Assembly: GCF_006483445.1 (NCBI RefSeq)
Contig: NZ_PPPT01000212.1
Span: 1-64,000, forward strand
DNA from: Bradyrhizobium guangdongense
GTDB lineage: Bacteria > Pseudomonadota > Alphaproteobacteria > Rhizobiales > Xanthobacteraceae
Length of the DNA: 64,000 bases
Reading direction: 5' to 3'
Shown here: positions 1 to 64,000 of the stretch, in pieces
Numbering within the stretch: position 1 is the first letter of the stretch
Layout of the letters: every line of letters starts with the position of its first letter
The notes under the pieces: model-generated
The model's input: the letters and a program-made list of their open reading frames with translations, nothing else
Told to the model about the DNA's origin: nothing
Database searches by the model: none
Position numbers and translations under genes: made by a program

Positions 1-870
1 GCCGGCGGCATGCTCGCGCCGTATTGCGAGGCGGAGATCGCCGAACCCATCATCAGCCGCCTGGGCTGCCGTTCGCTCGACCTCTGGCGGCGCGAGCTGC
101 CGGATACGCCTTTCAACGGCTCGCTCGTCGTGGCCCATGCCCGCGAGCGCAACGATTTTGAGCGCTTTGCGAAGATGACGCAGGGCCACCAGCGCCTCGA
201 TGCGGCCGGCCTCGCAAAGCTCGAACCCTCGCTGGAGGGCCGTTTTCGCGATGCGCTGTTCTTCGCAGCCGAAGGCCATGTCGAGCCGCGTCGCGTACTG
301 CCAAAACTTCACGACCGCATCCGCGCCGCCGGCGGCACCATCAAGTTCGGCAGCGATGTGACCGCGAAGGATCTTGCAAACCTTCATCCTAAAAGCATCG
401 TGATCGATTGCCGCGGCCTGTCCGCGCGCGACGAGCAGCCCGAGCTTCGCGGCGTCAAGGGCGAGATGATCCTGATCGAGACGAACGAGGTGCAGCTCGC
501 GCGCCCCGTGCGTCTCATTCATCCGCGCTGGCCGCTCTACGTGATCCCGCGCGAGGACAATCTGTTCATGCTGGGCGCGACCTCGATCGAAGCCGAGGAC
601 ACCGGCGTCAGCGTCCGCTCAGCGCTGGAGCTGTTGGGCGCCGCCTACACGGTGCACCCCGCCTTCGGCGAGGCCCGCATCGTCGAATTCGGCTCGGGCC
701 TTCGCCCCGCCTTCCCCGACAACCTTCCGCGCATTGGCATAAGCGGCCAGACGATCAACGTGAACGGTCTCTACCGCCATGGCTTCCTGATCGCGCCGGC
801 GCTCGCCGAGCTGACGCTGGCTTACGTTGAGCGCGGCCAAATCGACAATGAGGTGATGCAATGCGCGTGA
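1..870 (+). CDS. thiO: Glycine oxidase ThiO, 5' partial
   Basis: FAD-dependent glycine oxidase that makes the iminoglycine (dehydroglycine) used in thiazole synthesis. The reading frame is open from base 1, and the first visible residues (AGGMLAPYCEAE) match the conserved stretch just after the N-terminal FAD motif of ThiO. The true start and the GxGxxG motif therefore lie upstream of the window. About 289 residues are visible, against roughly 330-370 for the family. The C-terminal FAD-contacting part is present (GLYRHGFLIAPALAE). The stop overlaps the start of thiS by 10 bp, which indicates translational coupling. Any TPP riboswitch for the operon would lie upstream and cannot be seen. Confidence 0.9.
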   Translation, partial: AGGMLAPYCEAEIAEPIISRLGCRSLDLWRRELPDTPFNGSLVVAHARERNDFERFAKMTQGHQRLDAAGLAKLEPSLEGRFRDALFFAAEGHVEPRRVLPKLHDRIRAAGGTIKFGSDVTAKDLANLHPKSIVIDCRGLSARDEQPELRGVKGEMILIETNEVQLARPVRLIHPRWPLYVIPREDNLFMLGATSIEAEDTGVSVRSALELLGAAYTVHPAFGEARIVEFGSGLRPAFPDNLPRIGISGQTINVNGLYRHGFLIAPALAELTLAYVERGQIDNEVMQCA

Positions 871-1058
871 TCGTCAACGGCGAGCAACGCGAGATCAATG
901 CGGCCAGCGTCGGCGCGCTGCTGAGCGAGCTCGACTACGAAGGCACGCATTTCGCGATCGCCGTGAATTACGACGTGGTGCCGAAAAGCCGCTGGGCCGA
1001 GACGGCGCTGAAGGCCGGCGACGAGATCGAGATCATCACGCCGCGGCAGGGAGGGTGA
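861..1058 (+). CDS. thiS: Sulfur carrier protein ThiS
   Basis: A 65-residue ubiquitin-fold sulfur carrier. Its C-terminal Gly-Gly (ending PRQGG) is adenylated and then thiocarboxylated, and it donates sulfur to ThiG. The length and the GG end are diagnostic. The ATG lies inside the end of thiO. A 170-bp gap with a palindromic repeat separates it from thiG, so thiO-thiS form one tight block and thiG-thiE another. Confidence 0.95.
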   Translation: MRVIVNGEQREINAASVGALLSELDYEGTHFAIAVNYDVVPKSRWAETALKAGDEIEIITPRQGG

Positions 1059-1090
1059 GCAAGTTGAAACGTGCCGCCACAAATTCCGCC

Positions 1091-1192
1091 GTCATCCTGA
1101 GGTGCGAGCCGCACTTCGGCTCGCCTCGAAGGATGGCCGCACGCGCGGCTGTCATCCTTCGAGGCGCGCAAGTGCGCGCACCTCAGGATGAC
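1091..1192. repeat. Palindromic intergenic repeat, family A (ATCCTGAGGT ends)
   Basis: About 102 bp of imperfect inverted repeat. The left arm begins GTCATCCTGAGGTGCG and the right arm ends CGCACCTCAGGATGAC, with secondary internal hairpins. It fills the thiS-thiG gap. Related copies lie at 2630-2727 and 7676-7818. As RNA it would fold into a long hairpin inside the thi transcript. Confidence 0.9.
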
Positions 1193-1227
1193 GGTCCTCG
1201 CAAGTTGCCAGCAAGGAATTTGAAGAC

Positions 1228-2010
1228 ATGGTGACCTTCTACAACAAAACCTTCCCCTCGCGCCTCCTCATCGGCAGCGCGCTTTATCCCTCGCCCGCGA
1301 TCATGCAGCAGGCGATCCGCGCCTCGGGCGCGTCCATCGTCACGGTATCGCTGCGGCGCGAGTCCGCCGGCGGCAAGACCGGCGACGCGTTCTGGAACCT
1401 GATCCGCGAGCTCGAGGTAACAGTGCTGCCGAACACCGCCGGCTGCCGCAGCGTGCGCGAAGCCGTGACCACGGCAAAACTCGCGCGCGAATTGTTCGGC
1501 ACGCCGTGGATCAAGCTCGAGGTGATCGCCGACAACGACACGCTGCAGCCCGACGTCGTCGGCCTGGTCGAAGCCGCCACGATCCTGATCAAGGACGGTT
1601 TTGAGGTCTTCCCCTATTGCACCGAGGATCTCTCGGTCGCGAACCGCCTGGTCGATGCCGGCTGCAAGGTCGTGATGCCCTGGGCCGCTCCGATCGGCAG
1701 CGCCAAAGGCATCACCAACCGCGACGCGCTAAAACTGCTGCGCGAACGCCTGCCCGATATCACGCTGGTGGTCGATGCCGGTCTCGGCGCGCCCTCGCAT
1801 GCGGCGCAGGCGCTGGAGCTCGGCTACGACGCCGTGCTGCTCAACACCGCGATCGCCAAGGCCGCCGACCCCGTCGCAATGGCCAACGCCTTCCGCCTCG
1901 GCGTCGAGGCCGGCCGCACCGCATACGAAGCCGGGCTGATGAACGCCCGCGACTTCGCCTCCCCCTCCACCCCTGTCGTTGGGACCCCGTTCTGGCATGC
2001 CGTATCCTGA
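1228..2010 (+). CDS. thiG: Thiazole synthase ThiG
   Basis: A 260-residue TIM-barrel enzyme. It forms thiazole phosphate from 1-deoxyxylulose 5-phosphate, dehydroglycine and the ThiS thiocarboxylate. The Schiff-base lysine is visible at residue 96 in [13 protein letters not shown]-terminal phosphate-binding stretches ([30 protein letters not shown]) are also typical. The start ATG follows AAGGAATTTGAAGAC. The end overlaps the thiE start by 14 bp, so the two are probably translationally coupled. Confidence 0.95.
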
Positions 2011-2605
2011 TCCCTTCTACGCCGTCGTCGACAGTGTCGACTGGGTCGCGCGCCTCGCCAAGCTCGGCGTCGGCACCATCCAGTTGCGCGCGAAAGATCT
2101 GAACGACGCCGAGGCGCTGCAAATCGTTACCGACGCGCTCGCGGCGGTGAAGGGCACGCAGGCCAAGGTCGTCGTCAACGACTATTGGCGCGCGGCGATC
2201 GTCGCCGGCGCAAAACACCTGCATCTCGGCCAGGAGGATCTGGTCGATGCGGATTTGAAGGCCATCCGCGAAGCCGGCCTGACGCTCGGCATCTCCACCC
2301 ACGATGATGCGGAGCTTGCCACCGCGCTCGCCGCAAAACCCGACTACGTCGCGCTCGGCCCGATCTTCTTCACCACGCTGAAGTCGATGCGCTTCGCCCC
2401 GCAGGGCATTCCAAAGATCACGGAATGGAAGAAGCGGATCGGCAACATCCCGCTGGTCGCGATCGGCGGCATCAAGTTCGAGCACGCCCCCGAGATCTTT
2501 GCCGCCGGCGCCGATTCCATCGCCGTCGTCTCCGACGTCACCCAGAACGCCGACCCCGACGCCCGCGTGCGGCAATGGCTCGGCCTCGCCAAGGAGGCCG
2601 CGTGA
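1997..2605 (+). CDS. thiE: Thiamine phosphate synthase ThiE
   Basis: Couples HMP-pyrophosphate with thiazole phosphate to give thiamine phosphate. About 202 residues, a TIM barrel with the family signatures TIQLRAKD near the N-terminus, [22 protein letters not shown] and [11 protein letters not shown]. The ATG at 1997, inside the end of thiG, is preferred over an upstream in-frame TTG at 1979 because it gives the usual length and the common overlap. It is the fourth gene of the thi operon. Confidence 0.92.
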
Positions 2606-2629
2606 TGCCGCTCGCACTCTGTTCAACCC

Positions 2630-2727
2630 GTCACCCTGAGGTGGCCGCCTCTTCGGCGGCCCTCGAAGGGCGACGGCCCGGCTCTTTCATCCTTCGAGGC
2701 GCGCAAGAGCGCGCACCTCAGGATGAC
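2630..2727. repeat. Palindromic intergenic repeat, family A
   Basis: A second copy of the family at 1091-1192, filling the thiE-thiC gap. The arms are GTCACCCTGAGGTGGC and GCGCACCTCAGGATGAC, and there is an internal GGCCGCCTCTTCGGCGGCC hairpin. No TPP-riboswitch-like sequence was recognised in this gap, so thiC is probably read from the upstream promoter through the repeat. Confidence 0.88.
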
Positions 2728-2760
2728 GAGATCGAAATTGCACCCAGGAATTAAGAGTAA

Positions 2761-4671
<1,911 letters not shown>

Positions 4672-4809
4672 GGGAGCTCTGCGCCTTACAGCCTCCTCAC
4701 CAAAGCCTTGCATTTGGCGGCCAAGCTTGCCAGCCGACCCATTGCAACCTATAATTGATCGTGCAAGAATGCACCTCTTGCTTCACCGTTGTCTTCGAGC
4801 TTTCATAAC

Positions 4810-5082
4810 ATGAAAGCCGCGATCGTTTTGAGAAGCGAAGGTTGGTTACCTGAGAAGGTGAAGCAGGAGGTTCAGGTGAGCATACAGATTTTTTTGCAGT
4901 TCGCCGGATTCATTATCATTATCGGACTGCTCTTCGTTATCTGGGCAGAACTACGCCGGCTGAGAATGACCATCGAAGTGTTACTAGACAGCACGAGAGA
5001 GAACTCCCGATCGCTCGTCGCAACAATTCTGGAAATTAACGCAAGGAGCTCCGACAAGAGCAACAAATACGAATTGCGATAG
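4810..5082 (+). CDS. Small single-TM protein, unknown function
   Basis: A protein of 90 residues starting at the ATG (MKAAIVLRSEGW); an in-frame TTG at 4789 would add seven residues. One hydrophobic segment (FAGFIIIIGLLFVIWAEL, about residues 32-49) is followed by a charged, probably coiled-coil tail. Base composition is clearly AT-richer than thiC. It ends 9 bp before the ATG of the downstream ATPase, so the two are likely one transcript. No family was recognised. It may anchor or sense for the ATPase, which is inference. Confidence 0.6.
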   Translation: MKAAIVLRSEGWLPEKVKQEVQVSIQIFLQFAGFIIIIGLLFVIWAELRRLRMTIEVLLDSTRENSRSLVATILEINARSSDKSNKYELR

Positions 5083-5091
5083 AGATGCCTC

Positions 5092-6255
5092 ATGCCCGCA
5101 AACGAATTCGAATTATTGAATCAAAGCATTATCAATTTGAGGCAAGGCAAGCCAATTGACTTCGACAAATACGGCCTCATCAGAAGAGGCGGAGGCGAGG
5201 CGATCGAAGACCTTTGTCAAAATGTGGCAAGCCACACACGAGGGGGGCCTCAAGGCGAAACGTATTCGACTTGGTTGTTAGCATATTACGGTGGCGGAAA
5301 AAGTCAGACGCTATCCGACGTCAGCCGCATTCTCCGGGAGCAGCAGTACGGCTCCTTCAAGGCTTTCGTAACTCGCATCGATCTCAATAATTCAAGAAAT
5401 ATCACTCAGTCAGGCTTCCAAATATCTCTCTTCGAAGACGCGTCGTTCATATCATCAGCGCACGCTGAGAGCGTGATTGACATAACCAAGACTGTGCTGG
5501 GGCATAAGAAGGCGGAAAGCGCTGCGGTGGTCGGCGTTGATATTGCGACCACTGCACTCAACATCAAAATTCCTGGAGCTGGCACTCTCGTGAAGGAGGC
5601 CCTTGGAAAGGCGCGCATCTGGTACGTAGGTCGAAGAGCACACATTCAAAAGAAGATAGATGCACTGGGATTGCCAAGTGCCGAAGCCAGGGAATTGATG
5701 ATACGCTGGGTCAGCTATTCTTTGTCGCCAAGTCGCGATAGTTTGGGTGCGCTCAACGAATACGTCGATCGCTTGTCGAATAATGGAGCGCTTTTTTCCG
5801 CGCTAAAGCACATCCTGAAAATCTCAAACTACGGATCGGTAGTTATCCTGATTGATCAAGCCGAAAAGCTTGTCGACAACCGGTTGCTGACGGATCATTT
5901 AATGAGTATCCGCGACTCGGATGAAGTCAGATTGAATCTTTTCTTCGTCTTCGCAGGCACCGATAGGATCGACGAACTCAGATCTGAGCAAGAGTACGGT
6001 GGCTTTGCTCGACGATTTCTCGATGCCAACAGATGCGAAACTCGCTCCACGCCCCTAAGTGCTCCAAATATTGCCTCGACGCCCGACGATGACCTTATTC
6101 GCATCCGAGACGTTTTTGCCCGGATCCGGCAAGATCATCCAGGATTGCCGATACCGAGATTGACCGATGAGCGGATTCGCGCAGTCAGGGAAGATTTGAA
6201 CACGCGGCAGCCGGTTTCGTGGGCGGCTTTTTGGAAATCGGTCCTCGCTACGTAA
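5092..6255 (+). CDS. P-loop ATPase, resembles BREX BrxC/BrxD-type AAA+ proteins
   Basis: A 387-residue protein. An N-terminal helix with the pattern IINLRQGKP is followed by a Walker A-like AYYGGGKSQT (K70, S71; the first glycine of the loop is replaced by Ala). A Walker B-like VVILIDQAEK lies near D255/E258, a sensor-like LFFVFAGTDR near 285-292, and a GGFARRF stretch that could hold an arginine finger near 307. This order, especially the YGxGKS loop and the FAGT strand, resembles the BREX ATP-binding protein families (DUF2791 type), but the protein is short and no other BREX gene is visible. AT-rich composition suggests transfer. Cytoplasmic; substrate unknown. Confidence 0.65.
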   Translation: MPANEFELLNQSIINLRQGKPIDFDKYGLIRRGGGEAIEDLCQNVASHTRGGPQGETYSTWLLAYYGGGKSQTLSDVSRILREQQYGSFKAFVTRIDLNNSRNITQSGFQISLFEDASFISSAHAESVIDITKTVLGHKKAESAAVVGVDIATTALNIKIPGAGTLVKEALGKARIWYVGRRAHIQKKIDALGLPSAEARELMIRWVSYSLSPSRDSLGALNEYVDRLSNNGALFSALKHILKISNYGSVVILIDQAEKLVDNRLLTDHLMSIRDSDEVRLNLFFVFAGTDRIDELRSEQEYGGFARRFLDANRCETRSTPLSAPNIASTPDDDLIRIRDVFARIRQDHPGLPIPRLTDERIRAVREDLNTRQPVSWAAFWKSVLAT

Positions 6256-6269
6256 GCTCACAAGTCGCT

Positions 6270-6340
6270 TAGCCCGGATGAGCAGAGCGACATGCGGGAT
6301 TGACAGTTGTCCCGCATGTCGCTCCGCTCATGCGGGCCAC
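6270..6340. repeat. REP pair, family B (TAGCCCGGATGAGC type)
   Basis: Two REP-like units in opposite orientation: TAGCCCGGATGAGCAGAGCG, and the reverse unit ending CGCTCCGCTCATGCGGGC. The core matches the REPs flanking the RAYT gene at 10.65 kb. It lies in the gap after the ATPase gene. The long stem could also act as a bidirectional transcription barrier. Confidence 0.85.
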
Positions 6341-6405
6341 AGCTCCAGCATCCCCTCCGAAAGCAAACGCCAGCCGAGAGCTCGGTCTATTGCCGAGACG
6401 TCGTT

Positions 6406-6891
6406 TCAAGAGACCGTTTTCTTCAACAGCGGCTGATCGGCCTTGACGTCGGATGAGCATTCCGCTTCCCAGGGGAAACGCCGATTGACGTCTTGCCAGA
6501 TGACCTGGAGACAGGGGAATGCGCGCCGCGATTTCCGGTAGAACCAGATCGCCGTACCGAGATATTCGGGGTAGGCCCCGAACGGCACCTGCCAGAAACC
6601 GAGCTTGTAGCCGTCCTCCAGCATGTCGTCGGAGATATCGCCATCGACGAACTTATGTCCCGCCGCAACGTGATCGCGGATAAGGTTGATGATAGCCTGC
6701 GCGTTCTCGGCGCTCTGACCGAAGATGATGAGTTCGGGGTGGCCATAGGTCAGAAACAAGCCGATTGAAAAAGCAAACGGCGGATTTGCATCGGGTATGC
6801 CCACGATGTGGCAGCCGTAGTTGCGCACATTGCGCAAAATGATCTTGTCGGCTTCGTGTTCAGGCTCAGGCCACTCGAACTGGTCTTGCAT
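6406..6891 (-). CDS. DUF4262 domain protein
   Basis: A protein of 161 residues from ATG 6891; a GTG two codons upstream is also possible. The family pattern is visible: an N-terminal NVRNYGCHIVGI, then FAFSIGLFLTYGHPELIIFG and a later DGYKLGFWQVPFGAYPEYLG. DUF4262 proteins are small, cytoplasmic and of unknown function. It is oppositely oriented to both neighbours and stands alone. Confidence 0.85.
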   Translation of the reverse strand: MQDQFEWPEPEHEADKIILRNVRNYGCHIVGIPDANPPFAFSIGLFLTYGHPELIIFGQSAENAQAIINLIRDHVAAGHKFVDGDISDDMLEDGYKLGFWQVPFGAYPEYLGTAIWFYRKSRRAFPCLQVIWQDVNRRFPWEAECSSDVKADQPLLKKTVS

Positions 6892-6972
6892 CGTCACCTC
6901 AATAAACCCGGTGGGCAGGTCTTATTCGCTTTGGCTCACCCTACAATTGCAACGTACAAGATGGTAGCAAGC

Positions 6973-7046
6973 GTAAGCTCGGATGAGCGCAGCGACATCC
7001 GGGATCCTTGCGTCCCGCATATCGCTCCGCTCATGCGGGCTACAGC
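6973..7046. repeat. REP pair, family B
   Basis: Inverted REP units (CTCGGATGAGCGCAGCGACA and TCGCTCCGCTCATGCGGGCT) directly ahead of the glycosylase gene. The same core flanks the RAYT gene at 10654-11211. An ATG at 7033 lies inside this repeat and complicates start assignment of the next gene. Confidence 0.85.
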
Positions 7047-7059
7047 CCGGATCATTGAC

Positions 7060-7581
7060 GTGCAAGACGCCGCCCCTCACCGCCTCCCCGACCAGCTCCG
7101 CAAAAACCTGCGCGTCGTCTTCGTCGGCACCGCGGCCTCGACGCGCTCGGCCGAACTCGGGCACTACTACGCCCATCCCGGCAACCGCTTCTGGCGCGCG
7201 CTGCACGAGGCCGGCATCACGCCGCGGCGCTATCAGCCAAGCGAGTTCGCCTCACTGCTCGAGCTCGGGATCGGCTTCACGGATCTCTCAAAATCCGGCG
7301 CCGGGATGGATCATGAGATCGACAGAAAATCGTTCGATCTTGCAGGTTTTTGCACCAAAATCGACGCGTTTCGACCGAAAACGGTGGCGTTCACGAGCAA
7401 GAATGCGGCGAGCTTGTTCTACGGCAAGCCGTCGAGCGCGATCGCGTTGGGGCGGCAGCCGGTGGACGGGAAATTTCCGGACGTGTTCGTGCTGTCATCG
7501 CCGTCAGGTGCGGCGTCGGGGCACTGGACGCTGGAGCCGTGGCGGGAGTTGGCGGATTGGATCAATTCGACGCACGCGTAG
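7060..7581 (+). CDS. Mug/TDG-like mismatch-specific DNA glycosylase
   Basis: A uracil-DNA-glycosylase superfamily protein of about 173 residues that should remove mispaired U or related bases. Visible motifs are VVFVGTAASTRSAELGHYYA with HPGNRFWRAL (active-site and pyrimidine-pocket region), GIGFTDLSK, and a C-terminal VFVLSSPSGAASGHW matching the leucine/insertion-loop motif. The GTG at 7060 is chosen because the frame upstream runs through a REP element; ATG 7033 lies within that REP and is the alternative. The TAG stop is the first three bases of another REP. Confidence 0.8.
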   Translation: MQDAAPHRLPDQLRKNLRVVFVGTAASTRSAELGHYYAHPGNRFWRALHEAGITPRRYQPSEFASLLELGIGFTDLSKSGAGMDHEIDRKSFDLAGFCTKIDAFRPKTVAFTSKNAASLFYGKPSSAIALGRQPVDGKFPDVFVLSSPSGAASGHWTLEPWRELADWINSTHA

Positions 7582-7657
7582 CCCGGATGGAGCGCAGCGC
7601 AATCCGGGAATCCCGTCGCGGAGAGACCCGGATTTCGCTGCGCTCCATCCGGGCTAC
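7579..7657. repeat. REP pair, family B, overlapping the glycosylase stop codon
   Basis: Starts TAGCCCGGATGGAGCGCAGC and ends with the reverse unit TGCGCTCCATCCGGGCTA. The initial TAG is the stop codon of the glycosylase gene. The arms are complementary over more than 20 bp, so the transcript would end in a strong hairpin. Confidence 0.88.
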
Positions 7658-7675
7658 GACCACAACCCCATCGCC

Positions 7676-7818
7676 GTCACCCTGAGGTGGCCGCCTCTTC
7701 GGCGGCCCTCGAAGGGCGACGGCCCGGCTGGTAGCCTCGCAGAAGCATTGGGGCCGTTCATCCTTCGAAGCTCCCCATGCGACGCGTTGCATCGCATGGT
7801 TCGCACCTCAGGATGACG
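7676..7818. repeat. Palindromic intergenic repeat, family A
   Basis: The third and longest copy of the family seen in the thi operon. It begins GTCACCCTGAGGTGGCC and ends GTTCGCACCTCAGGATGAC. Relative to the other copies it carries an extra stretch of about 45 bp in the middle. It sits directly next to a family B REP, forming a mosaic. Confidence 0.85.
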
Positions 7819-7848
7819 GGATTGGCGTCATTGCGCGCGGCAACGCCC

Positions 7849-8283
7849 CTACCGCATCGTGATCGCAAGCCCGCTGAGATCCGCATTCGCCATCAACCCG
7901 ACCTGCTGCCCCGTCAGTTCCAGCACCGCGCCCTTCTGGTTGGTGAGCACGATGGCGCGGGCGCCACGGCCGACTGCGAGGCCGGCACCGGCGGCGCCGT
8001 AGACGCCGGCGACGTCGGAGGGGCGGTTGATGTTGGAGACGCGGCCGCGCAGCACGGTCTTGGAGCCGCCGAACACGAGGCCGTAGTCGAGGCCGCCGGT
8101 GGAGAGCGAATAGGAGCGGCCGCGGAAGTTGAGCACGCCGCCGCCGCCCGAGCCGCCGATGATCCAGCCCGCCTTGTAGATCGTCAGCGTCACGAAGCCG
8201 GAATCGGCCTGCGCCGTCGTGGCGAGGCCGACAACAGCGGCAAAGGCAATGAACGCGGCGCGAAAGCGCGATGCGAAATTCAT
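7849..8283 (-). CDS. Secreted glycine-rich protein, unknown function
   Basis: A protein of 144 residues from ATG 8283, which has GGAGA six bases upstream; in-frame upstream starts lack this spacing. A signal peptide is clear (FRAAFIAFAAVVGLATTAQA), so it is exported. The mature part is rich in Gly and beta-type strands (GWIIGGSGGGGVLNFRG, LDYGLVFGGSKTVLRGRV). It faintly recalls SYLF/DUF1134 lipid-binding proteins, but the match is not firm. Confidence 0.7.
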   Translation of the reverse strand: MNFASRFRAAFIAFAAVVGLATTAQADSGFVTLTIYKAGWIIGGSGGGGVLNFRGRSYSLSTGGLDYGLVFGGSKTVLRGRVSNINRPSDVAGVYGAAGAGLAVGRGARAIVLTNQKGAVLELTGQQVGLMANADLSGLAITMR

Positions 8284-8430
8284 GGGCATTCTCCGGGGAA
8301 CGGATGTCTTATGGAACGATGTCTTGGGCAAGATTCGAATCAGACGCGCCGAGTCTATCCAGGGGATCGCGGCGGGACCATGTTCGGGGGAAGGGAGGAG
8401 CGACGACCGGCTCCATTATGCGACTCTACA

Positions 8431-8520
8431 CCTGATTTGCCCGACGGGTCAAGAGAATTTCGAAAAATACGAAGTTCGATCACGGCGCCGTGATCTACTG
8501 TGCATGGGGTTGTTTTCGAC
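8431..8520 (-). repeat. Dispersed ~90-bp repeat, family C, copy 1
   Basis: On the minus strand it runs from GTCGAAAACAACCCCATGCA to TTGACCCGTCGGGCAAATCA, with a central GATCACGGCGCCGTGATC palindrome. Copies 2 and 3 are at 28781-28870 and 58572-58660. The minus-strand TTGACC (8447-8452) is followed 18 bp on by TAGAGT, and the unit points toward the secreted-protein gene at 7849-8283, so it could supply its promoter. It fills much of the 340-bp gap between 8283 and 8624. Confidence 0.85.
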
Positions 8521-8623
8521 CTTGTTTTTTCGGACAGGCGCCGGCGGCGGTTCCAACCACGGTTGCAAGTGCCCGACGGGCAGCTAGGCTGCGGCCCACG
8601 CAGTCCGTCCCCCGAGGTGCCCC

Positions 8624-9007
8624 ATGCCGATCCAGCATTTTGCTCCGCCGCCGAACGTCAAGTCGCCGCCGCTGTCCTTCGCCACCCGTGTCGGCGATCT
8701 CGTCTTCGTGTCGGGCATTCCCGGCTTCGACGCCAACGGCGCGCTGCCGGACGGTTTCGACGCGCAGTTCGGCAATGTCGTCGTCAACATCAAGCGCATC
8801 CTGGACCAGGCCGGCGCCACCTTCCGCAACCTCGTCAAGGTCAACGTGCTCCTGACGCGCGCGAGCGACGTGCCGGCGATGAACGCGATGTATGCCGGCG
8901 TGTTCGGCCCGCCGCCCTACCCGGCGCGCACCACCTGCGTGGTGCAGGCGCTGCCCGATCCGAAAATGCTGATCGAGATCGAGGCGGTGGCATCGCTTGC
9001 GAAGTGA
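8624..9007 (+). CDS. RidA/YjgF family protein
   Basis: A protein of 127 residues. RidA proteins are small trimeric enzymes that hydrolyse reactive enamine/imine intermediates or act on related amides. Characteristic stretches are GDLVFVSGIPGFDANG, a central helix NIKRILDQAGATFRNLVKVNV, and YPARTTCVVQALPDPKMLIEIEAVA, which contains the conserved Arg and Glu region. It is divergent from the secreted protein before it. The exact subfamily and substrate cannot be told. Confidence 0.9.
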   Translation: MPIQHFAPPPNVKSPPLSFATRVGDLVFVSGIPGFDANGALPDGFDAQFGNVVVNIKRILDQAGATFRNLVKVNVLLTRASDVPAMNAMYAGVFGPPPYPARTTCVVQALPDPKMLIEIEAVASLAK

Positions 9008-9121
9008 GCGATGTTTCCGCGTGTTGCCGGCCTGACATCTGCGTGAACGATAACGGGCCCGGCTTGCCAGGGCGGCGCATTTGCCGCACCAGTCTTGCTT
9101 TATCGCTGTCAGGAGACATTC

Positions 9122-9379
9122 ATGCGTCGCGTCCTCACCCTCTCTGCCGCTGCCGGCATCGCTGCCTCGGCGCTCGCCACCCCCGCCTTCGCAAAAGTCG
9201 GCTATTACGTGATCCGCTGGGACAACACCGGCATCTGCCAGATCTGGAACGAGGACCTGCGCTACAAGCCGGTGCAGTGGCCCTCGACCTACAAGGTCGT
9301 CAGCAAGCCGTTCCCGACCTTCGACGCCGCCAATGCCGTGCAGCTCAAATATCGCGCCGAGCGCCGCTGCACGCTCTGA
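9122..9379 (+). CDS. Small secreted protein, paralogue A
   Basis: A protein of 85 residues with a clean signal peptide (cleavage after TPAFA). The mature part carries GYYVIRWDNTGICQIWNED, closely similar to the next gene at 9577. ATG 9122 is preferred over upstream in-frame starts because it begins the signal peptide. No known family; two cysteines in the mature part may form a disulfide. A strong terminator follows. Confidence 0.75.
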   Translation: MRRVLTLSAAAGIAASALATPAFAKVGYYVIRWDNTGICQIWNEDLRYKPVQWPSTYKVVSKPFPTFDAANAVQLKYRAERRCTL

Positions 9380-9405
9380 GACGGCCCGGCCAAGGGCCTG
9401 AATTT

Positions 9406-9448
9406 GCGGGGGGCGGATGGCGGAAAACGTCATCCGCCCCCGCTTTTT
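9406..9448 (+). terminator. Rho-independent terminator
   Basis: A GC-rich stem (GCGGGGGGCGGATG pairing with CATCCGCCCCCGC) with a short loop followed by TTTTT. It lies 27 bp after the stop of the 9122-9379 gene and separates the two tandem paralogues. Confidence 0.9.
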
Positions 9449-9576
9449 GTTGAACCTGTTCCAGCCGCCGGCCTACTCAATTGTTGTCCGGGGCGCATGT
9501 TCCCACGCTCCCCGCACCACCCCTCCCCGAGCATTGCCGGGAGGCGCATCACGACTTTCATTTGAGGAGCTCATCC

Positions 9577-9828
9577 ATGCGTCGTTTCTCCAAGCTGTGC
9601 GTTGCCGCAGGACTTGCCGCTGCCGCCTTCGTTGCGACCAGCCCGGCCCAGGCCGGCTATCATCTGATCCGCTGGCAGGACTCCGGTCTGTGCCAGATCT
9701 GGGACGAGAGCATTCCGACCACGCCATGGCCCGCCGGCTCGCACCGCGCGAGCGCGACGGTCGCGACCTTCCTCGACGCGCTGGCCCTGAAGGATCACGC
9801 GCTCAAGACCAAGGCTTGTACCTGGTAG
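9577..9828 (+). CDS. Small secreted protein, paralogue B
   Basis: A protein of 83 residues with a signal peptide ending near SPAQAG. The motif GYHLIRWQDSGLCQIWDES repeats that of the preceding gene, showing a tandem duplication. ATG 9577 has GAGGAG about 8 bp upstream. The stop codon lies inside the first unit of a 16-bp tandem repeat. Function unknown; periplasmic or extracellular. Confidence 0.75.
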   Translation: MRRFSKLCVAAGLAAAAFVATSPAQAGYHLIRWQDSGLCQIWDESIPTTPWPAGSHRASATVATFLDALALKDHALKTKACTW

Positions 9829-9864
9829 GTCTTGTACCTGGTAGGTTTTGCACCTGGTAAGATT
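9817..9864. repeat. Three 16-bp tandem repeats over a stop codon
   Basis: Units TGTACCTGGTAGGTCT, TGTACCTGGTAGGTTT and TGCACCTGGTAAGATT lie head to tail. The TAG in the first unit ends the preceding gene. A separate 12-bp-stem hairpin (GAAGCGGGCAAG/CTTGCCCGCTTC) follows at 9881-9918. Confidence 0.9.
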
Positions 9865-9954
9865 TCGATCGGCGGATCGAGAAGCGGGCAAGGGCGCGCG
9901 AGCGTTCTTGCCCGCTTCCGTTTCCGGCTCCTACATGAGTTTCGGGACGACGAG

Positions 9955-10590
9955 ATGCGCATCATGACATCAAGGTTTGCCGCCATCGCACTAGCGCTCG
10001 GGGCATTGGTCACATCCGCGCAGGCGCAGCAGTCGTTCCGCGTGATCTCGCCGATCTTCGGGCAGCTCGTCACCTTCTCGATGCCGTCGAATTTCACCGC
10101 GGCCTTCGAGAATACCAAGGGCGGCCACTACATCCGCGAGGCCGTGCTGAAGGGCGAGAGCGCGCAAGCCTGGACGCAGATGATCACGGTGACCGGCGAG
10201 AAGGGCGTATCAGGCAATCCCGGCCTCACGCCGGAAAAATTCGCCGGCAATTTCGCCGGCGGCTTCAAGGCCGCCTGTCCCGACAGCTTTGGCGCGAAGG
10301 GGCTCGGCGCCACCAAATTCGGCAGCTTCGATGCCTTCATCGCGGTGATCGGCTGCGGCAGCGTCGACAGCGGTCCGGCCAAGCACAGCGAGACCGCGCT
10401 GCTCGTCACCATGAAGGGCACGGCCGACTACTACACGATCCAATGGGCCGAGCGCGGCGCGGCGAGCGACAAGCCCAAGGTCGACGACGAAAAATGGACG
10501 GCGCGCCTGCGCGAGCTGCGCCCGATCGATCTCTGCCCAATCGTGCCAGGCGAGAAGGCGCCCTATCCGAGCTGCGTCAACAAGAGCTGA
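9955..10590 (+). CDS. Secreted protein of unknown function
   Basis: A protein of about 211 residues with a signal peptide (SRFAAIALALGALVTSAQAQ). ATG 9955 or the ATG at 9964 could serve; both lie just ahead of the signal peptide, whereas the open frame further upstream runs through repeat DNA. The mature part has four cysteines and no recognised domain. It ends 26 bp before a REP, just ahead of the RAYT element. Confidence 0.7.
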   Translation: MRIMTSRFAAIALALGALVTSAQAQQSFRVISPIFGQLVTFSMPSNFTAAFENTKGGHYIREAVLKGESAQAWTQMITVTGEKGVSGNPGLTPEKFAGNFAGGFKAACPDSFGAKGLGATKFGSFDAFIAVIGCGSVDSGPAKHSETALLVTMKGTADYYTIQWAERGAASDKPKVDDEKWTARLRELRPIDLCPIVPGEKAPYPSCVNKS

Positions 10591-10615
10591 GCGCGCGACC
10601 CGAATGAGCGAAGCG

Positions 10616-11254
10616 TAGCCCGGATGAGCGAAGCGACATCCGGGATTCCTTGCTCACATCGAAATCGCCTGATGCATATCGGCGCGCTCTCCGAACGAGC
10701 CCGCACCATCACTCACCACTCCCGCCCAATCGTCCGGAAGCAGGCCGGCCCGCACATACCGGTGAAAAGAGGAATACGGCCAATCGCTGACTTGCCTGAC
10801 GTGACCATGCTTGACCGGATTGAAATGGATGTAGTCGACATGGCGCGCATAGTCGTTCTCGTCGCGAACCGTGTGTTCCCAGTAACGCCGTTGCCACAAC
10901 GCCAGCTCCCCATTGCTCCGGCGCGGCAGGTCGACGCCCGCGTCGAGGAGCGCGCTACTGAAGTGACCCTTGATCCGGCGCCAGCGCCCCGCGAAATCGG
11001 AGTCATCCGCAGGAAGGGTCATAATGGTGTGCAGGTGATCCGGGAGGATCGCAATTGCGTCGATCTCGAACGGACGCTCCCGTCGTGCCGATCGGAAAGC
11101 CTCGCGCAATTGGCTGGCGTGCTCGACGAGCAGCCGCGAACGACGATCGGAAAGCGTCACAGTGAAGAAGTAGGTGCCGCCCTCAATGCGATTTCGTCGA
11201 TACAGAACCATCGGCCAGACCGTCCCGGATATCGCTACGCTCATCCGGGCTACA
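10616..11254. mobile_element. RAYT unit: REP-associated tyrosine transposase gene between two inverted REPs
   Basis: The left REP at 10616-10648 (TAGCCCGGATGAGCGAAGCG, then ACATCCGGGAT) and the inverted right REP at 11223-11254 (TCCCGGATATCGCTACGCTC, then ATCCGGGCTA) bracket the transposase gene at 10654-11211. This matches the published layout of RAYT/REPtron units, in which the enzyme acts on the flanking REPs. Related family B REPs occur at 6.27, 6.97 and 7.58 kb. Confidence 0.85.
10654..11211 (-). CDS. REP-associated tyrosine transposase (Y1_Tnp, RAYT)
   Basis: A 185-residue single-strand DNA nuclease/transposase of the HUH Y1 class, which cleaves REP hairpins through a covalent tyrosine link. 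The HUH motif is ILPDHLHTIMTLP (H59, H61), and the conserved C-terminal HVDYIHFNPVKHG contains Tyr127, with other tyrosines nearby. ATG 11211 (MVLYRRNRIEGG) is chosen because the frame further upstream runs into the right REP. The gene appears intact. RAYTs are usually single copy and domesticated. Confidence 0.92.
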   Translation of the reverse strand: MVLYRRNRIEGGTYFFTVTLSDRRSRLLVEHASQLREAFRSARRERPFEIDAIAILPDHLHTIMTLPADDSDFAGRWRRIKGHFSSALLDAGVDLPRRSNGELALWQRRYWEHTVRDENDYARHVDYIHFNPVKHGHVRQVSDWPYSSFHRYVRAGLLPDDWAGVVSDGAGSFGERADMHQAISM

Positions 11255-11271
11255 ATCTAGCACGGCTGTGT

Positions 11272-11760
11272 TCACGCGTCCTTATGCGCGCCGGGATGGA
11301 TCAGGATATCGCGGGCGGCGGAGAGGTCGAGGAAGGCCTGCTCGCTGCCGCCGAGGTCGGGATGCATGGTCTTGGCGAGACGGCGATAGGCCTGGTTGAT
11401 GTCGTCGCAGGTGAGCTGCACGGCGAGCGGCAGGCCAAGCGTCCTGCGCGCGCTGTCCTCCTTGCTCAGCTTCTTCGGCAGCGCGCCGCGCCGGCCGAAA
11501 CGGGGCGCGGTCAGATTATGCACAACATCGAGGACGACGGCGAGACGGCGCTGGGCGGCGACGATGATGTCGTGATCGTCGCCGTTGCTTGCCGCCTGGC
11601 GCAAAATCGGGATCGCCTGTTCGGCGGCCTGTCGGAGCGTCGGCTCGGGGCTCATGCGCGCGATCTCGGTGGCCAACCGGCCGGCCTCGTCCCAATCGAC
11701 GGAATGGGCCGTCCACAACCGTTCCAGGGCCAGCTTCCAGGATTCGATACGCTCGATCAT
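11272..11760 (-). CDS. J-domain protein with an N-terminal helical domain
   Basis: A protein of 162 residues. The C-terminal part (about 115-160) is a compact J-domain with the HPD motif at 133-135 in INQAYRRLAKTMHPDLGGS, so it should stimulate an Hsp70 partner. The N-terminal 90 residues form a predicted helical region ending LTAPRFGRRG. That region is shared with the shorter protein at 12609-12911, on the other side of the GST gene. ATG 11760 is preferred over a start six codons upstream. The client is unknown. Confidence 0.82.
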   Translation of the reverse strand: MIERIESWKLALERLWTAHSVDWDEAGRLATEIARMSPEPTLRQAAEQAIPILRQAASNGDDHDIIVAAQRRLAVVLDVVHNLTAPRFGRRGALPKKLSKEDSARRTLGLPLAVQLTCDDINQAYRRLAKTMHPDLGGSEQAFLDLSAARDILIHPGAHKDA

Positions 11761-11911
11761 CGCAGTCACATTTAGCAAGAGAGGCGACTATGCCAAGTAC
11801 GGCGTTTCAGACGTCTTAATTTCGGGTTAGCCTTTCGCGAAATTTCGACGAGAATCCGGGATCAAATTCGATCTTTCCTGCCGCTTCTTCCCAACCGACG
11901 GGGCCCCGCGC

Positions 11912-12604
11912 ATGCTCACGCTCTACTCCTATCCGACCCTGTTCGGCGTCGCCGACAACAACGGCTACGGGCTCAAGGTCTACGCCTTCCTCAAGCTCGC
12001 CGGCGTGCCGTTCAGGCACGAGCACATCTTCGACGCTTCGAAAGCGCCGCGCGGCCAGTTGCCCTACATCGTCGATGGCGACGACACCATCGGCGACAGC
12101 GAAACGATTCTGCAATACGTCACAAAGAAGTACGCGTTGACGATCGACGCCGCGCTGACGCCGGCGCAGCGCACGCAAGACCTGCTGGTCACGCGGATGC
12201 TGGACGATCTCTACTGGGTGATGTCCTATTCGCGCTGGAAGGACGAGCGCTACTGGCACGCGTTTCGCGACGCCTTGCTGCGCGAGCATCCGAGCGTCAG
12301 CGAAGAAGGCCTCGCCAAGGCCAAGGCTTTCAACGAGCAGCGCTACTATTATCAAGGCATCGGCCGCTTCGATTCCGACGCCGCGATGGCGCGTGGGCTT
12401 GCCGATCTCTCGGCCATCGCCGCGCTGATCCCTGCCGACAGCGGTTTCGTGCATGGCGACAAGCCGACCGCCGTTGATGCCGGGATCTACGGCTTCATCG
12501 CCAACATCTATTTCTACGACATCGACACGCCGCTAAAACAGTTCGTGGTCGCGCACGACAATATCGTCCGCCACTGCCGTGCCATCCACGCGATGGTCTC
12601 GTGA
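11912..12604 (+). CDS. Glutathione S-transferase family protein
   Basis: A protein of 230 residues. The N-terminal thioredoxin-like fold (MLTLYSYPTLFGV and RGQLPYIVDGDDTIGDSETI, with the cis-Pro and glutathione-binding ES/ET region) is followed by an all-helical C-terminal domain ending with DAGIYGFIANIYF. It resembles the failed-axon/metaxin-like GST branch. It is probably cytosolic, and the substrate is unknown. It sits between two minus-strand genes that share a domain. Confidence 0.85.
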   Translation: MLTLYSYPTLFGVADNNGYGLKVYAFLKLAGVPFRHEHIFDASKAPRGQLPYIVDGDDTIGDSETILQYVTKKYALTIDAALTPAQRTQDLLVTRMLDDLYWVMSYSRWKDERYWHAFRDALLREHPSVSEEGLAKAKAFNEQRYYYQGIGRFDSDAAMARGLADLSAIAALIPADSGFVHGDKPTAVDAGIYGFIANIYFYDIDTPLKQFVVAHDNIVRHCRAIHAMVS

Positions 12605-12608
12605 GGCG

Positions 12609-12911
12609 TCAATGATGCCGGATCGGTTGATCGTGGCTGCGCTTGCCGAAGCGTGGCGCGGAGAGTACGTGCAGGGCATGCTGCACGATGCCGAGCCGCT
12701 GGCGGGCGATCTCGCGCGTGCCCCGGCCGGCCGACTTCGCCGCCGCGTGGCGCAGGCTCGGCAGCACCTGAAGTGCGGCAAGCCGCAGCGGCTCGTCGTG
12801 GCTGGCGCCGGAGATATCGGCGACGATCTGTGCCATTTTGCGATAATCGGGCTCGGGCGCCGACAGGCAGCGCTCGATCTCGAGCTTCCACTGGCTGATA
12901 TGCGGGTCCAT
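12609..12911 (-). CDS. Truncated paralogue of the J-domain protein (no J-domain)
   Basis: A protein of 100 residues from ATG 12911; in-frame starts at 12920 and 12941 are possible. It shares WKLEIERCL, ADISGASHDEPLR and HVLSAPRFGKR with the N-terminal region of the protein at 11272-11760, but it ends before any J-domain. It appears to be the helical domain alone. Whether it arose by duplication and loss or the other gene by fusion cannot be told here. Confidence 0.65.
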   Translation of the reverse strand: MDPHISQWKLEIERCLSAPEPDYRKMAQIVADISGASHDEPLRLAALQVLPSLRHAAAKSAGRGTREIARQRLGIVQHALHVLSAPRFGKRSHDQPIRHH

Positions 12912-13025
12912 GCGCGTCATCCCAAACCGGAATGACAGCAACGCGCAAAGGCGGCTTGGCGTTTCCGTTGGTTCGGTTTTGAATTAGCTTGTCGACAACA
13001 TCAAACAAGACCTCGAGGAAACGCC

Positions 13026-13793
13026 ATGCCCCTGCTCGCCAACCATATTGCAGTTATCACCGGCGCGGGCTCCGGCATCGGCCGCGCGATCGCCACTGGC
13101 TACGCACGCGAGGGCGCGCAGGTAGTGCTGTACGACATCAATGGCGGCGCCGCGGCGGAAACGGCCGAAGCCATTCGCGGTAGCGGCGGCAAAGCGGAGA
13201 GCTTCGCCCTCGATGTCACCGACCGCGACGCGTGCTTCGCAGCAGCCAAGCAAGTCGCCGACAAGGTCGGCCAGGTCTCGATTCTCGTCAACAATGCCGG
13301 CATCACGCGCCGCAATGCGTTCACCGCCGAGAAGGACACCGTCGCCAAGGACTGGCAGGACATCATCGCGCTCAACCTCAACGGCGTGTTCAACATGACG
13401 CAGGCGTTCCTCGATCCCTTGCGGGCAGCCAAGGGCCGCATCGTCAATATCGGATCGATCCAGTCCTTCGTGCATCTGCGCACGCCGAGCTCGGCCGCCT
13501 ACACCACCTCCAAGCACGGCGTGCTCGGCTTCACCAAGGCGCTCGCCGCGGAACTCGGCAAGGAAGGCGTGCGCGTCAACGCGATCGGACCAGGCTTCAT
13601 CGAGACCAACATCAACGCCTCCGTGCGCGCGACCAATCCGGCGCTGGTGCAGGCTTTTGTCGATCACACCCCGCTGGGCCGCACCGGCAAGGCCGAGGAC
13701 ATCGTGGGCCCCGCGATCTTTTTGGCCTCCGACATGTCGGCCTACGTCACCGGCTCGATCGTGATGGTGGACGGCGGCTATCGCACGGTGTGA
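13026..13793 (+). CDS. Short-chain dehydrogenase/reductase
   Basis: A 255-residue Rossmann-fold NAD(P)-dependent oxidoreductase. Cofactor motif TGAGSGIGRAIA is near residue 12, followed by NNAGITR, the catalytic serine in NIGSIQS and YTTSKHG (Tyr and Lys). The C-terminal PSSAAYTTS and YVTGSIVMVDGGY are typical of classical SDRs. GAGGAAACGCC precedes the ATG. Substrate unknown; sugar or 3-hydroxyacid dehydrogenases are similar. Confidence 0.92.
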   Translation: MPLLANHIAVITGAGSGIGRAIATGYAREGAQVVLYDINGGAAAETAEAIRGSGGKAESFALDVTDRDACFAAAKQVADKVGQVSILVNNAGITRRNAFTAEKDTVAKDWQDIIALNLNGVFNMTQAFLDPLRAAKGRIVNIGSIQSFVHLRTPSSAAYTTSKHGVLGFTKALAAELGKEGVRVNAIGPGFIETNINASVRATNPALVQAFVDHTPLGRTGKAEDIVGPAIFLASDMSAYVTGSIVMVDGGYRTV

Positions 13794-13984
13794 TAGGCAT
13801 CAAGAAAATATGCATCTCGTGCCAATCGCGGCCGCACCGGGGCATTCCCAAGGTCAATTGGTGCGCTGGCCCGGAATTAACCTCTCGTTAACCGTCTTCG
13901 CCCACCGTAGTTCTACGGCTTGGGGGTCGTTTGTTCTCGATCCGCTTCCAACGATGGAAGCGGGCGTTGATCGGGAGGTTGTTG

Positions 13985-14233
13985 ATGACCACTGTCCATG
14001 TTGCTGCGCCTGACACGTTTGCGCAGTCCCTTGCTCCGAACCAGATCGTTCCGTTGCTGATCGGCTCGACCGTCGACGAGGTCGAACGCGAGCTCGTCGT
14101 GCAGACGCTCGCCCGCTGCGACGGCAACCGGACGCGCGCCGCGCGCGTGCTCGGCCTGTCCGTGCGCACGCTGCGCAACAAGATCCGGCTCTATGTCGCC
14201 GACGGCATCGACGTTCCCGCCTATCATGACTAG
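13985..14233 (+). CDS. Fis-type helix-turn-helix protein
   Basis: A protein of 82 residues from ATG 13985, with GGGAGG upstream. The C-terminal half matches the Fis/NtrC DNA-binding domain (VEREL, then NRTRAARVLGLSVRTLRNKI), as found at the end of sigma-54 regulators such as FlbD, but without the receiver or AAA+ domains. It is a likely small DNA-binding regulator. The TAG stop is formed by the first bases of the adjacent repeat. Confidence 0.8.
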   Translation: MTTVHVAAPDTFAQSLAPNQIVPLLIGSTVDEVERELVVQTLARCDGNRTRAARVLGLSVRTLRNKIRLYVADGIDVPAYHD

Positions 14234-14329
14234 AGCTTCGTTCCGATAGAATCGGAACGAAGCTCCAGATTCTTGTTTTGGCGCGTTTTCTTCGCGCGGA
14301 CCGGTATCCACTTCGCTTGAAAACGCTGA
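14231..14329. repeat. Rhizobiales dispersed repeat, family D, with a perfect hairpin
   Basis: Begins at the TAG stop codon of the Fis-type gene. It holds a perfect stem (AGCTTCGTTCCGAT/ATCGGAACGAAGCT, 14233-14263), followed by a stretch ending CTTCGCTTGAAAACGCTGAT. A related element is at 51727-51804, after the flavin monooxygenase. The stem may also stabilise the mRNA 3' end. Confidence 0.8.
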
Positions 14330-14448
14330 TGCGCGTGACAGCGCGCCGTCGTCTTTGGTGTTGATCGCGCAGGACGCGCGCCCGCGCGCAATTGCTGCTC
14401 GCGCCAAACGCCGCTAAGAAAAATGCGGTCTTCAGCGGGAGTGGCGGC

Positions 14449-14931
14449 GTGGCAGACGATCAGGGCCGGCAAGGACGACAGGGACCTCCGGGTCCGCGTG
14501 GGCGGCAGGGCGAACCGGGCCGGCCGGGCCCGCAGGGTCATCCCGGACGGCGCGGCGCAGACGGCGCCCGCGGCAAGCCCGGTCCGGCGGGCAAGACCGG
14601 CGCGGCCGGAAAGCCGGGGCCACAAGGCAAGCCGGGTGAAGCCGGACCGCAAGGTAAGGTTGGACCTCAGGGACCGGCCGGCCCGCAAGGACCGCGCGGC
14701 GAGCCGGGACCGCCGGGTCAACTGCCCTCGATCGAGCAGGTCATCCCATGGCTGGAGCAGATTTTCGACGCCTGGGAAGAACGCCGGCGCCAGCGCGAGC
14801 TGGAGGCCCTCGAGCAGCAGGCGCTGGAAGCCGCGGTGCTGGAGGACGGCGACGCGATCCCCGATGAGGAGAGCGACGACGGCGGGGACGACGATCACCG
14901 GAAGAAGAAGAAAAAGAAGAAGCACAAATAG
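14449..14931 (+). CDS. Collagen-like repeat protein
   Basis: A protein of 160 residues from GTG 14449 (TTG 14392 is an alternative). Residues about 7-85 are unbroken Gly-X-Y triplets rich in Pro, Gln, Arg and Lys, typical of bacterial collagen-like proteins that trimerise into a triple helix. Then follow a short hydrophobic stretch ([18 protein letters not shown]), an acidic helical region and a poly-lysine tail (KKKKKKKHK). No signal peptide or sortase motif is visible. Function unknown; such proteins often serve as surface or structural rods. Confidence 0.8.
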
Positions 14932-14937
14932 CAGAAG

Positions 14938-15156
14938 CTATTTCGCCTGCGCGTCGTCGCTGCGCGGCAGCATGCCCATGCGCTCGAACTGCCAGCGCAT
15001 GGCGCGGTACCAGACATAGCCCACGATCGCGCCGCAGACGGTCAGGATCGCGAGATTGGCGCTGCTATAGGTGCCGCTCCACCACATCATCCAGGCAGTC
15101 CACAGCACCGTAAAGATGATGGCACCGGCTTTGAGCGAAATGAGGGGGCAGTTCAT
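14938..15156 (-). CDS. Small membrane protein, two TM segments
   Basis: A protein of 72 residues from ATG 15156, with GGAG ahead of it. Two hydrophobic segments (KAGAIIFTVLWTAWMMWW and LAILTVCGAIVGYVWY) separate short loops, and the C-terminal tail is charged. No family was recognised. An in-frame start at 15231 would add 25 residues without an upstream ribosome-binding site. Confidence 0.65.
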   Translation of the reverse strand: MNCPLISLKAGAIIFTVLWTAWMMWWSGTYSSANLAILTVCGAIVGYVWYRAMRWQFERMGMLPRSDDAQAK

Positions 15157-15237
15157 GATTGTGCTCCGGGTTATCCAAACCCAGACGCGATAGTCCCTCA
15201 ACCTCGCCTCAAACACCGTGAGCCACGTCACGGAACC

Positions 15238-15504
15238 CTAGCCAAAGCGCAGCCGCGAGCGCTCCTTCGCCTTCTCGGCCTCAATCGCGCGATCGCGCGC
15301 CGGCGCGTGCGTATGCAGCGAGGTCAGGAGACGCCGCGCGGCGTCCGAGACTTCGGCGACCGCGCGCTCGAAGACCTCCTGATTGGCCTGCGACGGCTTG
15401 TTGAAGCCGGAAAGCTTTCGCACGAACTGCAGCGCCGAGGCATGGATCTCGTCCTCCGTCGCCGGCGGCTCGAAATTGTGCAGGGTCTTGATATTGCGGC
15501 ACAT
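15238..15504 (-). CDS. DUF2277 family protein
   Basis: A protein of 88 residues beginning MCRNIKTLHNFEPPATEDEI, the diagnostic start of DUF2277. The rest is helical with conserved ASALQFVRKLSGF and VAEVSDAARRLL. This is a short conserved family of unknown function, widespread in actinobacteria and alphaproteobacteria. GGAGAG lies upstream of the ATG. The 233 bp upstream, up to 15737, show no other gene. Confidence 0.9.
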   Translation of the reverse strand: MCRNIKTLHNFEPPATEDEIHASALQFVRKLSGFNKPSQANQEVFERAVAEVSDAARRLLTSLHTHAPARDRAIEAEKAKERSRLRFG

Positions 15505-15736
15505 GCTTCTCTCCTGTGGCCGATGCGGCGCTGGCGCTCTGGAAGACGGTCCTCAGGGACGAAATCCTACATGGCATCCGGCGCTCTGTCAGACCGGCCA
15601 ATATTCCGGTTGCGCGATGCACCATTGCAAAAAGTTTCTGAGAGGGACGGCACTTCCGGTCTCGATCCCAAGTCGATGACTGGTAATATCGCCTGCAAGG
15701 CGGCCCGATGAAGGAGGCCGCATCGGGGAGAGCACC

Positions 15737-16798
15737 ATGAAGGCTTCACACGCGCTGCTGTCGGCGATCCTGCTGACGATCTCGATGCCGGCGATGGCCG
15801 CCGATTACCCAGCGCCCAAGCAGGGGGACTGGATCGCCAAGGATTTCAAGTTCCACACCGGCGAGACCATGGCGGAGGTGAAGCTGCACTACACCACTGT
15901 CGGTGAACCGACCGGCCAGCCCGTGCTGGTGCTGCACGGCACCGGCGGCTCCGGCGCGAGCATGCTGTCGCCCGCGTTCGCCGGCGAGCTCTTCGGCCCC
16001 GGCCAACCGCTCGACGCGTCCAAATATTACATCATCCTCCCCGACGCGCTCGGCCACGGCAAATCGTCAAAACCGTCCGATGGCATGAAGACGAGCTTCC
16101 CGAAATACAATTACGACGACATGGTCGCGGCGCAGCATCGCCTCGTGAAGGAAGGCCTCGGCATCAAGCATCTGCGGCTCGTGATCGGCAATTCGATGGG
16201 CGGCATGCAGACCTGGCTATGGGGCGAGAAATATCCGCAGGAGATGGACGCGCTGGTGCCGATGGCCTCGCAGCCGACCGAAATGGCGTCGCGCAACTGG
16301 ATGATGCGGCGGATCATGCTCGACACCATCCGCAACGACCCCGAATACAATGGCGGCAACTACACCAGCCAACCGCGCATGATGAAATACGCTGTTGTCG
16401 CCTACGGCATCGCCAGCATCGGCGGCACGCTGGCCTATCAGCAGCAGGCACCGACCGCGGCCAAGGCGAACAAGATCGTCGACGACCGGCTTGCGGCACC
16501 GATCACGGCTGACACCAACGACTTCCTCTACCAGTGGAACTCCTCGGAAGATTACAACGCCGGCGACAGACTGGAGCAGATCGAGGCGGCGCTGCTGCTG
16601 ATCAACTCGGCCGACGACGAGCGCAACCCGCCCGAGACCGGCATCACCGAAGCTGCGATGAAGCGGGTCAAGAACGGCAAGCTGTATCTGATACCCGCGA
16701 GCACGGAGACGCGCGGCCACGGCACCACGGGCAACGCAAAATTCTACATCGAGCAGCTCCGACAATTGCTGCAGACCGCGCCGCAGCGGACAATGTGA
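15737..16798 (+). CDS. Exported alpha/beta hydrolase, MetX-like
   Basis: A protein of 353 residues with a signal peptide (LSAILLTISMPAMAADY). It has the alpha/beta-hydrolase fold of the homoserine O-acetyltransferase group: oxyanion region VLHGTGGSG, nucleophile elbow VIGNSMGGMQTW (catalytic Ser), a late Asp in LLLINSADDERNPP and His in ETRGHGTTG. True MetX enzymes are cytoplasmic, so the signal peptide points to a periplasmic hydrolase or esterase rather than methionine synthesis. Substrate unknown. Confidence 0.88.
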   Translation: MKASHALLSAILLTISMPAMAADYPAPKQGDWIAKDFKFHTGETMAEVKLHYTTVGEPTGQPVLVLHGTGGSGASMLSPAFAGELFGPGQPLDASKYYIILPDALGHGKSSKPSDGMKTSFPKYNYDDMVAAQHRLVKEGLGIKHLRLVIGNSMGGMQTWLWGEKYPQEMDALVPMASQPTEMASRNWMMRRIMLDTIRNDPEYNGGNYTSQPRMMKYAVVAYGIASIGGTLAYQQQAPTAAKANKIVDDRLAAPITADTNDFLYQWNSSEDYNAGDRLEQIEAALLLINSADDERNPPETGITEAAMKRVKNGKLYLIPASTETRGHGTTGNAKFYIEQLRQLLQTAPQRTM

Positions 16799-16813
16799 GG
16801 CTACCCGGGCGCA

Positions 16814-17161
16814 ATGACCATTGGCCGCTTCCGCCGCATTGCGCTCGCGCTACCCGATACCATCGAGGGGGCGCACCACGGCAAGGCTGACTTTCGCGTC
16901 GGCAAACGCGTGTTTGCGACGCTGGGCTACCCCGATGCCAAATGGGGCATGGTGAAGCTGACACCTGAGCAACAGACGATGCTGGTCGACGCAGAAAGCG
17001 GCGTCTTCCGGCCAGTGCCGGGTGCATGGGGCAAGAACGGCAGCACAAATGTGCTGCTCGCAAAAGCCGATCAGGCCACGTTGCAAAGCGCGCTCACGAT
17101 GGCATGGCGCAACGTCGCGTCCAGGTCGTTGCTCGCCTTGCAGGACAAACCGAAGCGCTGA
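16814..17161 (+). CDS. MmcQ/YjbR family protein
   Basis: A protein of 115 residues. The CyaY-like fold family is recognised by RRIALALPDTIEGAHHGKADFRVGKRVFATL and a central WGMVKLTPEQQ. These small proteins are annotated as possible DNA-binding proteins, but their role is not established. The gene follows the hydrolase by 15 bp and may be co-transcribed with it. The C-terminus is basic. Confidence 0.85.
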   Translation: MTIGRFRRIALALPDTIEGAHHGKADFRVGKRVFATLGYPDAKWGMVKLTPEQQTMLVDAESGVFRPVPGAWGKNGSTNVLLAKADQATLQSALTMAWRNVASRSLLALQDKPKR

Positions 17162-17294
17162 TCCTGCGGCGCATCACACCCCGCAAACGCATAATATTTG
17201 AGCATGCAACGCTGCGACAGCTCGGGCTTAATCGCGAGAACGAATCGACGCGCGGGACAACCGCGCCCCGACACCACGCGATATGGAGGATCGC

Positions 17295-17648
17295 ATGCGA
17301 AAGCTCGCGCTGCTCGCTTGGCTTGCCGTGATGCCGGCGCTGAACTGCGCGGCGCTCGCGTTCGACAACGGGCAATATGACCACGTCCCGCCCGATATCC
17401 GCGCCTGGTTCAAGAGCGTGATCGCGCCGAACGGCGTTCCCTGCTGCGACATCTCCGACGGTCACCGCACCGAATATGACGTGCGCGGCGGCAACTACTG
17501 GGTGCCGATCGAGGGACAATGGATGGAGGTGCCCGCGCGCGCCATTATCCGCGACCAGGGCAATCCGATCGGTCACGCCGTGGTCTGGTACGTGCACCAC
17601 CGCGGCGCCATCATCATCAGTTGCTTCGTACCGGCGGACGCGGTCTAG
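17295..17648 (+). CDS. Small secreted protein with a GVPCCD motif
   Basis: A protein of 117 residues from ATG 17295, which starts the signal peptide (MRKLALLAWLAVMPALNCAALA). The mature part contains IRAWFKSVIAPNGVPCCDIS and a YDVRGGNYWVPIEGQWMEVP region, with a paired cysteine typical of small exported proteins common in bradyrhizobia. No function is known. An ATG four codons upstream (17283) is also in frame. Confidence 0.75.
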   Translation: MRKLALLAWLAVMPALNCAALAFDNGQYDHVPPDIRAWFKSVIAPNGVPCCDISDGHRTEYDVRGGNYWVPIEGQWMEVPARAIIRDQGNPIGHAVVWYVHHRGAIIISCFVPADAV

Positions 17649-17651
17649 CGC

Positions 17652-17894
17652 TTACGCCTTGGGCTCACGCTCGGGCGATGCTTCGACATATTCGATGTCA
17701 TCGCCGTATTCGCCGAGTACTGCGCGCAGCTTTCCCGCGCCACCCTTCGCGACCGTGAAGATCGCGGCGAGCTTCGGGCGCTTCTGCCCGGGGAACAGGC
17801 TTTTCGCGGCAAAGCCCGCCTTGCCGAGCTCCTTGATGATCTTGCGCCGGCGGCTCTCGTCGACGCGATCATGGAATTTGAACTGCACGGACAT
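17652..17894 (-). CDS. Small conserved protein, unknown function
   Basis: A protein of 80 residues with mixed alpha/beta character (MSVQFKFHDRVDESRRRKII, then AAIFTVAKGGAGKLRAVLGE). The two halves resemble a small ferredoxin-like fold. It lies tail-to-tail with the secreted protein, with only 3 bp between the stops. No known family was recognised. Confidence 0.6.
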   Translation of the reverse strand: MSVQFKFHDRVDESRRRKIIKELGKAGFAAKSLFPGQKRPKLAAIFTVAKGGAGKLRAVLGEYGDDIEYVEASPEREPKA

Positions 17895-17949
17895 GCAGGC
17901 AAGCTAACCGTTCGTGGCGCCCGATCAAGGCCGCCGTTCACTTTCGGAA

Positions 17950-19296
17950 CTAGACGCCCAAGGCTGCCGCAACATCCAGCAGGCCGGCGCCGTATTGGCT
18001 GGTGAATTTCTTGCCGCGCATCCCCGGCAGTTTCCTTGCGGTGGCGATCAGGCGCTTGGCAACCGCAAGGCCGGACGCTTTGGACTTCGCCTTGCCGGCA
18101 TAGAGCAGCGCTGCCGCGCCCGTCACATGCGGCGTTGCCATCGAGGTGCCCGGCCAGGAATCGTAATCGGTGTGATCGGCGAAGCTCGCTTTCTGCCGCG
18201 GCACCGTCGAGAGGATGTTGACGCCCGGCGCGACCAGGGCGATGTGCTTGCCGGTATTCGAGAATGAGGCGCGCCGGTTGGCCTCGTCGATGGCGCCGAC
18301 GCCGATCGTCCCCGGATAGCCGGCGGGATATTCCTTCTTGTTGCCGTCTTCGAACTCATTGCCCATCGCGGTCGAAACCACCACGCCGGCTTCGATCAAC
18401 TCGGCGAAGACGGCAGCCTCCGCCTTGGAACGGTCGTAGCCGGCGATACTGAGATTGATGACCTTGATGTCGGAATCGAGGGCTGCGGCAAGTGCCTTGC
18501 TGTAAAGCTCGAAGTTGAAGCGCTCGGCGCTGCTGCCCTTTTTCCTGGGGTCCTTGAAAATCTTCCAACTATGGAGCCGGCAATTCGCCACGCCGGCAAT
18601 CCCGACGGCATTGTTGACGATAGCGGCAATCGTGCCGCTGACATGTGTGCCATGGCCGAGAAAGTCGCGCCCGCTGTTGCCGTCGTGACGATAATCCTGG
18701 ATCGAATCCACGAGATCCGGATGTCCGGCATCGATGCCGCTGTCGATCACGGAAACATGCACCTCCTCCGCGTCCGGATGATTTCCATTGAACCAGCGGA
18801 TCGCACGGAGGCCCCACTGCCGGTTGATCATGGGATCGACGGCGCACAGCCACCGATTGGGAACGGGCTCGACCAGATCGACCGCCTTCGACGTGCGCAG
18901 ACGCTTGAGCAGCGCCGGGGTGACCTTCTTGTCCCTGAGGTGCACGATCTGAAAGCCGGCAAGCGCATCGCGCGGCGTCTGCGTCGCGGATTGCGCCAGC
19001 GATCGATGCACCGTCGCAAGCGAGGCGCCCTCCGGCGGCGGAGGCACACCGCCGCCCTCGACGACGAAGAGCGGCTTCATCGCCTTCAATCCCACGGTGT
19101 CGCGCAGAAAATCGATCGGCCCCTGAACCTCCTCGGGCATTGCCGCCCTCACGGCTCGCGCCGTCGCCGCCTGAAGCGACGTGGCTGCGAGATGGCGCAC
19201 CGCGGCGGGCTTGACGCGGATGATCAGTTGACCCGGCACATGCGTGGGATGGCGTGTCCCAGAGGCGGCGACACGCGAGGCCTGCGTTGAGCCCAT
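17950..19296 (-). CDS. Subtilisin-like serine protease (S8)
   Basis: A 448-residue serine protease. The catalytic triad is visible: Asp185 in HVSVIDSGID, His215 in LGHGTHVSG and Ser385 in GTSMATPHVTGAAALLYAG. About 170 N-terminal residues look like an inhibitor-type prodomain (PGQLIIRVKPAAVRHL). No signal peptide is apparent, so it is either cytoplasmic or exported in an unusual way. It stands alone; its target is unknown. Confidence 0.92.
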   Translation of the reverse strand: MGSTQASRVAASGTRHPTHVPGQLIIRVKPAAVRHLAATSLQAATARAVRAAMPEEVQGPIDFLRDTVGLKAMKPLFVVEGGGVPPPPEGASLATVHRSLAQSATQTPRDALAGFQIVHLRDKKVTPALLKRLRTSKAVDLVEPVPNRWLCAVDPMINRQWGLRAIRWFNGNHPDAEEVHVSVIDSGIDAGHPDLVDSIQDYRHDGNSGRDFLGHGTHVSGTIAAIVNNAVGIAGVANCRLHSWKIFKDPRKKGSSAERFNFELYSKALAAALDSDIKVINLSIAGYDRSKAEAAVFAELIEAGVVVSTAMGNEFEDGNKKEYPAGYPGTIGVGAIDEANRRASFSNTGKHIALVAPGVNILSTVPRQKASFADHTDYDSWPGTSMATPHVTGAAALLYAGKAKSKASGLAVAKRLIATARKLPGMRGKKFTSQYGAGLLDVAAALGV

Positions 19297-19424
19297 AACA
19301 CTGCCTCCCTTGAAAAACGATAAAGCAATACTTCCCGTTATAAGCGAGAACTTCGATCGCCGCTACCGGCGTCGCCCGGCAGCGGCGCAATGGCGCGGGC
19401 GCGCCACCCATGCTAGTTGGGCTG

Positions 19425-19847
19425 ATGACCTCCAATGTCGCTGACGATCGTGTACGTGCCGTGATGCGCTGGGTGATCGCGGCGTTCTATCTCACTGCCG
19501 GGATTGCGCATCTCTGGGCGCCGGACAAGCTGCTGGCGATCACGCCGTCCTGGGTGCCGTTCGCGGTTCAGGTGATCTTCATCACGGGCGTCTGCGAAAT
19601 CGCAGGCGCGATCGCGCTGGTGACGCGGCCACTGCGCTGGTGGGCGGGAGTTGCGCTCGCGCTCTATGCGCTCTGCGTCTGGCCCGCGAACTTCAAGCAC
19701 GCCATCGACGGCATCGCGCTGCCCTACATCACCAACAGCTGGCTCTATCACGGTCCGCGGCTGGCGCTTCAACCCGTGATCATCTGGGCGACGCTGTATT
19801 GCGCTGATGTCATCGATTGGCCATGGCGGCGCGGCGATAAGGCATAG
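19425..19847 (+). CDS. DoxX-like integral membrane protein
   Basis: A protein of 140 residues with four hydrophobic segments (VMRWVIAAFYLTAGIAHLW, VQVIFITGVCEIAGAIALVT, WWAGVALALYALCVWP, LQPVIIWATLYCADVI). The pattern GIAHLWAPDKLL followed by GVCEIAGAIAL resembles the DoxX/DoxD-like family. An in-frame ATG at 19410 is an alternative start. Function in these proteins is mostly unknown. Confidence 0.75.
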   Translation: MTSNVADDRVRAVMRWVIAAFYLTAGIAHLWAPDKLLAITPSWVPFAVQVIFITGVCEIAGAIALVTRPLRWWAGVALALYALCVWPANFKHAIDGIALPYITNSWLYHGPRLALQPVIIWATLYCADVIDWPWRRGDKA

Positions 19848-19902
19848 CGCCCCCGCGCGGAGCGATGTTATTCTTGGCGCAAGGCTCATCAGGGAGAGTT
19901 AC

Positions 19903-20508
19903 GTGACCGACCTTTGCGCTGCCGACCTCGCCGCCGTCTATCCAAAACCGTCGCCGCGCGTGATCGCAAAGGCCCGGCCCGAGATCGACGCGCATGCGCG
20001 AAAATTCATCGAGATGTCGCCGTTCTGTGTGCTCGCGACGTCGGGCGCCGATGCCAGCGTCGATGCCTCGCCGCGCGGCGGCAGCACCGGTTTCGTGCAC
20101 GTCGCAGGCCCCAACCAGCTCCTGATGCCCGACCGGTCCGGCAACAACCGCATCGACAGCTTCAGGAACATCGTCGAGGGCTCAGGCTTCGTGCATCTCC
20201 TGTTCTTCGTCCCCGGCATCGACGAAACGCTGCGTGTCGGCGGCACCGGCACGGTGTCGGTCGATCCGGATCTGCTGGCATCGATGGTCGAGTTCGGCAA
20301 GCCGCCGCGCGCGGTGCTGAGCATTGCGGTCAGCGAGGTCTATTTCCATTGCGGCAAGGCGCTGATGCGCTCGAAACTGTGGTCGCCGGATGTGAAGGTG
20401 GAGCGCTCGGTGATGCCGAGCATCACCGAGGTGATCCACGATCAAACCGGTCTTGGCGATCGCGACAAGCAGGAGGTCGTGGAGGCGCGCTACAGGGAGC
20501 AGTTGTAG
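19903..20508 (+). CDS. PPOX-type FMN flavoprotein (MSMEG_1061-like)
   Basis: A protein of 201 residues from a GTG preceded by AGGGAG. It has the pyridoxamine-phosphate-oxidase split-barrel fold: FIEMSPFCVLATSGADASVDASPRGG and LLMPDRSGNNRIDSFRNI are the FMN-binding stretches. A C-terminal VYFHCGKALMRSKLW is typical of the MSMEG_1061 subgroup. It probably reduces or oxidises small molecules with FMN; it is not a true pyridoxine-pathway enzyme by context. Confidence 0.85.
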   Translation: MTDLCAADLAAVYPKPSPRVIAKARPEIDAHARKFIEMSPFCVLATSGADASVDASPRGGSTGFVHVAGPNQLLMPDRSGNNRIDSFRNIVEGSGFVHLLFFVPGIDETLRVGGTGTVSVDPDLLASMVEFGKPPRAVLSIAVSEVYFHCGKALMRSKLWSPDVKVERSVMPSITEVIHDQTGLGDRDKQEVVEARYREQL

Positions 20509-20522
20509 CCTTTGGGAAAACC

Positions 20523-20557
20523 GTCCCGGACAAGCGTAAGCGCAGATCCGGGACGAC
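20523..20557. repeat. Short palindromic repeat, family E (GTCCCGGACAAGC type)
   Basis: An inverted pair GTCCCGGACAAGCG / GATCCGGGACGAC in the gap between two convergent genes. Longer members lie at 35506-35640 and 63802-63960. It may act as a bidirectional terminator-like hairpin. Confidence 0.8.
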
Positions 20558-20583
20558 ATGGGAGTGCGAGGCGACGTTAGCGC

Positions 20584-21069
20584 CTAGCTGTCGCCCTCGA
20601 GACCGCCGACATGCTTCTGCGTGTACAGTTCGAGGCCGATGCGGGCGATCAGGTCGAGCTGGGTTTCGAGGAAGTCGATGTGATGCTCCTCGTCGCTCAT
20701 CAGCTTCTCGAACAGGTCGCGCGTGACGTAGTCCTTCACGCTATGGCAATAGGTGGCGGCCTCCTGGTAGAGCGCGCGCGCGCTCATCTCGGCGGCGAGA
20801 TCGCAATCGATGATCTCCTTGACGTTCTGGCCGATGCGCAGGGGATCAAGCACCTGCATGTTCGGGAAGCCGTCGAAGAACAGGATGCGCTCGGTGAGCT
20901 TGTCGGCGTGCTCCATCTCCTCGATGGACTCCTTGCGCCAGACCTTGGCCATGTCGCGCAGGCCCCAATTGTCGAGGAAACGGTAGTGCAGCCAGTATTG
21001 GTTGATCGCCGTTAGCTCGTGACGCAGCGCCTTGTTGAGATATTCGATGACTTTTGCGTCGCCCTGCAT
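20584..21069 (-). CDS. bfr: Bacterioferritin
   Basis: A 161-residue ferritin-like iron-storage subunit forming a 24-mer shell with ferroxidase centres and heme. Ligand residues are visible: Glu18, Glu51 and His54 in EEMEHADKL, and heme-ligating Met52; later DEEHH matches the second half-site. Its upstream region carries a perfect Irr-type box at 21113-21129, so expression should follow iron and heme status. bfd lies just upstream on the same strand. Confidence 0.95.
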
Positions 21070-21112
21070 GATTCACTCCAAGCTCTTGCGGCCAAATCGG
21101 TCCCAAACCGAC

Positions 21113-21129
21113 TTTAGAACGCTTCTAAA
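21113..21129. promoter_or_regulatory. Irr box (iron control element) upstream of bfr
   Basis: TTTAGAACGCTTCTAAA is a perfect 7+3+7 palindrome matching the rhizobial Irr/ICE consensus (TTTAGAA-N3-TTCTAAA). It lies 44 bp upstream of the bfr ATG. Iron-responsive Irr control of bacterioferritin is known in bradyrhizobia. Confidence 0.88.
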
Positions 21130-21203
21130 ACAGTTTGAAAACGGGAGCAACCGGGCGCAAGCGCGCACCCGGGGAAAATACAGCTGATGTGATGGGGAAA
21201 TTT

Positions 21204-21473
21204 TCAGCAGGCCGCGAGGGCGAACTCGGACGGCGCGGTGTCTTCGTCGTTGGCTGCAACTTCGCTGTGCGGGCAGCCCGAACAGCAGGACTTTGCGCAG
21301 GGCCCAAGGGCTTCTTCGATGATGGTTTTGATGGTGCGGGCGCAGCGGCCGCATTCAGCGCTGCAGCCGAGGCAGCCATAGACCTGCTTGGCATGGCGCA
21401 CAGCGTCGTCGGAGTCAGCGACGGCGGCTCGAACATCGTGGTCGCTGATGACGTTGCAGGAACAAACGATCAT
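21204..21473 (-). CDS. bfd: Bacterioferritin-associated ferredoxin
   Basis: A 89-residue [2Fe-2S] protein that donates electrons to bacterioferritin to release stored iron. The start is placed at ATG 21473 (MIVCSCNVISDHDV), as in Bfd proteins. The ligands are Cys4, Cys6, Cys41 and Cys44 (ECGRC). A longer, cysteine-bearing C-terminus (CAKSCCSGCPHSE) is unusual compared with E. coli Bfd. Two Irr-like boxes lie upstream. Confidence 0.92.
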   Translation of the reverse strand: MIVCSCNVISDHDVRAAVADSDDAVRHAKQVYGCLGCSAECGRCARTIKTIIEEALGPCAKSCCSGCPHSEVAANDEDTAPSEFALAAC

Positions 21474-21551
21474 GGAAAGCGGCAGGCCCTTCGGTGATGC
21501 ACCATCTTCGATATTTAAGGGCTCAGCCGGATGCAAAAGAAAAAAGCGCTG

Positions 21552-21568
21552 TTTGAAGCAATTCCAAA
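21552..21568. promoter_or_regulatory. Second Irr-like box upstream of bfd
   Basis: TTTGAAGCAATTCCAAA matches 12 of 14 defined positions of TTTRGAA-N3-TTCYAAA. Its start lies 33 bp from that of the other box, about three helical turns. It sits about 80 bp upstream of the bfd start. Confidence 0.55.
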
Positions 21569-21584
21569 CTGGACCCGGATAGAG

Positions 21585-21601
21585 CCTAGAACGGCTCTAA
21601 A
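21585..21601. promoter_or_regulatory. Irr-like box upstream of bfd
   Basis: Minus-strand TTTAGAGCCGTTCTAGG matches the Irr consensus with deviations at one left-arm and two right-arm positions. It lies about 110 bp from the bfd ATG. Together with the box at 21552 it suggests two Irr dimers on the same DNA face. Confidence 0.6.
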
Positions 21602-21641
21602 ATGCTGTCTTGCGCTGGATCAAGTTTGAACGGCTGTCGGC

Positions 21642-21971
21642 TTAATCGCCGCCTCCTCCGCCGCCTCCGCCATCGCCACCACCTCCGCAATCACCGCCGC
21701 CACTGTCGCCGCCGCTACCGCTGTCACTGCTATATGAGCAGCTGCCGCCATCGGTCGGGTTGCCGGAACTGTCGAGGCTCGAACGGTCGCTGGAGAACCA
21801 GCTTCCGAGCGAGAATCCGCTGCTCGTACTGCTGTAATCCGAGCTCGAATAGCTGCCGCCGTCGTAGCCGCTATCCGCGCGGGCCCGCCGCCGGTTGCGG
21901 TTCTGCAAATGGGTCATCAGGGCATAGCCGATCATCCCGGTAATCCCGATGGCGATCAGAATATTGATCAT
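21642..21971 (-). CDS. Membrane-anchored Ser/Gly-rich protein
   Basis: A protein of 109 residues from ATG 21971. One N-terminal TM segment (INILIAIGITGMIGYALM) is followed by an Arg-rich patch (NRNRRRARA) and a long low-complexity Ser/Gly/Asp tail ending in poly-Gly. By the positive-inside rule the Arg patch, and hence the tail, is probably cytoplasmic. Its length may vary between strains because of repetitive codons. Function unknown. Confidence 0.55.
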   Translation of the reverse strand: MINILIAIGITGMIGYALMTHLQNRNRRRARADSGYDGGSYSSSDYSSTSSGFSLGSWFSSDRSSLDSSGNPTDGGSCSYSSDSGSGGDSGGGDCGGGGDGGGGGGGGD

Positions 21972-22114
21972 CGCGCTGCTCCTCATCCGCTGGCGTGCAT
22001 GACGCCCATTCGTCGCCTGCAGCCACCCTCTCGTTCATTGATCGTTCAAGCGAAATATGGAACTAAGGGCGGGGAACTCCGTCCGCCTCCAGTTTGTGTT
22101 GAAAGGTCAAAGCC

Positions 22115-22456
22115 ATGAAGAAATCGCTCCTGGCCCTTGCCGCCGTCGCTACCCTGGCGGTATCGGCCGTGGCACCCGCACCGGCCCATGCGCAGCGTGG
22201 CGTCGCCGCGGGCGTGGCCGCCGGCATCATCGGCGGCGCCATCGTCGGGGGCGCACTGGCTTCCCCGTATTACTACGGCCCCGGCCCTGCCTACGGCTAC
22301 GGTCCCGGCTATGGCCCTGGCTACTACCCGCCCCGCTACTACGCGCCCGGCCCGGGCTATGTCGCCGACGACTATTATGGCGGCTGCGTCTGGCAGCGGC
22401 AGCGCTTCTGGGACGGCTATGCCTGGCGCGTCCGCCGCGTCCGGGTTTGCGGCTGA
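22115..22456 (+). CDS. Secreted Gly/Tyr-rich protein, paralogue 1
   Basis: A protein of 113 residues. A signal peptide (MKKSLLALAAVATLAVSAVA, cleavage near PAHAQ) is followed by a glycine-rich hydrophobic stretch (VAAGVAAGIIGGAIVGGALA) of the glycine-zipper kind, a Tyr/Pro/Gly-rich region and CVWQRQRFWDGYAWRVRRVRVC. The last motif is shared with the next gene. AAAGGTCAAAGCC precedes the start. Envelope-associated; function unknown. Confidence 0.78.
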   Translation: MKKSLLALAAVATLAVSAVAPAPAHAQRGVAAGVAAGIIGGAIVGGALASPYYYGPGPAYGYGPGYGPGYYPPRYYAPGPGYVADDYYGGCVWQRQRFWDGYAWRVRRVRVCG

Positions 22457-22685
22457 TCGCGCCACCCACCGAAGCTGCGCCTGAAAGGGCTGGGTTTGAC
22501 AGGCTCCTGTAAGGGAAAGGCCTGAAAAAGACCGCTTTTTCCGGTCACAGCTCCGTGTGCGTTTACCGCGGATTGACCATTTGCGCGCTTCCTAGCCGGA
22601 CGGCCAATTCCAACAAAGTTTGCGTGAGACATCCAAACCCAGGCGCTCTCCCACGAGCGCGCCTTCTCCCAGGAGAGCCAAGACT

Positions 22686-22973
22686 ATGAAGAAGACTTTT
22701 GTTGCCGCCCTGACGGTTGCGACGGTCGCCGGTTCGCTGGTCACCGCCACGCCGCCCGCCAAGGCTGATAACGGCGTCGGCGCCGGCATCGCTGCCGGGC
22801 TGATCGGCGGTGCGATTGTCGGCGGCGCCATCGCGGCGAGCCGTCCGGCCCCCGTCTATGGTGGCCCGGTTTACGTCGCCGAGCCCCCGCCGCCCGCGCC
22901 CTGCTACTGGCAGCGCCAGCGTTACTGGGACGGCTATGGCTGGGTCGTGCGCCCGGTCCGCGTTTGCTACTGA
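22686..22973 (+). CDS. Secreted glycine-zipper protein, paralogue 2
   Basis: A protein of 95 residues from ATG 22686, with AGGAGAG upstream. It has a signal peptide (MKKTFVAALTVATVAGSLV), a glycine-zipper segment (VGAGIAAGLIGGAIVGGAIA) and the end motif CYWQRQRYWDGYGWVVRPVRVC. It matches the preceding gene in order and ends, with a shorter middle, so the two arose by tandem duplication. A terminator follows. Confidence 0.78.
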   Translation: MKKTFVAALTVATVAGSLVTATPPAKADNGVGAGIAAGLIGGAIVGGAIAASRPAPVYGGPVYVAEPPPPAPCYWQRQRYWDGYGWVVRPVRVCY

Positions 22974-23010
22974 GCTGATCCGATCGGCGCGCCAGTCGCG
23001 CCGCGATCAA

Positions 23011-23047
23011 GGCCCGGCCGAAACCATCGGCCGGGCTTTTTTCTTTT
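23011..23047. terminator. Rho-independent terminator
   Basis: The stem GCCCGGCCG / CGGCCGGGC with loop AAACCAT is followed by a T-rich run (TTTTTTCTTTT). It ends the paralogue-2 transcript and lies in the gap before the convergent transglycosylase gene. Confidence 0.92.
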
Positions 23048-23061
23048 GGTGCGGCGCTTGC

Positions 23062-24300
23062 CTAACGCGCCGCCTGGATCGAGCGCAGCACCTCTTCGCT
23101 GGGCCAGCAATCGACCTTCAGCCCAGCCGACTTCTGATAGGTCCCGAGCGCCGAGCGCGTCAGCATGCCGGCCTTGCCGTCGATCTTGTCCTTGTACATC
23201 CCGATGCGCGTGAGACCCCGCTGCATCGCCTCAACGTCCTTGGTGCGCAACTGCTTCGAGGCCGACCACGGCGTCGCGAATGCTTGCGGGTTCGTCATGC
23301 GATCGCTGAGATGGCCCACGAACAGCACATAGAGATCCGAGAAATTGTATTCCTTGATGACGAAGTAATTCTTCGTGGTCAGGAATGACGGCCCGTAGAT
23401 GCCCTCCGGCTGCAGCAGCGACGCCGGCTGCGCCTGCTCCGTCGCGCTCAGTCTTTGTCCGCGCACCGGCACAAAGCCGTCGCGCAGCCATTGGCTGATC
23501 GGCTTCGTCACCTCCGGTACACCGAGCGTGCAATCGATTTTTGCCGGCGCCTGCACCTCATAGGCCCAGCGTACGCCGCTCTGCCATCCCTTGTTGACGA
23601 GCTGCTGCGCGGCGGAGGCGAGCGCGTCCGGCACCGAGTGCCAGATGTCGACGCGGCCATCGCCGTCGAAGTCGACACCGTGCTTGTAATATTCAGACGG
23701 CAGAAATTGCGTGAGCCCGGTGGCGCCGGCCCAGGACGAACGCATCTCCTTGCGCGTCACCGCACCCTCGCCGAGGATTTTCAGCGAAAGGATGAATTCA
23801 TTGCGGTACGTATCCTTGCGCCGGCCGACATAGGCCTGCGTCGCCAGCACGCGCACCAAATCGTATGGCAGCGTGTAGCGGCCATAGTCGGTCTCGCGGC
23901 CCCAGATCGCCAGCATGATGGTGGCGGGCACGCCAGAGCTCTTCTCGATCTCGGTGAGCGACGCGCGATATTTTTGCAGCAGCCGCTGCCCCTCGCCCGC
24001 AAGCCGCGCGATGGAGGCTTCCTTGATGTAGTCGGCCGGCACCTGCACGAACTCGGCCTGTGCCGCTGCACCGGTTGCGGGCCGGCCCGGCAGGATCAGG
24101 TCAGGGAGCTTGTAGTCGGGCTCGAGCCCGCGCGTCTCCCGATCGAACGTCGCGCGCGACACGCCGGCGGCCTGCGCCTCCGGCCAGAGCGAGGCGATGA
24201 ACTGGGTGAAGGCGGCGTCGGCGGCGCGGGCGGGCGACCCGAGGAGTTGTGCCAGCAAGGCAAAAGCAACAAGCAAGAAGACGCGCAACAGCCTGCTCAA
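23062..24300 (-). CDS. Lytic murein transglycosylase (MltB-like, with PG-binding domain)
   Basis: A protein of 412 residues with a signal peptide (LLRVFLLVAFALLAQLLGS). The SLT-like MltB fold shows the catalytic Glu in MLAIWGRETDYGRYT, then ATGLTQFLPSEYYKHGVDFDGDGR (substrate groove). A C-terminal peptidoglycan-binding domain (VEAMQRGLTRIGMYKDKIDG) follows. It cleaves murein glycan strands with 1,6-anhydro ends, in the periplasm, for wall turnover. Confidence 0.93.
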   Translation of the reverse strand: MSRLLRVFLLVAFALLAQLLGSPARAADAAFTQFIASLWPEAQAAGVSRATFDRETRGLEPDYKLPDLILPGRPATGAAAQAEFVQVPADYIKEASIARLAGEGQRLLQKYRASLTEIEKSSGVPATIMLAIWGRETDYGRYTLPYDLVRVLATQAYVGRRKDTYRNEFILSLKILGEGAVTRKEMRSSWAGATGLTQFLPSEYYKHGVDFDGDGRVDIWHSVPDALASAAQQLVNKGWQSGVRWAYEVQAPAKIDCTLGVPEVTKPISQWLRDGFVPVRGQRLSATEQAQPASLLQPEGIYGPSFLTTKNYFVIKEYNFSDLYVLFVGHLSDRMTNPQAFATPWSASKQLRTKDVEAMQRGLTRIGMYKDKIDGKAGMLTRSALGTYQKSAGLKVDCWPSEEVLRSIQAAR

Positions 24301-24398
24301 TGGTTATCGTTCCCGGTCATAGCGACGCTCTAACATGATGGCCTTCCGGTTGGAACGGCGGAGGAAACCGGCAGTTTCAGCGCCCGCGACGTCCACGC

Positions 24399-25523
24399 CT
24401 ATGAGGATTTCGCGCGGCGCCGAAAGATCGTCGAAACCGCCGGCGATTGCCACCGCACCGTGATGACCTGGTTCTTGCGGGGATAGTACAGGCGAAATCC
24501 ATCCCATGTCGGCCGGCGGGCGGCCTGGCCGCGCACGCAAAGACCGTCGAAGCAGAGCTCGGGGCGCCAGTAGAAGATCGAATCCTCATCCTTCACGCCC
24601 GGCGCGCCCTTCTCCGACAGCCAGGTGGCGCGGTACAGCGTCGCGACATGAAGGGTGGACCGCTGGCCGTAGGCGTAGTCGATGCGGCTGAAACCGGAGC
24701 CCGGCGTCGCAACGAGCCAGCCGAGACCTGGCCCGCTCCATGGTGGACACGCGTCCCAGACGTCACCCTCGACGAGAATTGGCCCTTCAGCATCGCGGTC
24801 GAACTTCGCGCAACGCTGGGCTTCGCCGAGTTGATGAAGTTGCACCTCGAAGCCGGAAAACGTGCTGCGATGCAGATGCGTCGCATAGTCCGGCTTGCCG
24901 ACGTCGGCCCAGGGAATCCGGCCAAGCCACGGGAACGCATCCTCGCCTGCGAACGGCAGGGGCTCGCCGACATTGCGGCCCGCGAAGGACAGTCTTGCGC
25001 TGACCACTTTGAGGTCGTCGACACCGCTGCGGAACAATTCGGCCTGCGCATAGATGCGGATCGATGTCGGATCGTCGACATCATCGAAGCGCCACGCATG
25101 CGCGAAAGGCATCCGGATCTGGCGGCCGAGGACGGCCGATGTCACATCGGGGTCGAACGTATAGACGTCGCCTGCGTTGACGGGCGAAGGCAGGCACTTA
25201 TTGATGTCTGCGAACATCAGCAGCGAGCGGTCGCTCAGCACCAGGAACGGGTTGTCGCCCTGACGGACGATGCTGTCATGGACGCCGGTATTCCAGTTGC
25301 CGCCGTGGTAGCCGACGCACTCGCCGGCAACGGTGTTGCGCAGTTCGCGGCCGTGATCGCTGAGCACGATCTCGGTCGTGACGCGGTAGCGATCGGTCTC
25401 GACATGCGATCCGCCCGGTCCGCCAAGATTTGCAACCAAGAGAAGCAGGAACGAGCCGGCAAGCAGAAAGCCGCCGAGCGCAAGCCAGATTGTCCGCTTA
25501 CGTCCGGGGACTGCCTCAGCCAT
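24399..25523 (-). CDS. Exported or membrane-anchored protein, unknown function
   Basis: A protein of 374 residues. One TM anchor near residues 11-32 (WLALGGFLLAGSFLLLLVA) is followed by a large extracytoplasmic domain with several paired cysteines (VAGECVGYHG, NKCLPSP, QRCAKFD, DACPP, ELCFDGLCVRG). No catalytic motif was recognised. It lies 99 bp upstream of the transglycosylase on the same strand and 34 bp from the ettA stop. Confidence 0.7.
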   Translation of the reverse strand: MAEAVPGRKRTIWLALGGFLLAGSFLLLLVANLGGPGGSHVETDRYRVTTEIVLSDHGRELRNTVAGECVGYHGGNWNTGVHDSIVRQGDNPFLVLSDRSLLMFADINKCLPSPVNAGDVYTFDPDVTSAVLGRQIRMPFAHAWRFDDVDDPTSIRIYAQAELFRSGVDDLKVVSARLSFAGRNVGEPLPFAGEDAFPWLGRIPWADVGKPDYATHLHRSTFSGFEVQLHQLGEAQRCAKFDRDAEGPILVEGDVWDACPPWSGPGLGWLVATPGSGFSRIDYAYGQRSTLHVATLYRATWLSEKGAPGVKDEDSIFYWRPELCFDGLCVRGQAARRPTWDGFRLYYPRKNQVITVRWQSPAVSTIFRRRAKSS

Positions 25524-25557
25524 GATTTCCCGGTCCGGATTCCCGTTCGCGTCGGTG

Positions 25558-27207
<1,650 letters not shown>

Positions 27208-27446
27208 CGGTCCCGTGAAACCTTCATTTTGAGGAAATTTGCTTGCCTGCGATGTAGCGATCCCGCCCCCAAAGGGCAACGTTTTCCGTCCGTTCACCAC
27301 GGATGAATACGGGACGGACACCATCCGGAAGGCCGGTCCGGACAATTGAAACCATCTTTTAATAAATCAGGCGAAAGCTCGTCGTGGCGCGGAAAAAAGC
27401 GCCACCCGCCGACAGAAGCCGGCGGGGCAGAAACAGCGAGGCCACC

Positions 27447-27659
27447 ATGGCTATGATCGAGACCACCAGCATCGCCGCCCCGGCAGAAGCCGGCCGCGCG
27501 GGCTTCTTCACCGAGCTGAAGGAATTTTGGGTCCGGTTCTTCGCCACGGCCTTCAACCCCTACCGCCCGGAACTGCACTACATGCGCGGCCCCGGCCCCG
27601 CCTGGCGCGCCAAGCACGGCATGGATGCCCCGTTCCGCCTGAAACCCCGGGACCTCTGA
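27447..27659 (+). CDS. Small protein, unknown function
   Basis: A 70-residue product from ATG 27447 (MAMIETTSIAAPAEAGR). It is amphipathic, with a hydrophobic/aromatic stretch FTELKEFWVRFFATAFNP and a Pro/Arg-rich end. No domain is recognised. Its codon use and a divergent position from ettA support a real gene, but the evidence is limited. Confidence 0.5.
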   Translation: MAMIETTSIAAPAEAGRAGFFTELKEFWVRFFATAFNPYRPELHYMRGPGPAWRAKHGMDAPFRLKPRDL

Positions 27660-27788
27660 CGCCTCCTCCCCTGGCGAAGTTTTGAAGCTGGCGACGGCTT
27701 GCGCGGCCGCTCGATTGCGCGCAACCATGGCCCTGTTCCGACGATGGCGCCTCCGCCATCACCCCTCGCCATGGATGGACGTCTCCCG

Positions 27789-28748
27789 ATGACGCGGCTG
27801 CGCTGTGCAATTCTCGACGACTATTTCAACATCGCCCAAGACGTGGCCGACTGGTCGAAGATTGCTGACCGCGTCGACGTCACGGTGTTCAGCCATCCCT
27901 TCGCCTCCGAGCAGGCCGCGGCCAGCGCGCTCGCCGATGTCGAGATCGTCTGCGCCATGCGCGAGCGCACCGCGTTTCCCAAAAGCCTGTTCGCGGCGCT
28001 GCCGAAGCTGAAGCTGCTGCTGACGTCGGGCATGCGCAACGCCGCGATCGACCTCGAGGCCGCGAAGGCGCGCAACGTCGTCGTCTGCGGCACGCAGTAT
28101 GGCCGCGATCCGACCGCCGCGCTGACCATCGGCCTGATCCTGGAACTGACCCGCGGCATCGGCCGCGAGAACGCGCGCATGCACGCGGGCGAGCCCTGGC
28201 AGACCTTTGCCGGCGTCGAGATCGAGGGCCGCACGCTCGGCATCGTCGGGCTCGGCAAGCTCGGCAGCAAGGTTGCTGATATCGCGAAGACGCTCGGCAT
28301 GAACGTGATCGCCTGGAGCCCGAACCTCACGCCCGAGAAATGCAAGGAGGCCGGCGTCACCTATGCGAGCAAGGAGGAGCTGTTCGCCAAGGCCGACATC
28401 GTCACCATCCATGTCGTGCTGAGCGATCGCTCCCGCGGCCTGGTGGGGGCGGCCGATCTCACCCGGATGAAGCCGACGGCGTATCTGGTCAACACCGCGC
28501 GCGGGCCGATCGTCGACGAGGCGGCGCTGCTATCGGCCTTGCAGCAGAAGAAGATCGCCGGCGCCGGCATCGACGTGTTCTCGGTCGAGCCGCTGCCAAC
28601 AGATCATCCGTTCCGCAAGCTCGACAATCTCGTGCTGACGCCGCATCTCGGCTATGCGACCGAGGACGGCCTGCGCACCCATTACGGCCAGATGGTCGAT
28701 ACCATCGACGCCTGGTTCAAGGGCGAGCCGCCGCGCCGACTGGCCTGA
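27789..28748 (+). CDS. D-2-hydroxyacid dehydrogenase
   Basis: A protein of 319 residues that reduces 2-oxoacids or oxidises D-2-hydroxyacids with NAD(P). The central Rossmann motif is GRTLGIVGLGKLGSKVADIA. NTARGPIVDEAALLSAL holds the catalytic Arg, and LTPHLGYATEDGLR holds the catalytic His, with GIDVFSVEPLP between them. ATG 27789 is preferred over three upstream in-frame starts. Exact substrate unknown. Confidence 0.9.
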   Translation: MTRLRCAILDDYFNIAQDVADWSKIADRVDVTVFSHPFASEQAAASALADVEIVCAMRERTAFPKSLFAALPKLKLLLTSGMRNAAIDLEAAKARNVVVCGTQYGRDPTAALTIGLILELTRGIGRENARMHAGEPWQTFAGVEIEGRTLGIVGLGKLGSKVADIAKTLGMNVIAWSPNLTPEKCKEAGVTYASKEELFAKADIVTIHVVLSDRSRGLVGAADLTRMKPTAYLVNTARGPIVDEAALLSALQQKKIAGAGIDVFSVEPLPTDHPFRKLDNLVLTPHLGYATEDGLRTHYGQMVDTIDAWFKGEPPRRLA

Positions 28749-28780
28749 GTTCCCGATCTTGGCGGCCGCTTGGAAAAAGG

Positions 28781-28870
28781 GTCGAAAACAACCCCATGCA
28801 CAGTAGCCCAGGGTGGGGACGGGTGACTGCGGATTTTGCGAAATTTCACTGACCCGTCGGGCAAATCAGG
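28781..28870 (+). repeat. Dispersed ~90-bp repeat, family C, copy 2
   Basis: Starts GTCGAAAACAACCCCATGCA and ends CTGACCCGTCGGGCAAATCA, like copies 1 and 3. Its middle is divergent and lacks the GATCACG palindrome, and the -35-like box is CTGACC rather than TTGACC. It begins 32 bp after the dehydrogenase stop. No -10-like sequence is evident after it. Confidence 0.85.
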
Positions 28871-28960
28871 CGCGTCAAGCCAAGATCGCGCGAGGGGACG
28901 GTGAGGCTCCAATACCGCCCCAACTCGACCGAATCTGAGCAGGTTTTTGCACGGACACGC

Positions 28961-28990
28961 AAAAAAGGGCGCGCCGCCGGCACGCCCTTT
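28961..28990 (-). terminator. Rho-independent terminator for the L,D-transpeptidase gene
   Basis: On the minus strand, AAAGGGCGTGCC pairs with GGCGCGCCCTTT, followed by a T run. It lies 28 bp after the stop of the L,D-transpeptidase gene at 29018. Confidence 0.88.
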
Positions 28991-29017
28991 CGCAAATCTG
29001 GATATCCGTCGGGTGCC

Positions 29018-30265
29018 TTAGCGCACGGTGACCGGAGCCGGCAGCGGCGGCACCACGGTCGGCTGCGTGCCGGGCACCGGAGCGTTCGCGGCCTGGGCCG
29101 CGAGCGGCGCAGGAGCACCGGGCGCGGGCTGCGCCTGAGCCGTCGCCGTTCCAAGCGGCGGCCCGCCGGGCATCACGACCACGCGGGTGCCGACCTTGAC
29201 GCGCTCGAACAGGTCGGAGACGTCGTCGTTCAGCATGCCGATGCAGCCGGAGGAGACGAACTTGCCGATCGTCGAGGGCTGGTTGGTGCCGTGGATGCGA
29301 TACACGGTCGAGCCGAGATACATCGCGCGCGCACCGAGCGGATTGCCGGGGCCGCCGGCCATGAAGCGCGGCAGATAGGGCTGGCGCTCGATCATCTCCG
29401 TCGGCGGATGCCAATCCGGCCACTCCGCCTTGCGGGTGATCTTCTGCACGCCGGTCCAGGTGAAACCGTCGCGGCCGACGCGCACGCCGTAGCGGATCGC
29501 GCGGCCGCCGCCGAGCACATAGTAGAGATAGGTGTTGGGCGTATCGACCACGAGCGTACCGGGCGGCTCCTTGGTCTGGAACGCGACTTCCTGGCGGCGC
29601 AGGTTCGGCGGCAACTGCACGGGGGCAGCGTCGGGCTGCTCCTCGGGCGGAAGTGCCGCGATCGACATCGGCTTGCCGTCGGCGCCGACGGCGGGCTCTT
29701 GCTGCTGCTGTGGCACCGCGCCGGTCGCGGTCGGGCCGCCAACGGCCTCCGGCGGACGCAGGCCGTCATTGACGCCCTGCTGCTGCGGCGGCGGACGGTC
29801 GGCGTAGATCACCGCCGGCGGACCGGCCGGGCGGCCATAGCGCGGGTCATCCGGCGACATGACCGGACCCTGCGGGGCGTTGGAATAGACGGGCGGCGCG
29901 CCGGCGGGACGGCCATAGCGGGGATCGTCCGGCGACACCACCGGGCCCTGCGGCGCGTTGGAATAAACGGGAGCGCCCGCGGGGCGGCCGTAGCGCGGAT
30001 CGTTCGGCGACATCATCGGCCCATTCGGACCGGGCGGCGGCAACGCTGCCTGCGGCGTGTCATCGTCGTCGTCGAGCGCGTCGAAATTCGGCGTGCGATC
30101 GCCGGGACGATATTCGGCCGGATAGCCACCCTGCTGCTGCGGATACGGCGTCGCATAGCCCGGCGTCTGCTGCACCGGATAGCTCTGCTGCGCCTGCACG
30201 AGCGAGGTTCCCGCCACAGCGGCTGTCGCAGCAGCGCAAATCGTCAGAAAATGCTTGATCATCAT
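29018..30265 (-). CDS. L,D-transpeptidase (YkuD) with internal repeats
   Basis: A protein of 415 residues from ATG 30265 (an ATG follows at 30262). A signal peptide (FLTICAAATAAVAGTSLVQA) leads into a Pro/Gln/Gly-rich region. That region holds three near-identical units of about 24-26 residues built on SPDDPRYGRPAG and YSNAPQGPV. The YkuD catalytic domain carries VYRIHGTNQPSTIGKFVSS and GCIGMLNDD (catalytic Cys, His). It makes 3-3 peptidoglycan cross-links or links proteins to the wall. The terminal tail is Pro/Ala-rich. Confidence 0.92.
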   Translation of the reverse strand: MMIKHFLTICAAATAAVAGTSLVQAQQSYPVQQTPGYATPYPQQQGGYPAEYRPGDRTPNFDALDDDDDTPQAALPPPGPNGPMMSPNDPRYGRPAGAPVYSNAPQGPVVSPDDPRYGRPAGAPPVYSNAPQGPVMSPDDPRYGRPAGPPAVIYADRPPPQQQGVNDGLRPPEAVGGPTATGAVPQQQQEPAVGADGKPMSIAALPPEEQPDAAPVQLPPNLRRQEVAFQTKEPPGTLVVDTPNTYLYYVLGGGRAIRYGVRVGRDGFTWTGVQKITRKAEWPDWHPPTEMIERQPYLPRFMAGGPGNPLGARAMYLGSTVYRIHGTNQPSTIGKFVSSGCIGMLNDDVSDLFERVKVGTRVVVMPGGPPLGTATAQAQPAPGAPAPLAAQAANAPVPGTQPTVVPPLPAPVTVR

Positions 30266-30625
30266 CGTATTTGTATAGACCCCAGGCACGACCGGACCGT
30301 TAACGGCAGATGACCGAAGATCACGGCGCATTCAAGACAATTCAGGCCCATTTGTGCCCGATTTGCCGATTTGTGATCCACACCTCACCGTTGCACCGGA
30401 GCATCACGGATCAGAAATCGCATTCTGCCCGATATCGCTCCTCTCCAACACCCCGATTTTTACGGAACGCGCGCAAGAGGCTTGCGGTATTCTCGAATCG
30501 GCCTGATTCGCCGCCGCTTTGAGCTCTTTTCTGCGCGGTGAATGCGGCAACCAGTACCGTCACCGCGTTCAGATGGCTCAAGGGCCTTAGGCAGGCAAAC
30601 CTGTCAGGGCAGAAATCCGCGCCTC
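30266..30625. other. Intergenic region, divergent promoters
   Basis: 360 bp between two divergent genes. No convincing gene was seen; a 70-residue frame at 30310-30522 has no domain or ribosome-binding site. The region is less GC-rich than the genes and presumably holds both promoters, but no clear -35/-10 pair was identified. Confidence 0.5.
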
Positions 30626-31408
30626 ATGCTTCCCGGCGTTCGCTTCCTGTTTGCGGCGATCCTGATCTCAACCTCACTCCTGGTGTTCGCCCTCGGCGCA
30701 GCCGCGCTGTTGCGGGCAACGCATGAGCAGTTCGTCAGCAATCCGTCCTGGCGCTCCGGTCCGCAGGAGCAGGTGTTCGCGCAGACCCCCGAACCGGTCC
30801 GTCCGGTGCTGGCGGTTTTGCGCGTCGAGCCGATGGCGACGGAGGCCGAGCCCTCGGTACGGGACCAGATCCCGACCATCGGCATGCCCGCGATCGACGC
30901 CGCGCCCGAGCAGGCCGCCGCAATTGCCCCGGACGCAGCCATTCCCGCGGCCGAAGCACTCCCGAACGAGTCCGCGCAACCGGAAACAACGACGCCAAGT
31001 CAGGTTGAAACGCCGGCTACACCTGCTGCAGCCGGGACGACTGGACAGGCGTTCGGGACCAAGGCATCCGACACCAGGGTGGAAGCCACCGAAACCGCCC
31101 CTGCTTCCACGCCCGTCGCAGCAAGCGAGCCTCAGCAGACCGAGGCGCCCGCAAGCACCCTGTCCGAGGCCGACATGGCCGCCACGAGAGTGGCTGCGCT
31201 GAGCGATCCGGTCGTCGCTCCCGAGAAGGAGCCGGCGAAGATCAAGGCCGACAGCAGCGCATCGGAGAAGAAGGCGACCAAGCGGCGCGCGCATCGCGCC
31301 AAGAAGCGCCGGATCGTCCGCCGCCCGCCACCGCCGGTTCAGCAGCAGAGTTTTGATCCGTTCACACAGCAGCCGATCGCCACCGCATCCACCACGCGCA
31401 CGCGCTAA
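30626..31408 (+). CDS. Single-TM, Ala/Pro/Thr-rich protein with a basic tail
   Basis: A protein of 260 residues from ATG 30626. An N-terminal TM or signal anchor (FLFAAILISTSLLVFALGAA) is followed by a long low-complexity Ala/Pro/Glu/Thr region and a strongly basic stretch (KKATKRRAHRAKKRRIVRR) near the end. It is divergent from the L,D-transpeptidase. The layout suggests an envelope-spanning linker or DNA/wall-interacting protein, but no family was recognised. Confidence 0.6.
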   Translation: MLPGVRFLFAAILISTSLLVFALGAAALLRATHEQFVSNPSWRSGPQEQVFAQTPEPVRPVLAVLRVEPMATEAEPSVRDQIPTIGMPAIDAAPEQAAAIAPDAAIPAAEALPNESAQPETTTPSQVETPATPAAAGTTGQAFGTKASDTRVEATETAPASTPVAASEPQQTEAPASTLSEADMAATRVAALSDPVVAPEKEPAKIKADSSASEKKATKRRAHRAKKRRIVRRPPPPVQQQSFDPFTQQPIATASTTRTR

Positions 31409-31411
31409 CCA

Positions 31412-32269
31412 TCAAGCGGGTCCCGTCGCGATCGGCGGACCGCTTGCCTGCCCCCATTCCGACCACGAGCCGTCATAGAGCGCGGTGTCGGTGACGCCTA
31501 GCCGATACAGCGCGAGCGTCAGCACGCCGGCCGAGACGCCGGAGCCGCAGCTCGTCACGATCGGCGCATCCAGCTTGACGCCGGCGCCGGTGAAGGCGGC
31601 GCGCAGATCGTCGAGCGGCTTCATCGTGCCGGTCGCGGCATCGAACAGCAGATTGTAAGGCACGTTACGGCTGCCGGGAATGTGACCGGAGCGGATGCCC
31701 GCGCGCGGTTCGGGCGCACGGCCCTCAAAGCGTTCGGCGGCGCGTGCGTCGATCACCTGCTCGGCCTTGGTGCCGACATTGGCAATCATCTGCTCGATGC
31801 TGCGCACGCGTTTGGCGTCGTAGCTCGCCTTGAAGGTCGCAGCCTTTGGCTTGACCTCGCCGCTCTCGACCGCGCGGCCCTCGGCGCGCCACTTTTTCAG
31901 GCCGCCATTGAGGATGCGCACATTGCTGTGCCCGTAGGACAGGAACATCCACCACGCGCGCGGGGCGGCGACCCAGCCACCGGAATCATAGAGCACGACG
32001 GTATCGGTATTCGAGATGCCGAGATTGCCGACGTCACGGCCGAACTGCTCCGCGCTCGGAAACATATGCGGCAGCGGGTTGGAATGATCCGACACCGCAT
32101 CGACGTCGAAGAACACCGCGCCCGGCAGATGCGCGGCGAGATAGTCGTCCTTCGGCAGCGGCAGCACGCCGGGCAGCTTGAAGCTCGCGTCGATCACCTT
32201 GACGTTGGCGTCGTTGATGTGGGCGGCGAGCCATTCGGTGGAGACGAGGGGATCGGTGGGGGTGGTCAT
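31412..32269 (-). CDS. sseA: 3-mercaptopyruvate sulfurtransferase-type rhodanese
   Basis: A 285-residue two-domain rhodanese. The C-terminal active loop TSCGSGVSAG (Cys nucleophile, CGSG) matches 3-mercaptopyruvate sulfurtransferase rather than the CRKG of thiosulfate sulfurtransferase. Other markers are STEWLAAHINDANVKVID, YDSGGWVAAPRAWWMF and RSGHIPGSRNVPY. It transfers sulfur from mercaptopyruvate to thiol or cyanide. It ends 4 bp from the convergent gene. Start ATG 32269. Confidence 0.9.
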   Translation of the reverse strand: MTTPTDPLVSTEWLAAHINDANVKVIDASFKLPGVLPLPKDDYLAAHLPGAVFFDVDAVSDHSNPLPHMFPSAEQFGRDVGNLGISNTDTVVLYDSGGWVAAPRAWWMFLSYGHSNVRILNGGLKKWRAEGRAVESGEVKPKAATFKASYDAKRVRSIEQMIANVGTKAEQVIDARAAERFEGRAPEPRAGIRSGHIPGSRNVPYNLLFDAATGTMKPLDDLRAAFTGAGVKLDAPIVTSCGSGVSAGVLTLALYRLGVTDTALYDGSWSEWGQASGPPIATGPA

Positions 32270-32289
32270 TTGAAGCAATCTCCGTTTGG

Positions 32290-32391
32290 TCATTCCGGGG
32301 CGTGCGAAGCACGAGCCCGGAATCCATCGTGCGGCAGAGTCAGTGGATGAATGGATTCCGGGCTCGCGACTTCGTCGCGCCCCGGAATGAC
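32290..32391. repeat. Palindromic repeat, family F (TCATTCCGGGGC type)
   Basis: Arms TCATTCCGGGGCGTGCGAAG and CTTCGTCGCGCCCCGGAATG enclose a second inverted pair (GAGCCCGGAATCCAT / ATGGATTCCGGGCTC). A second copy is at 32854-32954, after the next gene. The two repeats flank the rhodanese gene. Confidence 0.88.
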
Positions 32392-32419
32392 GGGTGGAGA
32401 GAGCGGAGCCCGCGCCCCC

Positions 32420-32833
32420 TCACCCCTTCTTCTTCGGCTCCCACTGCTCGGTCGGACCGCCGGCGTCGCGCCAGGCGGCGTAGCCGCCGGCGATGTGGGC
32501 GACGGGCTTGAGGCCCATGTCCTTCGCCGTTTTTGCAGCGAGTGCGGAGCGCAGGCCGCCGGCGCAATGGAAGACGAACTTCTTGTCTTCCTGGAAGATC
32601 GGTTTTGCGTAGGGGCTCTGCGGGTCAATCCAGAATTCGAGCATGCCGCGGGTGCAGGGAAACGCGCCGGGAATGCGGCCGTCGCGCTCGATCTCGCGGG
32701 GGTCGCGGATGTCGACGATCACGACGTCGCCGTTCTTTGCGATCTCGATCGCCTGCGCGGCGGACAGCGTTTCAATCTCGGCATTGGCCTCGTCGATCAG
32801 CGCCTTGATGCCGCGGGTGATGTTTTGGGGCAT
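32420..32833 (-). CDS. Single-domain rhodanese-like protein
   Basis: A protein of 137 residues with the rhodanese active loop FHCAGGLRSALAA (Cys in CAGGLRS). Early VVIVDIRDPREIERDGRIPG is the usual N-terminal strand with the DIR motif. It probably carries persulfide sulfur between proteins. The two rhodanese genes lie on the same strand, separated by a 100-bp palindromic repeat. Confidence 0.9.
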   Translation of the reverse strand: MPQNITRGIKALIDEANAEIETLSAAQAIEIAKNGDVVIVDIRDPREIERDGRIPGAFPCTRGMLEFWIDPQSPYAKPIFQEDKKFVFHCAGGLRSALAAKTAKDMGLKPVAHIAGGYAAWRDAGGPTEQWEPKKKG

Positions 32834-32853
32834 GTTGGTTCTCCCTTCTCGTT

Positions 32854-32954
32854 GTCATTCCGGGGCGTGCGTAGCACGAGCCCGGAATCCATTCCTCCAC
32901 CAACTCCGCGGCCCGATGGATTCCGGGTTCTCGCTTCGCGAGCCCCGGAATGAC
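32854..32954. repeat. Palindromic repeat, family F
   Basis: Starts TCATTCCGGGGCGTGCGTAG and ends AGCCCCGGAATGAC, with the same internal inverted pair as the copy at 32290-32391. It separates the single-domain rhodanese gene from the VWA-protein gene. Confidence 0.88.
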
Positions 32955-32962
32955 GGCGGTGG

Positions 32963-34138
32963 CTAGTGCGTCAATTCCTTCATCGCGCTCTCCAGCCCCT
33001 CGATGGTGATCGGGTACATGCGGTTGGCGAAGATGCGTTTGATGATCGTGGTCGATTCCGAATAGTCCCAGTGCTTCTGCTGCACCGGGTTCAGCCACAC
33101 CGAATGCGGATAGGTGCGGATGATGCGATCGAGCCAGACCGAGCCCGGCTCCTCGTTGACATGCTCCACCGAGCCGCCCGGCACCATGATCTCGTAAGGC
33201 GACATCGAGGCGTCGCCGACGAACACGACCTTGTAGTCGTGCGGATATTTGTGCAGCACGTCCCAGGTCGGCGTGCGGTCGGTGAAGCGGCGCTTGTTCT
33301 GCTTCCACACGCCTTCATAGAGGCAGTTGTGGAAGTAGAAATACTCCATGTGCTTGAACTCGCTCTTCGCCGCCGAGAACAGCTCCTCGACCTGCTCGAT
33401 ATGCGAATCCATCGAGCCGCCGATGTCGAAGAACACCAGGAGCTTCACCGCATTGCGCCGCTCGGGCCGCATGTGGACGTCGAGATAGCCGTGATTGGCG
33501 GTCTCGCGAATGGTGGTGTCGAGGTCGAGCTCGTCGGGCGCGCCGGTGCGGGCGAACTTGCGCAGGCGTCGCAGCGCGATCTTGATGTTGCGGATGCCGA
33601 GCTCGACATTGCCGTCGAGATCCTTGAACTCGCGCTTGTCCCACACCTTCACGGCGCGGTTGTTGCGGTTCTTCTCCTGGCCGATGCGGACGCCTTCGGG
33701 GTTGTAGCCGTGGGCGCCGAACGGCGAGGTGCCGGCTGTGCCGATCCACTTCGAGCCGCCCTGGTGGCGACCCTTCTGCTCTTCCAGGCGCTTCTTCAAG
33801 GTCTCCATGAGCTTGTCCCAGCCCATCGCCTCGATCTGCTTCTTTTCTTCTTCCGTCAGATACTTTTCCGCGAGCTTCTTCAGCCACTCCTCGGGGATCT
33901 CGGCCTTCTCCATGGCGTCGAGCAGGCTTTCCAGCCCCTTGAACACCGAGCCGAAGACGCGGTCGAACTTGTCGAGGTTGCGCTCGTCCTTCACCAAGGA
34001 CGCGCGCGACAGATAGTAAAAGTTCTCGACCGTGTAGTCCGCGAGGTCGGCGTCGAGCGCCTCCATCAGCGTGAGGTATTCGCGCAAGGTCACGGGGACC
34101 TGCGCATCGCGCAATGAGGTGAAGAATTGCAGGAACAT
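32963..34138 (-). CDS. VWA domain protein, CoxE-like
   Basis: A protein of 391 residues from ATG 34138 (MFLQFFTSLRDAQVPVTLRE). A C-terminal von Willebrand A domain has a MIDAS-like motif FFDIGGSMDS and later FVGDASMSPYE. The N-terminal half is charged and helical. CoxE-type VWA proteins act with MoxR AAA+ ATPases in metal insertion or protein-complex remodelling. The MoxR partner lies divergently at 34654. Confidence 0.88.
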   Translation of the reverse strand: MFLQFFTSLRDAQVPVTLREYLTLMEALDADLADYTVENFYYLSRASLVKDERNLDKFDRVFGSVFKGLESLLDAMEKAEIPEEWLKKLAEKYLTEEEKKQIEAMGWDKLMETLKKRLEEQKGRHQGGSKWIGTAGTSPFGAHGYNPEGVRIGQEKNRNNRAVKVWDKREFKDLDGNVELGIRNIKIALRRLRKFARTGAPDELDLDTTIRETANHGYLDVHMRPERRNAVKLLVFFDIGGSMDSHIEQVEELFSAAKSEFKHMEYFYFHNCLYEGVWKQNKRRFTDRTPTWDVLHKYPHDYKVVFVGDASMSPYEIMVPGGSVEHVNEEPGSVWLDRIIRTYPHSVWLNPVQQKHWDYSESTTIIKRIFANRMYPITIEGLESAMKELTH

Positions 34139-34283
34139 GGGTGACAGATTGCCTTTCGGATGGCGAACGTCAAGGGCTGGAGGGCCCGGCCAAGGAGAGG
34201 CCAAGGGGAGGTCAAGCCCTAGACCGGGTGGGTTTTTCCTCTAGAATTGGGACCACTTGAGGCTTTTAGTTGGGGCGTTTTCA

Positions 34284-34529
34284 ATGGGTATCATCGCAGC
34301 ACTCATCATCGGCGCGATCGCCGGCTGGCTCGCGGGGAAAATTGTCCGCGGTGCGGGATTTGGCCTGATCGGCAACATCGTGCTCGGCATCATCGGCTCG
34401 CTGATCGCAAGCTGGCTCTTGCCGCAGCTCGGCATCAGCCTTGGCGGCAGCGCGTTCCGCGACATCGTCAATGCCACCATCGGCGCGGTGATTGTGCTGG
34501 TCGTGCTTTCGCTGATAAAACGGGCCTAA
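34284..34529 (+). CDS. GlsB/YeaQ/YmgE family stress membrane protein
   Basis: An 81-residue, three-TM protein with the family pattern IIGAIAGWLAGKIVRGAGFGLIGNIVLGIIGSLI and a C-terminal ATIGAVIVLVVLSLI. The family is called transglycosylase-associated, but its real role is a small membrane protein linked to stress responses. It lies between the divergent VWA and MoxR genes; its ATG is at 34284. Confidence 0.9.
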   Translation: MGIIAALIIGAIAGWLAGKIVRGAGFGLIGNIVLGIIGSLIASWLLPQLGISLGGSAFRDIVNATIGAVIVLVVLSLIKRA

Positions 34530-34653
34530 CAGCCTGACCTGACCCGTGACGGCCGCAGCTTGAGCGGCCGTTTCCATGTTTTGGCTCAGGCGTGCCTGTG
34601 ACTCGCTCAAGGTTTGCGCCTCGCCCAAGCAAGATGAACAACAAGGACGTTCG

Positions 34654-35496
34654 ATGAAGTTTACCGGCACCAAGGACTACGTTGCGACCGACGACCTCAA
34701 GGTCGCCGTCAATGCCTCGATCATGCTGGAGCGCCCGCTCCTCATCAAGGGCGAGCCCGGCACCGGCAAGACGGTGCTGGCCGAGGAAGTGGCGAAGGCG
34801 CTGAACGCGCCGCTTTTGACCTGGCACATCAAGTCCACCACCAAGGCGCAGCAGGGCCTCTACGAATACGACGCGGTATCACGCCTGCGCGACAGCCAGC
34901 TCGGCGATGCGCGTGTCTCCGACATCAAGAACTACATCAAGCGCGGCAAGCTGTGGGACGCCTTCACGGCCGAGCAGCGGCCGGTGCTGCTGATCGACGA
35001 GATCGACAAGGCCGACATCGAATTCCCGAACGACCTGCTGCTCGAGCTCGACCGCATGGAATTCCATGTCTACGAGACTGGCGAGACGATCAAGGCGAAG
35101 CAGCGCCCGATCATGATGATCACCTCCAACAACGAGAAGGAGCTGCCGGACGCCTTCCTGCGGCGCTGCTTCTTCCACTACATCAAGTTCCCCGACGCCG
35201 ACACCATGGGCCGGATCGTCGACGTGCACTTCCCCGGCATCAAGAAGCGCCTTGTGGAAGAAGCCTTGCGTATTTTCTTCGAGGTGCGCGAAGTGCCCGG
35301 CCTGAAGAAGAAGCCGTCGACGTCGGAACTGCTCGACTGGCTGAAGCTGCTGCTCAACGAGGAGATGACGCCGGAGCAGCTGCGCGAGCGCGACCCGCGC
35401 AAACTGATCCCGCCGCTGCACGGCGCGCTCTTGAAGAACGAGCAGGACGTGCATCTGTTCGAGCGGCTGGCGTTCTTGAGCCGGCGCGAGGTGTAG
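34654..35496 (+). CDS. MoxR family AAA+ ATPase
   Basis: A protein of 280 residues. Walker A GEPGTGKTVLAEEVAKAL and Walker B VLLIDEIDKAD are followed by sensor 1 MITSNNEKELPDAFLRRCFFHYI. MoxR ATPases remodel protein complexes together with VWA partners; the CoxE-like gene at 32963-34138 is the likely partner. ATG 34654 follows an AAGGACGTTCG stretch; an in-frame ATG at 34576 would add a Cys-rich stretch unlike the family. Confidence 0.92.
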   Translation: MKFTGTKDYVATDDLKVAVNASIMLERPLLIKGEPGTGKTVLAEEVAKALNAPLLTWHIKSTTKAQQGLYEYDAVSRLRDSQLGDARVSDIKNYIKRGKLWDAFTAEQRPVLLIDEIDKADIEFPNDLLLELDRMEFHVYETGETIKAKQRPIMMITSNNEKELPDAFLRRCFFHYIKFPDADTMGRIVDVHFPGIKKRLVEEALRIFFEVREVPGLKKKPSTSELLDWLKLLLNEEMTPEQLRERDPRKLIPPLHGALLKNEQDVHLFERLAFLSRREV

Positions 35497-35505
35497 CCCT
35501 CTCGT

Positions 35506-35640
35506 GTCCCGGACGCGGCGCAGCGCGCAAGCGTTGCGACGCTGAGCCGGGACCCAGAAGCCGCACGGTACATTGCCGCAGCATGGGCCCCGGCTCTGCA
35601 GCGCACCGCTGAAGAAGCGCTGCGCTGCGTCCGGGGCACG
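35506..35640. repeat. Palindromic repeat, family E
   Basis: A long imperfect inverted repeat with ends GTCCCGGACGCGGCGCAGCG and CTGCGCTGCGTCCGGGGCAC, in the MoxR-downstream gap. It is related to the elements at 20523-20557 and 63802-63960. Confidence 0.8.
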
Positions 35641-35732
35641 AGATCACTGCCTGCTCTCCGCCTCGTCATTGCGAGCCAACCAGCGCTTTCGAACCGACGC
35701 ACCAGCACCCGCGACTACATGTCCAGAGGTCG

Positions 35733-36356
35733 ATGATGCGCTTTCTCCTCCCCCTGGTTTTGCTCCCGACCGCCGCTGCTGCCGCGGAGGCCGTCGACTG
35801 CAACGCGATCGTGACCACGATGGCGCCGGTCGAGCTGACCTATCACGAGGCCGACAAATCCTCCGTCACCCAGATCTTCAGGGACCCCTCAGGGAATTCC
35901 GTCGTTTGGGTCAAGACCATGAACGGCAAGTTCGTCGGCAGGGCAGATTTTGCGGCGGGCGTCCTGGCAACGGCAGAGACCTCCTCGGCCTTCGCCGGCA
36001 AGTTCAAATCCTCGAAGATCAATTACACTGTCGAAGGCATGCCAAAGCTGTTCGACCGCCGCTCGGACCTCAACTACAGCACCACGCATTCAAGCGTGTA
36101 TGGGGACGGCAGCACTGATACGGCCACCACGACCTATCACTACAAGTTCAAATCGGCAGGCAAAGAGGCCGTCGGTCCATGCATGCTGGACGTCGTTCAC
36201 GGTGAAAGCGACAGCGTGAACGAAAAGACGGGCAAGACGGCCCATACCTATGGCATCTACTTCCCGCAGCTCATGGCGGGGATCAGCGGCCACACGACGG
36301 AGCCCGTCATCGACGGCATCAAGACCACATTCGATCCGATGGCGTTGATCCCGTAA
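35733..36356 (+). CDS. Secreted protein, unknown function
   Basis: A protein of 207 residues. A short signal peptide (RFLLPLVLLPTAAAAAEA) leads into a beta-rich mature domain with two cysteines (VDCNAIV, GPCMLDVVHG). A central DFAAGVLATAETSSAFAGKF and YHYKFKSAGKEAVGPC were noted but not assigned to a family. It ends 8 bp before the stop of the convergent GMC gene. Confidence 0.7.
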   Translation: MMRFLLPLVLLPTAAAAAEAVDCNAIVTTMAPVELTYHEADKSSVTQIFRDPSGNSVVWVKTMNGKFVGRADFAAGVLATAETSSAFAGKFKSSKINYTVEGMPKLFDRRSDLNYSTTHSSVYGDGSTDTATTTYHYKFKSAGKEAVGPCMLDVVHGESDSVNEKTGKTAHTYGIYFPQLMAGISGHTTEPVIDGIKTTFDPMALIP

Positions 36357-36363
36357 GACGGTC

Positions 36364-38010
36364 TCACGCCACCACGCTCTCCGGCACGTTCGCGGCTTCC
36401 ATCGGCTGCTTGCCGCGGATCAGGTCCGAGGCGCGGTCGGCGATCATCATCGTCGATGCGTTGAGGTTCGCCGAGATCATGCGCGGCATGACCGAGGCGT
36501 CGATGACGCGCAAGCCCTCCATCCCGTGAACACGAAGCTTGTCGTCCACCACGGCCCATGTGCTCTCGGCCGGGCCCATGCGGCAGGTGCAGCCGGGGTG
36601 GAACGTGGTGGTGCCGCGTTCAGTCACCGCCTTCAAAAATTCGTCGTCGGTGTTGACGTCGGGGCCGGGGAAATCCTCGTAGGCGTAATACGGGCTGAGC
36701 GGCGCCGACTTGAGCAGGCGCCGCGCGAGCTTCATGCCGCCGACGACGACGCGGCGATCGAGCTCGGCGTCGAGATAGTTGGTCTGGATGATCGGGGCCG
36801 CGAACGGATCCTTTGAGCGGATGCGGACATAACCGCGGCTCTCGGGACGCTGCTGCCAGGAGGCAACCGTCATGCCGGGCTCGTCCTCGAGCTGGCCCTG
36901 CACGCCTTCCTTGTAGCTCGCCGGCGTGAAGGTGAGCTGCAGGTCGGAACGGTCGGGGCTCTCGCCGGAATACCAGAAGCAATAGACCATGGTCGGCGAC
37001 AGCGAGAGCAGGCCGCGCCGCTGCGTCGCCCATTTCAACGCCTCGATCCAGAGCGAGAAGCCGCGCCTGAGCTCGTTGATGGTCTTGATGTTCTTCACGC
37101 GACCCACGGTGCGCGGTGCGTAATGGTCCTGCAGCCCCTCGCCGACCGGCAGCGCGTGGCGCACGGCGATGCCGTGGCTCTGCAGCAGGTCCGGAGAGCC
37201 GACGCCCGAGAGCTGCAGGAGCTGCGGCGAGTTATAGGTGCCGCCCGCCAAGATCACTTCCTTGTTGGCGCGCACTTCCACCGGCGTGCCGTTGCGGCCA
37301 CCCTTCATGTAGCGCACGCCGACGGCGCGCTTGCCCTCGAAGATGATCTCGGTCGCGTGCGCATGCGTCTGCACATGCACGTTGGGCCGCTTCATCGCGG
37401 GCTTGAGGAACGCGGTCGAGCCCGACACGCGCAGGCCGTTGTCGATGGTGCGCTGGCAGTAGGAGACGCCCTCCTGCTTCGCGCCGTTGTAATCGGGGTT
37501 GCGGGGGATGCCGAGCGAGACCGCGCCTTCCATGAAGGCTTCGCAGAGCGGATCGCGCCAGTCCATGGTTGTGACTTTGAGATTGCCGTCACGGCCGCGA
37601 TAGATGTCGTCGCCTTCGCCCTCGCGCTTCTCCAGCCGCTTGAAGTAGGGCAGCACGTCGGCATAGCTCCAGCCGCGATTGCCCATCTGCGCCCAGGTGT
37701 CGAAGTCGAGATTCTGGCCGCGATTGTAGATGTGACCGTTGATCGAGGATGAGCCGCCGAGCGTCTTGCCGCGCGGCGCATAGATGCTGCGGCCGCCGGT
37801 CCAGGGCCCGACCTCCTGCTGGTAGGCCCAGTTGATGCTCTTCATGTGGAAGGTCTTGATAAAACCCGCCGGCAGATGGATGTAGGGATGCCAGTCGGAA
37901 GGCCCCGCCTCGAGCACGCAGATGCTGGTGCTCGGGTCCTCGCTCAGCCGGTAGGTGAGCACGCAGCCGGCGGAGCCGGCACCGATGATGACGTAGTCAA
38001 ACTTGTCCAT
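36364..38010 (-). CDS. GMC family oxidoreductase, choline dehydrogenase-like
   Basis: A 548-residue flavoprotein. The N-terminal FAD motif is YVIIGAGSAGCVLTYRLSED, then the GMC signature PRGKTLGGSSSINGHIYNRG. Near the C-terminus TTFHPGCTCRMG and VIDASVMPRMISANLNASTM contain the catalytic His region. It oxidises an alcohol, but choline is not proven because the bet operon genes are absent. It lies with a GNAT gene and an SMP-30 gene on the same strand. Confidence 0.92.
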   Translation of the reverse strand: MDKFDYVIIGAGSAGCVLTYRLSEDPSTSICVLEAGPSDWHPYIHLPAGFIKTFHMKSINWAYQQEVGPWTGGRSIYAPRGKTLGGSSSINGHIYNRGQNLDFDTWAQMGNRGWSYADVLPYFKRLEKREGEGDDIYRGRDGNLKVTTMDWRDPLCEAFMEGAVSLGIPRNPDYNGAKQEGVSYCQRTIDNGLRVSGSTAFLKPAMKRPNVHVQTHAHATEIIFEGKRAVGVRYMKGGRNGTPVEVRANKEVILAGGTYNSPQLLQLSGVGSPDLLQSHGIAVRHALPVGEGLQDHYAPRTVGRVKNIKTINELRRGFSLWIEALKWATQRRGLLSLSPTMVYCFWYSGESPDRSDLQLTFTPASYKEGVQGQLEDEPGMTVASWQQRPESRGYVRIRSKDPFAAPIIQTNYLDAELDRRVVVGGMKLARRLLKSAPLSPYYAYEDFPGPDVNTDDEFLKAVTERGTTTFHPGCTCRMGPAESTWAVVDDKLRVHGMEGLRVIDASVMPRMISANLNASTMMIADRASDLIRGKQPMEAANVPESVVA

Positions 38011-38025
38011 CTGTCTCGAACCCCC

Positions 38026-38619
38026 TCAGCGCGGCTTGTCGTTGAGCTGATAGGTCAAATGCGCCTTCACCGTCGGCCATTCCGCCGCGGTGATGCTGTA
38101 GACGACAGTGTCGCGCAGCGTGCCGTTCGGCGCGACCTGATGGCTGCGCAAGATGCCGTCCTGCTTGGCACCGAGCCGCTCGATGGCGCGGCGGCTCTGG
38201 TGGTTGAAGAAGTGGGTGCGGAATTCGACCGCGATGCAGTTGAGCGTCTCGAAGGCATGCGTGAGCAAGAGAAGCTTGCACTGGGTGTTGAGCGGGCCGC
38301 GCTGCGCGCTCTTGCCGTACCATGTCGAGCCGATCTCGACGCGACGGTTACCGGCATCGATGTTCATGTAGGTGGTCATGCCGACGATCTTTCCGTCCGC
38401 ATCGAACACAGTGAAGGGCAGCATCGAGCCCGACTTCTGGAGGCCGAGGCGGCGGTCGATCTCCTTCGCCATGTTGTCGGCCGCAGGAATGGCGGTGTAC
38501 CAGAGCTTGTGCAGGTCGCCGTCCTTGACTGCCTCCGTCAGTCCGGCGAGGTGCTGATGCGACAGCGGCTCGAGACGCGCATGTTCTCCACGCAGGGTGA
38601 CGGGATCGGGCCAGGGCAT
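38026..38619 (-). CDS. GNAT family N-acetyltransferase
   Basis: A protein of 197 residues of the RimJ/RimL-like class. VTLRGEHARLEPLSHQHL at the start, then GMTTYMNIDAGNRRVEIGSTWYG and a late FFNHQSRRAIERLGAKQDGI are typical of the acetyl-CoA fold. It probably acetylates an amine of a small molecule or protein. It is 15 bp upstream of the GMC gene on the same strand, likely co-transcribed. Confidence 0.88.
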   Translation of the reverse strand: MPWPDPVTLRGEHARLEPLSHQHLAGLTEAVKDGDLHKLWYTAIPAADNMAKEIDRRLGLQKSGSMLPFTVFDADGKIVGMTTYMNIDAGNRRVEIGSTWYGKSAQRGPLNTQCKLLLLTHAFETLNCIAVEFRTHFFNHQSRRAIERLGAKQDGILRSHQVAPNGTLRDTVVYSITAAEWPTVKAHLTYQLNDKPR

Positions 38620-38636
38620 TCGGTATCTCTCCTTAC

Positions 38637-38715
38637 GTCATTGCGAGCGAAGCGAAGCAATCCAGAGTCTTTCCACGGATACATTCCTGGATTGCTTCGC
38701 TTCGCTCGCAATGAC
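38637..38715. repeat. Palindromic repeat, family G (TCATTGCGAGCG type)
   Basis: Arms GTCATTGCGAGCGAAGCGAA and TTCGCTTCGCTCGCAATGAC with an inner GCAATCCAGA-like inverted pair. A second copy lies at 62157-62234. It fills the gap between the GNAT and SMP-30 genes. Confidence 0.9.
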
Positions 38716-38723
38716 GGCTTGTC

Positions 38724-39650
38724 TCACTTGTTCAAGAAATTCAACGGCAATCCGCCGCGCGGCCAGTCCATGGCGATCAGCTCACCCTTGCCCGACAGCG
38801 TGATGTAGGCGGTTTTCAGCTCGGGGCCGCCGAAGGCGATGTTGGTGGTGACGCGGTCACCGGTCGGCACCTGCTCCACCAGCTTGCCGTCGGGCGCGAT
38901 CACCGAGATGCAGCCGGTGACGAGGGTGGCGACGCAGACATTGCCGCCCGCCTCGACCGCGAGCGAGTCGAACATCTGGTAGCCACCGAGGCCCGCGATC
39001 GGCTTTCCGCGCTCGCCGCGATAGATCACCTCGCGCGGCTTCAGGACGCCGGGCGCGGAGAGCTCGTAGGCCCAGAGACGCGCGGTCGGAGTCTCCCCGA
39101 TATAGACGGTGTTTTCGTCCGGCGACAGGCCGATGCCGTTGGCCGGCAGCACGCCGTGCACGACTTCCACGATCTCCGTCATGCCGGGCTTCACATAATA
39201 GATGCCGCCGACGTCCATTTCGCGCGGGCGGCGCTTGCCGAGATCGGAGAACCAGAGGCCGCCATGCTTGTCGAACACGAGGTCGTTCGGCCCGCGCAGC
39301 GCATGCTCGCCGCATTTGCTGACGACGGTTTCGATTTTGCCAGACTGAAGATCGACGCGCTGGATCGAGCCGCCGAGGTAGTCGTCCGGCTGCGGCCCCG
39401 GCATGATCATCTTGCCGGTCGGGATCCAGGAGAAGCCGCCATTGTTGCAGACATACATCTTGCCGTCGGGCCCGAGCGCCGCGCCGTTCGGGCCGCCCGG
39501 GATTTTTGCCACGATCTCCTTGCGGCCGTCGGGATGGACGCGCGTCAGGCGCTGGCCGCGGATTTCCACCAGAACGACCGAGCCGTCCGGCATCACCACG
39601 GGGCCTTCGGGAAATTCGAGGTCGGTGGCGAGAACGCGAACGTCGGACAT
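38724..39650 (-). CDS. SMP-30/gluconolactonase family protein
   Basis: A 308-residue beta-propeller lactonase. FPEGPVVMPDGSVVLVEI at the start supplies the metal-ligand Glu; GGPNGAALGPDGKMYVCNN and GPNDLVFDKHGGLWFSDLG supply the conserved Asn/Asp ligands. ANGIGLSPDENTVYIGET follows. It hydrolyses lactones such as sugar lactones and needs a divalent cation. It is upstream of the GMC/GNAT genes on the same strand. Confidence 0.9.
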   Translation of the reverse strand: MSDVRVLATDLEFPEGPVVMPDGSVVLVEIRGQRLTRVHPDGRKEIVAKIPGGPNGAALGPDGKMYVCNNGGFSWIPTGKMIMPGPQPDDYLGGSIQRVDLQSGKIETVVSKCGEHALRGPNDLVFDKHGGLWFSDLGKRRPREMDVGGIYYVKPGMTEIVEVVHGVLPANGIGLSPDENTVYIGETPTARLWAYELSAPGVLKPREVIYRGERGKPIAGLGGYQMFDSLAVEAGGNVCVATLVTGCISVIAPDGKLVEQVPTGDRVTTNIAFGGPELKTAYITLSGKGELIAMDWPRGGLPLNFLNK

Positions 39651-39782
39651 TTTGGACCTCCCGGCTGCTTGTTATGCCTTGCTCGGGAAGTCCGGCGCCG
39701 GCCCCGCACGCAAGATTTGCGTGTGGTTATGGCAAAACAGGTCCCACTTGCCAAGCAAACGGGCGCAATGCTGCGTTGCGCG

Positions 39783-40631
39783 CTACTCTTTCACGGGGAC
39801 CCAGATCTCGAAGCCGCCATTGCCGCTCCGGGGATCGAACTTTTCGTCGTAACGTTCGAAGTTGGGCGCGTCCGCGGCCTCGAGACCCGAAGCCGGCAGC
39901 CATTGATTCCAGATCGTCGAGACGGTGCGGCGGATCGAGGCGACGTGGTCTGCGTGGGTGAACACCGCATAGCGCTGCTCGGGGATGCGGATGCGGGCGA
40001 AGCGGCGCGGCAGGTCGGAGTAGTCGGCAACCTCGACGCCGGCGATGTAGTCGAAATTGCCGGCATCGTCGCCATTGCAGCAGACGCCATAGGCAACGCC
40101 ACCGACGCGCGCGGGAATGTCGGCGACCTCCTGGTGAAAGCGATGCCACAGCCCCGGAATGGCCGCGCCGTTGTCGCAGGAGATGCGCTCACTGATACCG
40201 GCGACGAGCAAGGCCTTTGCGGTCTCGAAGCGCGGCGGGGCGAGATTGTCGGTCATCGTGGAGTCCATGAGGATCGGCTCCTGTAGCCTGAGTTTGCTGG
40301 CGCACGTCGCCGCCCTCACCGCTTCGGGCGTCATGCCAAAATGGTCGCGGAACGCGCGGGTGAATGCTTCGTGGGAGCCGTAGTCCGCATCCAGCGCCAG
40401 CGTGAGAATGTCAGGCGCGCCGGCCGCGAGCGCACGCGCCGACTCCGTGAGGCGCCGCGCGCGCACGTAGCGCATGACCGGCAAACCGGTTGCCGCGGCG
40501 AAAGCGCGCACCATGTGGAAGCGCGACACGCCGCCGATCCCGGCGATCTCGTCGAGCGTCATCGGCTCGGCGAGATGGCTTTCGATATACCAGAGGGCTT
40601 TCTGGGCCGGGTTCATGAACAAGGCTCTCAT
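39783..40631 (-). CDS. AraC family regulator with GyrI-like effector domain
   Basis: A protein of 282 residues from ATG 40631. Two HTH motifs of the AraC fold are in the first 110 residues (MTLDEIAGIGGVSRFHMVRA and LALDADYGSHEAFTRAFRDH). The C-terminal part resembles the GyrI/Rob effector-binding domain (PRFETAKALLVAGISERIS, then FEIWVPVKE). It is a Rob/SoxS-like regulator sensing small molecules. An ATG at 40616 is also in frame. The target is unknown. Confidence 0.9.
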   Translation of the reverse strand: MRALFMNPAQKALWYIESHLAEPMTLDEIAGIGGVSRFHMVRAFAAATGLPVMRYVRARRLTESARALAAGAPDILTLALDADYGSHEAFTRAFRDHFGMTPEAVRAATCASKLRLQEPILMDSTMTDNLAPPRFETAKALLVAGISERISCDNGAAIPGLWHRFHQEVADIPARVGGVAYGVCCNGDDAGNFDYIAGVEVADYSDLPRRFARIRIPEQRYAVFTHADHVASIRRTVSTIWNQWLPASGLEAADAPNFERYDEKFDPRSGNGGFEIWVPVKE

Positions 40632-40706
40632 GTCGAAGAGCGGCGATGATGGACGATGCGCGTAAGCTGCGTTTGATCGGGATTGCTCTCGCACAAACTC
40701 CGAAGC

Positions 40707-40797
40707 GTAGGGTGGGCAAAGCGAAGCGTGCCCACCACCTCAGTTGCGGTACGCAGAAGTGGTGGGCACGGCGCAAGAGCGCCTTTGCCCACCCTAC
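40707..40797. repeat. Palindromic repeat, family H (GTAGGGTGGGC type)
   Basis: Arms GTAGGGTGGGCAAAGCGAAG and CGCCTTTGCCCACCCTAC with an internal CCCACCAC/GTGGTGGG pair. Its right end overlaps the stop codon of the gene at 40794-41153. Confidence 0.9.
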
Positions 40798-41153
40798 TTC
40801 TTCGTCTCCTCCTTCGCCGGCGGCGCATCCTGCTTCTTCTTCACGTCCTCCGCGGTCTTGGCTTGCGCGGCCTGCAGATCGGTGATCACTTTCTGCAATC
40901 CGGCCACTGCCACCTTCAACGCGTCGATCTGGCGATTGGCCGCGTCCAACTTCTGCTGATGGTCGAGGGCGAGCTTGCCGATCGTCTTCTGCAGGAAGTC
41001 GACATTGCTCTGCAGGCAGCTTGTACGCCGCTCCCAGGTCTTCTCGACGGTGCAGATCTCGATGCCGGGAACGTCCTGTGCGCGCGCCGTGCTCGACAAT
41101 ATTCCCGTCAGAAACGTTGCGACACAAATGGCAGCAATGGTCCGGCCCGGCAT
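40794..41153 (-). CDS. Secreted coiled-coil protein, unknown function
   Basis: A protein of 119 residues from ATG 41153. It has a signal peptide (TIAAICVATFLTGILSSTARAQ), two cysteines near the start of the mature part (ICTVEKTWERRTSCLQ) and a heptad-like helical region (LALDHQQKLDAANRQIDALK) with a Lys/Glu-rich tail (KEETKK). The stop codon TAG is at the edge of a repeat. Function unknown; periplasmic. Confidence 0.7.
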   Translation of the reverse strand: MPGRTIAAICVATFLTGILSSTARAQDVPGIEICTVEKTWERRTSCLQSNVDFLQKTIGKLALDHQQKLDAANRQIDALKVAVAGLQKVITDLQAAQAKTAEDVKKKQDAPPAKEETKK

Positions 41154-41340
41154 GCAGGTTCCCTCGAAATCGATCACGGCAAATTGCGGTGAAGTGGCGC
41201 CTCGCACCGAGGATACCATACTGACACCGCAATCTCGCGTTGAGGTTGGTGTGTTCCCCGGGACGGGAACGAGGATGTGGTGACGAGACTTGACGCGGAG
41301 ACCGGGCACTCGCCGCGATTTTTTAGGGGAGACTTTTGGA

Positions 41341-41562
41341 ATGGCGACGCGCGAAAGACGTCTGGCGGAATTCAACGGCGAAGGAGAACCCCCGCCTGGC
41401 CTGCCGGTCGAGGTGCTTTGCGAGGATCACAGCGGGACGTATCAACTGCCATTTGCCTGCCGTTATGTCGCGGGGCGCTGGCAGAACAGCGAGGCGGGCA
41501 TCGCCGTCGAGGCCACCGTGATCGGATGGCGGCTGCCGCGCGTGAAGCAGGGCGTAGCCTGA
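41341..41562 (+). CDS. Small protein, unknown function
   Basis: A 73-residue protein from ATG 41341. It is mildly basic, with a PPPGLPVEVLCEDHSGTYQL core and EATVIGWRLPRVK at the end. There is no signal peptide and no recognised domain. The 262 bp that follow hold no gene; they contain only an inverted pair around GATTCGGA/TCCGAATC near 41611-41648. Confidence 0.55.
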   Translation: MATRERRLAEFNGEGEPPPGLPVEVLCEDHSGTYQLPFACRYVAGRWQNSEAGIAVEATVIGWRLPRVKQGVA

Positions 41563-41823
41563 AAGGGCGCGCGACCTGTCTCAAATTGCGACGGGACCTA
41601 CCCGCTCTTTAAGATTCGGAACGCGGCTCGAACGAATCGCGTCCGAATCAGCGGCGATGGCCTGTACTCAGTTGTTCACGGCTAGATATCGGCACGGCGC
41701 GGCATGGGCGTACCATATCGAGGAACCGGGCAAGCGGACGCGGCCGGCTAGCGGACGACAAAGGTTAATTGCACTGCCCGAAGCCATCGCCCGCGAAACA
41801 GGCAGGACTTGAGCAGGCACTGC

Positions 41824-42480
41824 CTAATATTCGACCTCGAGCTCTTCAATCTCGGCCGGCTCCGCCTTGGCCGCCGCGATCCATTCGCGCATCTCGGCCA
41901 TGCCCATGATGGTCTCGGCATAGGTGCGCAAATGCGGTTCGAGCTTGACGTCATAGGTCACGAAGCGCGTCACGACCGGCGCATACATCGCGTCCGCCAT
42001 GGTGCGGCCCTCGCCGAACAGGAACGGACCGCCGGATTTTTCCAGGCAGTCGCGCCAGATCGCCCAGACGCGGTCGATGTCGGCCTGGGCGCGCGACCAG
42101 ATCTTGAAGCCGGGAAAATGGCCCTTGAGGTTGACCGGCAGCGAGGCGCGCAGCGTCGTGAAGCCGGAATGGATTTCGCCGCAGATCGAGCGGCAATGCG
42201 CCCGCTGAACGCGATCGGCCGGCAGGAGCCCTGCGTCCGGCATCACCTCGTTGAGATATTCGGCGATCGCCAGCGTGTCCCAGACGGTCGCGCCGTCGTG
42301 GCGCAAGCACGGCACCAGGATCGACGATGACAGCAGCAGGATTTCCGCGCGCGCGGAGGCATCGTCCGGCGCGGTGACGATCTCGTCGAATTCGAGCCCG
42401 GAGAACTTCGTCAGCAGCCAGCCACGCAGCGACCAGGACGAGTAGTTCTTGCTGCTGATGGTCAGTGTCGCTTTCGCCAT
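41824..42480 (-). CDS. Glutathione S-transferase family protein
   Basis: A protein of 218 residues. The N-terminal thioredoxin-like fold carries SKNYSSWSLRGWLL (Ser-containing catalytic region), ILVPCLRHDGATVWDTLAIAEYL (cis-Pro and glutathione binding) and a helical C-terminal domain with GGPFLFGEGRTMADAMYAPV. This pattern is typical of the YfcF-like/beta-type GST group. It is probably a cytosolic detoxification enzyme; the substrate is unknown. Confidence 0.9.
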   Translation of the reverse strand: MAKATLTISSKNYSSWSLRGWLLTKFSGLEFDEIVTAPDDASARAEILLLSSSILVPCLRHDGATVWDTLAIAEYLNEVMPDAGLLPADRVQRAHCRSICGEIHSGFTTLRASLPVNLKGHFPGFKIWSRAQADIDRVWAIWRDCLEKSGGPFLFGEGRTMADAMYAPVVTRFVTYDVKLEPHLRTYAETIMGMAEMREWIAAAKAEPAEIEELEVEY

Positions 42481-42646
42481 ATGGCCTTTCCCTCACGCGT
42501 CATTCGACACCCCGCCCCGGTCCGAACGGTGCCCATTGCCTGTGCTCATCCCGCTTTGAGCAGCAAGCGACGTGCCAGTTTTCCGGGCGGTTTGACTCCG
42601 CTCTGGCTTCGATATTGCATAGCGGCGGGGGTTGGGGTCAATCAGT

Positions 42647-43870
42647 ATGATGTCGATGTATTATCAGGCCTTTCAGAACCACATGGACCTCACGGCGCCA
42701 TGGCGGGCCGGAGCTTCTTCAGCACTTAAATATCTCAATCTGGTGCCGCAGGGCGCCTCCGACGCGATCGTCGGGCGGCTGTCGGCGGCGCTCGAACTGA
42801 TCTCGCGCTCGACGCTGACCTATGACCGCCCGGCCTATGGCATCGACAGTGTGATGGTCGGCAACCGCGAGGTTGCCGTCACCGAAGAGATCGCCTACGC
42901 GACGCCGTTCGGCTCGCTGCTGCACTTCAAGAAGGACGACGTTGGTGAGCAGCCGCGCATGCTGCTGGTGGCGCCGATGTCCGGCCATTTCGCCACGCTG
43001 CTGCGCGGCACCGTGAAGACGCTGCTGCAGGACCACGACGTCTACATCACCGATTGGCACAATCCGCGCGACATTCCGCGCAGCGAGGGCCGCTTCGGGC
43101 TCGAGGACTACACCGACCACCTCATCGACTTCCTGGGCCAGCTCGGTCCGCGTCCACACATGGTCGCGATCTGCCAGCCGTCAGTGTCCGCGCTCGCGGC
43201 TGCCGCCGTCATGTGCGAGGGCAATCATCCGTCGCGACCGGCGACCCTGACGCTGATGGCGGGCCCGATCGATACGCGGATACAGCCGACCAGGGTCAAC
43301 GAGTTCGCCAAGAGCAGGCCGATCGACTGGTTCGAGCGCAACCTGATCAACTACGTGCCGGTGCAGTGCCGCGGCGCATTCCGACAGGTCTATCCGGGCT
43401 TCGTGCAGCTCACCGCCTTCGTCTCGATGAATCTCGAGCGTCACATCAAGCAGCACATGGATCTCGCCAACCACATCGCCAAGGGCGAGAAGGAGAAGGC
43501 GGCGACGATCAAGACGTTCTACGACGAATATTTCGCCGTGATGGACCTGCCCGCGGAATTCTACATCGAGACCGTGCGCGACGTGTTCCAGGAGCACCTC
43601 TTGCCGCAGGGCAAGCTGATGCATCGGGGACGGCCGGTGGACACCAAGGCCGTCAGCCGCATGGGATTGATGACGGTCGAGGGCGAGAAGGACGACATCT
43701 GCTCGATCGGCCAGACGCTCGCAGCCCAAGACCTCTGCACCGGCGTGCGCGCCTATCGCCGTGTCCATCACATGCAGGCGGGCGTCGGCCATTACGGCGT
43801 GTTCTCAGGCAAGCGCTGGAACAACGAGATCTATCCGCTGCTGCGCGACTTCGTGCACGTCAATTCCTGA
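42647..43870 (+). CDS. phaZ: Intracellular polyhydroxyalkanoate depolymerase
   Basis: A 407-residue depolymerase that mobilises stored poly-3-hydroxybutyrate. The nucleophile elbow is AICQPSVSALAAA (Cys nucleophile as in PhaZ1-type enzymes), and the late DDICSIGQT and HMQAGVGHYGVFSGKRWN supply the Asp and His region. The N-terminal MYYQAFQNHMDLTAPWR is typical of the family. ATG 42647 is chosen. No phaC or phasin gene is in the window. Confidence 0.93.
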   Translation: MMSMYYQAFQNHMDLTAPWRAGASSALKYLNLVPQGASDAIVGRLSAALELISRSTLTYDRPAYGIDSVMVGNREVAVTEEIAYATPFGSLLHFKKDDVGEQPRMLLVAPMSGHFATLLRGTVKTLLQDHDVYITDWHNPRDIPRSEGRFGLEDYTDHLIDFLGQLGPRPHMVAICQPSVSALAAAAVMCEGNHPSRPATLTLMAGPIDTRIQPTRVNEFAKSRPIDWFERNLINYVPVQCRGAFRQVYPGFVQLTAFVSMNLERHIKQHMDLANHIAKGEKEKAATIKTFYDEYFAVMDLPAEFYIETVRDVFQEHLLPQGKLMHRGRPVDTKAVSRMGLMTVEGEKDDICSIGQTLAAQDLCTGVRAYRRVHHMQAGVGHYGVFSGKRWNNEIYPLLRDFVHVNS

Positions 43871-43882
43871 GCCCGCCGCCCT

Positions 43883-45154
43883 TTACTTCCCGAGCTGCGC
43901 GAGCAGGGCGAACCACAGCGCGAGCGGCTCGGAGGCCGAGCCCGGGTCCGACGGATTCTGACGGATCGCGGTATGCACCATGATGAGCTTCGTGGCCGGG
44001 TCGACCAGGATCATCTGGCCGCGGATTCCGAGCAGGGCGAACCTGCGCTGCTCGCCGGGAAGGAGCCAGACCTGGTAGCCGTAGCCAAAATAACTGGTGG
44101 CCGTGCCCGGCGCGAGGTAGCGGTCTGACGGCTTCACGGTCGTTGCGTCCTGCACCCACTGCCGCGGAATGACCTGGCGGCCATCCCAGGCCCCGTCATG
44201 CGCCAGCAGCCGGCCGAGGCGCGCATAGTCGCGCAGCGTCGCGCTGACGCAGCAGAAGGTGATCTCCTGCCCGCTGCTATCAACGACCCACGACGCATCC
44301 GCCTCAGCTCCGATGGGATCCCAGATCCTGTCGTGGAGATAATCCGCCACGGGCTTGCCCGTCACGGATCGCAGGATCAGGCCCAATATCTCCGTCTCGA
44401 CGCTGGCATAGTGCCATTTGGTGCCCGGGGGAGCCGCGCGCGTGTTGAAGCGCGCGACGCTCGTCGCGGGGTTCATCCCTGGACCGCCGAGGAACAGATC
44501 GCGCGAGAGTTTTGCAACGTCATCGTCACCGTCATAGACCTCCGAGAATGCTACGCCTGATGCCATGTGCAGGAGGTCGCGGATCGACGTCTTGCCATAT
44601 TCGGTGCCGGCGAGGCCGGGAACGTAGACCGATGCGGTGTCGTCGATCGACTTGATCTTGCCTTCGGATACGGCGAGGCCAATCAGCATCGCCGTGATCG
44701 TCTTGGCCATGGACTGCGACAGCAGGCGGTCGCGGTCGGTGCGCGCATATTGATAGTGCTCGTAGAGGATCGTGTCGTCCTTGGCGATCAGGAGCCCCGT
44801 GACCGGATTGCGCTTGAGATAGTCAGCGATGGTCAGCCGCTCGGATCCAAAGCTGTAGGTGATTGGCGGCTCGGGAGCCCGCTTGAATTGCCAAGGCGTG
44901 GCCGCGCGCCGGATCGGGCGCGACGGAAACATCTCACCGAAATGGCTGTAGGTGCCGACGAGGTATTCGGACTTGGCGGCGGTCAGCTGGTTGCCGACCG
45001 GATAGCCGGCGGCGGCACCATAGGCTTCCGCATTGGGACCTGTGTTGGAGAACACCGGCCCCGGCGCGCTGGCGTTCGCCGCTCCCTGGGCCCAAGCCGA
45101 TTGTCCGGCCACGGCGAAGAGCAGCACCAACAGCAAACCCCGGCCTGACGTCAT
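43883..45154 (-). CDS. Exported serine hydrolase, class C beta-lactamase fold
   Basis: A protein of 423 residues from ATG 45154 with a signal peptide (GLLLVLLFAVAGQSAWAQ). The SxxK active motif is in LLSQSMAKTITAML, a YxS/N-type motif in WHYASVETEILG, and a late VHTAIRQNPSD replaces the KTG box region. It is thus a beta-lactamase/DD-peptidase-like hydrolase or esterase; resistance activity cannot be assumed. It stops 12 bp from the convergent phaZ stop. Confidence 0.9.
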   Translation of the reverse strand: MTSGRGLLLVLLFAVAGQSAWAQGAANASAPGPVFSNTGPNAEAYGAAAGYPVGNQLTAAKSEYLVGTYSHFGEMFPSRPIRRAATPWQFKRAPEPPITYSFGSERLTIADYLKRNPVTGLLIAKDDTILYEHYQYARTDRDRLLSQSMAKTITAMLIGLAVSEGKIKSIDDTASVYVPGLAGTEYGKTSIRDLLHMASGVAFSEVYDGDDDVAKLSRDLFLGGPGMNPATSVARFNTRAAPPGTKWHYASVETEILGLILRSVTGKPVADYLHDRIWDPIGAEADASWVVDSSGQEITFCCVSATLRDYARLGRLLAHDGAWDGRQVIPRQWVQDATTVKPSDRYLAPGTATSYFGYGYQVWLLPGEQRRFALLGIRGQMILVDPATKLIMVHTAIRQNPSDPGSASEPLALWFALLAQLGK

Positions 45155-45386
45155 CCGCGCCCTCCCGAAACGTCCCTTTGCTTGTGACTTTGTCACGTCG
45201 GTACCGCGCTGGCTTGCCGACTTCTGAATTCGCCTGACCGAATTGTCAGCTCGTCGGCACGGTTCGTGGCCCAAAAGAACAAACACAAAACATTCTTGTA
45301 TTTGTAATGCCACGGCGATTGCGATAGATACGGCGCTCCTTTTCGACCCGGGCCAGTCCCGTCAGACCTAGCGAGAGATAGAGAGC

Positions 45387-46451
45387 ATGGCGCGCAATAT
45401 CCTGATCCTCGGGGCCTCCTACGGCTCCCTGCTGGGGACCAAGCTTTTGATGGCGGGTCACAACGTGACCCTGGTCTGCCGTGCCAAGACCGCCGAGCTC
45501 ATCAACCGCGACGGCACCGAGGTGCGCATCAAGCTGCGGGACGAGGCGGTGCACCGTGCGATCTTCTCGCGCAACCTGCCCGGCAAGCTCGACGCCACCA
45601 CGCCCGGCGAGGTCGACATCTCCCGCTACGACATGGTGGCACTCGCCATGCAGGAGCCACAATACACCAACCACACGGTGCGTGTGCTGATGGTCAAGAT
45701 CGCGGCCGCCGGCCTGCCCTGCCTGTCGATCATGAACATGCCGCCCCTGCCCTATCTCAAGCGCATCGCAGCGCTGAGGGACATGGACCTGGAGGAGGCC
45801 TACACCAACGCGCAGGTGTGGGAACGCTTCAAGCCCGGGCTGGTGACGCTGTGCTCGCCCGACCCGCAGGCCTTCCGTCCGCCGGAGGAAGCCGCGAACG
45901 TGCTTCACGTCGGCCTGCCGACCAATTTCAAGGCCGCGATCTTCGAGGACGAGACGCACAACAAGGTGCTGCGCGAGCTCGAGGCCGGCATCGATGCCGT
46001 GACGCTCGATGGCCAGGACGTGCCGGTGAAGCTGAAGGTGTTCGACTCGCTGTTCGTGCCGCTGGCAAAATGGTCGATGCTCTTGACCGGCAATTATCGC
46101 TGCATCACGCCGCACGAGCCGCAGTCGATCCGCGACGCCGTGCATGGCGACATCAAGCGTTCGCAGGCGATCTACGACCACGTCGATGCACTGGCCCGGC
46201 GTCTCGGCGCCGATCCGCAGGATCAGGTGCCGTTCGCAAAGTACGCCAAGGCGGCCGAGAGCCTGCTGAAACCCTCCTCGGCTGCACGCGCGGTCGCGGC
46301 CGGCGCGCCGTTCATCGAGCGCGTCGACCTCCTGGTCAAGCTGATCTCGCATCAGCTCGGTGTGCCCAATCCCGAGATCGACCGCACGGTCGAGACGGTC
46401 GACCAGAAGCTGAACGAGAAGATCGTGCAGGGCGGCTCCGGCGCGCAGTAG
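45387..46451 (+). CDS. Ketopantoate-reductase-like Rossmann protein
   Basis: A protein of 354 residues. The N-terminal NILILGASYGSLLGTKLLMAGHNVTLV is a dinucleotide-binding fold, though with GASYGS instead of the usual GxGxxG. SRYDMVALAMQEPQY and late HGDIKRSQAIYDHVDALARRL resemble PanE/ApbA-type proteins, but the protein is longer and the catalytic Lys is not confidently placed. It may act on another 2-oxo acid or be a sugar-type dehydrogenase. Confidence 0.72.
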   Translation: MARNILILGASYGSLLGTKLLMAGHNVTLVCRAKTAELINRDGTEVRIKLRDEAVHRAIFSRNLPGKLDATTPGEVDISRYDMVALAMQEPQYTNHTVRVLMVKIAAAGLPCLSIMNMPPLPYLKRIAALRDMDLEEAYTNAQVWERFKPGLVTLCSPDPQAFRPPEEAANVLHVGLPTNFKAAIFEDETHNKVLRELEAGIDAVTLDGQDVPVKLKVFDSLFVPLAKWSMLLTGNYRCITPHEPQSIRDAVHGDIKRSQAIYDHVDALARRLGADPQDQVPFAKYAKAAESLLKPSSAARAVAAGAPFIERVDLLVKLISHQLGVPNPEIDRTVETVDQKLNEKIVQGGSGAQ

Positions 46452-46472
46452 CGCGCCGGCGACATTGGGCAC

Positions 46473-46715
46473 TCATTGCGAAGATAGAATGCCGCGCGGA
46501 TCGGTCGCACGGTTGGCGGCGACGTAGTCGATCTCTTCCCGCGTCGTCCCGATATCCATCAGTTCGGCATCGCTCAGGCCACGCAGCACGCCTTGCAAGG
46601 CCTGACGTGTGCGCCATTCCACGAACGCGTCCCAGCAGGTCCTGACCAGCCCGGCGACACTGTACGTCTGGAGCCGGCCGCCTCGCAGCCCCGTCGTGTG
46701 ATAGGTCACGCTCAT
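46473..46715 (-). CDS. DUF1127 domain protein
   Basis: An 80-residue protein. The C-terminal half carries the DUF1127 pattern RQALQGVLRGLSDAELMDIGTTREEIDYVA. Such small Arg-rich proteins in alphaproteobacteria are known for RNA-linked and phosphate/stress regulation roles, but the function of this one is unknown. It is convergent with the Rossmann gene. Confidence 0.88.
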   Translation of the reverse strand: MSVTYHTTGLRGGRLQTYSVAGLVRTCWDAFVEWRTRQALQGVLRGLSDAELMDIGTTREEIDYVAANRATDPRGILSSQ

Positions 46716-46881
46716 CGTCGTTCTCCCAGGGCTCCATTCGGGCCCAGGATCACGATGCCCGGTCGCGACGAGGTGCGCTTGACAGCCGGCTTACATTTTC
46801 CTCACCGGCGGCTTACTTTTGCGGGCTGCAAGCGGTGTTCGACCACCTCCGGCGTCGGAGGCCAGCCAGGGGTTTGGCAGG

Positions 46882-48447
46882 TTGCGCTATCAGTTTGAAG
46901 CGTATGCACTCGATACCGACCTGCGTGAGCTGCGCCGCGGGGCCGATGTCGTTTCCATCGCACCGCAGGTCTTCGATCTCCTCGACTATTTGATCCGCCA
47001 CAGGGACCGGGTCGTCAGCAAGGACGACCTCATCAATGCCATCTGGAACGGGCGCAGCGTCTCCGATGCCGCACTCACGACGCGCCTGAATGTGGCGCGA
47101 ACCGCGGTTGGCGATTCCGGCGACGTACAGCGTCTGATCAAGACGCTGCCTCGCAAGGGTTTTCGCTTCGTCGGCACGGTGCGCGAAGACGGCCGGCCTT
47201 CCGGCACCGTGCCCATCCCTAACGAGCGCACAGATCTGGCGAGCCCCACGCTGGCGCTCCCGGACAAGCCGTCGATTGCGGTCTTGCCCTTTCAGAACAT
47301 GAGCGGCGATCCGGAACAGGAATACTTCGCTGACGGGATGGTCGAAGAAATCACGACCGCGCTCTCGCGGTTCAAATGGCTGTTCGTGATCGCCCGCAAT
47401 TCGAGTTTCACCTTCAAGGGCCAGGCCGTCGACATCAAGGAGGTCGGGCGCAGGCTCGGCGTGCGCTACGTGCTCGAAGGCTCGGTTCGCAAGGCGCCGG
47501 GAAAGGTCCGCATCGCCGGGCAACTGATCGATGCGGCGACGAATACGCACATCTGGGCAGACACATTCGAGCGCGACTTGACGGATATTTTCGCGCTCCA
47601 GGACGAGGTCGCAATTGCCGTCGTCTCGGCCATTCAGCCAAGACTGCTTCGGGAAGAGATCGGCATGGCGGCGCGGCGGCCGCCGGACGACCTGCGCGCC
47701 TATGATCTCCTTCTACGGGCAATGCCGCATGCCCACCGCGCGACCCGCGAAGGACTGACTGAGGCCAAGCGACTCATCCATCACGCCTTGGAGCTGGATC
47801 CCCGGCTCGGCTTCGCCGCTAGCGTTGGAAGCTTATGCCATTCGCTCTACGTCACCCTGGGCTATTCGACCGATCCGCATCTCGACCGCAAGGAAGCCAT
47901 TCGGCTCATTCGCCTCGCGCTGAGCATCGATGACAACGATCCAGGAATTCTGGCCAATGTTGCCGTCGCTTCCGCGTTCATGATCGGCGATCCCCAGGGT
48001 GAGATGGAAATGGCCGACCGATCGGTCGCCCTCAACCCGAACTCATTCGATGGGTGGCTCGGCAGGGGGTGGGTGTACCGGATTGCGGGGGAGCCGGAAG
48101 AGGCGATCCGGAGCTTTACCCGCGCCAACCGTTTGAGCCCTGTCGACCCGCAGCTGCATCGCTCCTTCATCGGCATGGCGATGGCCTTCATCGAGCTCGA
48201 ACGTTTTGACGACGCCGTCGAAGCGGCCAAAAGATCGCTTCGTCAGAACCCCACCCATTCGGCCGGGCATCGGTGTCTCGCATGCGCGCTCGCCCATCTC
48301 GGGCGTGACAAGGAGGCGCGCGAAGTGGCCGCCCAGATGCTGGAGCTCGATCCTGCCTTTACGATATCCGGATATATCGCGCGCGGCGGCCAGGCTAACG
48401 CGAAGCTCCTGATCGACGGATTCAGGAAGCTGGGTTTGCCCGAATGA
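46882..48447 (+). CDS. Winged-helix regulator fused to TPR repeats (CadC-like)
   Basis: A protein of 521 residues from TTG 46882, which has AGGGG upstream; an in-frame TTG at 46819 lacks a ribosome-binding site. Residues 1-90 are an OmpR-type winged helix (YALDTDLRELRRG, RHRDRVVSKDDLINAIW, RLIKTLPRKGFRFVG). Then follows a FlgO/TolB-like domain (IAVLPFQNMSGDPEQEYFAD), as in many adenylate-cyclase-linked TPR regulators, and TPR-like helices to the end. There is no TM segment, so it is probably a cytoplasmic DNA-binding regulator. Confidence 0.85.
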   Translation: MRYQFEAYALDTDLRELRRGADVVSIAPQVFDLLDYLIRHRDRVVSKDDLINAIWNGRSVSDAALTTRLNVARTAVGDSGDVQRLIKTLPRKGFRFVGTVREDGRPSGTVPIPNERTDLASPTLALPDKPSIAVLPFQNMSGDPEQEYFADGMVEEITTALSRFKWLFVIARNSSFTFKGQAVDIKEVGRRLGVRYVLEGSVRKAPGKVRIAGQLIDAATNTHIWADTFERDLTDIFALQDEVAIAVVSAIQPRLLREEIGMAARRPPDDLRAYDLLLRAMPHAHRATREGLTEAKRLIHHALELDPRLGFAASVGSLCHSLYVTLGYSTDPHLDRKEAIRLIRLALSIDDNDPGILANVAVASAFMIGDPQGEMEMADRSVALNPNSFDGWLGRGWVYRIAGEPEEAIRSFTRANRLSPVDPQLHRSFIGMAMAFIELERFDDAVEAAKRSLRQNPTHSAGHRCLACALAHLGRDKEAREVAAQMLELDPAFTISGYIARGGQANAKLLIDGFRKLGLPE

Positions 48448-48469
48448 GCCTCCAGGCGTCTCCCACGCG

Positions 48470-49495
48470 TCAGCTCAACCGCCGCCGCAACGTCGCCGAG
48501 GGCGTCTCGCCGAATTTTTCGCGGTAGGCGCCGGCCATGCGGCTCAGATGCGTGAAGCCGAGATCGAAGGCGATGTCGGTGATGGAGGCATCGGGCGTGG
48601 CCTGCGAGAGCCGCGCGTGGAGATTGGCGAGGCGGATGTCGAGCAGCATCTCCGAGATCGACAGGCCAAAATGCCGGCGGAAGCCGAGCTGAAGCGCGCG
48701 GATGCCGACGCCCGCGGAGGTGGCGAGTTCAACGAGATCGAGCGGCTCTTCCGCCGAGGCTTCCAGGCGATCCCGCGCGGCGCGCAAGGCGCGCGGCAGC
48801 CGCTCGGCTTTGCCTGAGAAGGTGCTGATAGCATCCGACAGGCCATGCCGCTGGCCGTTGAGAAGATGATCGAGCAGCGACTCGCGCAGATCGGCGGTCA
48901 CAGTCGCCGGTAGCTTGCCGCGCGGCCCGAGGCGTTCGGCCAGCACCAAAAGCTCCTCCAGCCTGGCCGACAGGCTGCGCGCGGCCGGCGTGCGGAGATC
49001 GACGACCGGATCGAACTCGACCGTGCCGGACGGCTTGCCCGCGAGCGCGGCGGCCCGCTGCTCCACAAGGCGGCGATCAAGCAGCAGGATGAGCTGGGCG
49101 CAGTCGGCCCACGCCATCCGCGTCGGCAGCGTCGGGGACAACAGGGACGCCGTCGTCCCAGGCGCGGTGGTGAGCTCCCGCGTGCCGGCGCGAACGCTGG
49201 CACCACCCCGCAGCGGGATCTGCAGCAGGAAAAAACCCTCCAGACAGCCGGGGTCGATCGTCACCGACCCGCCATAGGCGACGTAGTTGATGGAAAAACC
49301 GTCAAAGGCCGCGCAATTGTGCCGGGCGTAGAAGCCGGGCGCCCTCGCCTGGGCCGGCTGCAGATCGTGCGGGCAGAAGATGCGCCCGATCTGCTCGGCC
49401 GCCTCGTCGACGTCGCCGGTGGTCACGCGGGCAAACTCCGCAAGCCTGACGGCTTCGGAGCCTTTCGCGCTCATCTCCAGCTCGGTTGCGGACAT
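48470..49495 (-). CDS. AraC family transcriptional regulator
   Basis: A protein of 341 residues from ATG 49495; other starts are at 49507 and 49474. The C-terminal AraC HTH pair is clear (LDLVELATSAGVGIRALQLGF and SITDIAFDLGFTHLSRMAGAY). The N-terminal part resembles the AraC-binding-like domain 2 of regulators of the AlkS/XylS group (IDPGCLEGFFLLQIPLRGGA). It is divergent from the cupin/monooxygenase genes and is the obvious candidate regulator for them. The 180-bp divergent gap is AT-rich, with TATAAT at 49533. Confidence 0.9.
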   Translation of the reverse strand: MSATELEMSAKGSEAVRLAEFARVTTGDVDEAAEQIGRIFCPHDLQPAQARAPGFYARHNCAAFDGFSINYVAYGGSVTIDPGCLEGFFLLQIPLRGGASVRAGTRELTTAPGTTASLLSPTLPTRMAWADCAQLILLLDRRLVEQRAAALAGKPSGTVEFDPVVDLRTPAARSLSARLEELLVLAERLGPRGKLPATVTADLRESLLDHLLNGQRHGLSDAISTFSGKAERLPRALRAARDRLEASAEEPLDLVELATSAGVGIRALQLGFRRHFGLSISEMLLDIRLANLHARLSQATPDASITDIAFDLGFTHLSRMAGAYREKFGETPSATLRRRLS

Positions 49496-49677
49496 CCGGG
49501 ACCACACGTCGCGCCATGAATTATTTTAAACCTATAATACCTCCCGGCGCCCGGAAAGGGCCGTGTCGCAAAATCGTCGTGCTGCACAGCACCACGCATG
49601 GATTCGTTTTGCGGATAGACAGCCCATGGCACCTGACCGATCTTTCATTCTCGCCGGATCCAAGAGGGAGATGAGCT

Positions 49678-50127
49678 ATGGCTGCACTCGAAAAAGGCAT
49701 CACTGCAAACGGTACGGGCTACGGTGGCAAGACCTGGAATATTCTGGGTCAGGTCTATTTCCCCAAAGCCGTGACCGACTCCACCTTCGCATTCGAGACC
49801 AACAGCGACCCCGGCCAGTTCGTGCCGGTGCACATCCATCCGACCCAGGACGAGTTCATCCTGGTGCAGGAAGGCGAGCTCGACCTCAAGCTCGACGGCC
49901 AATGGGTGAAGGCCAAGGCCGGCGACCTCGTGCGCATGCCGCGCGGTATTCCGCACGGCTATTTCAACAAGTCCGACAAGCCGTGCCGCGCGCTGTTCTG
50001 GGTCTCGCCGATGCAGAAGCTGGAAGCGCTGTTCAACCAGCTCCACAATCTGACGGACCCCGCAGAGGTCGTGCGCATCTCGGCACAGCACGAAGTGGAC
50101 TTTCTGCCACCCGAAGCCAACGACTAG
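49678..50127 (+). CDS. Cupin domain protein
   Basis: A protein of 149 residues with a cupin barrel. VPVHIHPTQDEFILVQEGELDL carries the first metal-binding motif (HxH...E), and GDLVRMPRGIPHGYFNKSDKP carries the second. A metal centre is therefore expected, and an enzymatic (isomerase, dioxygenase or decarboxylase-like) or sensor role is possible. It precedes the flavin monooxygenase by 108 bp on the same strand and is likely part of the same response. Confidence 0.85.
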   Translation: MAALEKGITANGTGYGGKTWNILGQVYFPKAVTDSTFAFETNSDPGQFVPVHIHPTQDEFILVQEGELDLKLDGQWVKAKAGDLVRMPRGIPHGYFNKSDKPCRALFWVSPMQKLEALFNQLHNLTDPAEVVRISAQHEVDFLPPEAND

Positions 50128-50235
50128 GCGACGCGCCTCCGCGTCAACTCAACTCATCTCGCAAGGCCGGCGGCCGCACGTGTTGCGGCCGAACACGGTC
50201 GGCTGCGCTTCACACAACCCAAAGCGAGCAAACCC

Positions 50236-51729
50236 ATGGTCAGCCCAAAGCATGTCTGCGTGATCGGCGCCGGCGTCTCCGGTCTCGCCGCCGCCAAAGC
50301 CTTCTCGGCCCGCGGCCACAAGGTCACCATCGTCGAACGCAGCGCCGATCTCGGCGGCGTCTGGGAACCGGCGCGCTCCTATCCTGACGTGCAGACCCAG
50401 AGCCCAAAAGATCTCTATCGCTACACCGACCGCGCCATGCCGGAGGCCTATCCGGAATGGCCGACCGGCCCGCAGGTTCATGCCTATCTCGCGGACTACG
50501 CGAAGAGCCATGGCCTCACCAACATGCTGCGGCTCAACACCGGCGTTGCCGGCATGGAGCGGCGCGCCGACGGCAAGCCCGGCTGGACGCTGACGCTCAC
50601 GGACAGCCACGGCGCGTCGTCAAAGGAAGACTTCGATTTCATCGCCGTCTGCACCGGGCAGTTCAACGAGCGGCAGGAGCTGCATTGCCCCGGCGAAGCG
50701 AACTTCAAGGCCCAGGGCGGCGAGATCCTGCACTCCTCTAAATACAACGACCCCGCGATCGCAAAGGGACGCCGCATCGTCGTGCTCGGCGGATCGAAAT
50801 CCGCAACCGACATCGCGGTCAATGCGGTGAAGTCGGGCGCGCGCGAGGTCACGATCGTGTTCCGCGAGCCGGTGTGGCGCATCCCCTACTTCATCGGCGG
50901 CCTCGTCAACTTCAAGCGCATCCTCTACATCCGCGCGCAGGAGCAGATGTTCCCGGGCTGGGGCGCGAGCGCGCTGGCGCGGCTCGCACACCGTGTCACC
51001 GCGCCGCTGGTGTGGGCGAACTGGCGCGGGCTGGAGAGCCTGTTGAAGGCGCAGCTCAAGCTGAAGAAATGCAACATGGTCCCGAAGGAGCGCATCGAGG
51101 ACGGCGTCAATTGCTCGGTGCCGATCGCAACGCCCGACTTCTATCCGATGGTCGCCGACGGCCGCATCAAGGCCATCTTCGGCACCTTCGATCATTATGA
51201 AGGCAACACCATCGTGATGAGCGGCGGCCAGCGCGTCGAAGCCGACGTCGCCGTGCTCGCAATCGGCTACAAGCTCGGCGTGCCGTTCCTGCCCGAGGCC
51301 TATCGTTCAAAGCTCGTCGATGCCGACGGGCAGTACCGCCTCTACCGCCTGATCGCCAACCCTGATCTGCCCGACATGGGCTTTGTCGGCTTCAACTCGT
51401 CCTTCTGCACCGTGCTCTGCGCCGATCTCGCGGCCAACTGGCTGGTGCGCTATGCCGACGGACAATTGGCGCGGCAGCCGACGGCGCAAGCGATGCGCGA
51501 CAACATCGAGATGATGCTGCACTTCAAGCGCGTCGAGCGGCCGGCGGCGGGTGTCTATGGCGGGCTCTGCGTCGCGCCCTATCACTATCGCCACTTCGAC
51601 GAGCTGATGGCCGATATCGGCACCAGGGAATCCTCGCGCAACGGACTGGCGGAACGCTTCCTGCCGCCGGACGCGGATGCCTATGCGCGCTATCTGGCCT
51701 CGGCGCCGCAGTACAAGGCGGCGGCATAG
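50236..51729 (+). CDS. Flavin-containing monooxygenase
   Basis: A 497-residue FAD/NADPH monooxygenase. CVIGAGVSGLAAAKAFSARG is the FAD motif; AQGGEILHSSKYNDP is the FMO/BVMO identifying-type stretch; IVVLGGSKSATDIAVNAV is the NADPH motif. It probably oxygenates a heteroatom or a ketone. With the preceding cupin and the divergent AraC gene it forms a small inducible catabolic or detoxification unit. Its stop codon TAG is the first part of a dispersed repeat. Confidence 0.92.
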   Translation: MVSPKHVCVIGAGVSGLAAAKAFSARGHKVTIVERSADLGGVWEPARSYPDVQTQSPKDLYRYTDRAMPEAYPEWPTGPQVHAYLADYAKSHGLTNMLRLNTGVAGMERRADGKPGWTLTLTDSHGASSKEDFDFIAVCTGQFNERQELHCPGEANFKAQGGEILHSSKYNDPAIAKGRRIVVLGGSKSATDIAVNAVKSGAREVTIVFREPVWRIPYFIGGLVNFKRILYIRAQEQMFPGWGASALARLAHRVTAPLVWANWRGLESLLKAQLKLKKCNMVPKERIEDGVNCSVPIATPDFYPMVADGRIKAIFGTFDHYEGNTIVMSGGQRVEADVAVLAIGYKLGVPFLPEAYRSKLVDADGQYRLYRLIANPDLPDMGFVGFNSSFCTVLCADLAANWLVRYADGQLARQPTAQAMRDNIEMMLHFKRVERPAAGVYGGLCVAPYHYRHFDELMADIGTRESSRNGLAERFLPPDADAYARYLASAPQYKAAA

Positions 51730-51804
51730 AGCATGATCCGGAAAAGTGCGCAGCGGTTTTCCCTCGCGACAAACGCGGAACGCGTTTGCGCGGAGATCAT
51801 GCTC
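51727..51804. repeat. Rhizobiales dispersed repeat, family D (TAGAGCATGATCCGG type)
   Basis: Starts with the TAG stop of the monooxygenase gene (TAGAGCATGATCCGGAAAAG) and ends GATCATGCTC. The outer arms GAGCATGATC/GATCATGCTC pair, with an inner CGCGTT/AACGCG pair. It resembles elements widely spread in rhizobial genomes and is related to 14231-14329. Confidence 0.85.
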
Positions 51805-51816
51805 AATCAAGGAGCT

Positions 51817-51847
51817 AAAGCGCGATGACGATTCTCATCGCGCTTTT
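51817..51847. terminator. Hairpin terminator
   Basis: The stem AAAGCGCGATG / CATCGCGCTTT with a short loop is followed by TT. The A-run before the stem and the T-run after it would allow termination in both directions between the monooxygenase and the convergent zinc-ribbon gene. Confidence 0.75.
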
Positions 51848-51867
51848 GAGGCGGAAAACGTCTCCGC

Positions 51868-52095
51868 CTACATCTGCGAGACGCCCCAGCGCCTGCCGAA
51901 CACCGGCGGGCGCGACTGGATGGCCTTCCAGTCGAAGAAGTGATGATTGTCGGCCCAGGCATGAACCTCGGCCTTGCAGACGCTGCATCTGAAGCTGCCG
52001 GAGTGCTTTTCGGTGTGCTCCTCCTTTGTCGCGCTGTAGTTCATCCCGCAGCGCGGGCAGGCAAACTCTTCGATCGTCCATAAGCTGTTGGCCAT
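51868..52095 (-). CDS. Small zinc-ribbon protein
   Basis: A protein of 75 residues from ATG 52095. Two CxxC pairs (FACPRCGMNY and FRCSVCKAEV) with an intervening Thr/Lys-rich loop suggest a zinc ribbon. The end (ADNHHFFDWKAIQS) is aromatic. It is probably a nucleic-acid or protein-interaction adaptor; function unknown. The gap up to 52365 holds a perfect TAACGGCCGTTA palindrome at 52198-52209. Confidence 0.75.
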   Translation of the reverse strand: MANSLWTIEEFACPRCGMNYSATKEEHTEKHSGSFRCSVCKAEVHAWADNHHFFDWKAIQSRPPVFGRRWGVSQM

Positions 52096-52364
52096 GCGAC
52101 TAATTTCTGCAGTTGAACTCTGCATTTGAGGGAACACTGGGGCAAAGCCTAATCAGTGCCGCTTTCGTGCCGGTAAACTATCGCACGGAGATTCGGTTAA
52201 CGGCCGTTAGCCCTGTCTGGCGCCGGAAACCTGAGGTGCGGCGTTGCTGACCGTGCTGCCGACCTGGCGTCGGGTTCCCCCTGTCAATCTGCCCCCTTTG
52301 GCGGGGGTGCAAGACGGGCCGGCTTTGTTACACTCGCGGCCATTCCTGAGCGAGGTCCCCCTGC

Positions 52365-53978
52365 GTGACGCGCCCTTGCAATGTCCTGATGCTCTATCCG
52401 CTGTTTGTCGCGGACTCCTTCTGGAGCTTTGGCGAATCCTGCAAGCTGATGGGCGTTCGCCGTCCTGCGGCTCCGCTTGGGTTGATCACAGTGGCCGCGA
52501 TGCTGCCGCGCGACTGGACCGTGCGGCTGATCGACTGCAACACGGCGGAGCTTTGTGACGACGATCTCGCCTGGGCCGACATCGTCTTCACCGGCGGCAT
52601 GTTTCCGCAACAGGCCGATACGCTGCGCCTGATCGAGCTTTGCCGCGCGCGCGGTACGCCCGTTGTCGTCGGCGGCCCCGATCCGACGTCGAGCCCGCAC
52701 ATCTACGAGCTTGCCGACTTCCGGGTGCTCGGCGAGGCCGAAAGCGTCATCGACGACTTCGTGGCGGCCTGGGAGAGCGGCGCGCGATCCGGTGTCTTCA
52801 CCGCGCCAAAATTCCAGGCCGACGTCACCAAAACACCGGTGCCGCGCTTCGACCTCTTGAGGCCTGAAGACTATCTCTATCTCGGCGTCCAGTACTCGCG
52901 CGGCTGCCCCTTCACCTGCGAGTTCTGCGACATCATCGAGCTCTACGGACGGGTGCCGCGAACCAAGACGACGCCGCAGATGCTGGCCGAGCTCGATGCG
53001 CTCTACGCGATGGGCTATCGCGGCCATCTCGACTTCGTCGACGACAATTTCATCGGCAACAAGAAATCGCTGCGGCTGTTCCTGCCGGTGCTCGCCGAGT
53101 GGCAGCGCGCCCATGATTATCCGTTCGAGCTCTCGACGGAGGCCTCGGTCAACCTCGCCGACGATCCGGAGCTCCTGAACCTGATGGCCGACGCGAACTT
53201 TTTCGCCGTCTTCGTCGGCATCGAAAGTCCGGACCCGGCGACGCTGGTCGCGATGCGCAAGAAGCAGAATACCAGGCGCAACATCGCCGAAAGCATCCAC
53301 AAGATCTACGCCGCCGGAATGCTGGTGACCGCCGGCTTCATCGTCGGCTTCGACAGCGAGAAGGTGTCGATGGCAGATGCCATGATCGACTTTATCGAGG
53401 AGGCGGCGATACCCGTCTGCATGGTCGGCCTGCTCTTTGCGTTGCCGAACACACAGCTCACGCGGCGTCTCGCCCGCGAAGGCCGGCTGCATGCGAACCA
53501 TGATCTGGCCTTGCCAAGCGCCAGCGGCGACCAGTGCACCGCCGGTATCAATTTCGATCCAGCGCGCCCGATGCGGGACATCTTGACCGATTACAAGACG
53601 GTGCTCGCGACCATCTATCGTCCGGATATCTATGCCAGCCGCATCGACCGGCTGATGACGTTGCTCGACCGCTCGCGGCAACGGCCCGAATTGCCCGAAG
53701 GCGACGTCCGCACAAAGGTCCGCGCGCTCGAGACCGTGCATCGTGTGACGTCGGCGATCCCCGAGGCGCACGGTCCGTTCTGGAAAACCTTCCTCGCCTG
53801 CGCCAAGCGCGACTCTTCCTCAGCCCGCATCGCAGTCGCCATGATCGCGGCCTATGCCCATCTCGGCCCGTTCGCGCGCCGCGTGGTGGAGGCGATCGAC
53901 GTCCGGCTTGCGGCGCTGGATGAGACGGTGCCCGGCGCAACGGCTCCGAACCATCACGCGGCGCACACGCCGAACTAG
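52365..53978 (+). CDS. B12-binding radical SAM protein, orphan
   Basis: A 537-residue protein of the B12-dependent radical SAM class, with a GTG start preceded by GAGG. The N-terminal cobalamin-binding fold (LMLYPLFVADSFWSF, then DIVFTGGMFPQQADTL and VVVGGPDPTSSPHIYEL) is followed by the radical SAM CxxxCxxC in SRGCPFTCEFCDIIELYGR and a DUF4070-like C-terminal region. The arrangement resembles the HpnJ/HpnP hopanoid enzymes and B12-dependent methylases, but the N-terminal pattern differs from HpnP. It stands alone. The substrate is unknown. Confidence 0.88.
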   Translation: MTRPCNVLMLYPLFVADSFWSFGESCKLMGVRRPAAPLGLITVAAMLPRDWTVRLIDCNTAELCDDDLAWADIVFTGGMFPQQADTLRLIELCRARGTPVVVGGPDPTSSPHIYELADFRVLGEAESVIDDFVAAWESGARSGVFTAPKFQADVTKTPVPRFDLLRPEDYLYLGVQYSRGCPFTCEFCDIIELYGRVPRTKTTPQMLAELDALYAMGYRGHLDFVDDNFIGNKKSLRLFLPVLAEWQRAHDYPFELSTEASVNLADDPELLNLMADANFFAVFVGIESPDPATLVAMRKKQNTRRNIAESIHKIYAAGMLVTAGFIVGFDSEKVSMADAMIDFIEEAAIPVCMVGLLFALPNTQLTRRLAREGRLHANHDLALPSASGDQCTAGINFDPARPMRDILTDYKTVLATIYRPDIYASRIDRLMTLLDRSRQRPELPEGDVRTKVRALETVHRVTSAIPEAHGPFWKTFLACAKRDSSSARIAVAMIAAYAHLGPFARRVVEAIDVRLAALDETVPGATAPNHHAAHTPN

Positions 53979-54201
53979 GCAACTGCGGCGCATGGGCCGC
54001 CTTTGACACAATTCTGGTCGATCGTGCACGGGCTGAAAGGGGATTCGCCCTGCGCGTTGACAAATCTGTCACAAGCCACGCGGTTCTTTGCGGTGCAAGG
54101 CGCCGCGCTGCCATGGCTATGGTGTTCCACGGCTCGCGGTTTGTTGCTATCAAATCCGCTGGAGACCTGCCGCAGGCATACAACATACGGGGGCCACCGC
54201 G

Positions 54202-55368
54202 ATGATGCGCGCGAATTTCTCGGGACAGATCGGCAAGGCTCTGGTCGCAATCGCGGCCGTCACGGCGCTCGCCGGCTGCGAACAGAAAAACACCTACGTC
54301 GCGCCGCCGCCGCCGAAGGTTGACGTCGCCACCCCCGTGCAGCGCACGATCACGCGCTATCTCGAAGCTACCGGCAACACCGCGCCAATCAAGAGCGTCG
54401 ATCTCGTCGCACGCGTACAGGGATTTTTGCAATCGATCGACTATCAGGACGGCACCTTCGTCAAACAAGGCGCCACGCTGTTCACGATCGAGCCCGACAC
54501 CTACAAACTCAAGCTCGAGCAGGCGCAGGCCGCTGAAGCCGGCGCGCAAGCCTCGCTCAAGCAGGCCGAGGCGGATTTCAGGCGGCAAACCGACCTCGTG
54601 CAACGGCAGGCGGTGTCGCAGGCGACGCTGGATACGTCCACCGCGACGCGCGACAACGCCCAGGCCAATCTCCAGCAGGCCCAGGCCAACACCAAACTCG
54701 CGCAGGTCAATTACGGCTACACCAAGGTGACCGCGCCGTTCGACGGCATCGTCTCGACCCATCTGGTCTCGATCGGCGAGCTCGTCGGCGTGTCCTCGCC
54801 GACCCAGCTCGCGACCATCGTCGCGATGGACCCGATCTATGTGAACTTCAACGTCAACGAACAGGACGTGCTGCGCATCCGCGCCGAAGCGCAGCGCCGT
54901 GGCATGACGGCGGCCGACCTCAAATCGCTGCCAGTCGAGGTCGGCCTGCAGACCGAGACCGGCTATCCGCACGAGGGGCACCTCGACTATGCGGCGCCGA
55001 CCGTCAACCAGGCCACCGGCACATTACCGGTGCGCGGCATCATCCCGAACGAGAAGCGCGTGCTGCTGCCGGGCTATTTCGTCCGCGTCCGCGTGCCCGT
55101 CGACCAGCAGAAGGACGCCCTCCTCGTGCCCGACACCGCGCTCGGCAGCGACCAGGGCGGCCGCTACGTGCTCGTCGTCAACGCCGACAACAATGTCGAG
55201 CAGCGCAAGGTGCAGATCGGCCCGGTGGACAACGGGCTCCGCGTGATCGAGAGCGGGCTGACGGGAGACGACCGCGTCGTGATCGCCGGCCTGTTGCGCG
55301 TGATCCCCGGCCAGAAGGTCGATCCGCAGGCGCAGAAGATCGAGACGCCGCAAGCGTCGGCCAAGTAG
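54202..55368 (+). CDS. RND efflux periplasmic adaptor (membrane fusion protein)
   Basis: A protein of 388 residues from ATG 54202 with a lipoprotein-like signal (VAAVTALAGCEQK). The MFP architecture is visible: lipoyl/barrel parts (DLVARVQGFLQSIDYQDG and GYTKVTAPFDGIVSTHL) separated by a coiled-coil hairpin (QAQAAEAGAQASLKQAEADF). It links the inner-membrane RND pump to an outer-membrane channel. It ends 9 bp before the permease. No regulator or channel gene is adjacent. Confidence 0.93.
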   Translation: MMRANFSGQIGKALVAIAAVTALAGCEQKNTYVAPPPPKVDVATPVQRTITRYLEATGNTAPIKSVDLVARVQGFLQSIDYQDGTFVKQGATLFTIEPDTYKLKLEQAQAAEAGAQASLKQAEADFRRQTDLVQRQAVSQATLDTSTATRDNAQANLQQAQANTKLAQVNYGYTKVTAPFDGIVSTHLVSIGELVGVSSPTQLATIVAMDPIYVNFNVNEQDVLRIRAEAQRRGMTAADLKSLPVEVGLQTETGYPHEGHLDYAAPTVNQATGTLPVRGIIPNEKRVLLPGYFVRVRVPVDQQKDALLVPDTALGSDQGGRYVLVVNADNNVEQRKVQIGPVDNGLRVIESGLTGDDRVVIAGLLRVIPGQKVDPQAQKIETPQASAK

Positions 55369-55377
55369 GAGCCGGCC

Positions 55378-58300
55378 ATGATCTCGAAATTTTTCATCGA
55401 GCGTCCCGTCCTCTCCAACGTCATCGCCTGCCTGATGATCCTGATCGGCGGCGTGGCGCTGTTCAACCTTGCGATCGCGCAATATCCGGACGTGGTGCCG
55501 CCGACCGTGCAGGTCACCACCCGCTATCCCGGCGCCAGCGCCAAGACCGTGATCGACACCGTGGCGCTGCCGATCGAGCAGCAGGTCAACGGCGTCGAGG
55601 ACATGCTCTACATGCAGTCCTACAGCGGCTCCGACGGCACCTACACGCTGACGGTGACCTTCAAGATCGGCGTCGACCTCAACTTCGCACAGGTGCTGGT
55701 GCAGAACCGCGTCTCCAGCGCGCTGTCGCAATTGCCGCAGGCCGTGCAGAACCAGGGCGTCACGGTCCAGAAGAAGTCGACCTCGATCCTGCTGTTCGTG
55801 ACGCTGACCTCGCCTGACGCGAAATACGACAGCCTCTATTTGAGCAACTACGCCACCATCAACATCCGCGACGAGCTCTCGCGCCTGCCCGGCGTCGGCA
55901 ACGTCACCGTGTTCGGCGCCGGCCAGTATTCGATGCGGATCTGGCTCGATCCCAACAAGCTGCAGGTGCGCGGGCTGCAGCCGTCGGACGTGATCCAGGC
56001 GATCCAGCAGCAGAGCCAGCAGGTCGCCGCCGGACAGGTCGGCGCGCCGCCGACGCCGCCCGGACAGGCGTTCCAGTACACGCTCAACGTCAACGGCCGG
56101 CTCGACGACACCACGCAGTTCGAGAACATCATCGTCAAGACCGGCAATGCCGGCGACGTCACGCGGGTGCGAGACGTCGGCTGGGTCGAGCTCGGCGCGC
56201 AGACCTACAGCCAGATCTTCTCGCTGAACAAGCAGCCGGCCACCGGCATCGGCGTGTTCCAGTCGCCGGGCGCCAACGCGCTGCAGGTCGAGCAGGCCGT
56301 CGAGAAGAAGATGGCGGAGCTCGCAAAGGCGTTCCCGCAGGGCATCAAATACGACACGCCGTTCGACACCACGAAATTCGTGCAGGCTTCGGTTCACGAG
56401 GTCTACATGACCCTGATCGAGGCCGGCCTGCTCGTGCTGGTCGTGATCCTGGTGTTCCTGCAGGACTGGCGCGCGATGCTGGTGCCGGCGACGACGGTGC
56501 CGGTGACCATCATCGGCGCGTTCGCCGCGATGGCGGCGCTCGGCTTCACCATCAACATGTCGACGCTGTTTGCGATCGTGCTCGCGATCGGCATCGTCGT
56601 CGACGACGCGATCGTCGTTGTGGAGGGCGCCGCCCACAATATCGAGCAGGGCATGACCGGCCACGACGCCGCGATCCGTGCGATGGACCAGCTCTTTGCG
56701 CCGATCGTCGGCATCACGCTGGTGCTGATCTCGGTGTTCCTGCCGGCCTCGTTCCTCGCCGGGCTCACGGGCCGCATCTATTCGCAATTCGCACTCGTGA
56801 TCGCGGCGACCGCACTGCTGTCAGCCATCAACGCGGCGACGCTGAAGCCGACGCAGTGCGCGCTGTGGCTTCGCCCGACGGTGCCGCCGGAAAAGCGCAA
56901 TTTCTTCTATCGCGGCTTCAACGCCGTCTATAACAAGGTCGAGCGCGGCTACACGCGCCTGATCACCACGCTGTGCCGCCACGCCACGGTGTCGGTGGGA
57001 ATTGCGCTGGTGCTGATCGGCATCGGCGGCTACGGCCTGTCGCGGGTGCCGACCGGATTCCTGCCGATCGAGGACCAGGGCTATCTGATTGCCGCAATCC
57101 AGCTCCCTGACGGCGCAGCACTCGAGCGGACGCAGAAGGTGCTCGACAAGGCCGCTGAGATCGTCAGCGGTTCGCCGGGCGTCGCCCAGGTCATCACCAT
57201 TGCAGGCATCTCCGCACTCGACAACAGCGCGAGCCTCGCGAACGCCGGCGTCGCCTACATCATCCTGAAAGACTGGGACGCCCGCAAGGGACCGGGCGAG
57301 GATCTGCGCTCACTGGTCTATGGCCTCAACGACAAGCTCGCCACCATCATGGAGGCGCGCGTGCTGGTGCTGCCGCCGCCGCCGATCCAGGGCATCGGCA
57401 ACGCGGCCGGCTTCTCGATGCAGGTCGAGCTGCGTGACGGCAACAGTGACTTTGCGAAGCTGCAGGCGATCACCGGCGCGATGGTGAGCAACGCGCAGAG
57501 CCAGAGCGCGCTGCAACGGGTGCAGTCGTCGTTCCGCTCCTCAGTGCCGCAATTCAACGTCGAGATCGACCGCATCAAGACCCAGACGCTGCACGTGACC
57601 ACCGACCAGGTATTCTCGGCGCTATCAACTTATCTGGGCTCGTCCTACGTCAACCAGTTCAACAAGTTCGGCCGTGTGTTCCAGGTCTACACGCAGGCCG
57701 ACCCGGCGTTCCGCGTCACCGAGCGCGACATCGCCAACATGATGGTGCGCAACTCCAACGGCGACATGATCCCGATCGGCACCGTGGCGAAGATCACGCC
57801 GATCACCGGGCCGTCGCTGATCAGCCTCTACAACCTCTATCCGGCGGCGACCATCGTCGGCCTGCCGGCGCAGGGCTACTCGTCCGGCCAGTCGCTGGAG
57901 CTGATGGAAGAGATCGCCGACAAGACGTTGCCGCCCGGCACCGGCTATGAATGGACGGCGATGTCCTATCAGGAGAAGGCGGTCTCGAACCAGATCTACT
58001 GGGTATTCGGCCTCGCCATGCTGCTGGTCTATCTCGTGCTCGCCGGCCAGTATGAGAGCTGGTATGCGCCGATCTCGGTGATCCTCGCAGTCCCCCTGTC
58101 GCTGATCGGGCCGATGCTGATCCTCAACGCCCTGAAGATCGACAACAACCTCTATTGCCAGATCGGCCTGATCCTGCTGATCGCGCTGTCGGCCAAGAAC
58201 GCGATCCTGATCGTCGAGGTCGGGCTCGAGCTGCACGGCCGCGACGGCAAGCCGGTGCTGGAATCGGCCATCGAGGCGGCGCGCGCCCGCTTCCGCCCGA

Positions 58301-58548
58301 TCCTGATGACGTCGTTCGCCTTCATCCTCGGCGTCGTGCCGCTGGTGCTCGCGACCGGCGCCGGCGCCAGCGCCCGCAAGTCGATCGGCATCACCGTGTT
58401 CTCGGGCATGCTGGCCTCGACCTGCCTCGCCGTGCTGTTCGTGCCCGCCTTCTTCGTGGTGGTGCAGCGCTTCGAGAACTGGCTCGCGTCGCGGAAGGCG
58501 GCGAAGGCGGCGCCGACGGTGCAGCCGGCGGCGGAGGCAAAATCGTAA
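55378..58548 (+). CDS. RND family multidrug efflux permease (HAE1)
   Basis: A 1056-residue proton-driven transporter with the HAE1 layout. It begins ISKFFIERPVLSNVIACLMI, has the two large periplasmic domains, and TM-domain charged residues in GIVVDDAIVVVEG near residue 405 (Asp pair). A late YLVLAGQYESWYAPISVI is typical of AcrB-type pumps. It exports drugs, solvents or similar compounds with the adaptor upstream. Confidence 0.95.
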   Translation: MISKFFIERPVLSNVIACLMILIGGVALFNLAIAQYPDVVPPTVQVTTRYPGASAKTVIDTVALPIEQQVNGVEDMLYMQSYSGSDGTYTLTVTFKIGVDLNFAQVLVQNRVSSALSQLPQAVQNQGVTVQKKSTSILLFVTLTSPDAKYDSLYLSNYATINIRDELSRLPGVGNVTVFGAGQYSMRIWLDPNKLQVRGLQPSDVIQAIQQQSQQVAAGQVGAPPTPPGQAFQYTLNVNGRLDDTTQFENIIVKTGNAGDVTRVRDVGWVELGAQTYSQIFSLNKQPATGIGVFQSPGANALQVEQAVEKKMAELAKAFPQGIKYDTPFDTTKFVQASVHEVYMTLIEAGLLVLVVILVFLQDWRAMLVPATTVPVTIIGAFAAMAALGFTINMSTLFAIVLAIGIVVDDAIVVVEGAAHNIEQGMTGHDAAIRAMDQLFAPIVGITLVLISVFLPASFLAGLTGRIYSQFALVIAATALLSAINAATLKPTQCALWLRPTVPPEKRNFFYRGFNAVYNKVERGYTRLITTLCRHATVSVGIALVLIGIGGYGLSRVPTGFLPIEDQGYLIAAIQLPDGAALERTQKVLDKAAEIVSGSPGVAQVITIAGISALDNSASLANAGVAYIILKDWDARKGPGEDLRSLVYGLNDKLATIMEARVLVLPPPPIQGIGNAAGFSMQVELRDGNSDFAKLQAITGAMVSNAQSQSALQRVQSSFRSSVPQFNVEIDRIKTQTLHVTTDQVFSALSTYLGSSYVNQFNKFGRVFQVYTQADPAFRVTERDIANMMVRNSNGDMIPIGTVAKITPITGPSLISLYNLYPAATIVGLPAQGYSSGQSLELMEEIADKTLPPGTGYEWTAMSYQEKAVSNQIYWVFGLAMLLVYLVLAGQYESWYAPISVILAVPLSLIGPMLILNALKIDNNLYCQIGLILLIALSAKNAILIVEVGLELHGRDGKPVLESAIEAARARFRPILMTSFAFILGVVPLVLATGAGASARKSIGITVFSGMLASTCLAVLFVPAFFVVVQRFENWLASRKAAKAAPTVQPAAEAKS

Positions 58549-58571
58549 GGTTGGCGGCGGGAAAAACAAAA

Positions 58572-58660
58572 ATCGAAAACAACCCCATGCACAGTACATC
58601 ACGACGCCGTGATCGAACTTCTATTTTTACGAAATTCGCTTGACCCGTCGGGCAAATCAG
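58572..58660 (+). repeat. Dispersed ~90-bp repeat, family C, copy 3
   Basis: Runs from TCGAAAACAACCCCATGCAC to TTGACCCGTCGGGCAAATCA with a central ATCACGACGCCGTGAT palindrome. It begins 24 bp after the stop of the RND permease. Its right end supplies the -35 box of a predicted promoter for the small gene at 58726. The three copies agree best at their two ends. Confidence 0.88.
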
Positions 58661-58669
58661 GGGTATATT
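58640..58669 (+). promoter_or_regulatory. Sigma-70-like promoter at the edge of repeat copy 3
   Basis: TTGACC (58640-58645) and TATATT (58664-58669) are 18 bp apart, close to the consensus, and 57 bp ahead of the ATG at 58726. The -35 box is inside the repeat and the -10 is just outside it. Confidence 0.65.
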
Positions 58670-58725
58670 GTCATCATTGCAGAACCTTCGGCAGCCGATG
58701 GCCGGGGGGAGACCGGAGAAGCCGA

Positions 58726-58995
58726 ATGCGCTATTTCGCTCTCGCGATTGCGTCGTTTGAAGCTCTTCTTGCAAGCTGCTGCAACTCTCATGCTCAACCG
58801 ACATGTGACCAGTTGCTCGGCTACTATCAAGCAGGGCTGGCACCCAAAGCGTTCGCGAGAGGCACCGGTGCCTGCGGATATTCGACCGGCCAGAAGGCGA
58901 GCTCACTTGAGGATGCGAAGTGGAAAGCTCTGAACGCTTGCCAGGGACACAGGGGTGCGAAGGATTGTCGCATCGTATTTTCGCAAGGCAAATAG
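58726..58995 (+). CDS. Small secreted, lipoprotein-like protein
   Basis: An 89-residue protein from ATG 58726, with GGAGAAG upstream. It has a signal peptide with a possible lipobox-type Cys (LLASCCNSHA) and a mature part with four Cys residues (TCDQLL, TGACGY, NACQGH, KDCRIV). No family was recognised. It is expressed from the repeat-borne promoter if that prediction holds. Confidence 0.7.
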   Translation: MRYFALAIASFEALLASCCNSHAQPTCDQLLGYYQAGLAPKAFARGTGACGYSTGQKASSLEDAKWKALNACQGHRGAKDCRIVFSQGK

Positions 58996-59134
58996 CCGCT
59001 GCGCGCCGGTGCGGCTCACCGCTTGAAACCAGCAGCGCCGACACGCCGGACTGCCTGATCACTGCGTCGGCCACGCTGAGCCGATTTTGGTTGGTTCTGA
59101 GCTCATCAACCCCTGCTGACCCCAAGTAGCGACT

Positions 59135-59944
59135 TTAAGTCGGACGGGGAACGGTCCCTTTGACTGCCACGGCCGTCGTCGCAAAACTCCTCGCTCCGTC
59201 AGGTCCACCGCACAGGTAGGCGTCTCGAACGTCCGATTTCAGCTTGTCGGTCGTTCGCTCTGAGAGCGTCGAGAGGAACGAGGCCAGTGTGCCCTGACCG
59301 TGTATCAGCGGCTCCCAGTAATCGTCGAAGCTGCCGAACTCCATCCGAATGGTCAGAGACGTTTCGCGGACCTGTTCCAGCCCTCCCTGAACAAAGACGC
59401 TCACGAGCTGCCCGGGTCCGGTCATCGGCCGGGTGAGAGCGATCGACCGCCGCTCCATCGCCGCCGGCTCAATCGCGCAGAATGTGTCCCAAAACATGCG
59501 TTGGCTCGGCATCCCGCCGAACGTATCCCATACCGTCGCGGCAACGACGCCTCCAGGGCGAACCACGCGGCGCATCTCCGAAACGGCTTTCGAGGGATCA
59601 GACACGAAATGGAGAACAAGCAAGGATAGCGCCCGGTCGAATTGTCCGTCACCATATGGCAGGGCACAGGCATCGCCCTGCCGGGCGACGATCCTCGGGT
59701 CCCTGCTCTTCTGCTTCAGGGCTTCGACAAATTGCTCCTCGAAGTCGATCGCTTCGATGGCGTCGACCTCACAGCTTTCCGCAATCGCCAGCGTCAGGCT
59801 TCCGGTGCCGCATCCGACGTCGAGCACCCTTTCGTGCACGCCGATGCCGGCGAAATCCAGGAAGAGAGGCGCAAGACGCTGGCTCCATCTTCCCATGAAC
59901 GACTCATAACCGGCAGCACCCTTCGAAACGAAATTTGAAACCAT
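59135..59944 (-). CDS. Class I SAM-dependent methyltransferase
   Basis: A protein of 269 residues from ATG 59944. Motif I is VLDVGCGTGSLTLAIAE; a later GDACALPYGDGQFDRALSLLVLHFVSD and VVRPGGVVAATVWD are the usual UbiE/type-11-like motifs. The end of the protein is variable. It methylates an unknown small molecule. It lies alone and is oriented against both neighbours. Confidence 0.9.
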   Translation of the reverse strand: MVSNFVSKGAAGYESFMGRWSQRLAPLFLDFAGIGVHERVLDVGCGTGSLTLAIAESCEVDAIEAIDFEEQFVEALKQKSRDPRIVARQGDACALPYGDGQFDRALSLLVLHFVSDPSKAVSEMRRVVRPGGVVAATVWDTFGGMPSQRMFWDTFCAIEPAAMERRSIALTRPMTGPGQLVSVFVQGGLEQVRETSLTIRMEFGSFDDYWEPLIHGQGTLASFLSTLSERTTDKLKSDVRDAYLCGGPDGARSFATTAVAVKGTVPRPT

Positions 59945-60065
59945 GCCCCACCAATCCAAATAGACCTTGAGACAACAGATTGCCTATCAACGGCGCGACG
60001 ATTTTAGCCCGCGCGCCCCAGGCAACAAGTCTCCGCTTCGACGCAGCTCCCGCGGGAGGGGCCGG

Positions 60066-61259
60066 CTATTCGGCCGGGCTCGCCGCCAGGCTGGCCGCAG
60101 GTGTCCGTATCTCGCGCGGCAGGATGATCGCGGCCGCGATCGCCAGCAGGCAGAGCGCGGCAAAGGCGTGCAGCATGGTGACGAAGCCGCCCTGCTCGTA
60201 GAGCCAGGCGACCAAGCCGACGGACGCGCCGGCGGCGGTGAAGCCGACGAAATAGCGCACTGCGTAAGCGCGCGAGCGCCATTCCTCGGTGGTGTATTTT
60301 CCGACCATGGCGTCGTTGACGGTGACCTGCCCGAACGCGCCCATGACGATGCCGATCGACACCAGAATGAGCGGCAGGTTCTGCAGGCTCGCGGCGAGAT
60401 ACAGGAACGGCGCCAGCATGAAGGACAACGGCAGCGCCACCGTCTTCAGCGAATAATGATCGAGCAGGCGGCCGATCGTGTACTGCGTCATCGCGCCGAA
60501 CACATAGACACAGGCCGCGATCACGCCGAGCAGCGCCGGGCTGCTGGTGAGATCGGCGAGCCGCTCGGCGAACAGTTTTGGCAGCGCCACCGTGACCGCG
60601 TTGAAGGTGGTGGAGATCGCGATCACGACGATCAGCAGCGACAGGATCACGCGCCACATGTCCTGCTTGGCGACACGCGCCTGGGCGGCCGCCTGCTTCG
60701 ATCCCTTGCGGTCCTCGTGCACCACTGACAGCGCGAAGACCACGCCGATCAGCATCGTGACGACACCGGGGACGATGAAGGCGTAGCGCCAGCCGAGATA
60801 TTGTCCGATGACGCCGGTGACCAGCGCCGACGAGGCAACGCCAAGATTGCCCCAGACGCCGTTCAGCCCCATCTCGCGGCCGAGCTTCTCGGCATAGGAG
60901 ACGATCATCGCGGTGCCGACGGGATGATAGATCGAGGCGAAGATGCCGATCGCGAGCAGGGCGGCGCCGAGCTGGGCCGGCGTCTGCACGAAGCCCACCG
61001 ACACCATGGAGGCGCCGATGCCGAGGAAGAAGATCAGCATCATGTGGCGGCGGCTCCAGCGGTCGCCGAGCCAGCCGGTGAGCAGCGATCCGGCGCCGAA
61101 GGCGACGAAGCCGGGCGTCGCGTAGGGCAACAGCTCCGCATAGGCCATGCCGAGGGCCGGCCCCATGACGATCACGGCCGCGGCAAAGATCAGCATCGAA
61201 TAATGGTCGATGAAGTGCGCGGCGTTCACGAAGCTGATGACCCGGCTGGGACTGTTCAT
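60066..61259 (-). CDS. Major facilitator superfamily transporter
   Basis: A protein of 397 residues from ATG 61259. About twelve TM segments; the loop-2 motif GWLGDRWSRRHMML is the MFS signature GxxxDRxGRR. The sequence resembles the fosmidomycin-resistance (Fsr)-like group of drug exporters. It is divergent from an AraC regulator only 78 bp away, which is the likely controller. Confidence 0.9.
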   Translation of the reverse strand: MNSPSRVISFVNAAHFIDHYSMLIFAAAVIVMGPALGMAYAELLPYATPGFVAFGAGSLLTGWLGDRWSRRHMMLIFFLGIGASMVSVGFVQTPAQLGAALLAIGIFASIYHPVGTAMIVSYAEKLGREMGLNGVWGNLGVASSALVTGVIGQYLGWRYAFIVPGVVTMLIGVVFALSVVHEDRKGSKQAAAQARVAKQDMWRVILSLLIVVIAISTTFNAVTVALPKLFAERLADLTSSPALLGVIAACVYVFGAMTQYTIGRLLDHYSLKTVALPLSFMLAPFLYLAASLQNLPLILVSIGIVMGAFGQVTVNDAMVGKYTTEEWRSRAYAVRYFVGFTAAGASVGLVAWLYEQGGFVTMLHAFAALCLLAIAAAIILPREIRTPAASLAASPAE

Positions 61260-61337
61260 TAAGGCGTTTCCTGCGGCGTTTCCCTGGCGGGCATGAATCT
61301 TTGCCCGAAATGAGTTATATGTCGGAGCCATGACGGG

Positions 61338-62147
61338 ATGCCGCCAATGACTATCGTCGAAACGCCAATCCTCCGGGAGGTCCGGAGCAACCATCTGTCG
61401 CCGGCCGGCGTGCATCTGGTCGCGCGCGATTATCCCAAGGGCATGCGGATCGACCTCCACATGCACCGCGAGGCCCAACTGATCTATGCAGCCAAGGGCA
61501 CGATGCAGGTGACGACGCCCGAGGGGCGCTGGCTGGTGCCACCGGACCGCGCGGTCTGGATGCCGGCCGGGCGCGAGCACGCCATCGACCTGCTCGCCGA
61601 TATCGAGATGCGCACGCTGTATTTCGACCTCGCCTGGCTGACGCGCGAGCAGCGCAATGAGGGACTGACCAGGGAGTTCGTGGTCCGGGTGTCGGCGCTG
61701 CTGCACCAGGCGATCCTCGCGCTGTTCGACTCGCGCAACACGGCGGAACGCACCGAGCTTTTGGTGCGGCTGGTGATGCTCGAGCTACACCAGGCCGAGG
61801 ACTCCGCGACCTTCGTTCCGCTGCCGCGGGAACCGCGCTGCCGGCGCGCCGCGATGATCGTGCTCGACGATCCCACTGCCATCCACGAGATCGAGACGCT
61901 GGCGCGCGAGGTCGGAACCTCGGCGCGCACGCTGTCGCGGCTGTTCTCGGCGGAGACGCAACTGAGCTTCAAGAGCTGGTGCCAGCGCGCCCGCGTTGCC
62001 GCCGCGATCGAACGGCTGTCGACGGACGCCAATGTCTCGGTGAAGCAGCTCGCCGCCCAGCTCGGTTATGCCAGCGTTCCCGCCTTCTCCGCCGCGTTTC
62101 GCCAGGTGACGGGGCGGACGCCGACGGAATTTGCGGGGAAGATTTAG
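61338..62147 (+). CDS. AraC family transcriptional regulator
   Basis: A protein of 269 residues; ATG 61347 is a second start. An N-terminal cupin-type sensor (MHREAQLIYAAKGTMQVTTP) is followed by two HTH motifs (HEIETLAREVGTSARTLSRLF and SVKQLAAQLGYASVPAFSAAF). It is divergent from the MFS gene and probably controls it. The short divergent gap carries a repeated GGCGTTTCC and a TTATAT that may be a -10 element. Confidence 0.9.
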   Translation: MPPMTIVETPILREVRSNHLSPAGVHLVARDYPKGMRIDLHMHREAQLIYAAKGTMQVTTPEGRWLVPPDRAVWMPAGREHAIDLLADIEMRTLYFDLAWLTREQRNEGLTREFVVRVSALLHQAILALFDSRNTAERTELLVRLVMLELHQAEDSATFVPLPREPRCRRAAMIVLDDPTAIHEIETLAREVGTSARTLSRLFSAETQLSFKSWCQRARVAAAIERLSTDANVSVKQLAAQLGYASVPAFSAAFRQVTGRTPTEFAGKI

Positions 62148-62156
62148 CGCACCCCC

Positions 62157-62234
62157 ATCATTGCGAGCGCGGCGAAGCAATCCGGAATCCTTCCACGGCA
62201 ACAGTCTGGATTGCTTCGCTGCGCTCGCAATGAC
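62157..62234. repeat. Palindromic repeat, family G
   Basis: A second copy of the TCATTGCGAGCG repeat, with arms TCATTGCGAGCGCGGCGAAG and CTTCGCTGCGCTCGCAATGA and inner GCAATCC-type pairs. It follows the AraC gene by 10 bp. Confidence 0.9.
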
Positions 62235-62267
62235 GGCGTGTGGGGTAGCTGCCTCGTCCTCCAAATG

Positions 62268-62298
62268 CCACCGGGGGCATGACAGATTCCCCGGTGGC
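62268..62298. promoter_or_regulatory. GC-rich hairpin upstream of the malonyl-CoA decarboxylase gene
   Basis: GCCACCGGGG / CCCCGGTGGC form a 10-bp stem with an 11-base loop. It lies about 105 bp before the decarboxylase ATG. No T-run follows, so it is not a clear terminator; it may be a leader structure or operator. Confidence 0.55.
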
Positions 62299-62403
62299 GC
62301 ATGGCACAGCTAAAGATGCAAAAAACTTGCGCTTGATTGTGATCGGCTTCCGCCCAAATCCTGTGTAATCTTGCCGCGAGCAAATCCGGATACGAAAGTC
62401 CTC

Positions 62404-63756
62404 ATGGCCAACGCGTTCTTCTCCGACCTCCTGACCACGATTTCCGAGCGCGGGCGCACGCTGTTGCGGCGCGCAGGGTCCTCTGACGCCGGTCAGGATA
62501 CGGACGGTCTGGTCCAGCTCTGCAACGCGCTCTTGTCCGGACGCGGCGAGGCGTCCGGCACGGCCATGGCGCGGGATGTGCTCGATCTCTACCAGGAGCT
62601 CGACGCCACGCAGCGCCACGCCTTTTTCGAGGCGCTGGTGCGCGATTTCGGCCCGGACCGCGAGAAGCTGGCGCAGGCGGTCGAAAAGTGGCGCGCGCAG
62701 CCCGACGACGAAGACGCGAGCAGCCTGCATTTTGCCTCGGAGCCGCGGCGCCAGGAGCTGATCCGCCGGCTTAACCGCGCGCCCGGCGGCACCGGCGATC
62801 TCGTCAGCATGCGCGCTGATCTGCTGGGCATGATGAAGGGGCACAATGATCTCGCAGCGCTCGACCGCGACGTCGTGCATCTGCTCTCGTCTTGGTTCAA
62901 CAGGGGGTTTCTCGTGCTGCGCAGGATCGACTGGTCGACACCGGCCAACATCCTCGAAAAGATCATCCGTTACGAAGCCGTGCACGAGATCTCGGACTGG
63001 GACGATCTGCGCCGCCGCATCGATCCCGTGGACCGGCGCTGCTACGCCTTCTTCCATCCGGCGCTGGTGGACGAGCCGCTGATCTTCGTCGAGGTCGCGC
63101 TGACCGAGACGATCCCGGGCGCGATCGCGCCGTTGCTCGCCGTGGACCGCCAGCACTTGCCCATCGAGAAGGCGCGCACCGCCGTGTTCTACTCGATCTC
63201 CAACACCCAGCGCGGCTTAGGGGGCATCTCGTTCGGCAGCTTTTTGATCAAGCAGGTGGTCGAGGAGCTGCGCCGCGAAACGCCAAAACTCGACACTTTC
63301 GTGACGTTGTCGCCGGTGCCGGGCTTCATGCAATGGCTGAAGCAGGACAAGGACGTTCCGCTCAGCGACGACGACCGCGAAATCCTGAAACGCCTCGACG
63401 ACCCGAAATGGTTCGAGCATCCCGAGATCACCGCGCAGTTGCGCGGCGTGCTGGAGCCGCTCGCGGCCTACTACTTCCTGAAGGCGCGCACGCCGAAGGG
63501 GCGCATGATCGATTCCGTCGCCCGCTTCCATCTCGGCAACGGCGCGCGGCTGGAGCGGATCAACTGGCTCGGCGATCTCTCGCCAAAGGGAATGCGCGAA
63601 TCCGCCGGGATCATGGTCAACTATCTCTACCGCCTCGACGACATCGAGAAGAACCACGAGGCCTACGCCAATGACGGCGAGGTGGTGGCCTCGAGTGCGG
63701 TGAAGAAGCTGATCAAGGGTGAAGGGCGGCGGTTGCTGGATATGCGGTTGTCGTAG
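62404..63756 (+). CDS. Malonyl-CoA decarboxylase
   Basis: A protein of 450 residues from ATG 62404. It converts malonyl-CoA to acetyl-CoA and CO2, in malonate use or for fatty-acid control. Family stretches are FSISNTQRGLGGISFGSFLI-like (YSISNTQRGLGGISFGSF), FVTLSPVPGFMQWL, and HLGNGARLERINWLGDLSPK, which matches the catalytic C-terminal block. An in-frame TTG at 62371 is a less likely start. In rhizobia it often lies with matB/matC; neither is visible in the window. Confidence 0.93.
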   Translation: MANAFFSDLLTTISERGRTLLRRAGSSDAGQDTDGLVQLCNALLSGRGEASGTAMARDVLDLYQELDATQRHAFFEALVRDFGPDREKLAQAVEKWRAQPDDEDASSLHFASEPRRQELIRRLNRAPGGTGDLVSMRADLLGMMKGHNDLAALDRDVVHLLSSWFNRGFLVLRRIDWSTPANILEKIIRYEAVHEISDWDDLRRRIDPVDRRCYAFFHPALVDEPLIFVEVALTETIPGAIAPLLAVDRQHLPIEKARTAVFYSISNTQRGLGGISFGSFLIKQVVEELRRETPKLDTFVTLSPVPGFMQWLKQDKDVPLSDDDREILKRLDDPKWFEHPEITAQLRGVLEPLAAYYFLKARTPKGRMIDSVARFHLGNGARLERINWLGDLSPKGMRESAGIMVNYLYRLDDIEKNHEAYANDGEVVASSAVKKLIKGEGRRLLDMRLS

Positions 63757-63801
63757 GGGCGATGTCGTGTTGAGAGATTATTGCGAACCATCCCCATCGT
63801 C

Positions 63802-63960
63802 GTCCCGGACAAGCGCGCGGAGCGGCGCGCCGATCCGGGACCCATAACCACAGGAAGTGGTTTGGCGAAGACTCGGAGTTACCAGCTTCGCGCAACGACT
63901 TCTCCCTGGGGTTATGGGTCCCGGATCGGAGCGCGCTTATTGCGCGCTTGTCCGGGACGA
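63802..63960. repeat. Palindromic repeat, family E
   Basis: A long inverted repeat with ends GTCCCGGACAAGCGCGCGGA and TGCGCGCTTGTCCGGGAC, and an internal GATCCGGGACCCATAACC / GGTTATGGGTCCCGGATC pair. It is the longest member of the family seen at 20523 and 35506. Nothing else is visible from here to the window end. Confidence 0.9.
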
Positions 63961-64000
63961 CACTGAGTCAATTAGCACGGCCGTCGCGCAGCCCCTACTC

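Follow-up and report, generated by a model that had tools for sequence, protein, structure and literature searches.

The two genes analysed here lie in a stretch of 64,000 nucleotides of the Bradyrhizobium guangdongense genome (contig NZ_PPPT01000212.1), which is called the window in this text. The gene upstream of the pair is thiC (stop codon at 4671; Pfam E 5e-184). The first gene of the pair (4810–5082, plus strand) encodes a membrane protein with one transmembrane helix, which has 90 aa from its ATG, or 97 aa from an alternative upstream start, TTG 4789. The second (5092–6255, plus strand) begins after a gap of 9 bp and encodes a P-loop protein of 387 aa, a divergent ORC/BrxD-like AAA+ protein as judged from its sequence. 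The downstream neighbour is a DUF4262 gene on the minus strand (6406–6897, Pfam E 5e-35). The earlier note had described an AT-richer insert in which the gene for a one-helix membrane protein is followed after 9 bp by that for a 387-residue P-loop ATPase, and both reading frames are present. The GC content is 0.476 in the membrane protein gene and 0.508 in the ATPase gene, compared with 0.618–0.672 in eight other nearby genes and 0.637 in the whole window. The GC3 values point the same way, being 0.626 and 0.559 for the pair and 0.816–0.893 for the eight genes, with the DUF4262 gene in between (GC 0.567, GC3 0.732). A composition equal to that of the flanks is excluded, and as the pair is clearly unlike the flanking genes in both measures, the insert does exist and is foreign in composition.

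Two copies of a REP-like palindrome were found by an inverted-repeat search at 6271–6343 and 6976–7046. The pair had been placed between thiC and a REP pair; this holds for thiC and the first palindrome, but the second copy lies beyond the DUF4262 gene. The palindrome at 6272–6337, just past the stop codon of the ATPase gene, folds as RNA with −59.8 kcal/mol (z −9.3) and may mark the end of the transcript. Its arm has 21 matches in the genome, compared with none for a reversed control, and is a genome-wide repeat. An IS200-like Y1 transposase gene (10654–11244, minus strand; Y1_Tnp Pfam E 1e-7) lies about 4.4 kb downstream and is flanked by two further copies of the palindrome. REP-associated transposases typically sit between REP copies.

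The stretch between thiC and the gene that we label mug (uracil-DNA-glycosylase family; UDG, Pfam E 3e-15) was compared between relatives within the genus. A mug gene was detected in 25 of 41 genomes, the host's own included, and eight relatives were picked by hand from the 24 other mug-bearing genomes; thiC and mug were both within the fetched stretch in all eight. In one of them (L039), some 150 bp separate the two genes and no gene is visible there; the interval measures about 0.4 kb in L045 and 0.7 kb in L043, both unlike that of the window by eye. It holds one frame of 150 aa in L040, two other short genes in L038, a flavin monooxygenase-like gene (Pfam E 3e-17) with a short gene in L044, and a gene for a CBS-domain protein in both L041 and L042. 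The thiC–mug stretch is variable across the eight relatives examined. Since the pair was found in one of 265 genomes of the genus, the host genome itself, it can be regarded as cargo at an often-changing spot, and the two-gene unit is best explained as an acquired, foreign-looking operon. The absence from the other 264 genomes rules out a core function. It also bears on a host-adapted function in the cell envelope or in stress, unrelated to phages; such a function would agree with the finding that no sequence feature names a phage target, but a gene pair missing from 264 of 265 genomes of the genus is not core, and we consider this explanation very improbable. That the ATPase might be a housekeeping protein had been raised beforehand as an outcome contrary to the proposal, and it was dismissed on the same absence together with the lack of any family match.

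The collections searched yielded no close relative of the pair. The genome samples used (100 genomes of relatives, 265 of the genus, 397 of the order, 385 of the class and 398 of the phylum) overlap, and their counts are not additive. In the 100 genomes of relatives and in the 385 genomes, the ATPase matched its own copy alone. The search of the 397 genomes at E ≤ 0.01 gave three matches, namely its own copy and two short weak ones (L002, L003), and that of the 398 genomes gave its own copy and one short weak match (L097). These three cover 58, 105 and 59 residues of the query with E values from 6e-4 to 6e-3 and were rejected as chance; the L003 match adjoins a DinB gene and lies in a frame that, by eye, resembles an exported protein. 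In 84,980 species genomes, scanned twice by means of motifs, no copy was detected, and as such scans need short near-exact motifs, a distant family may be missed by them. Plasmids and phages gave nothing better than E 4 in tblastn, and viral contigs gave no match with four queries and none with one DNA pattern. The DNA of the pair had no match in plasmids or in E. coli, and the small protein had none in plasmids. In a search of 100 genomes, the small protein matched its own copy and, weakly, a HemY protein (HemY_N E 1e-23), and the latter was discarded as a similarity of transmembrane segments only. Since neither protein yielded a homologue in the sets searched, conservation lends no support to the pairing or to its function. 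Among the literature matches listed, there was no two-gene system of this kind, and the word "transmembrane" does not occur in the main text of a 2026 BREX survey.

The motifs named in the earlier note were located in the ATPase: AYYGGGKS at residues 64–71 (5281–5304, plus strand), ILIDQAE at residues 252–258 and FAGT at residues 287–290. In AYYGGGKS, a variant Walker A, the first Gly is replaced by Ala. ILIDQAE is, as read from the alignment, the Walker B motif with its catalytic Glu replaced by Gln, a point that had been missed previously; the motif extends as VILIDQAE over residues 251–258 (5842–5865, plus strand), and its D255-Q256 stands where the related proteins described below have Asp-Glu. 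A candidate arginine finger is R307-R308 (6010–6015, plus strand).

Database models did not recognise the family of this protein. Neither protein of the pair had a match above chance in Pfam, NCBIfam, PHROG or PADLOC, and PADLOC gave none for the three proteins tested at the locus; a PDB sequence search with the ATPase likewise gave nothing above chance. The best Pfam hint for the ATPase was AAA_22 (E 0.035). The profile search against BREX families that had been proposed came out negative, with BrxC_BrxD (PF10923) missing from the Pfam matches of the ATPase at E up to 10 and the BrxD and SngB models missing from its PADLOC matches at the same limit. BrxC_BrxD-family proteins were then fetched from relatives, and a profile of 11 BrxD/SngB rows was built. 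By PADLOC, one protein of relative L050 is BrxD (7e-200), and two neighbouring proteins of L005 are SngB (E 2e-175) and SngA (6e-42) of the Shango system; the SngB of L005 is among the rows derived from relatives of the host, and SngB is of the same ATPase family. The ATPase of the window is 17–23% identical to the 11 aligned rows. Fifteen columns are invariant in all 12 rows, including L16, G19, G33, Y66-G67-x-G69-K70, W206, D255, G289-T290, R308 and P374. On the other hand, A64 and Q256 differ from all 11 relatives, which have Gly and Glu there, and so does V375 in the sensor-2 column, where the 11 rows have Arg and the alignment is gapped and uncertain. The protein also ends about 45–50 residues before the BrxD-like proteins of four relatives.

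The profile comparisons gave mixed results. In local hhalign, the ATPase scored 38.9 over 277 columns of the 11-row profile, with a maximum of 25.1 among 200 shuffles. Ordinary P-loop frames of the host beat it in 3 of 19 cases on this profile and in 7 of 19 on a further profile, built from eight viral sequences. A Walker A match is enough for ordinary P-loop proteins to reach such a score, and for this reason the local score alone was rejected as evidence of kinship. The control frames were taken from 20 loci of the host genome (L065–L084) as the longest frame with GxxxxGK[ST] at each locus; 19 were used, as L084 has no Walker A frame, and at least that of L082 (GAIIIGKT) may be a wrong frame. 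In HMMER, the ATPase reached 0.7 bits on the 11-row profile, within the range of shuffles, which counts against membership. BLASTP against two ATPases of L092 gave short motif matches only. The first 81 residues alone scored 16.0 and were not in register, and the ATPase without Walker A scored 31.2 over 184 columns, in register, with a maximum of 25.9 in 200 shuffles. Two of the 19 controls came near or above it in this Walker-A-free test, L072 with 38.6 and L071 with 28.1; these were read as second P-loops and set aside, since they matched the Walker A region of the profile (columns 28–77 and 52–86). When aligned end to end, the ATPase scored 26.8 over 341 columns of the 11-row profile; L072 was just below with 25.3, over 98 columns, and the next control had 14.5. 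On the viral profile, it scored 29.9 over 352 columns, followed by L072 with 23.1 (100 columns) and L073 with 22.9 (342 columns). One hundred shuffles reached at most 11.3 and 11.0 on the two profiles, respectively. The proposed resemblance to BrxC/BrxD is therefore upheld by the end-to-end test but not by the Pfam BrxC_BrxD or PADLOC models. Because the end-to-end scores pass and the Pfam test failed, the ATPase is described as BrxD-like and not as a member of the family. The most fitting description is that of an ORC/Cdc6-type AAA+ protein which has diverged very far and whose closest kin, among those compared, are BrxD and SngB.

A single-sequence AlphaFold2 run on the ATPase gave no usable model (pLDDT 39.7), and a model made from the ATPase and eight viral relatives was poor (pLDDT 47, pTM 0.42). 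The solved folds nearest to this low-confidence model were of the ORC/Cdc6 type, led by A. pernix ORC2 (Z 12.7, rmsd 3.5, 172 residues); RdrA (Z 9.4) and BrxC (Z 8.9, rmsd 4.2, 171 residues) were also listed, with TnsC (Z 8.7) and Avs4 (Z 8.6) in a range tied with BrxC. Foldseek with the model returned no PDB match at E ≤ 0.001. Since BrxD-like rows had steered the modelling, the likeness in fold is not an independent proof. The ATPase of BrxC and BrxD are themselves assigned to the ORC/Cdc6 type (PMC12839542), and homology to ORC4 is remarked (PMC11580459). It could be argued from this ranking, in which ORC stands above BrxC and TnsC and Avs4 level with it, that the protein is another ORC- or STAND-type ATPase, such as a protein of transposition or of a plasmid that is similar to TnsC/TniB, or a STAND regulator of the LuxR/cyclase kind. 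The host frames L073 and L075, which score 22.9 and 20.9 over their full length on the viral profile, would be in line with such an origin, as would the transposase gene at 10654–11244. However, the same two frames reach only 6.9 and 4.4 on the 11-row profile against 26.8 for the ATPase, and the transposase, which lies between REP copies, belongs to the IS200-like Y1 type, which is not known to use a TnsC-like ATPase. We therefore judge this origin improbable.

Among known proteins, BrxD of type-2 BREX shares with the ATPase the stand-alone size class, the order and spacing of the motifs, the Y-G-x-G-K of Walker A, the Walker B Asp, the G-T of the sensor-1 strand, the arginine finger and a conserved Trp in the middle region. 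The ATPase of the window differs from it in having Ala in Walker A, Gln in Walker B and Val at sensor-2, in its shorter C-terminus, and in that no BrxHI-like helicase is seen beside it. Shango includes a TerB-like protein and a helicase (PMC10250203), whereas the adjacent partner of the ATPase in the window is the one-helix membrane protein. Neither SngA/TerB nor the SngC helicase is adjacent, the neighbours being thiC, the membrane protein gene and the DUF4262 gene. An inspection by eye of the listed open reading frames showed no gene for a helicase, a methylase or TerB beside the pair, and no defence gene was identified next to it. The statement in the earlier note that no other BREX gene is present agrees, as regards PglZ, with the absence of PglZ matches in the host genome (93% complete).

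With no BREX or Shango partner beside the pair, no PglZ match and three altered catalytic positions, decay is the main rival to a working system. By this account, the locus would be the remnant of a larger BREX- or Shango-like module of which only the ATPase and the small gene survive, and the changes in Walker A, Walker B and sensor-2 as well as the short C-terminus would be signs of decay. Against this stands an intact frame of 387 codons with its start and its close spacing to the neighbouring gene, and such a frame would be very improbable by chance at 50% GC. Moreover, the change from Glu to Gln is conservative; it alters function and is not a frame-breaking lesion. Taking both sides, we hold decay to be unlikely, though it has to be kept in mind more than the other alternatives. 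The iSTAND proteins of BREX are reported to have eroded Walker motifs, to lack the C-terminal bundle, to evolve fast and to be proposed sensors, and partly inactivated AAA+ partners are said there to recur in BREX (PMC12839542). The ATPase of the window resembles these inactive BrxB/iSTAND proteins in its eroded catalytic motifs, shortened C-terminus and fast divergence (PMC12839542). The iSTAND proteins have lost the Walker motifs, however, while the ATPase has Gly-to-Ala and Glu-to-Gln changes but keeps the Walker A Lys and the Walker B Asp. With its shorter C-terminus and altered motifs, it appears to be intermediate between an active BrxD and an iSTAND protein.

The consequences of a Glu-to-Gln change in Walker B can be read from two studies of BrxC. 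The E269Q mutant showed less hydrolysis and more ATP-dependent dimers, and the same change was used in the laboratory to stabilise the ATP-bound form (PMC13326643). The residues that hold ATP in BrxC include the Walker A Lys, the Walker B Glu and the sensor-2 Arg, and two arginine-finger residues are contributed to the site by the partner (PMC13326643). In a second BrxC, the corresponding mutant E268Q kept phage restriction and lost methylation (PMC13326643), and in another one, the Walker B mutant E255A was dominant-negative (PMC11580459). The ATPase of the window probably binds ATP, as predicted from the kept Walker A Lys and Walker B Asp, and probably self-associates, as predicted from the kept arginine finger. 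As Gln replaces the Walker B Glu, it should hydrolyse ATP poorly. By analogy with the BrxC mutants, the protein would be expected to take up ATP and to form pairs but seldom to reset; poor hydrolysis would suit a switch or a sensor that depends on ATP, and not a motor.

The small protein has one hydrophobic stretch, with a Kyte–Doolittle mean of up to 2.65 over 19 residues. By eye, no clear Shine-Dalgarno (SD) sequence precedes the ATG at 4810, and an in-frame GTG at 4876 is preceded by AGGAGG (4865–4870) with a 5-nt spacer. This GTG is probably the better start; it gives 68 aa with the membrane helix at the beginning. The helix is directly followed by three Arg, yet the first 15 residues beyond it carry no net charge, which leaves the orientation in the membrane uncertain. 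Upstream lies a sigma-70-like promoter, TTGCCA-17-TATAAT (4727–4755, plus strand; 11 of 12 consensus bases), the sole site with at least 11 of 12 bases (spacer 16–18) on both strands of the 64-kb window.

The leader between this promoter and the GTG start can form a hairpin. Its 5' arm (4770–4787, plus strand), an anti-SD segment of 18 nt, is 89% complementary to the 3' arm (4857–4874, plus strand), which holds the AGGAGG. The fold of the 130-nt leader had a z score of −5.15, and none of 200 shuffles was as stable. The predicted probability that the SD sequence is unpaired rises from 0.001 in an RNA from about 4762 to 0.825 in an RNA from 4790. As a control, 25 starts of the window that have a strong SD sequence and open a frame no shorter than 60 codons, the small gene's own start among them, were folded with a fixed 114 nt before each start codon in place of known transcription starts. 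The unpaired probability was at most 0.001 in 3 of the 25, so a masked SD sequence is not unique. Upon removal of 28 nt, the SD sequence of GTG 4876 went from 0.001 to 0.811, the largest gain of the 25 starts; of the other two masked sequences, one went from 0.001 to 0.229 and one stayed closed. Rfam gave no match at gathering in 1–14000 and one irrelevant row (E 4.3) in 4650–4950. An RNA thermometer of a known family, with no Rfam match at gathering, is unlikely, since the modelled fold keeps the SD sequence closed at 60–70 °C.

Control by a 5' structure that processing removes is reported for the mRNAs of three membrane toxins, TisB, DinQ and ZorO; in zorO the ribosome-binding site itself is masked, and in tisB a standby site (PMC5668327). 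What is predicted for the leader studied here is shared with these three, namely a 5' structure that blocks ribosome loading and is freed by the loss of the first ~28–44 nt. From this likeness, and from a product of 68 aa from the GTG with one hydrophobic helix, the small protein might be seen as a type I-like membrane toxin under leader-RNA control, with the ATPase as its passenger or antidote. But the protein is longer, with 68 aa from the GTG or 90 aa from the ATG compared with a typical length below 60 aa (PMC5668327), it shares an operon with an ATPase, and no antitoxin RNA was identified. The sole promoter-like site on the minus strand, from which an antisense antitoxin might be made, has 9 of 12 bases and is at chance level; the transcription start and the processing are themselves predictions. 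A toxin of this type is accordingly a doubtful explanation.

Of the explanations considered, we put forward, tentatively and at less than an even chance, an acquired operon whose two products, a BrxD-like switch that holds ATP and a leader-restrained membrane protein, work together. From these features we infer that the ATPase, locked by ATP, would act as an ATP-dependent switch or sensor and the one-helix membrane protein as its partner. The tail of the membrane protein might dock on the ATPase or be released by it, and the protein would serve as an effector or as an anchor. Its translation would be restrained by the leader hairpin over the ribosome-binding site, as in some membrane toxins. 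Upon a trigger, the ATPase complex would change its state, and the membrane protein would act at the membrane or anchor the response to it. Protection against phage or plasmid is plausible and would be the likeliest role of the pair. A more specific proposal, which we regard as unlikely, is a minimal two-protein immune switch made of an ATP-locked BrxD-like AAA+ protein, with a natural Walker B Gln, and a leader-restrained small membrane effector. The ATPase would then be tethered to the membrane effector or restrain it, and the pair would represent a branch of the BREX/Shango ATPase lineage that acts at the membrane.

BREX-type ATPases occur in multi-gene systems. If the proposed pairing is true, this ATPase lineage can act without a nuclease, a methylase or a helicase, and the locus would offer a small system for directly testing the role of ATP locking. 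If the pair is merely a decayed fragment, the locus still marks the thiC–mug stretch as a variable spot in the genomes of these bacteria.

An ATPase frame of 1054 amino acids in the host genome (G000:C91:13259-13555; loci L008 and L075) scored 24.1 bits with the BrxC_BrxD Pfam model against a cut-off of 22.2, and this match spans only 58 profile positions (24-81). The above-cut-off score is a caution against the use of this model as the sole criterion.

The SngA and SngB genes of Shango were found in the relatives of the host, at positions 260-2811 of L005. The ATPases of three other BrxC_BrxD-family loci from the relatives (L004, L006, and L007) are similar to that of L005; the PADLOC check behind the Shango assignment covered L005 alone. 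A BREX/Shango-like module was also observed on the viral contig IMGVR_UViG_2667527406_000003 (L092, 1749-9743), in which a UvrD-like protein and a 295-aa protein are encoded ahead of BrxD/SngB-like ATPases in tandem, apparently two in number (PADLOC E 6e-27 and 7e-13). The gene of a BrxHI-like helicase (PADLOC E 2e-65) comes next in this module.

In two same-genus relatives, the thiC-mug spot is occupied by a 380-aa CBS-domain protein (L041, 4917-6059; L042, 2278-3420). Inspection by eye indicated an R-x4-H motif (RNEVMH) in the C-terminus of both proteins, and that of L041 showed a weak CARF-HEPN similarity (PADLOC E 0.04). This protein is possibly a CBS-HEPN RNase.

At 6271-7046 of the window, two copies of the REP-like palindrome, ~700 bp apart, flank the DUF4262 gene, which has a GC content of 0.567 and is more AT-rich than its surroundings. 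Inverted copies of the REP-like motif also lie on both sides (10599-11253) of an IS200-like Y1_Tnp transposase gene on the minus strand (10654-11244; Pfam E 1e-7). This gene looks like one for a REP-associated transposase, which could account for the REP copies in the host genome.
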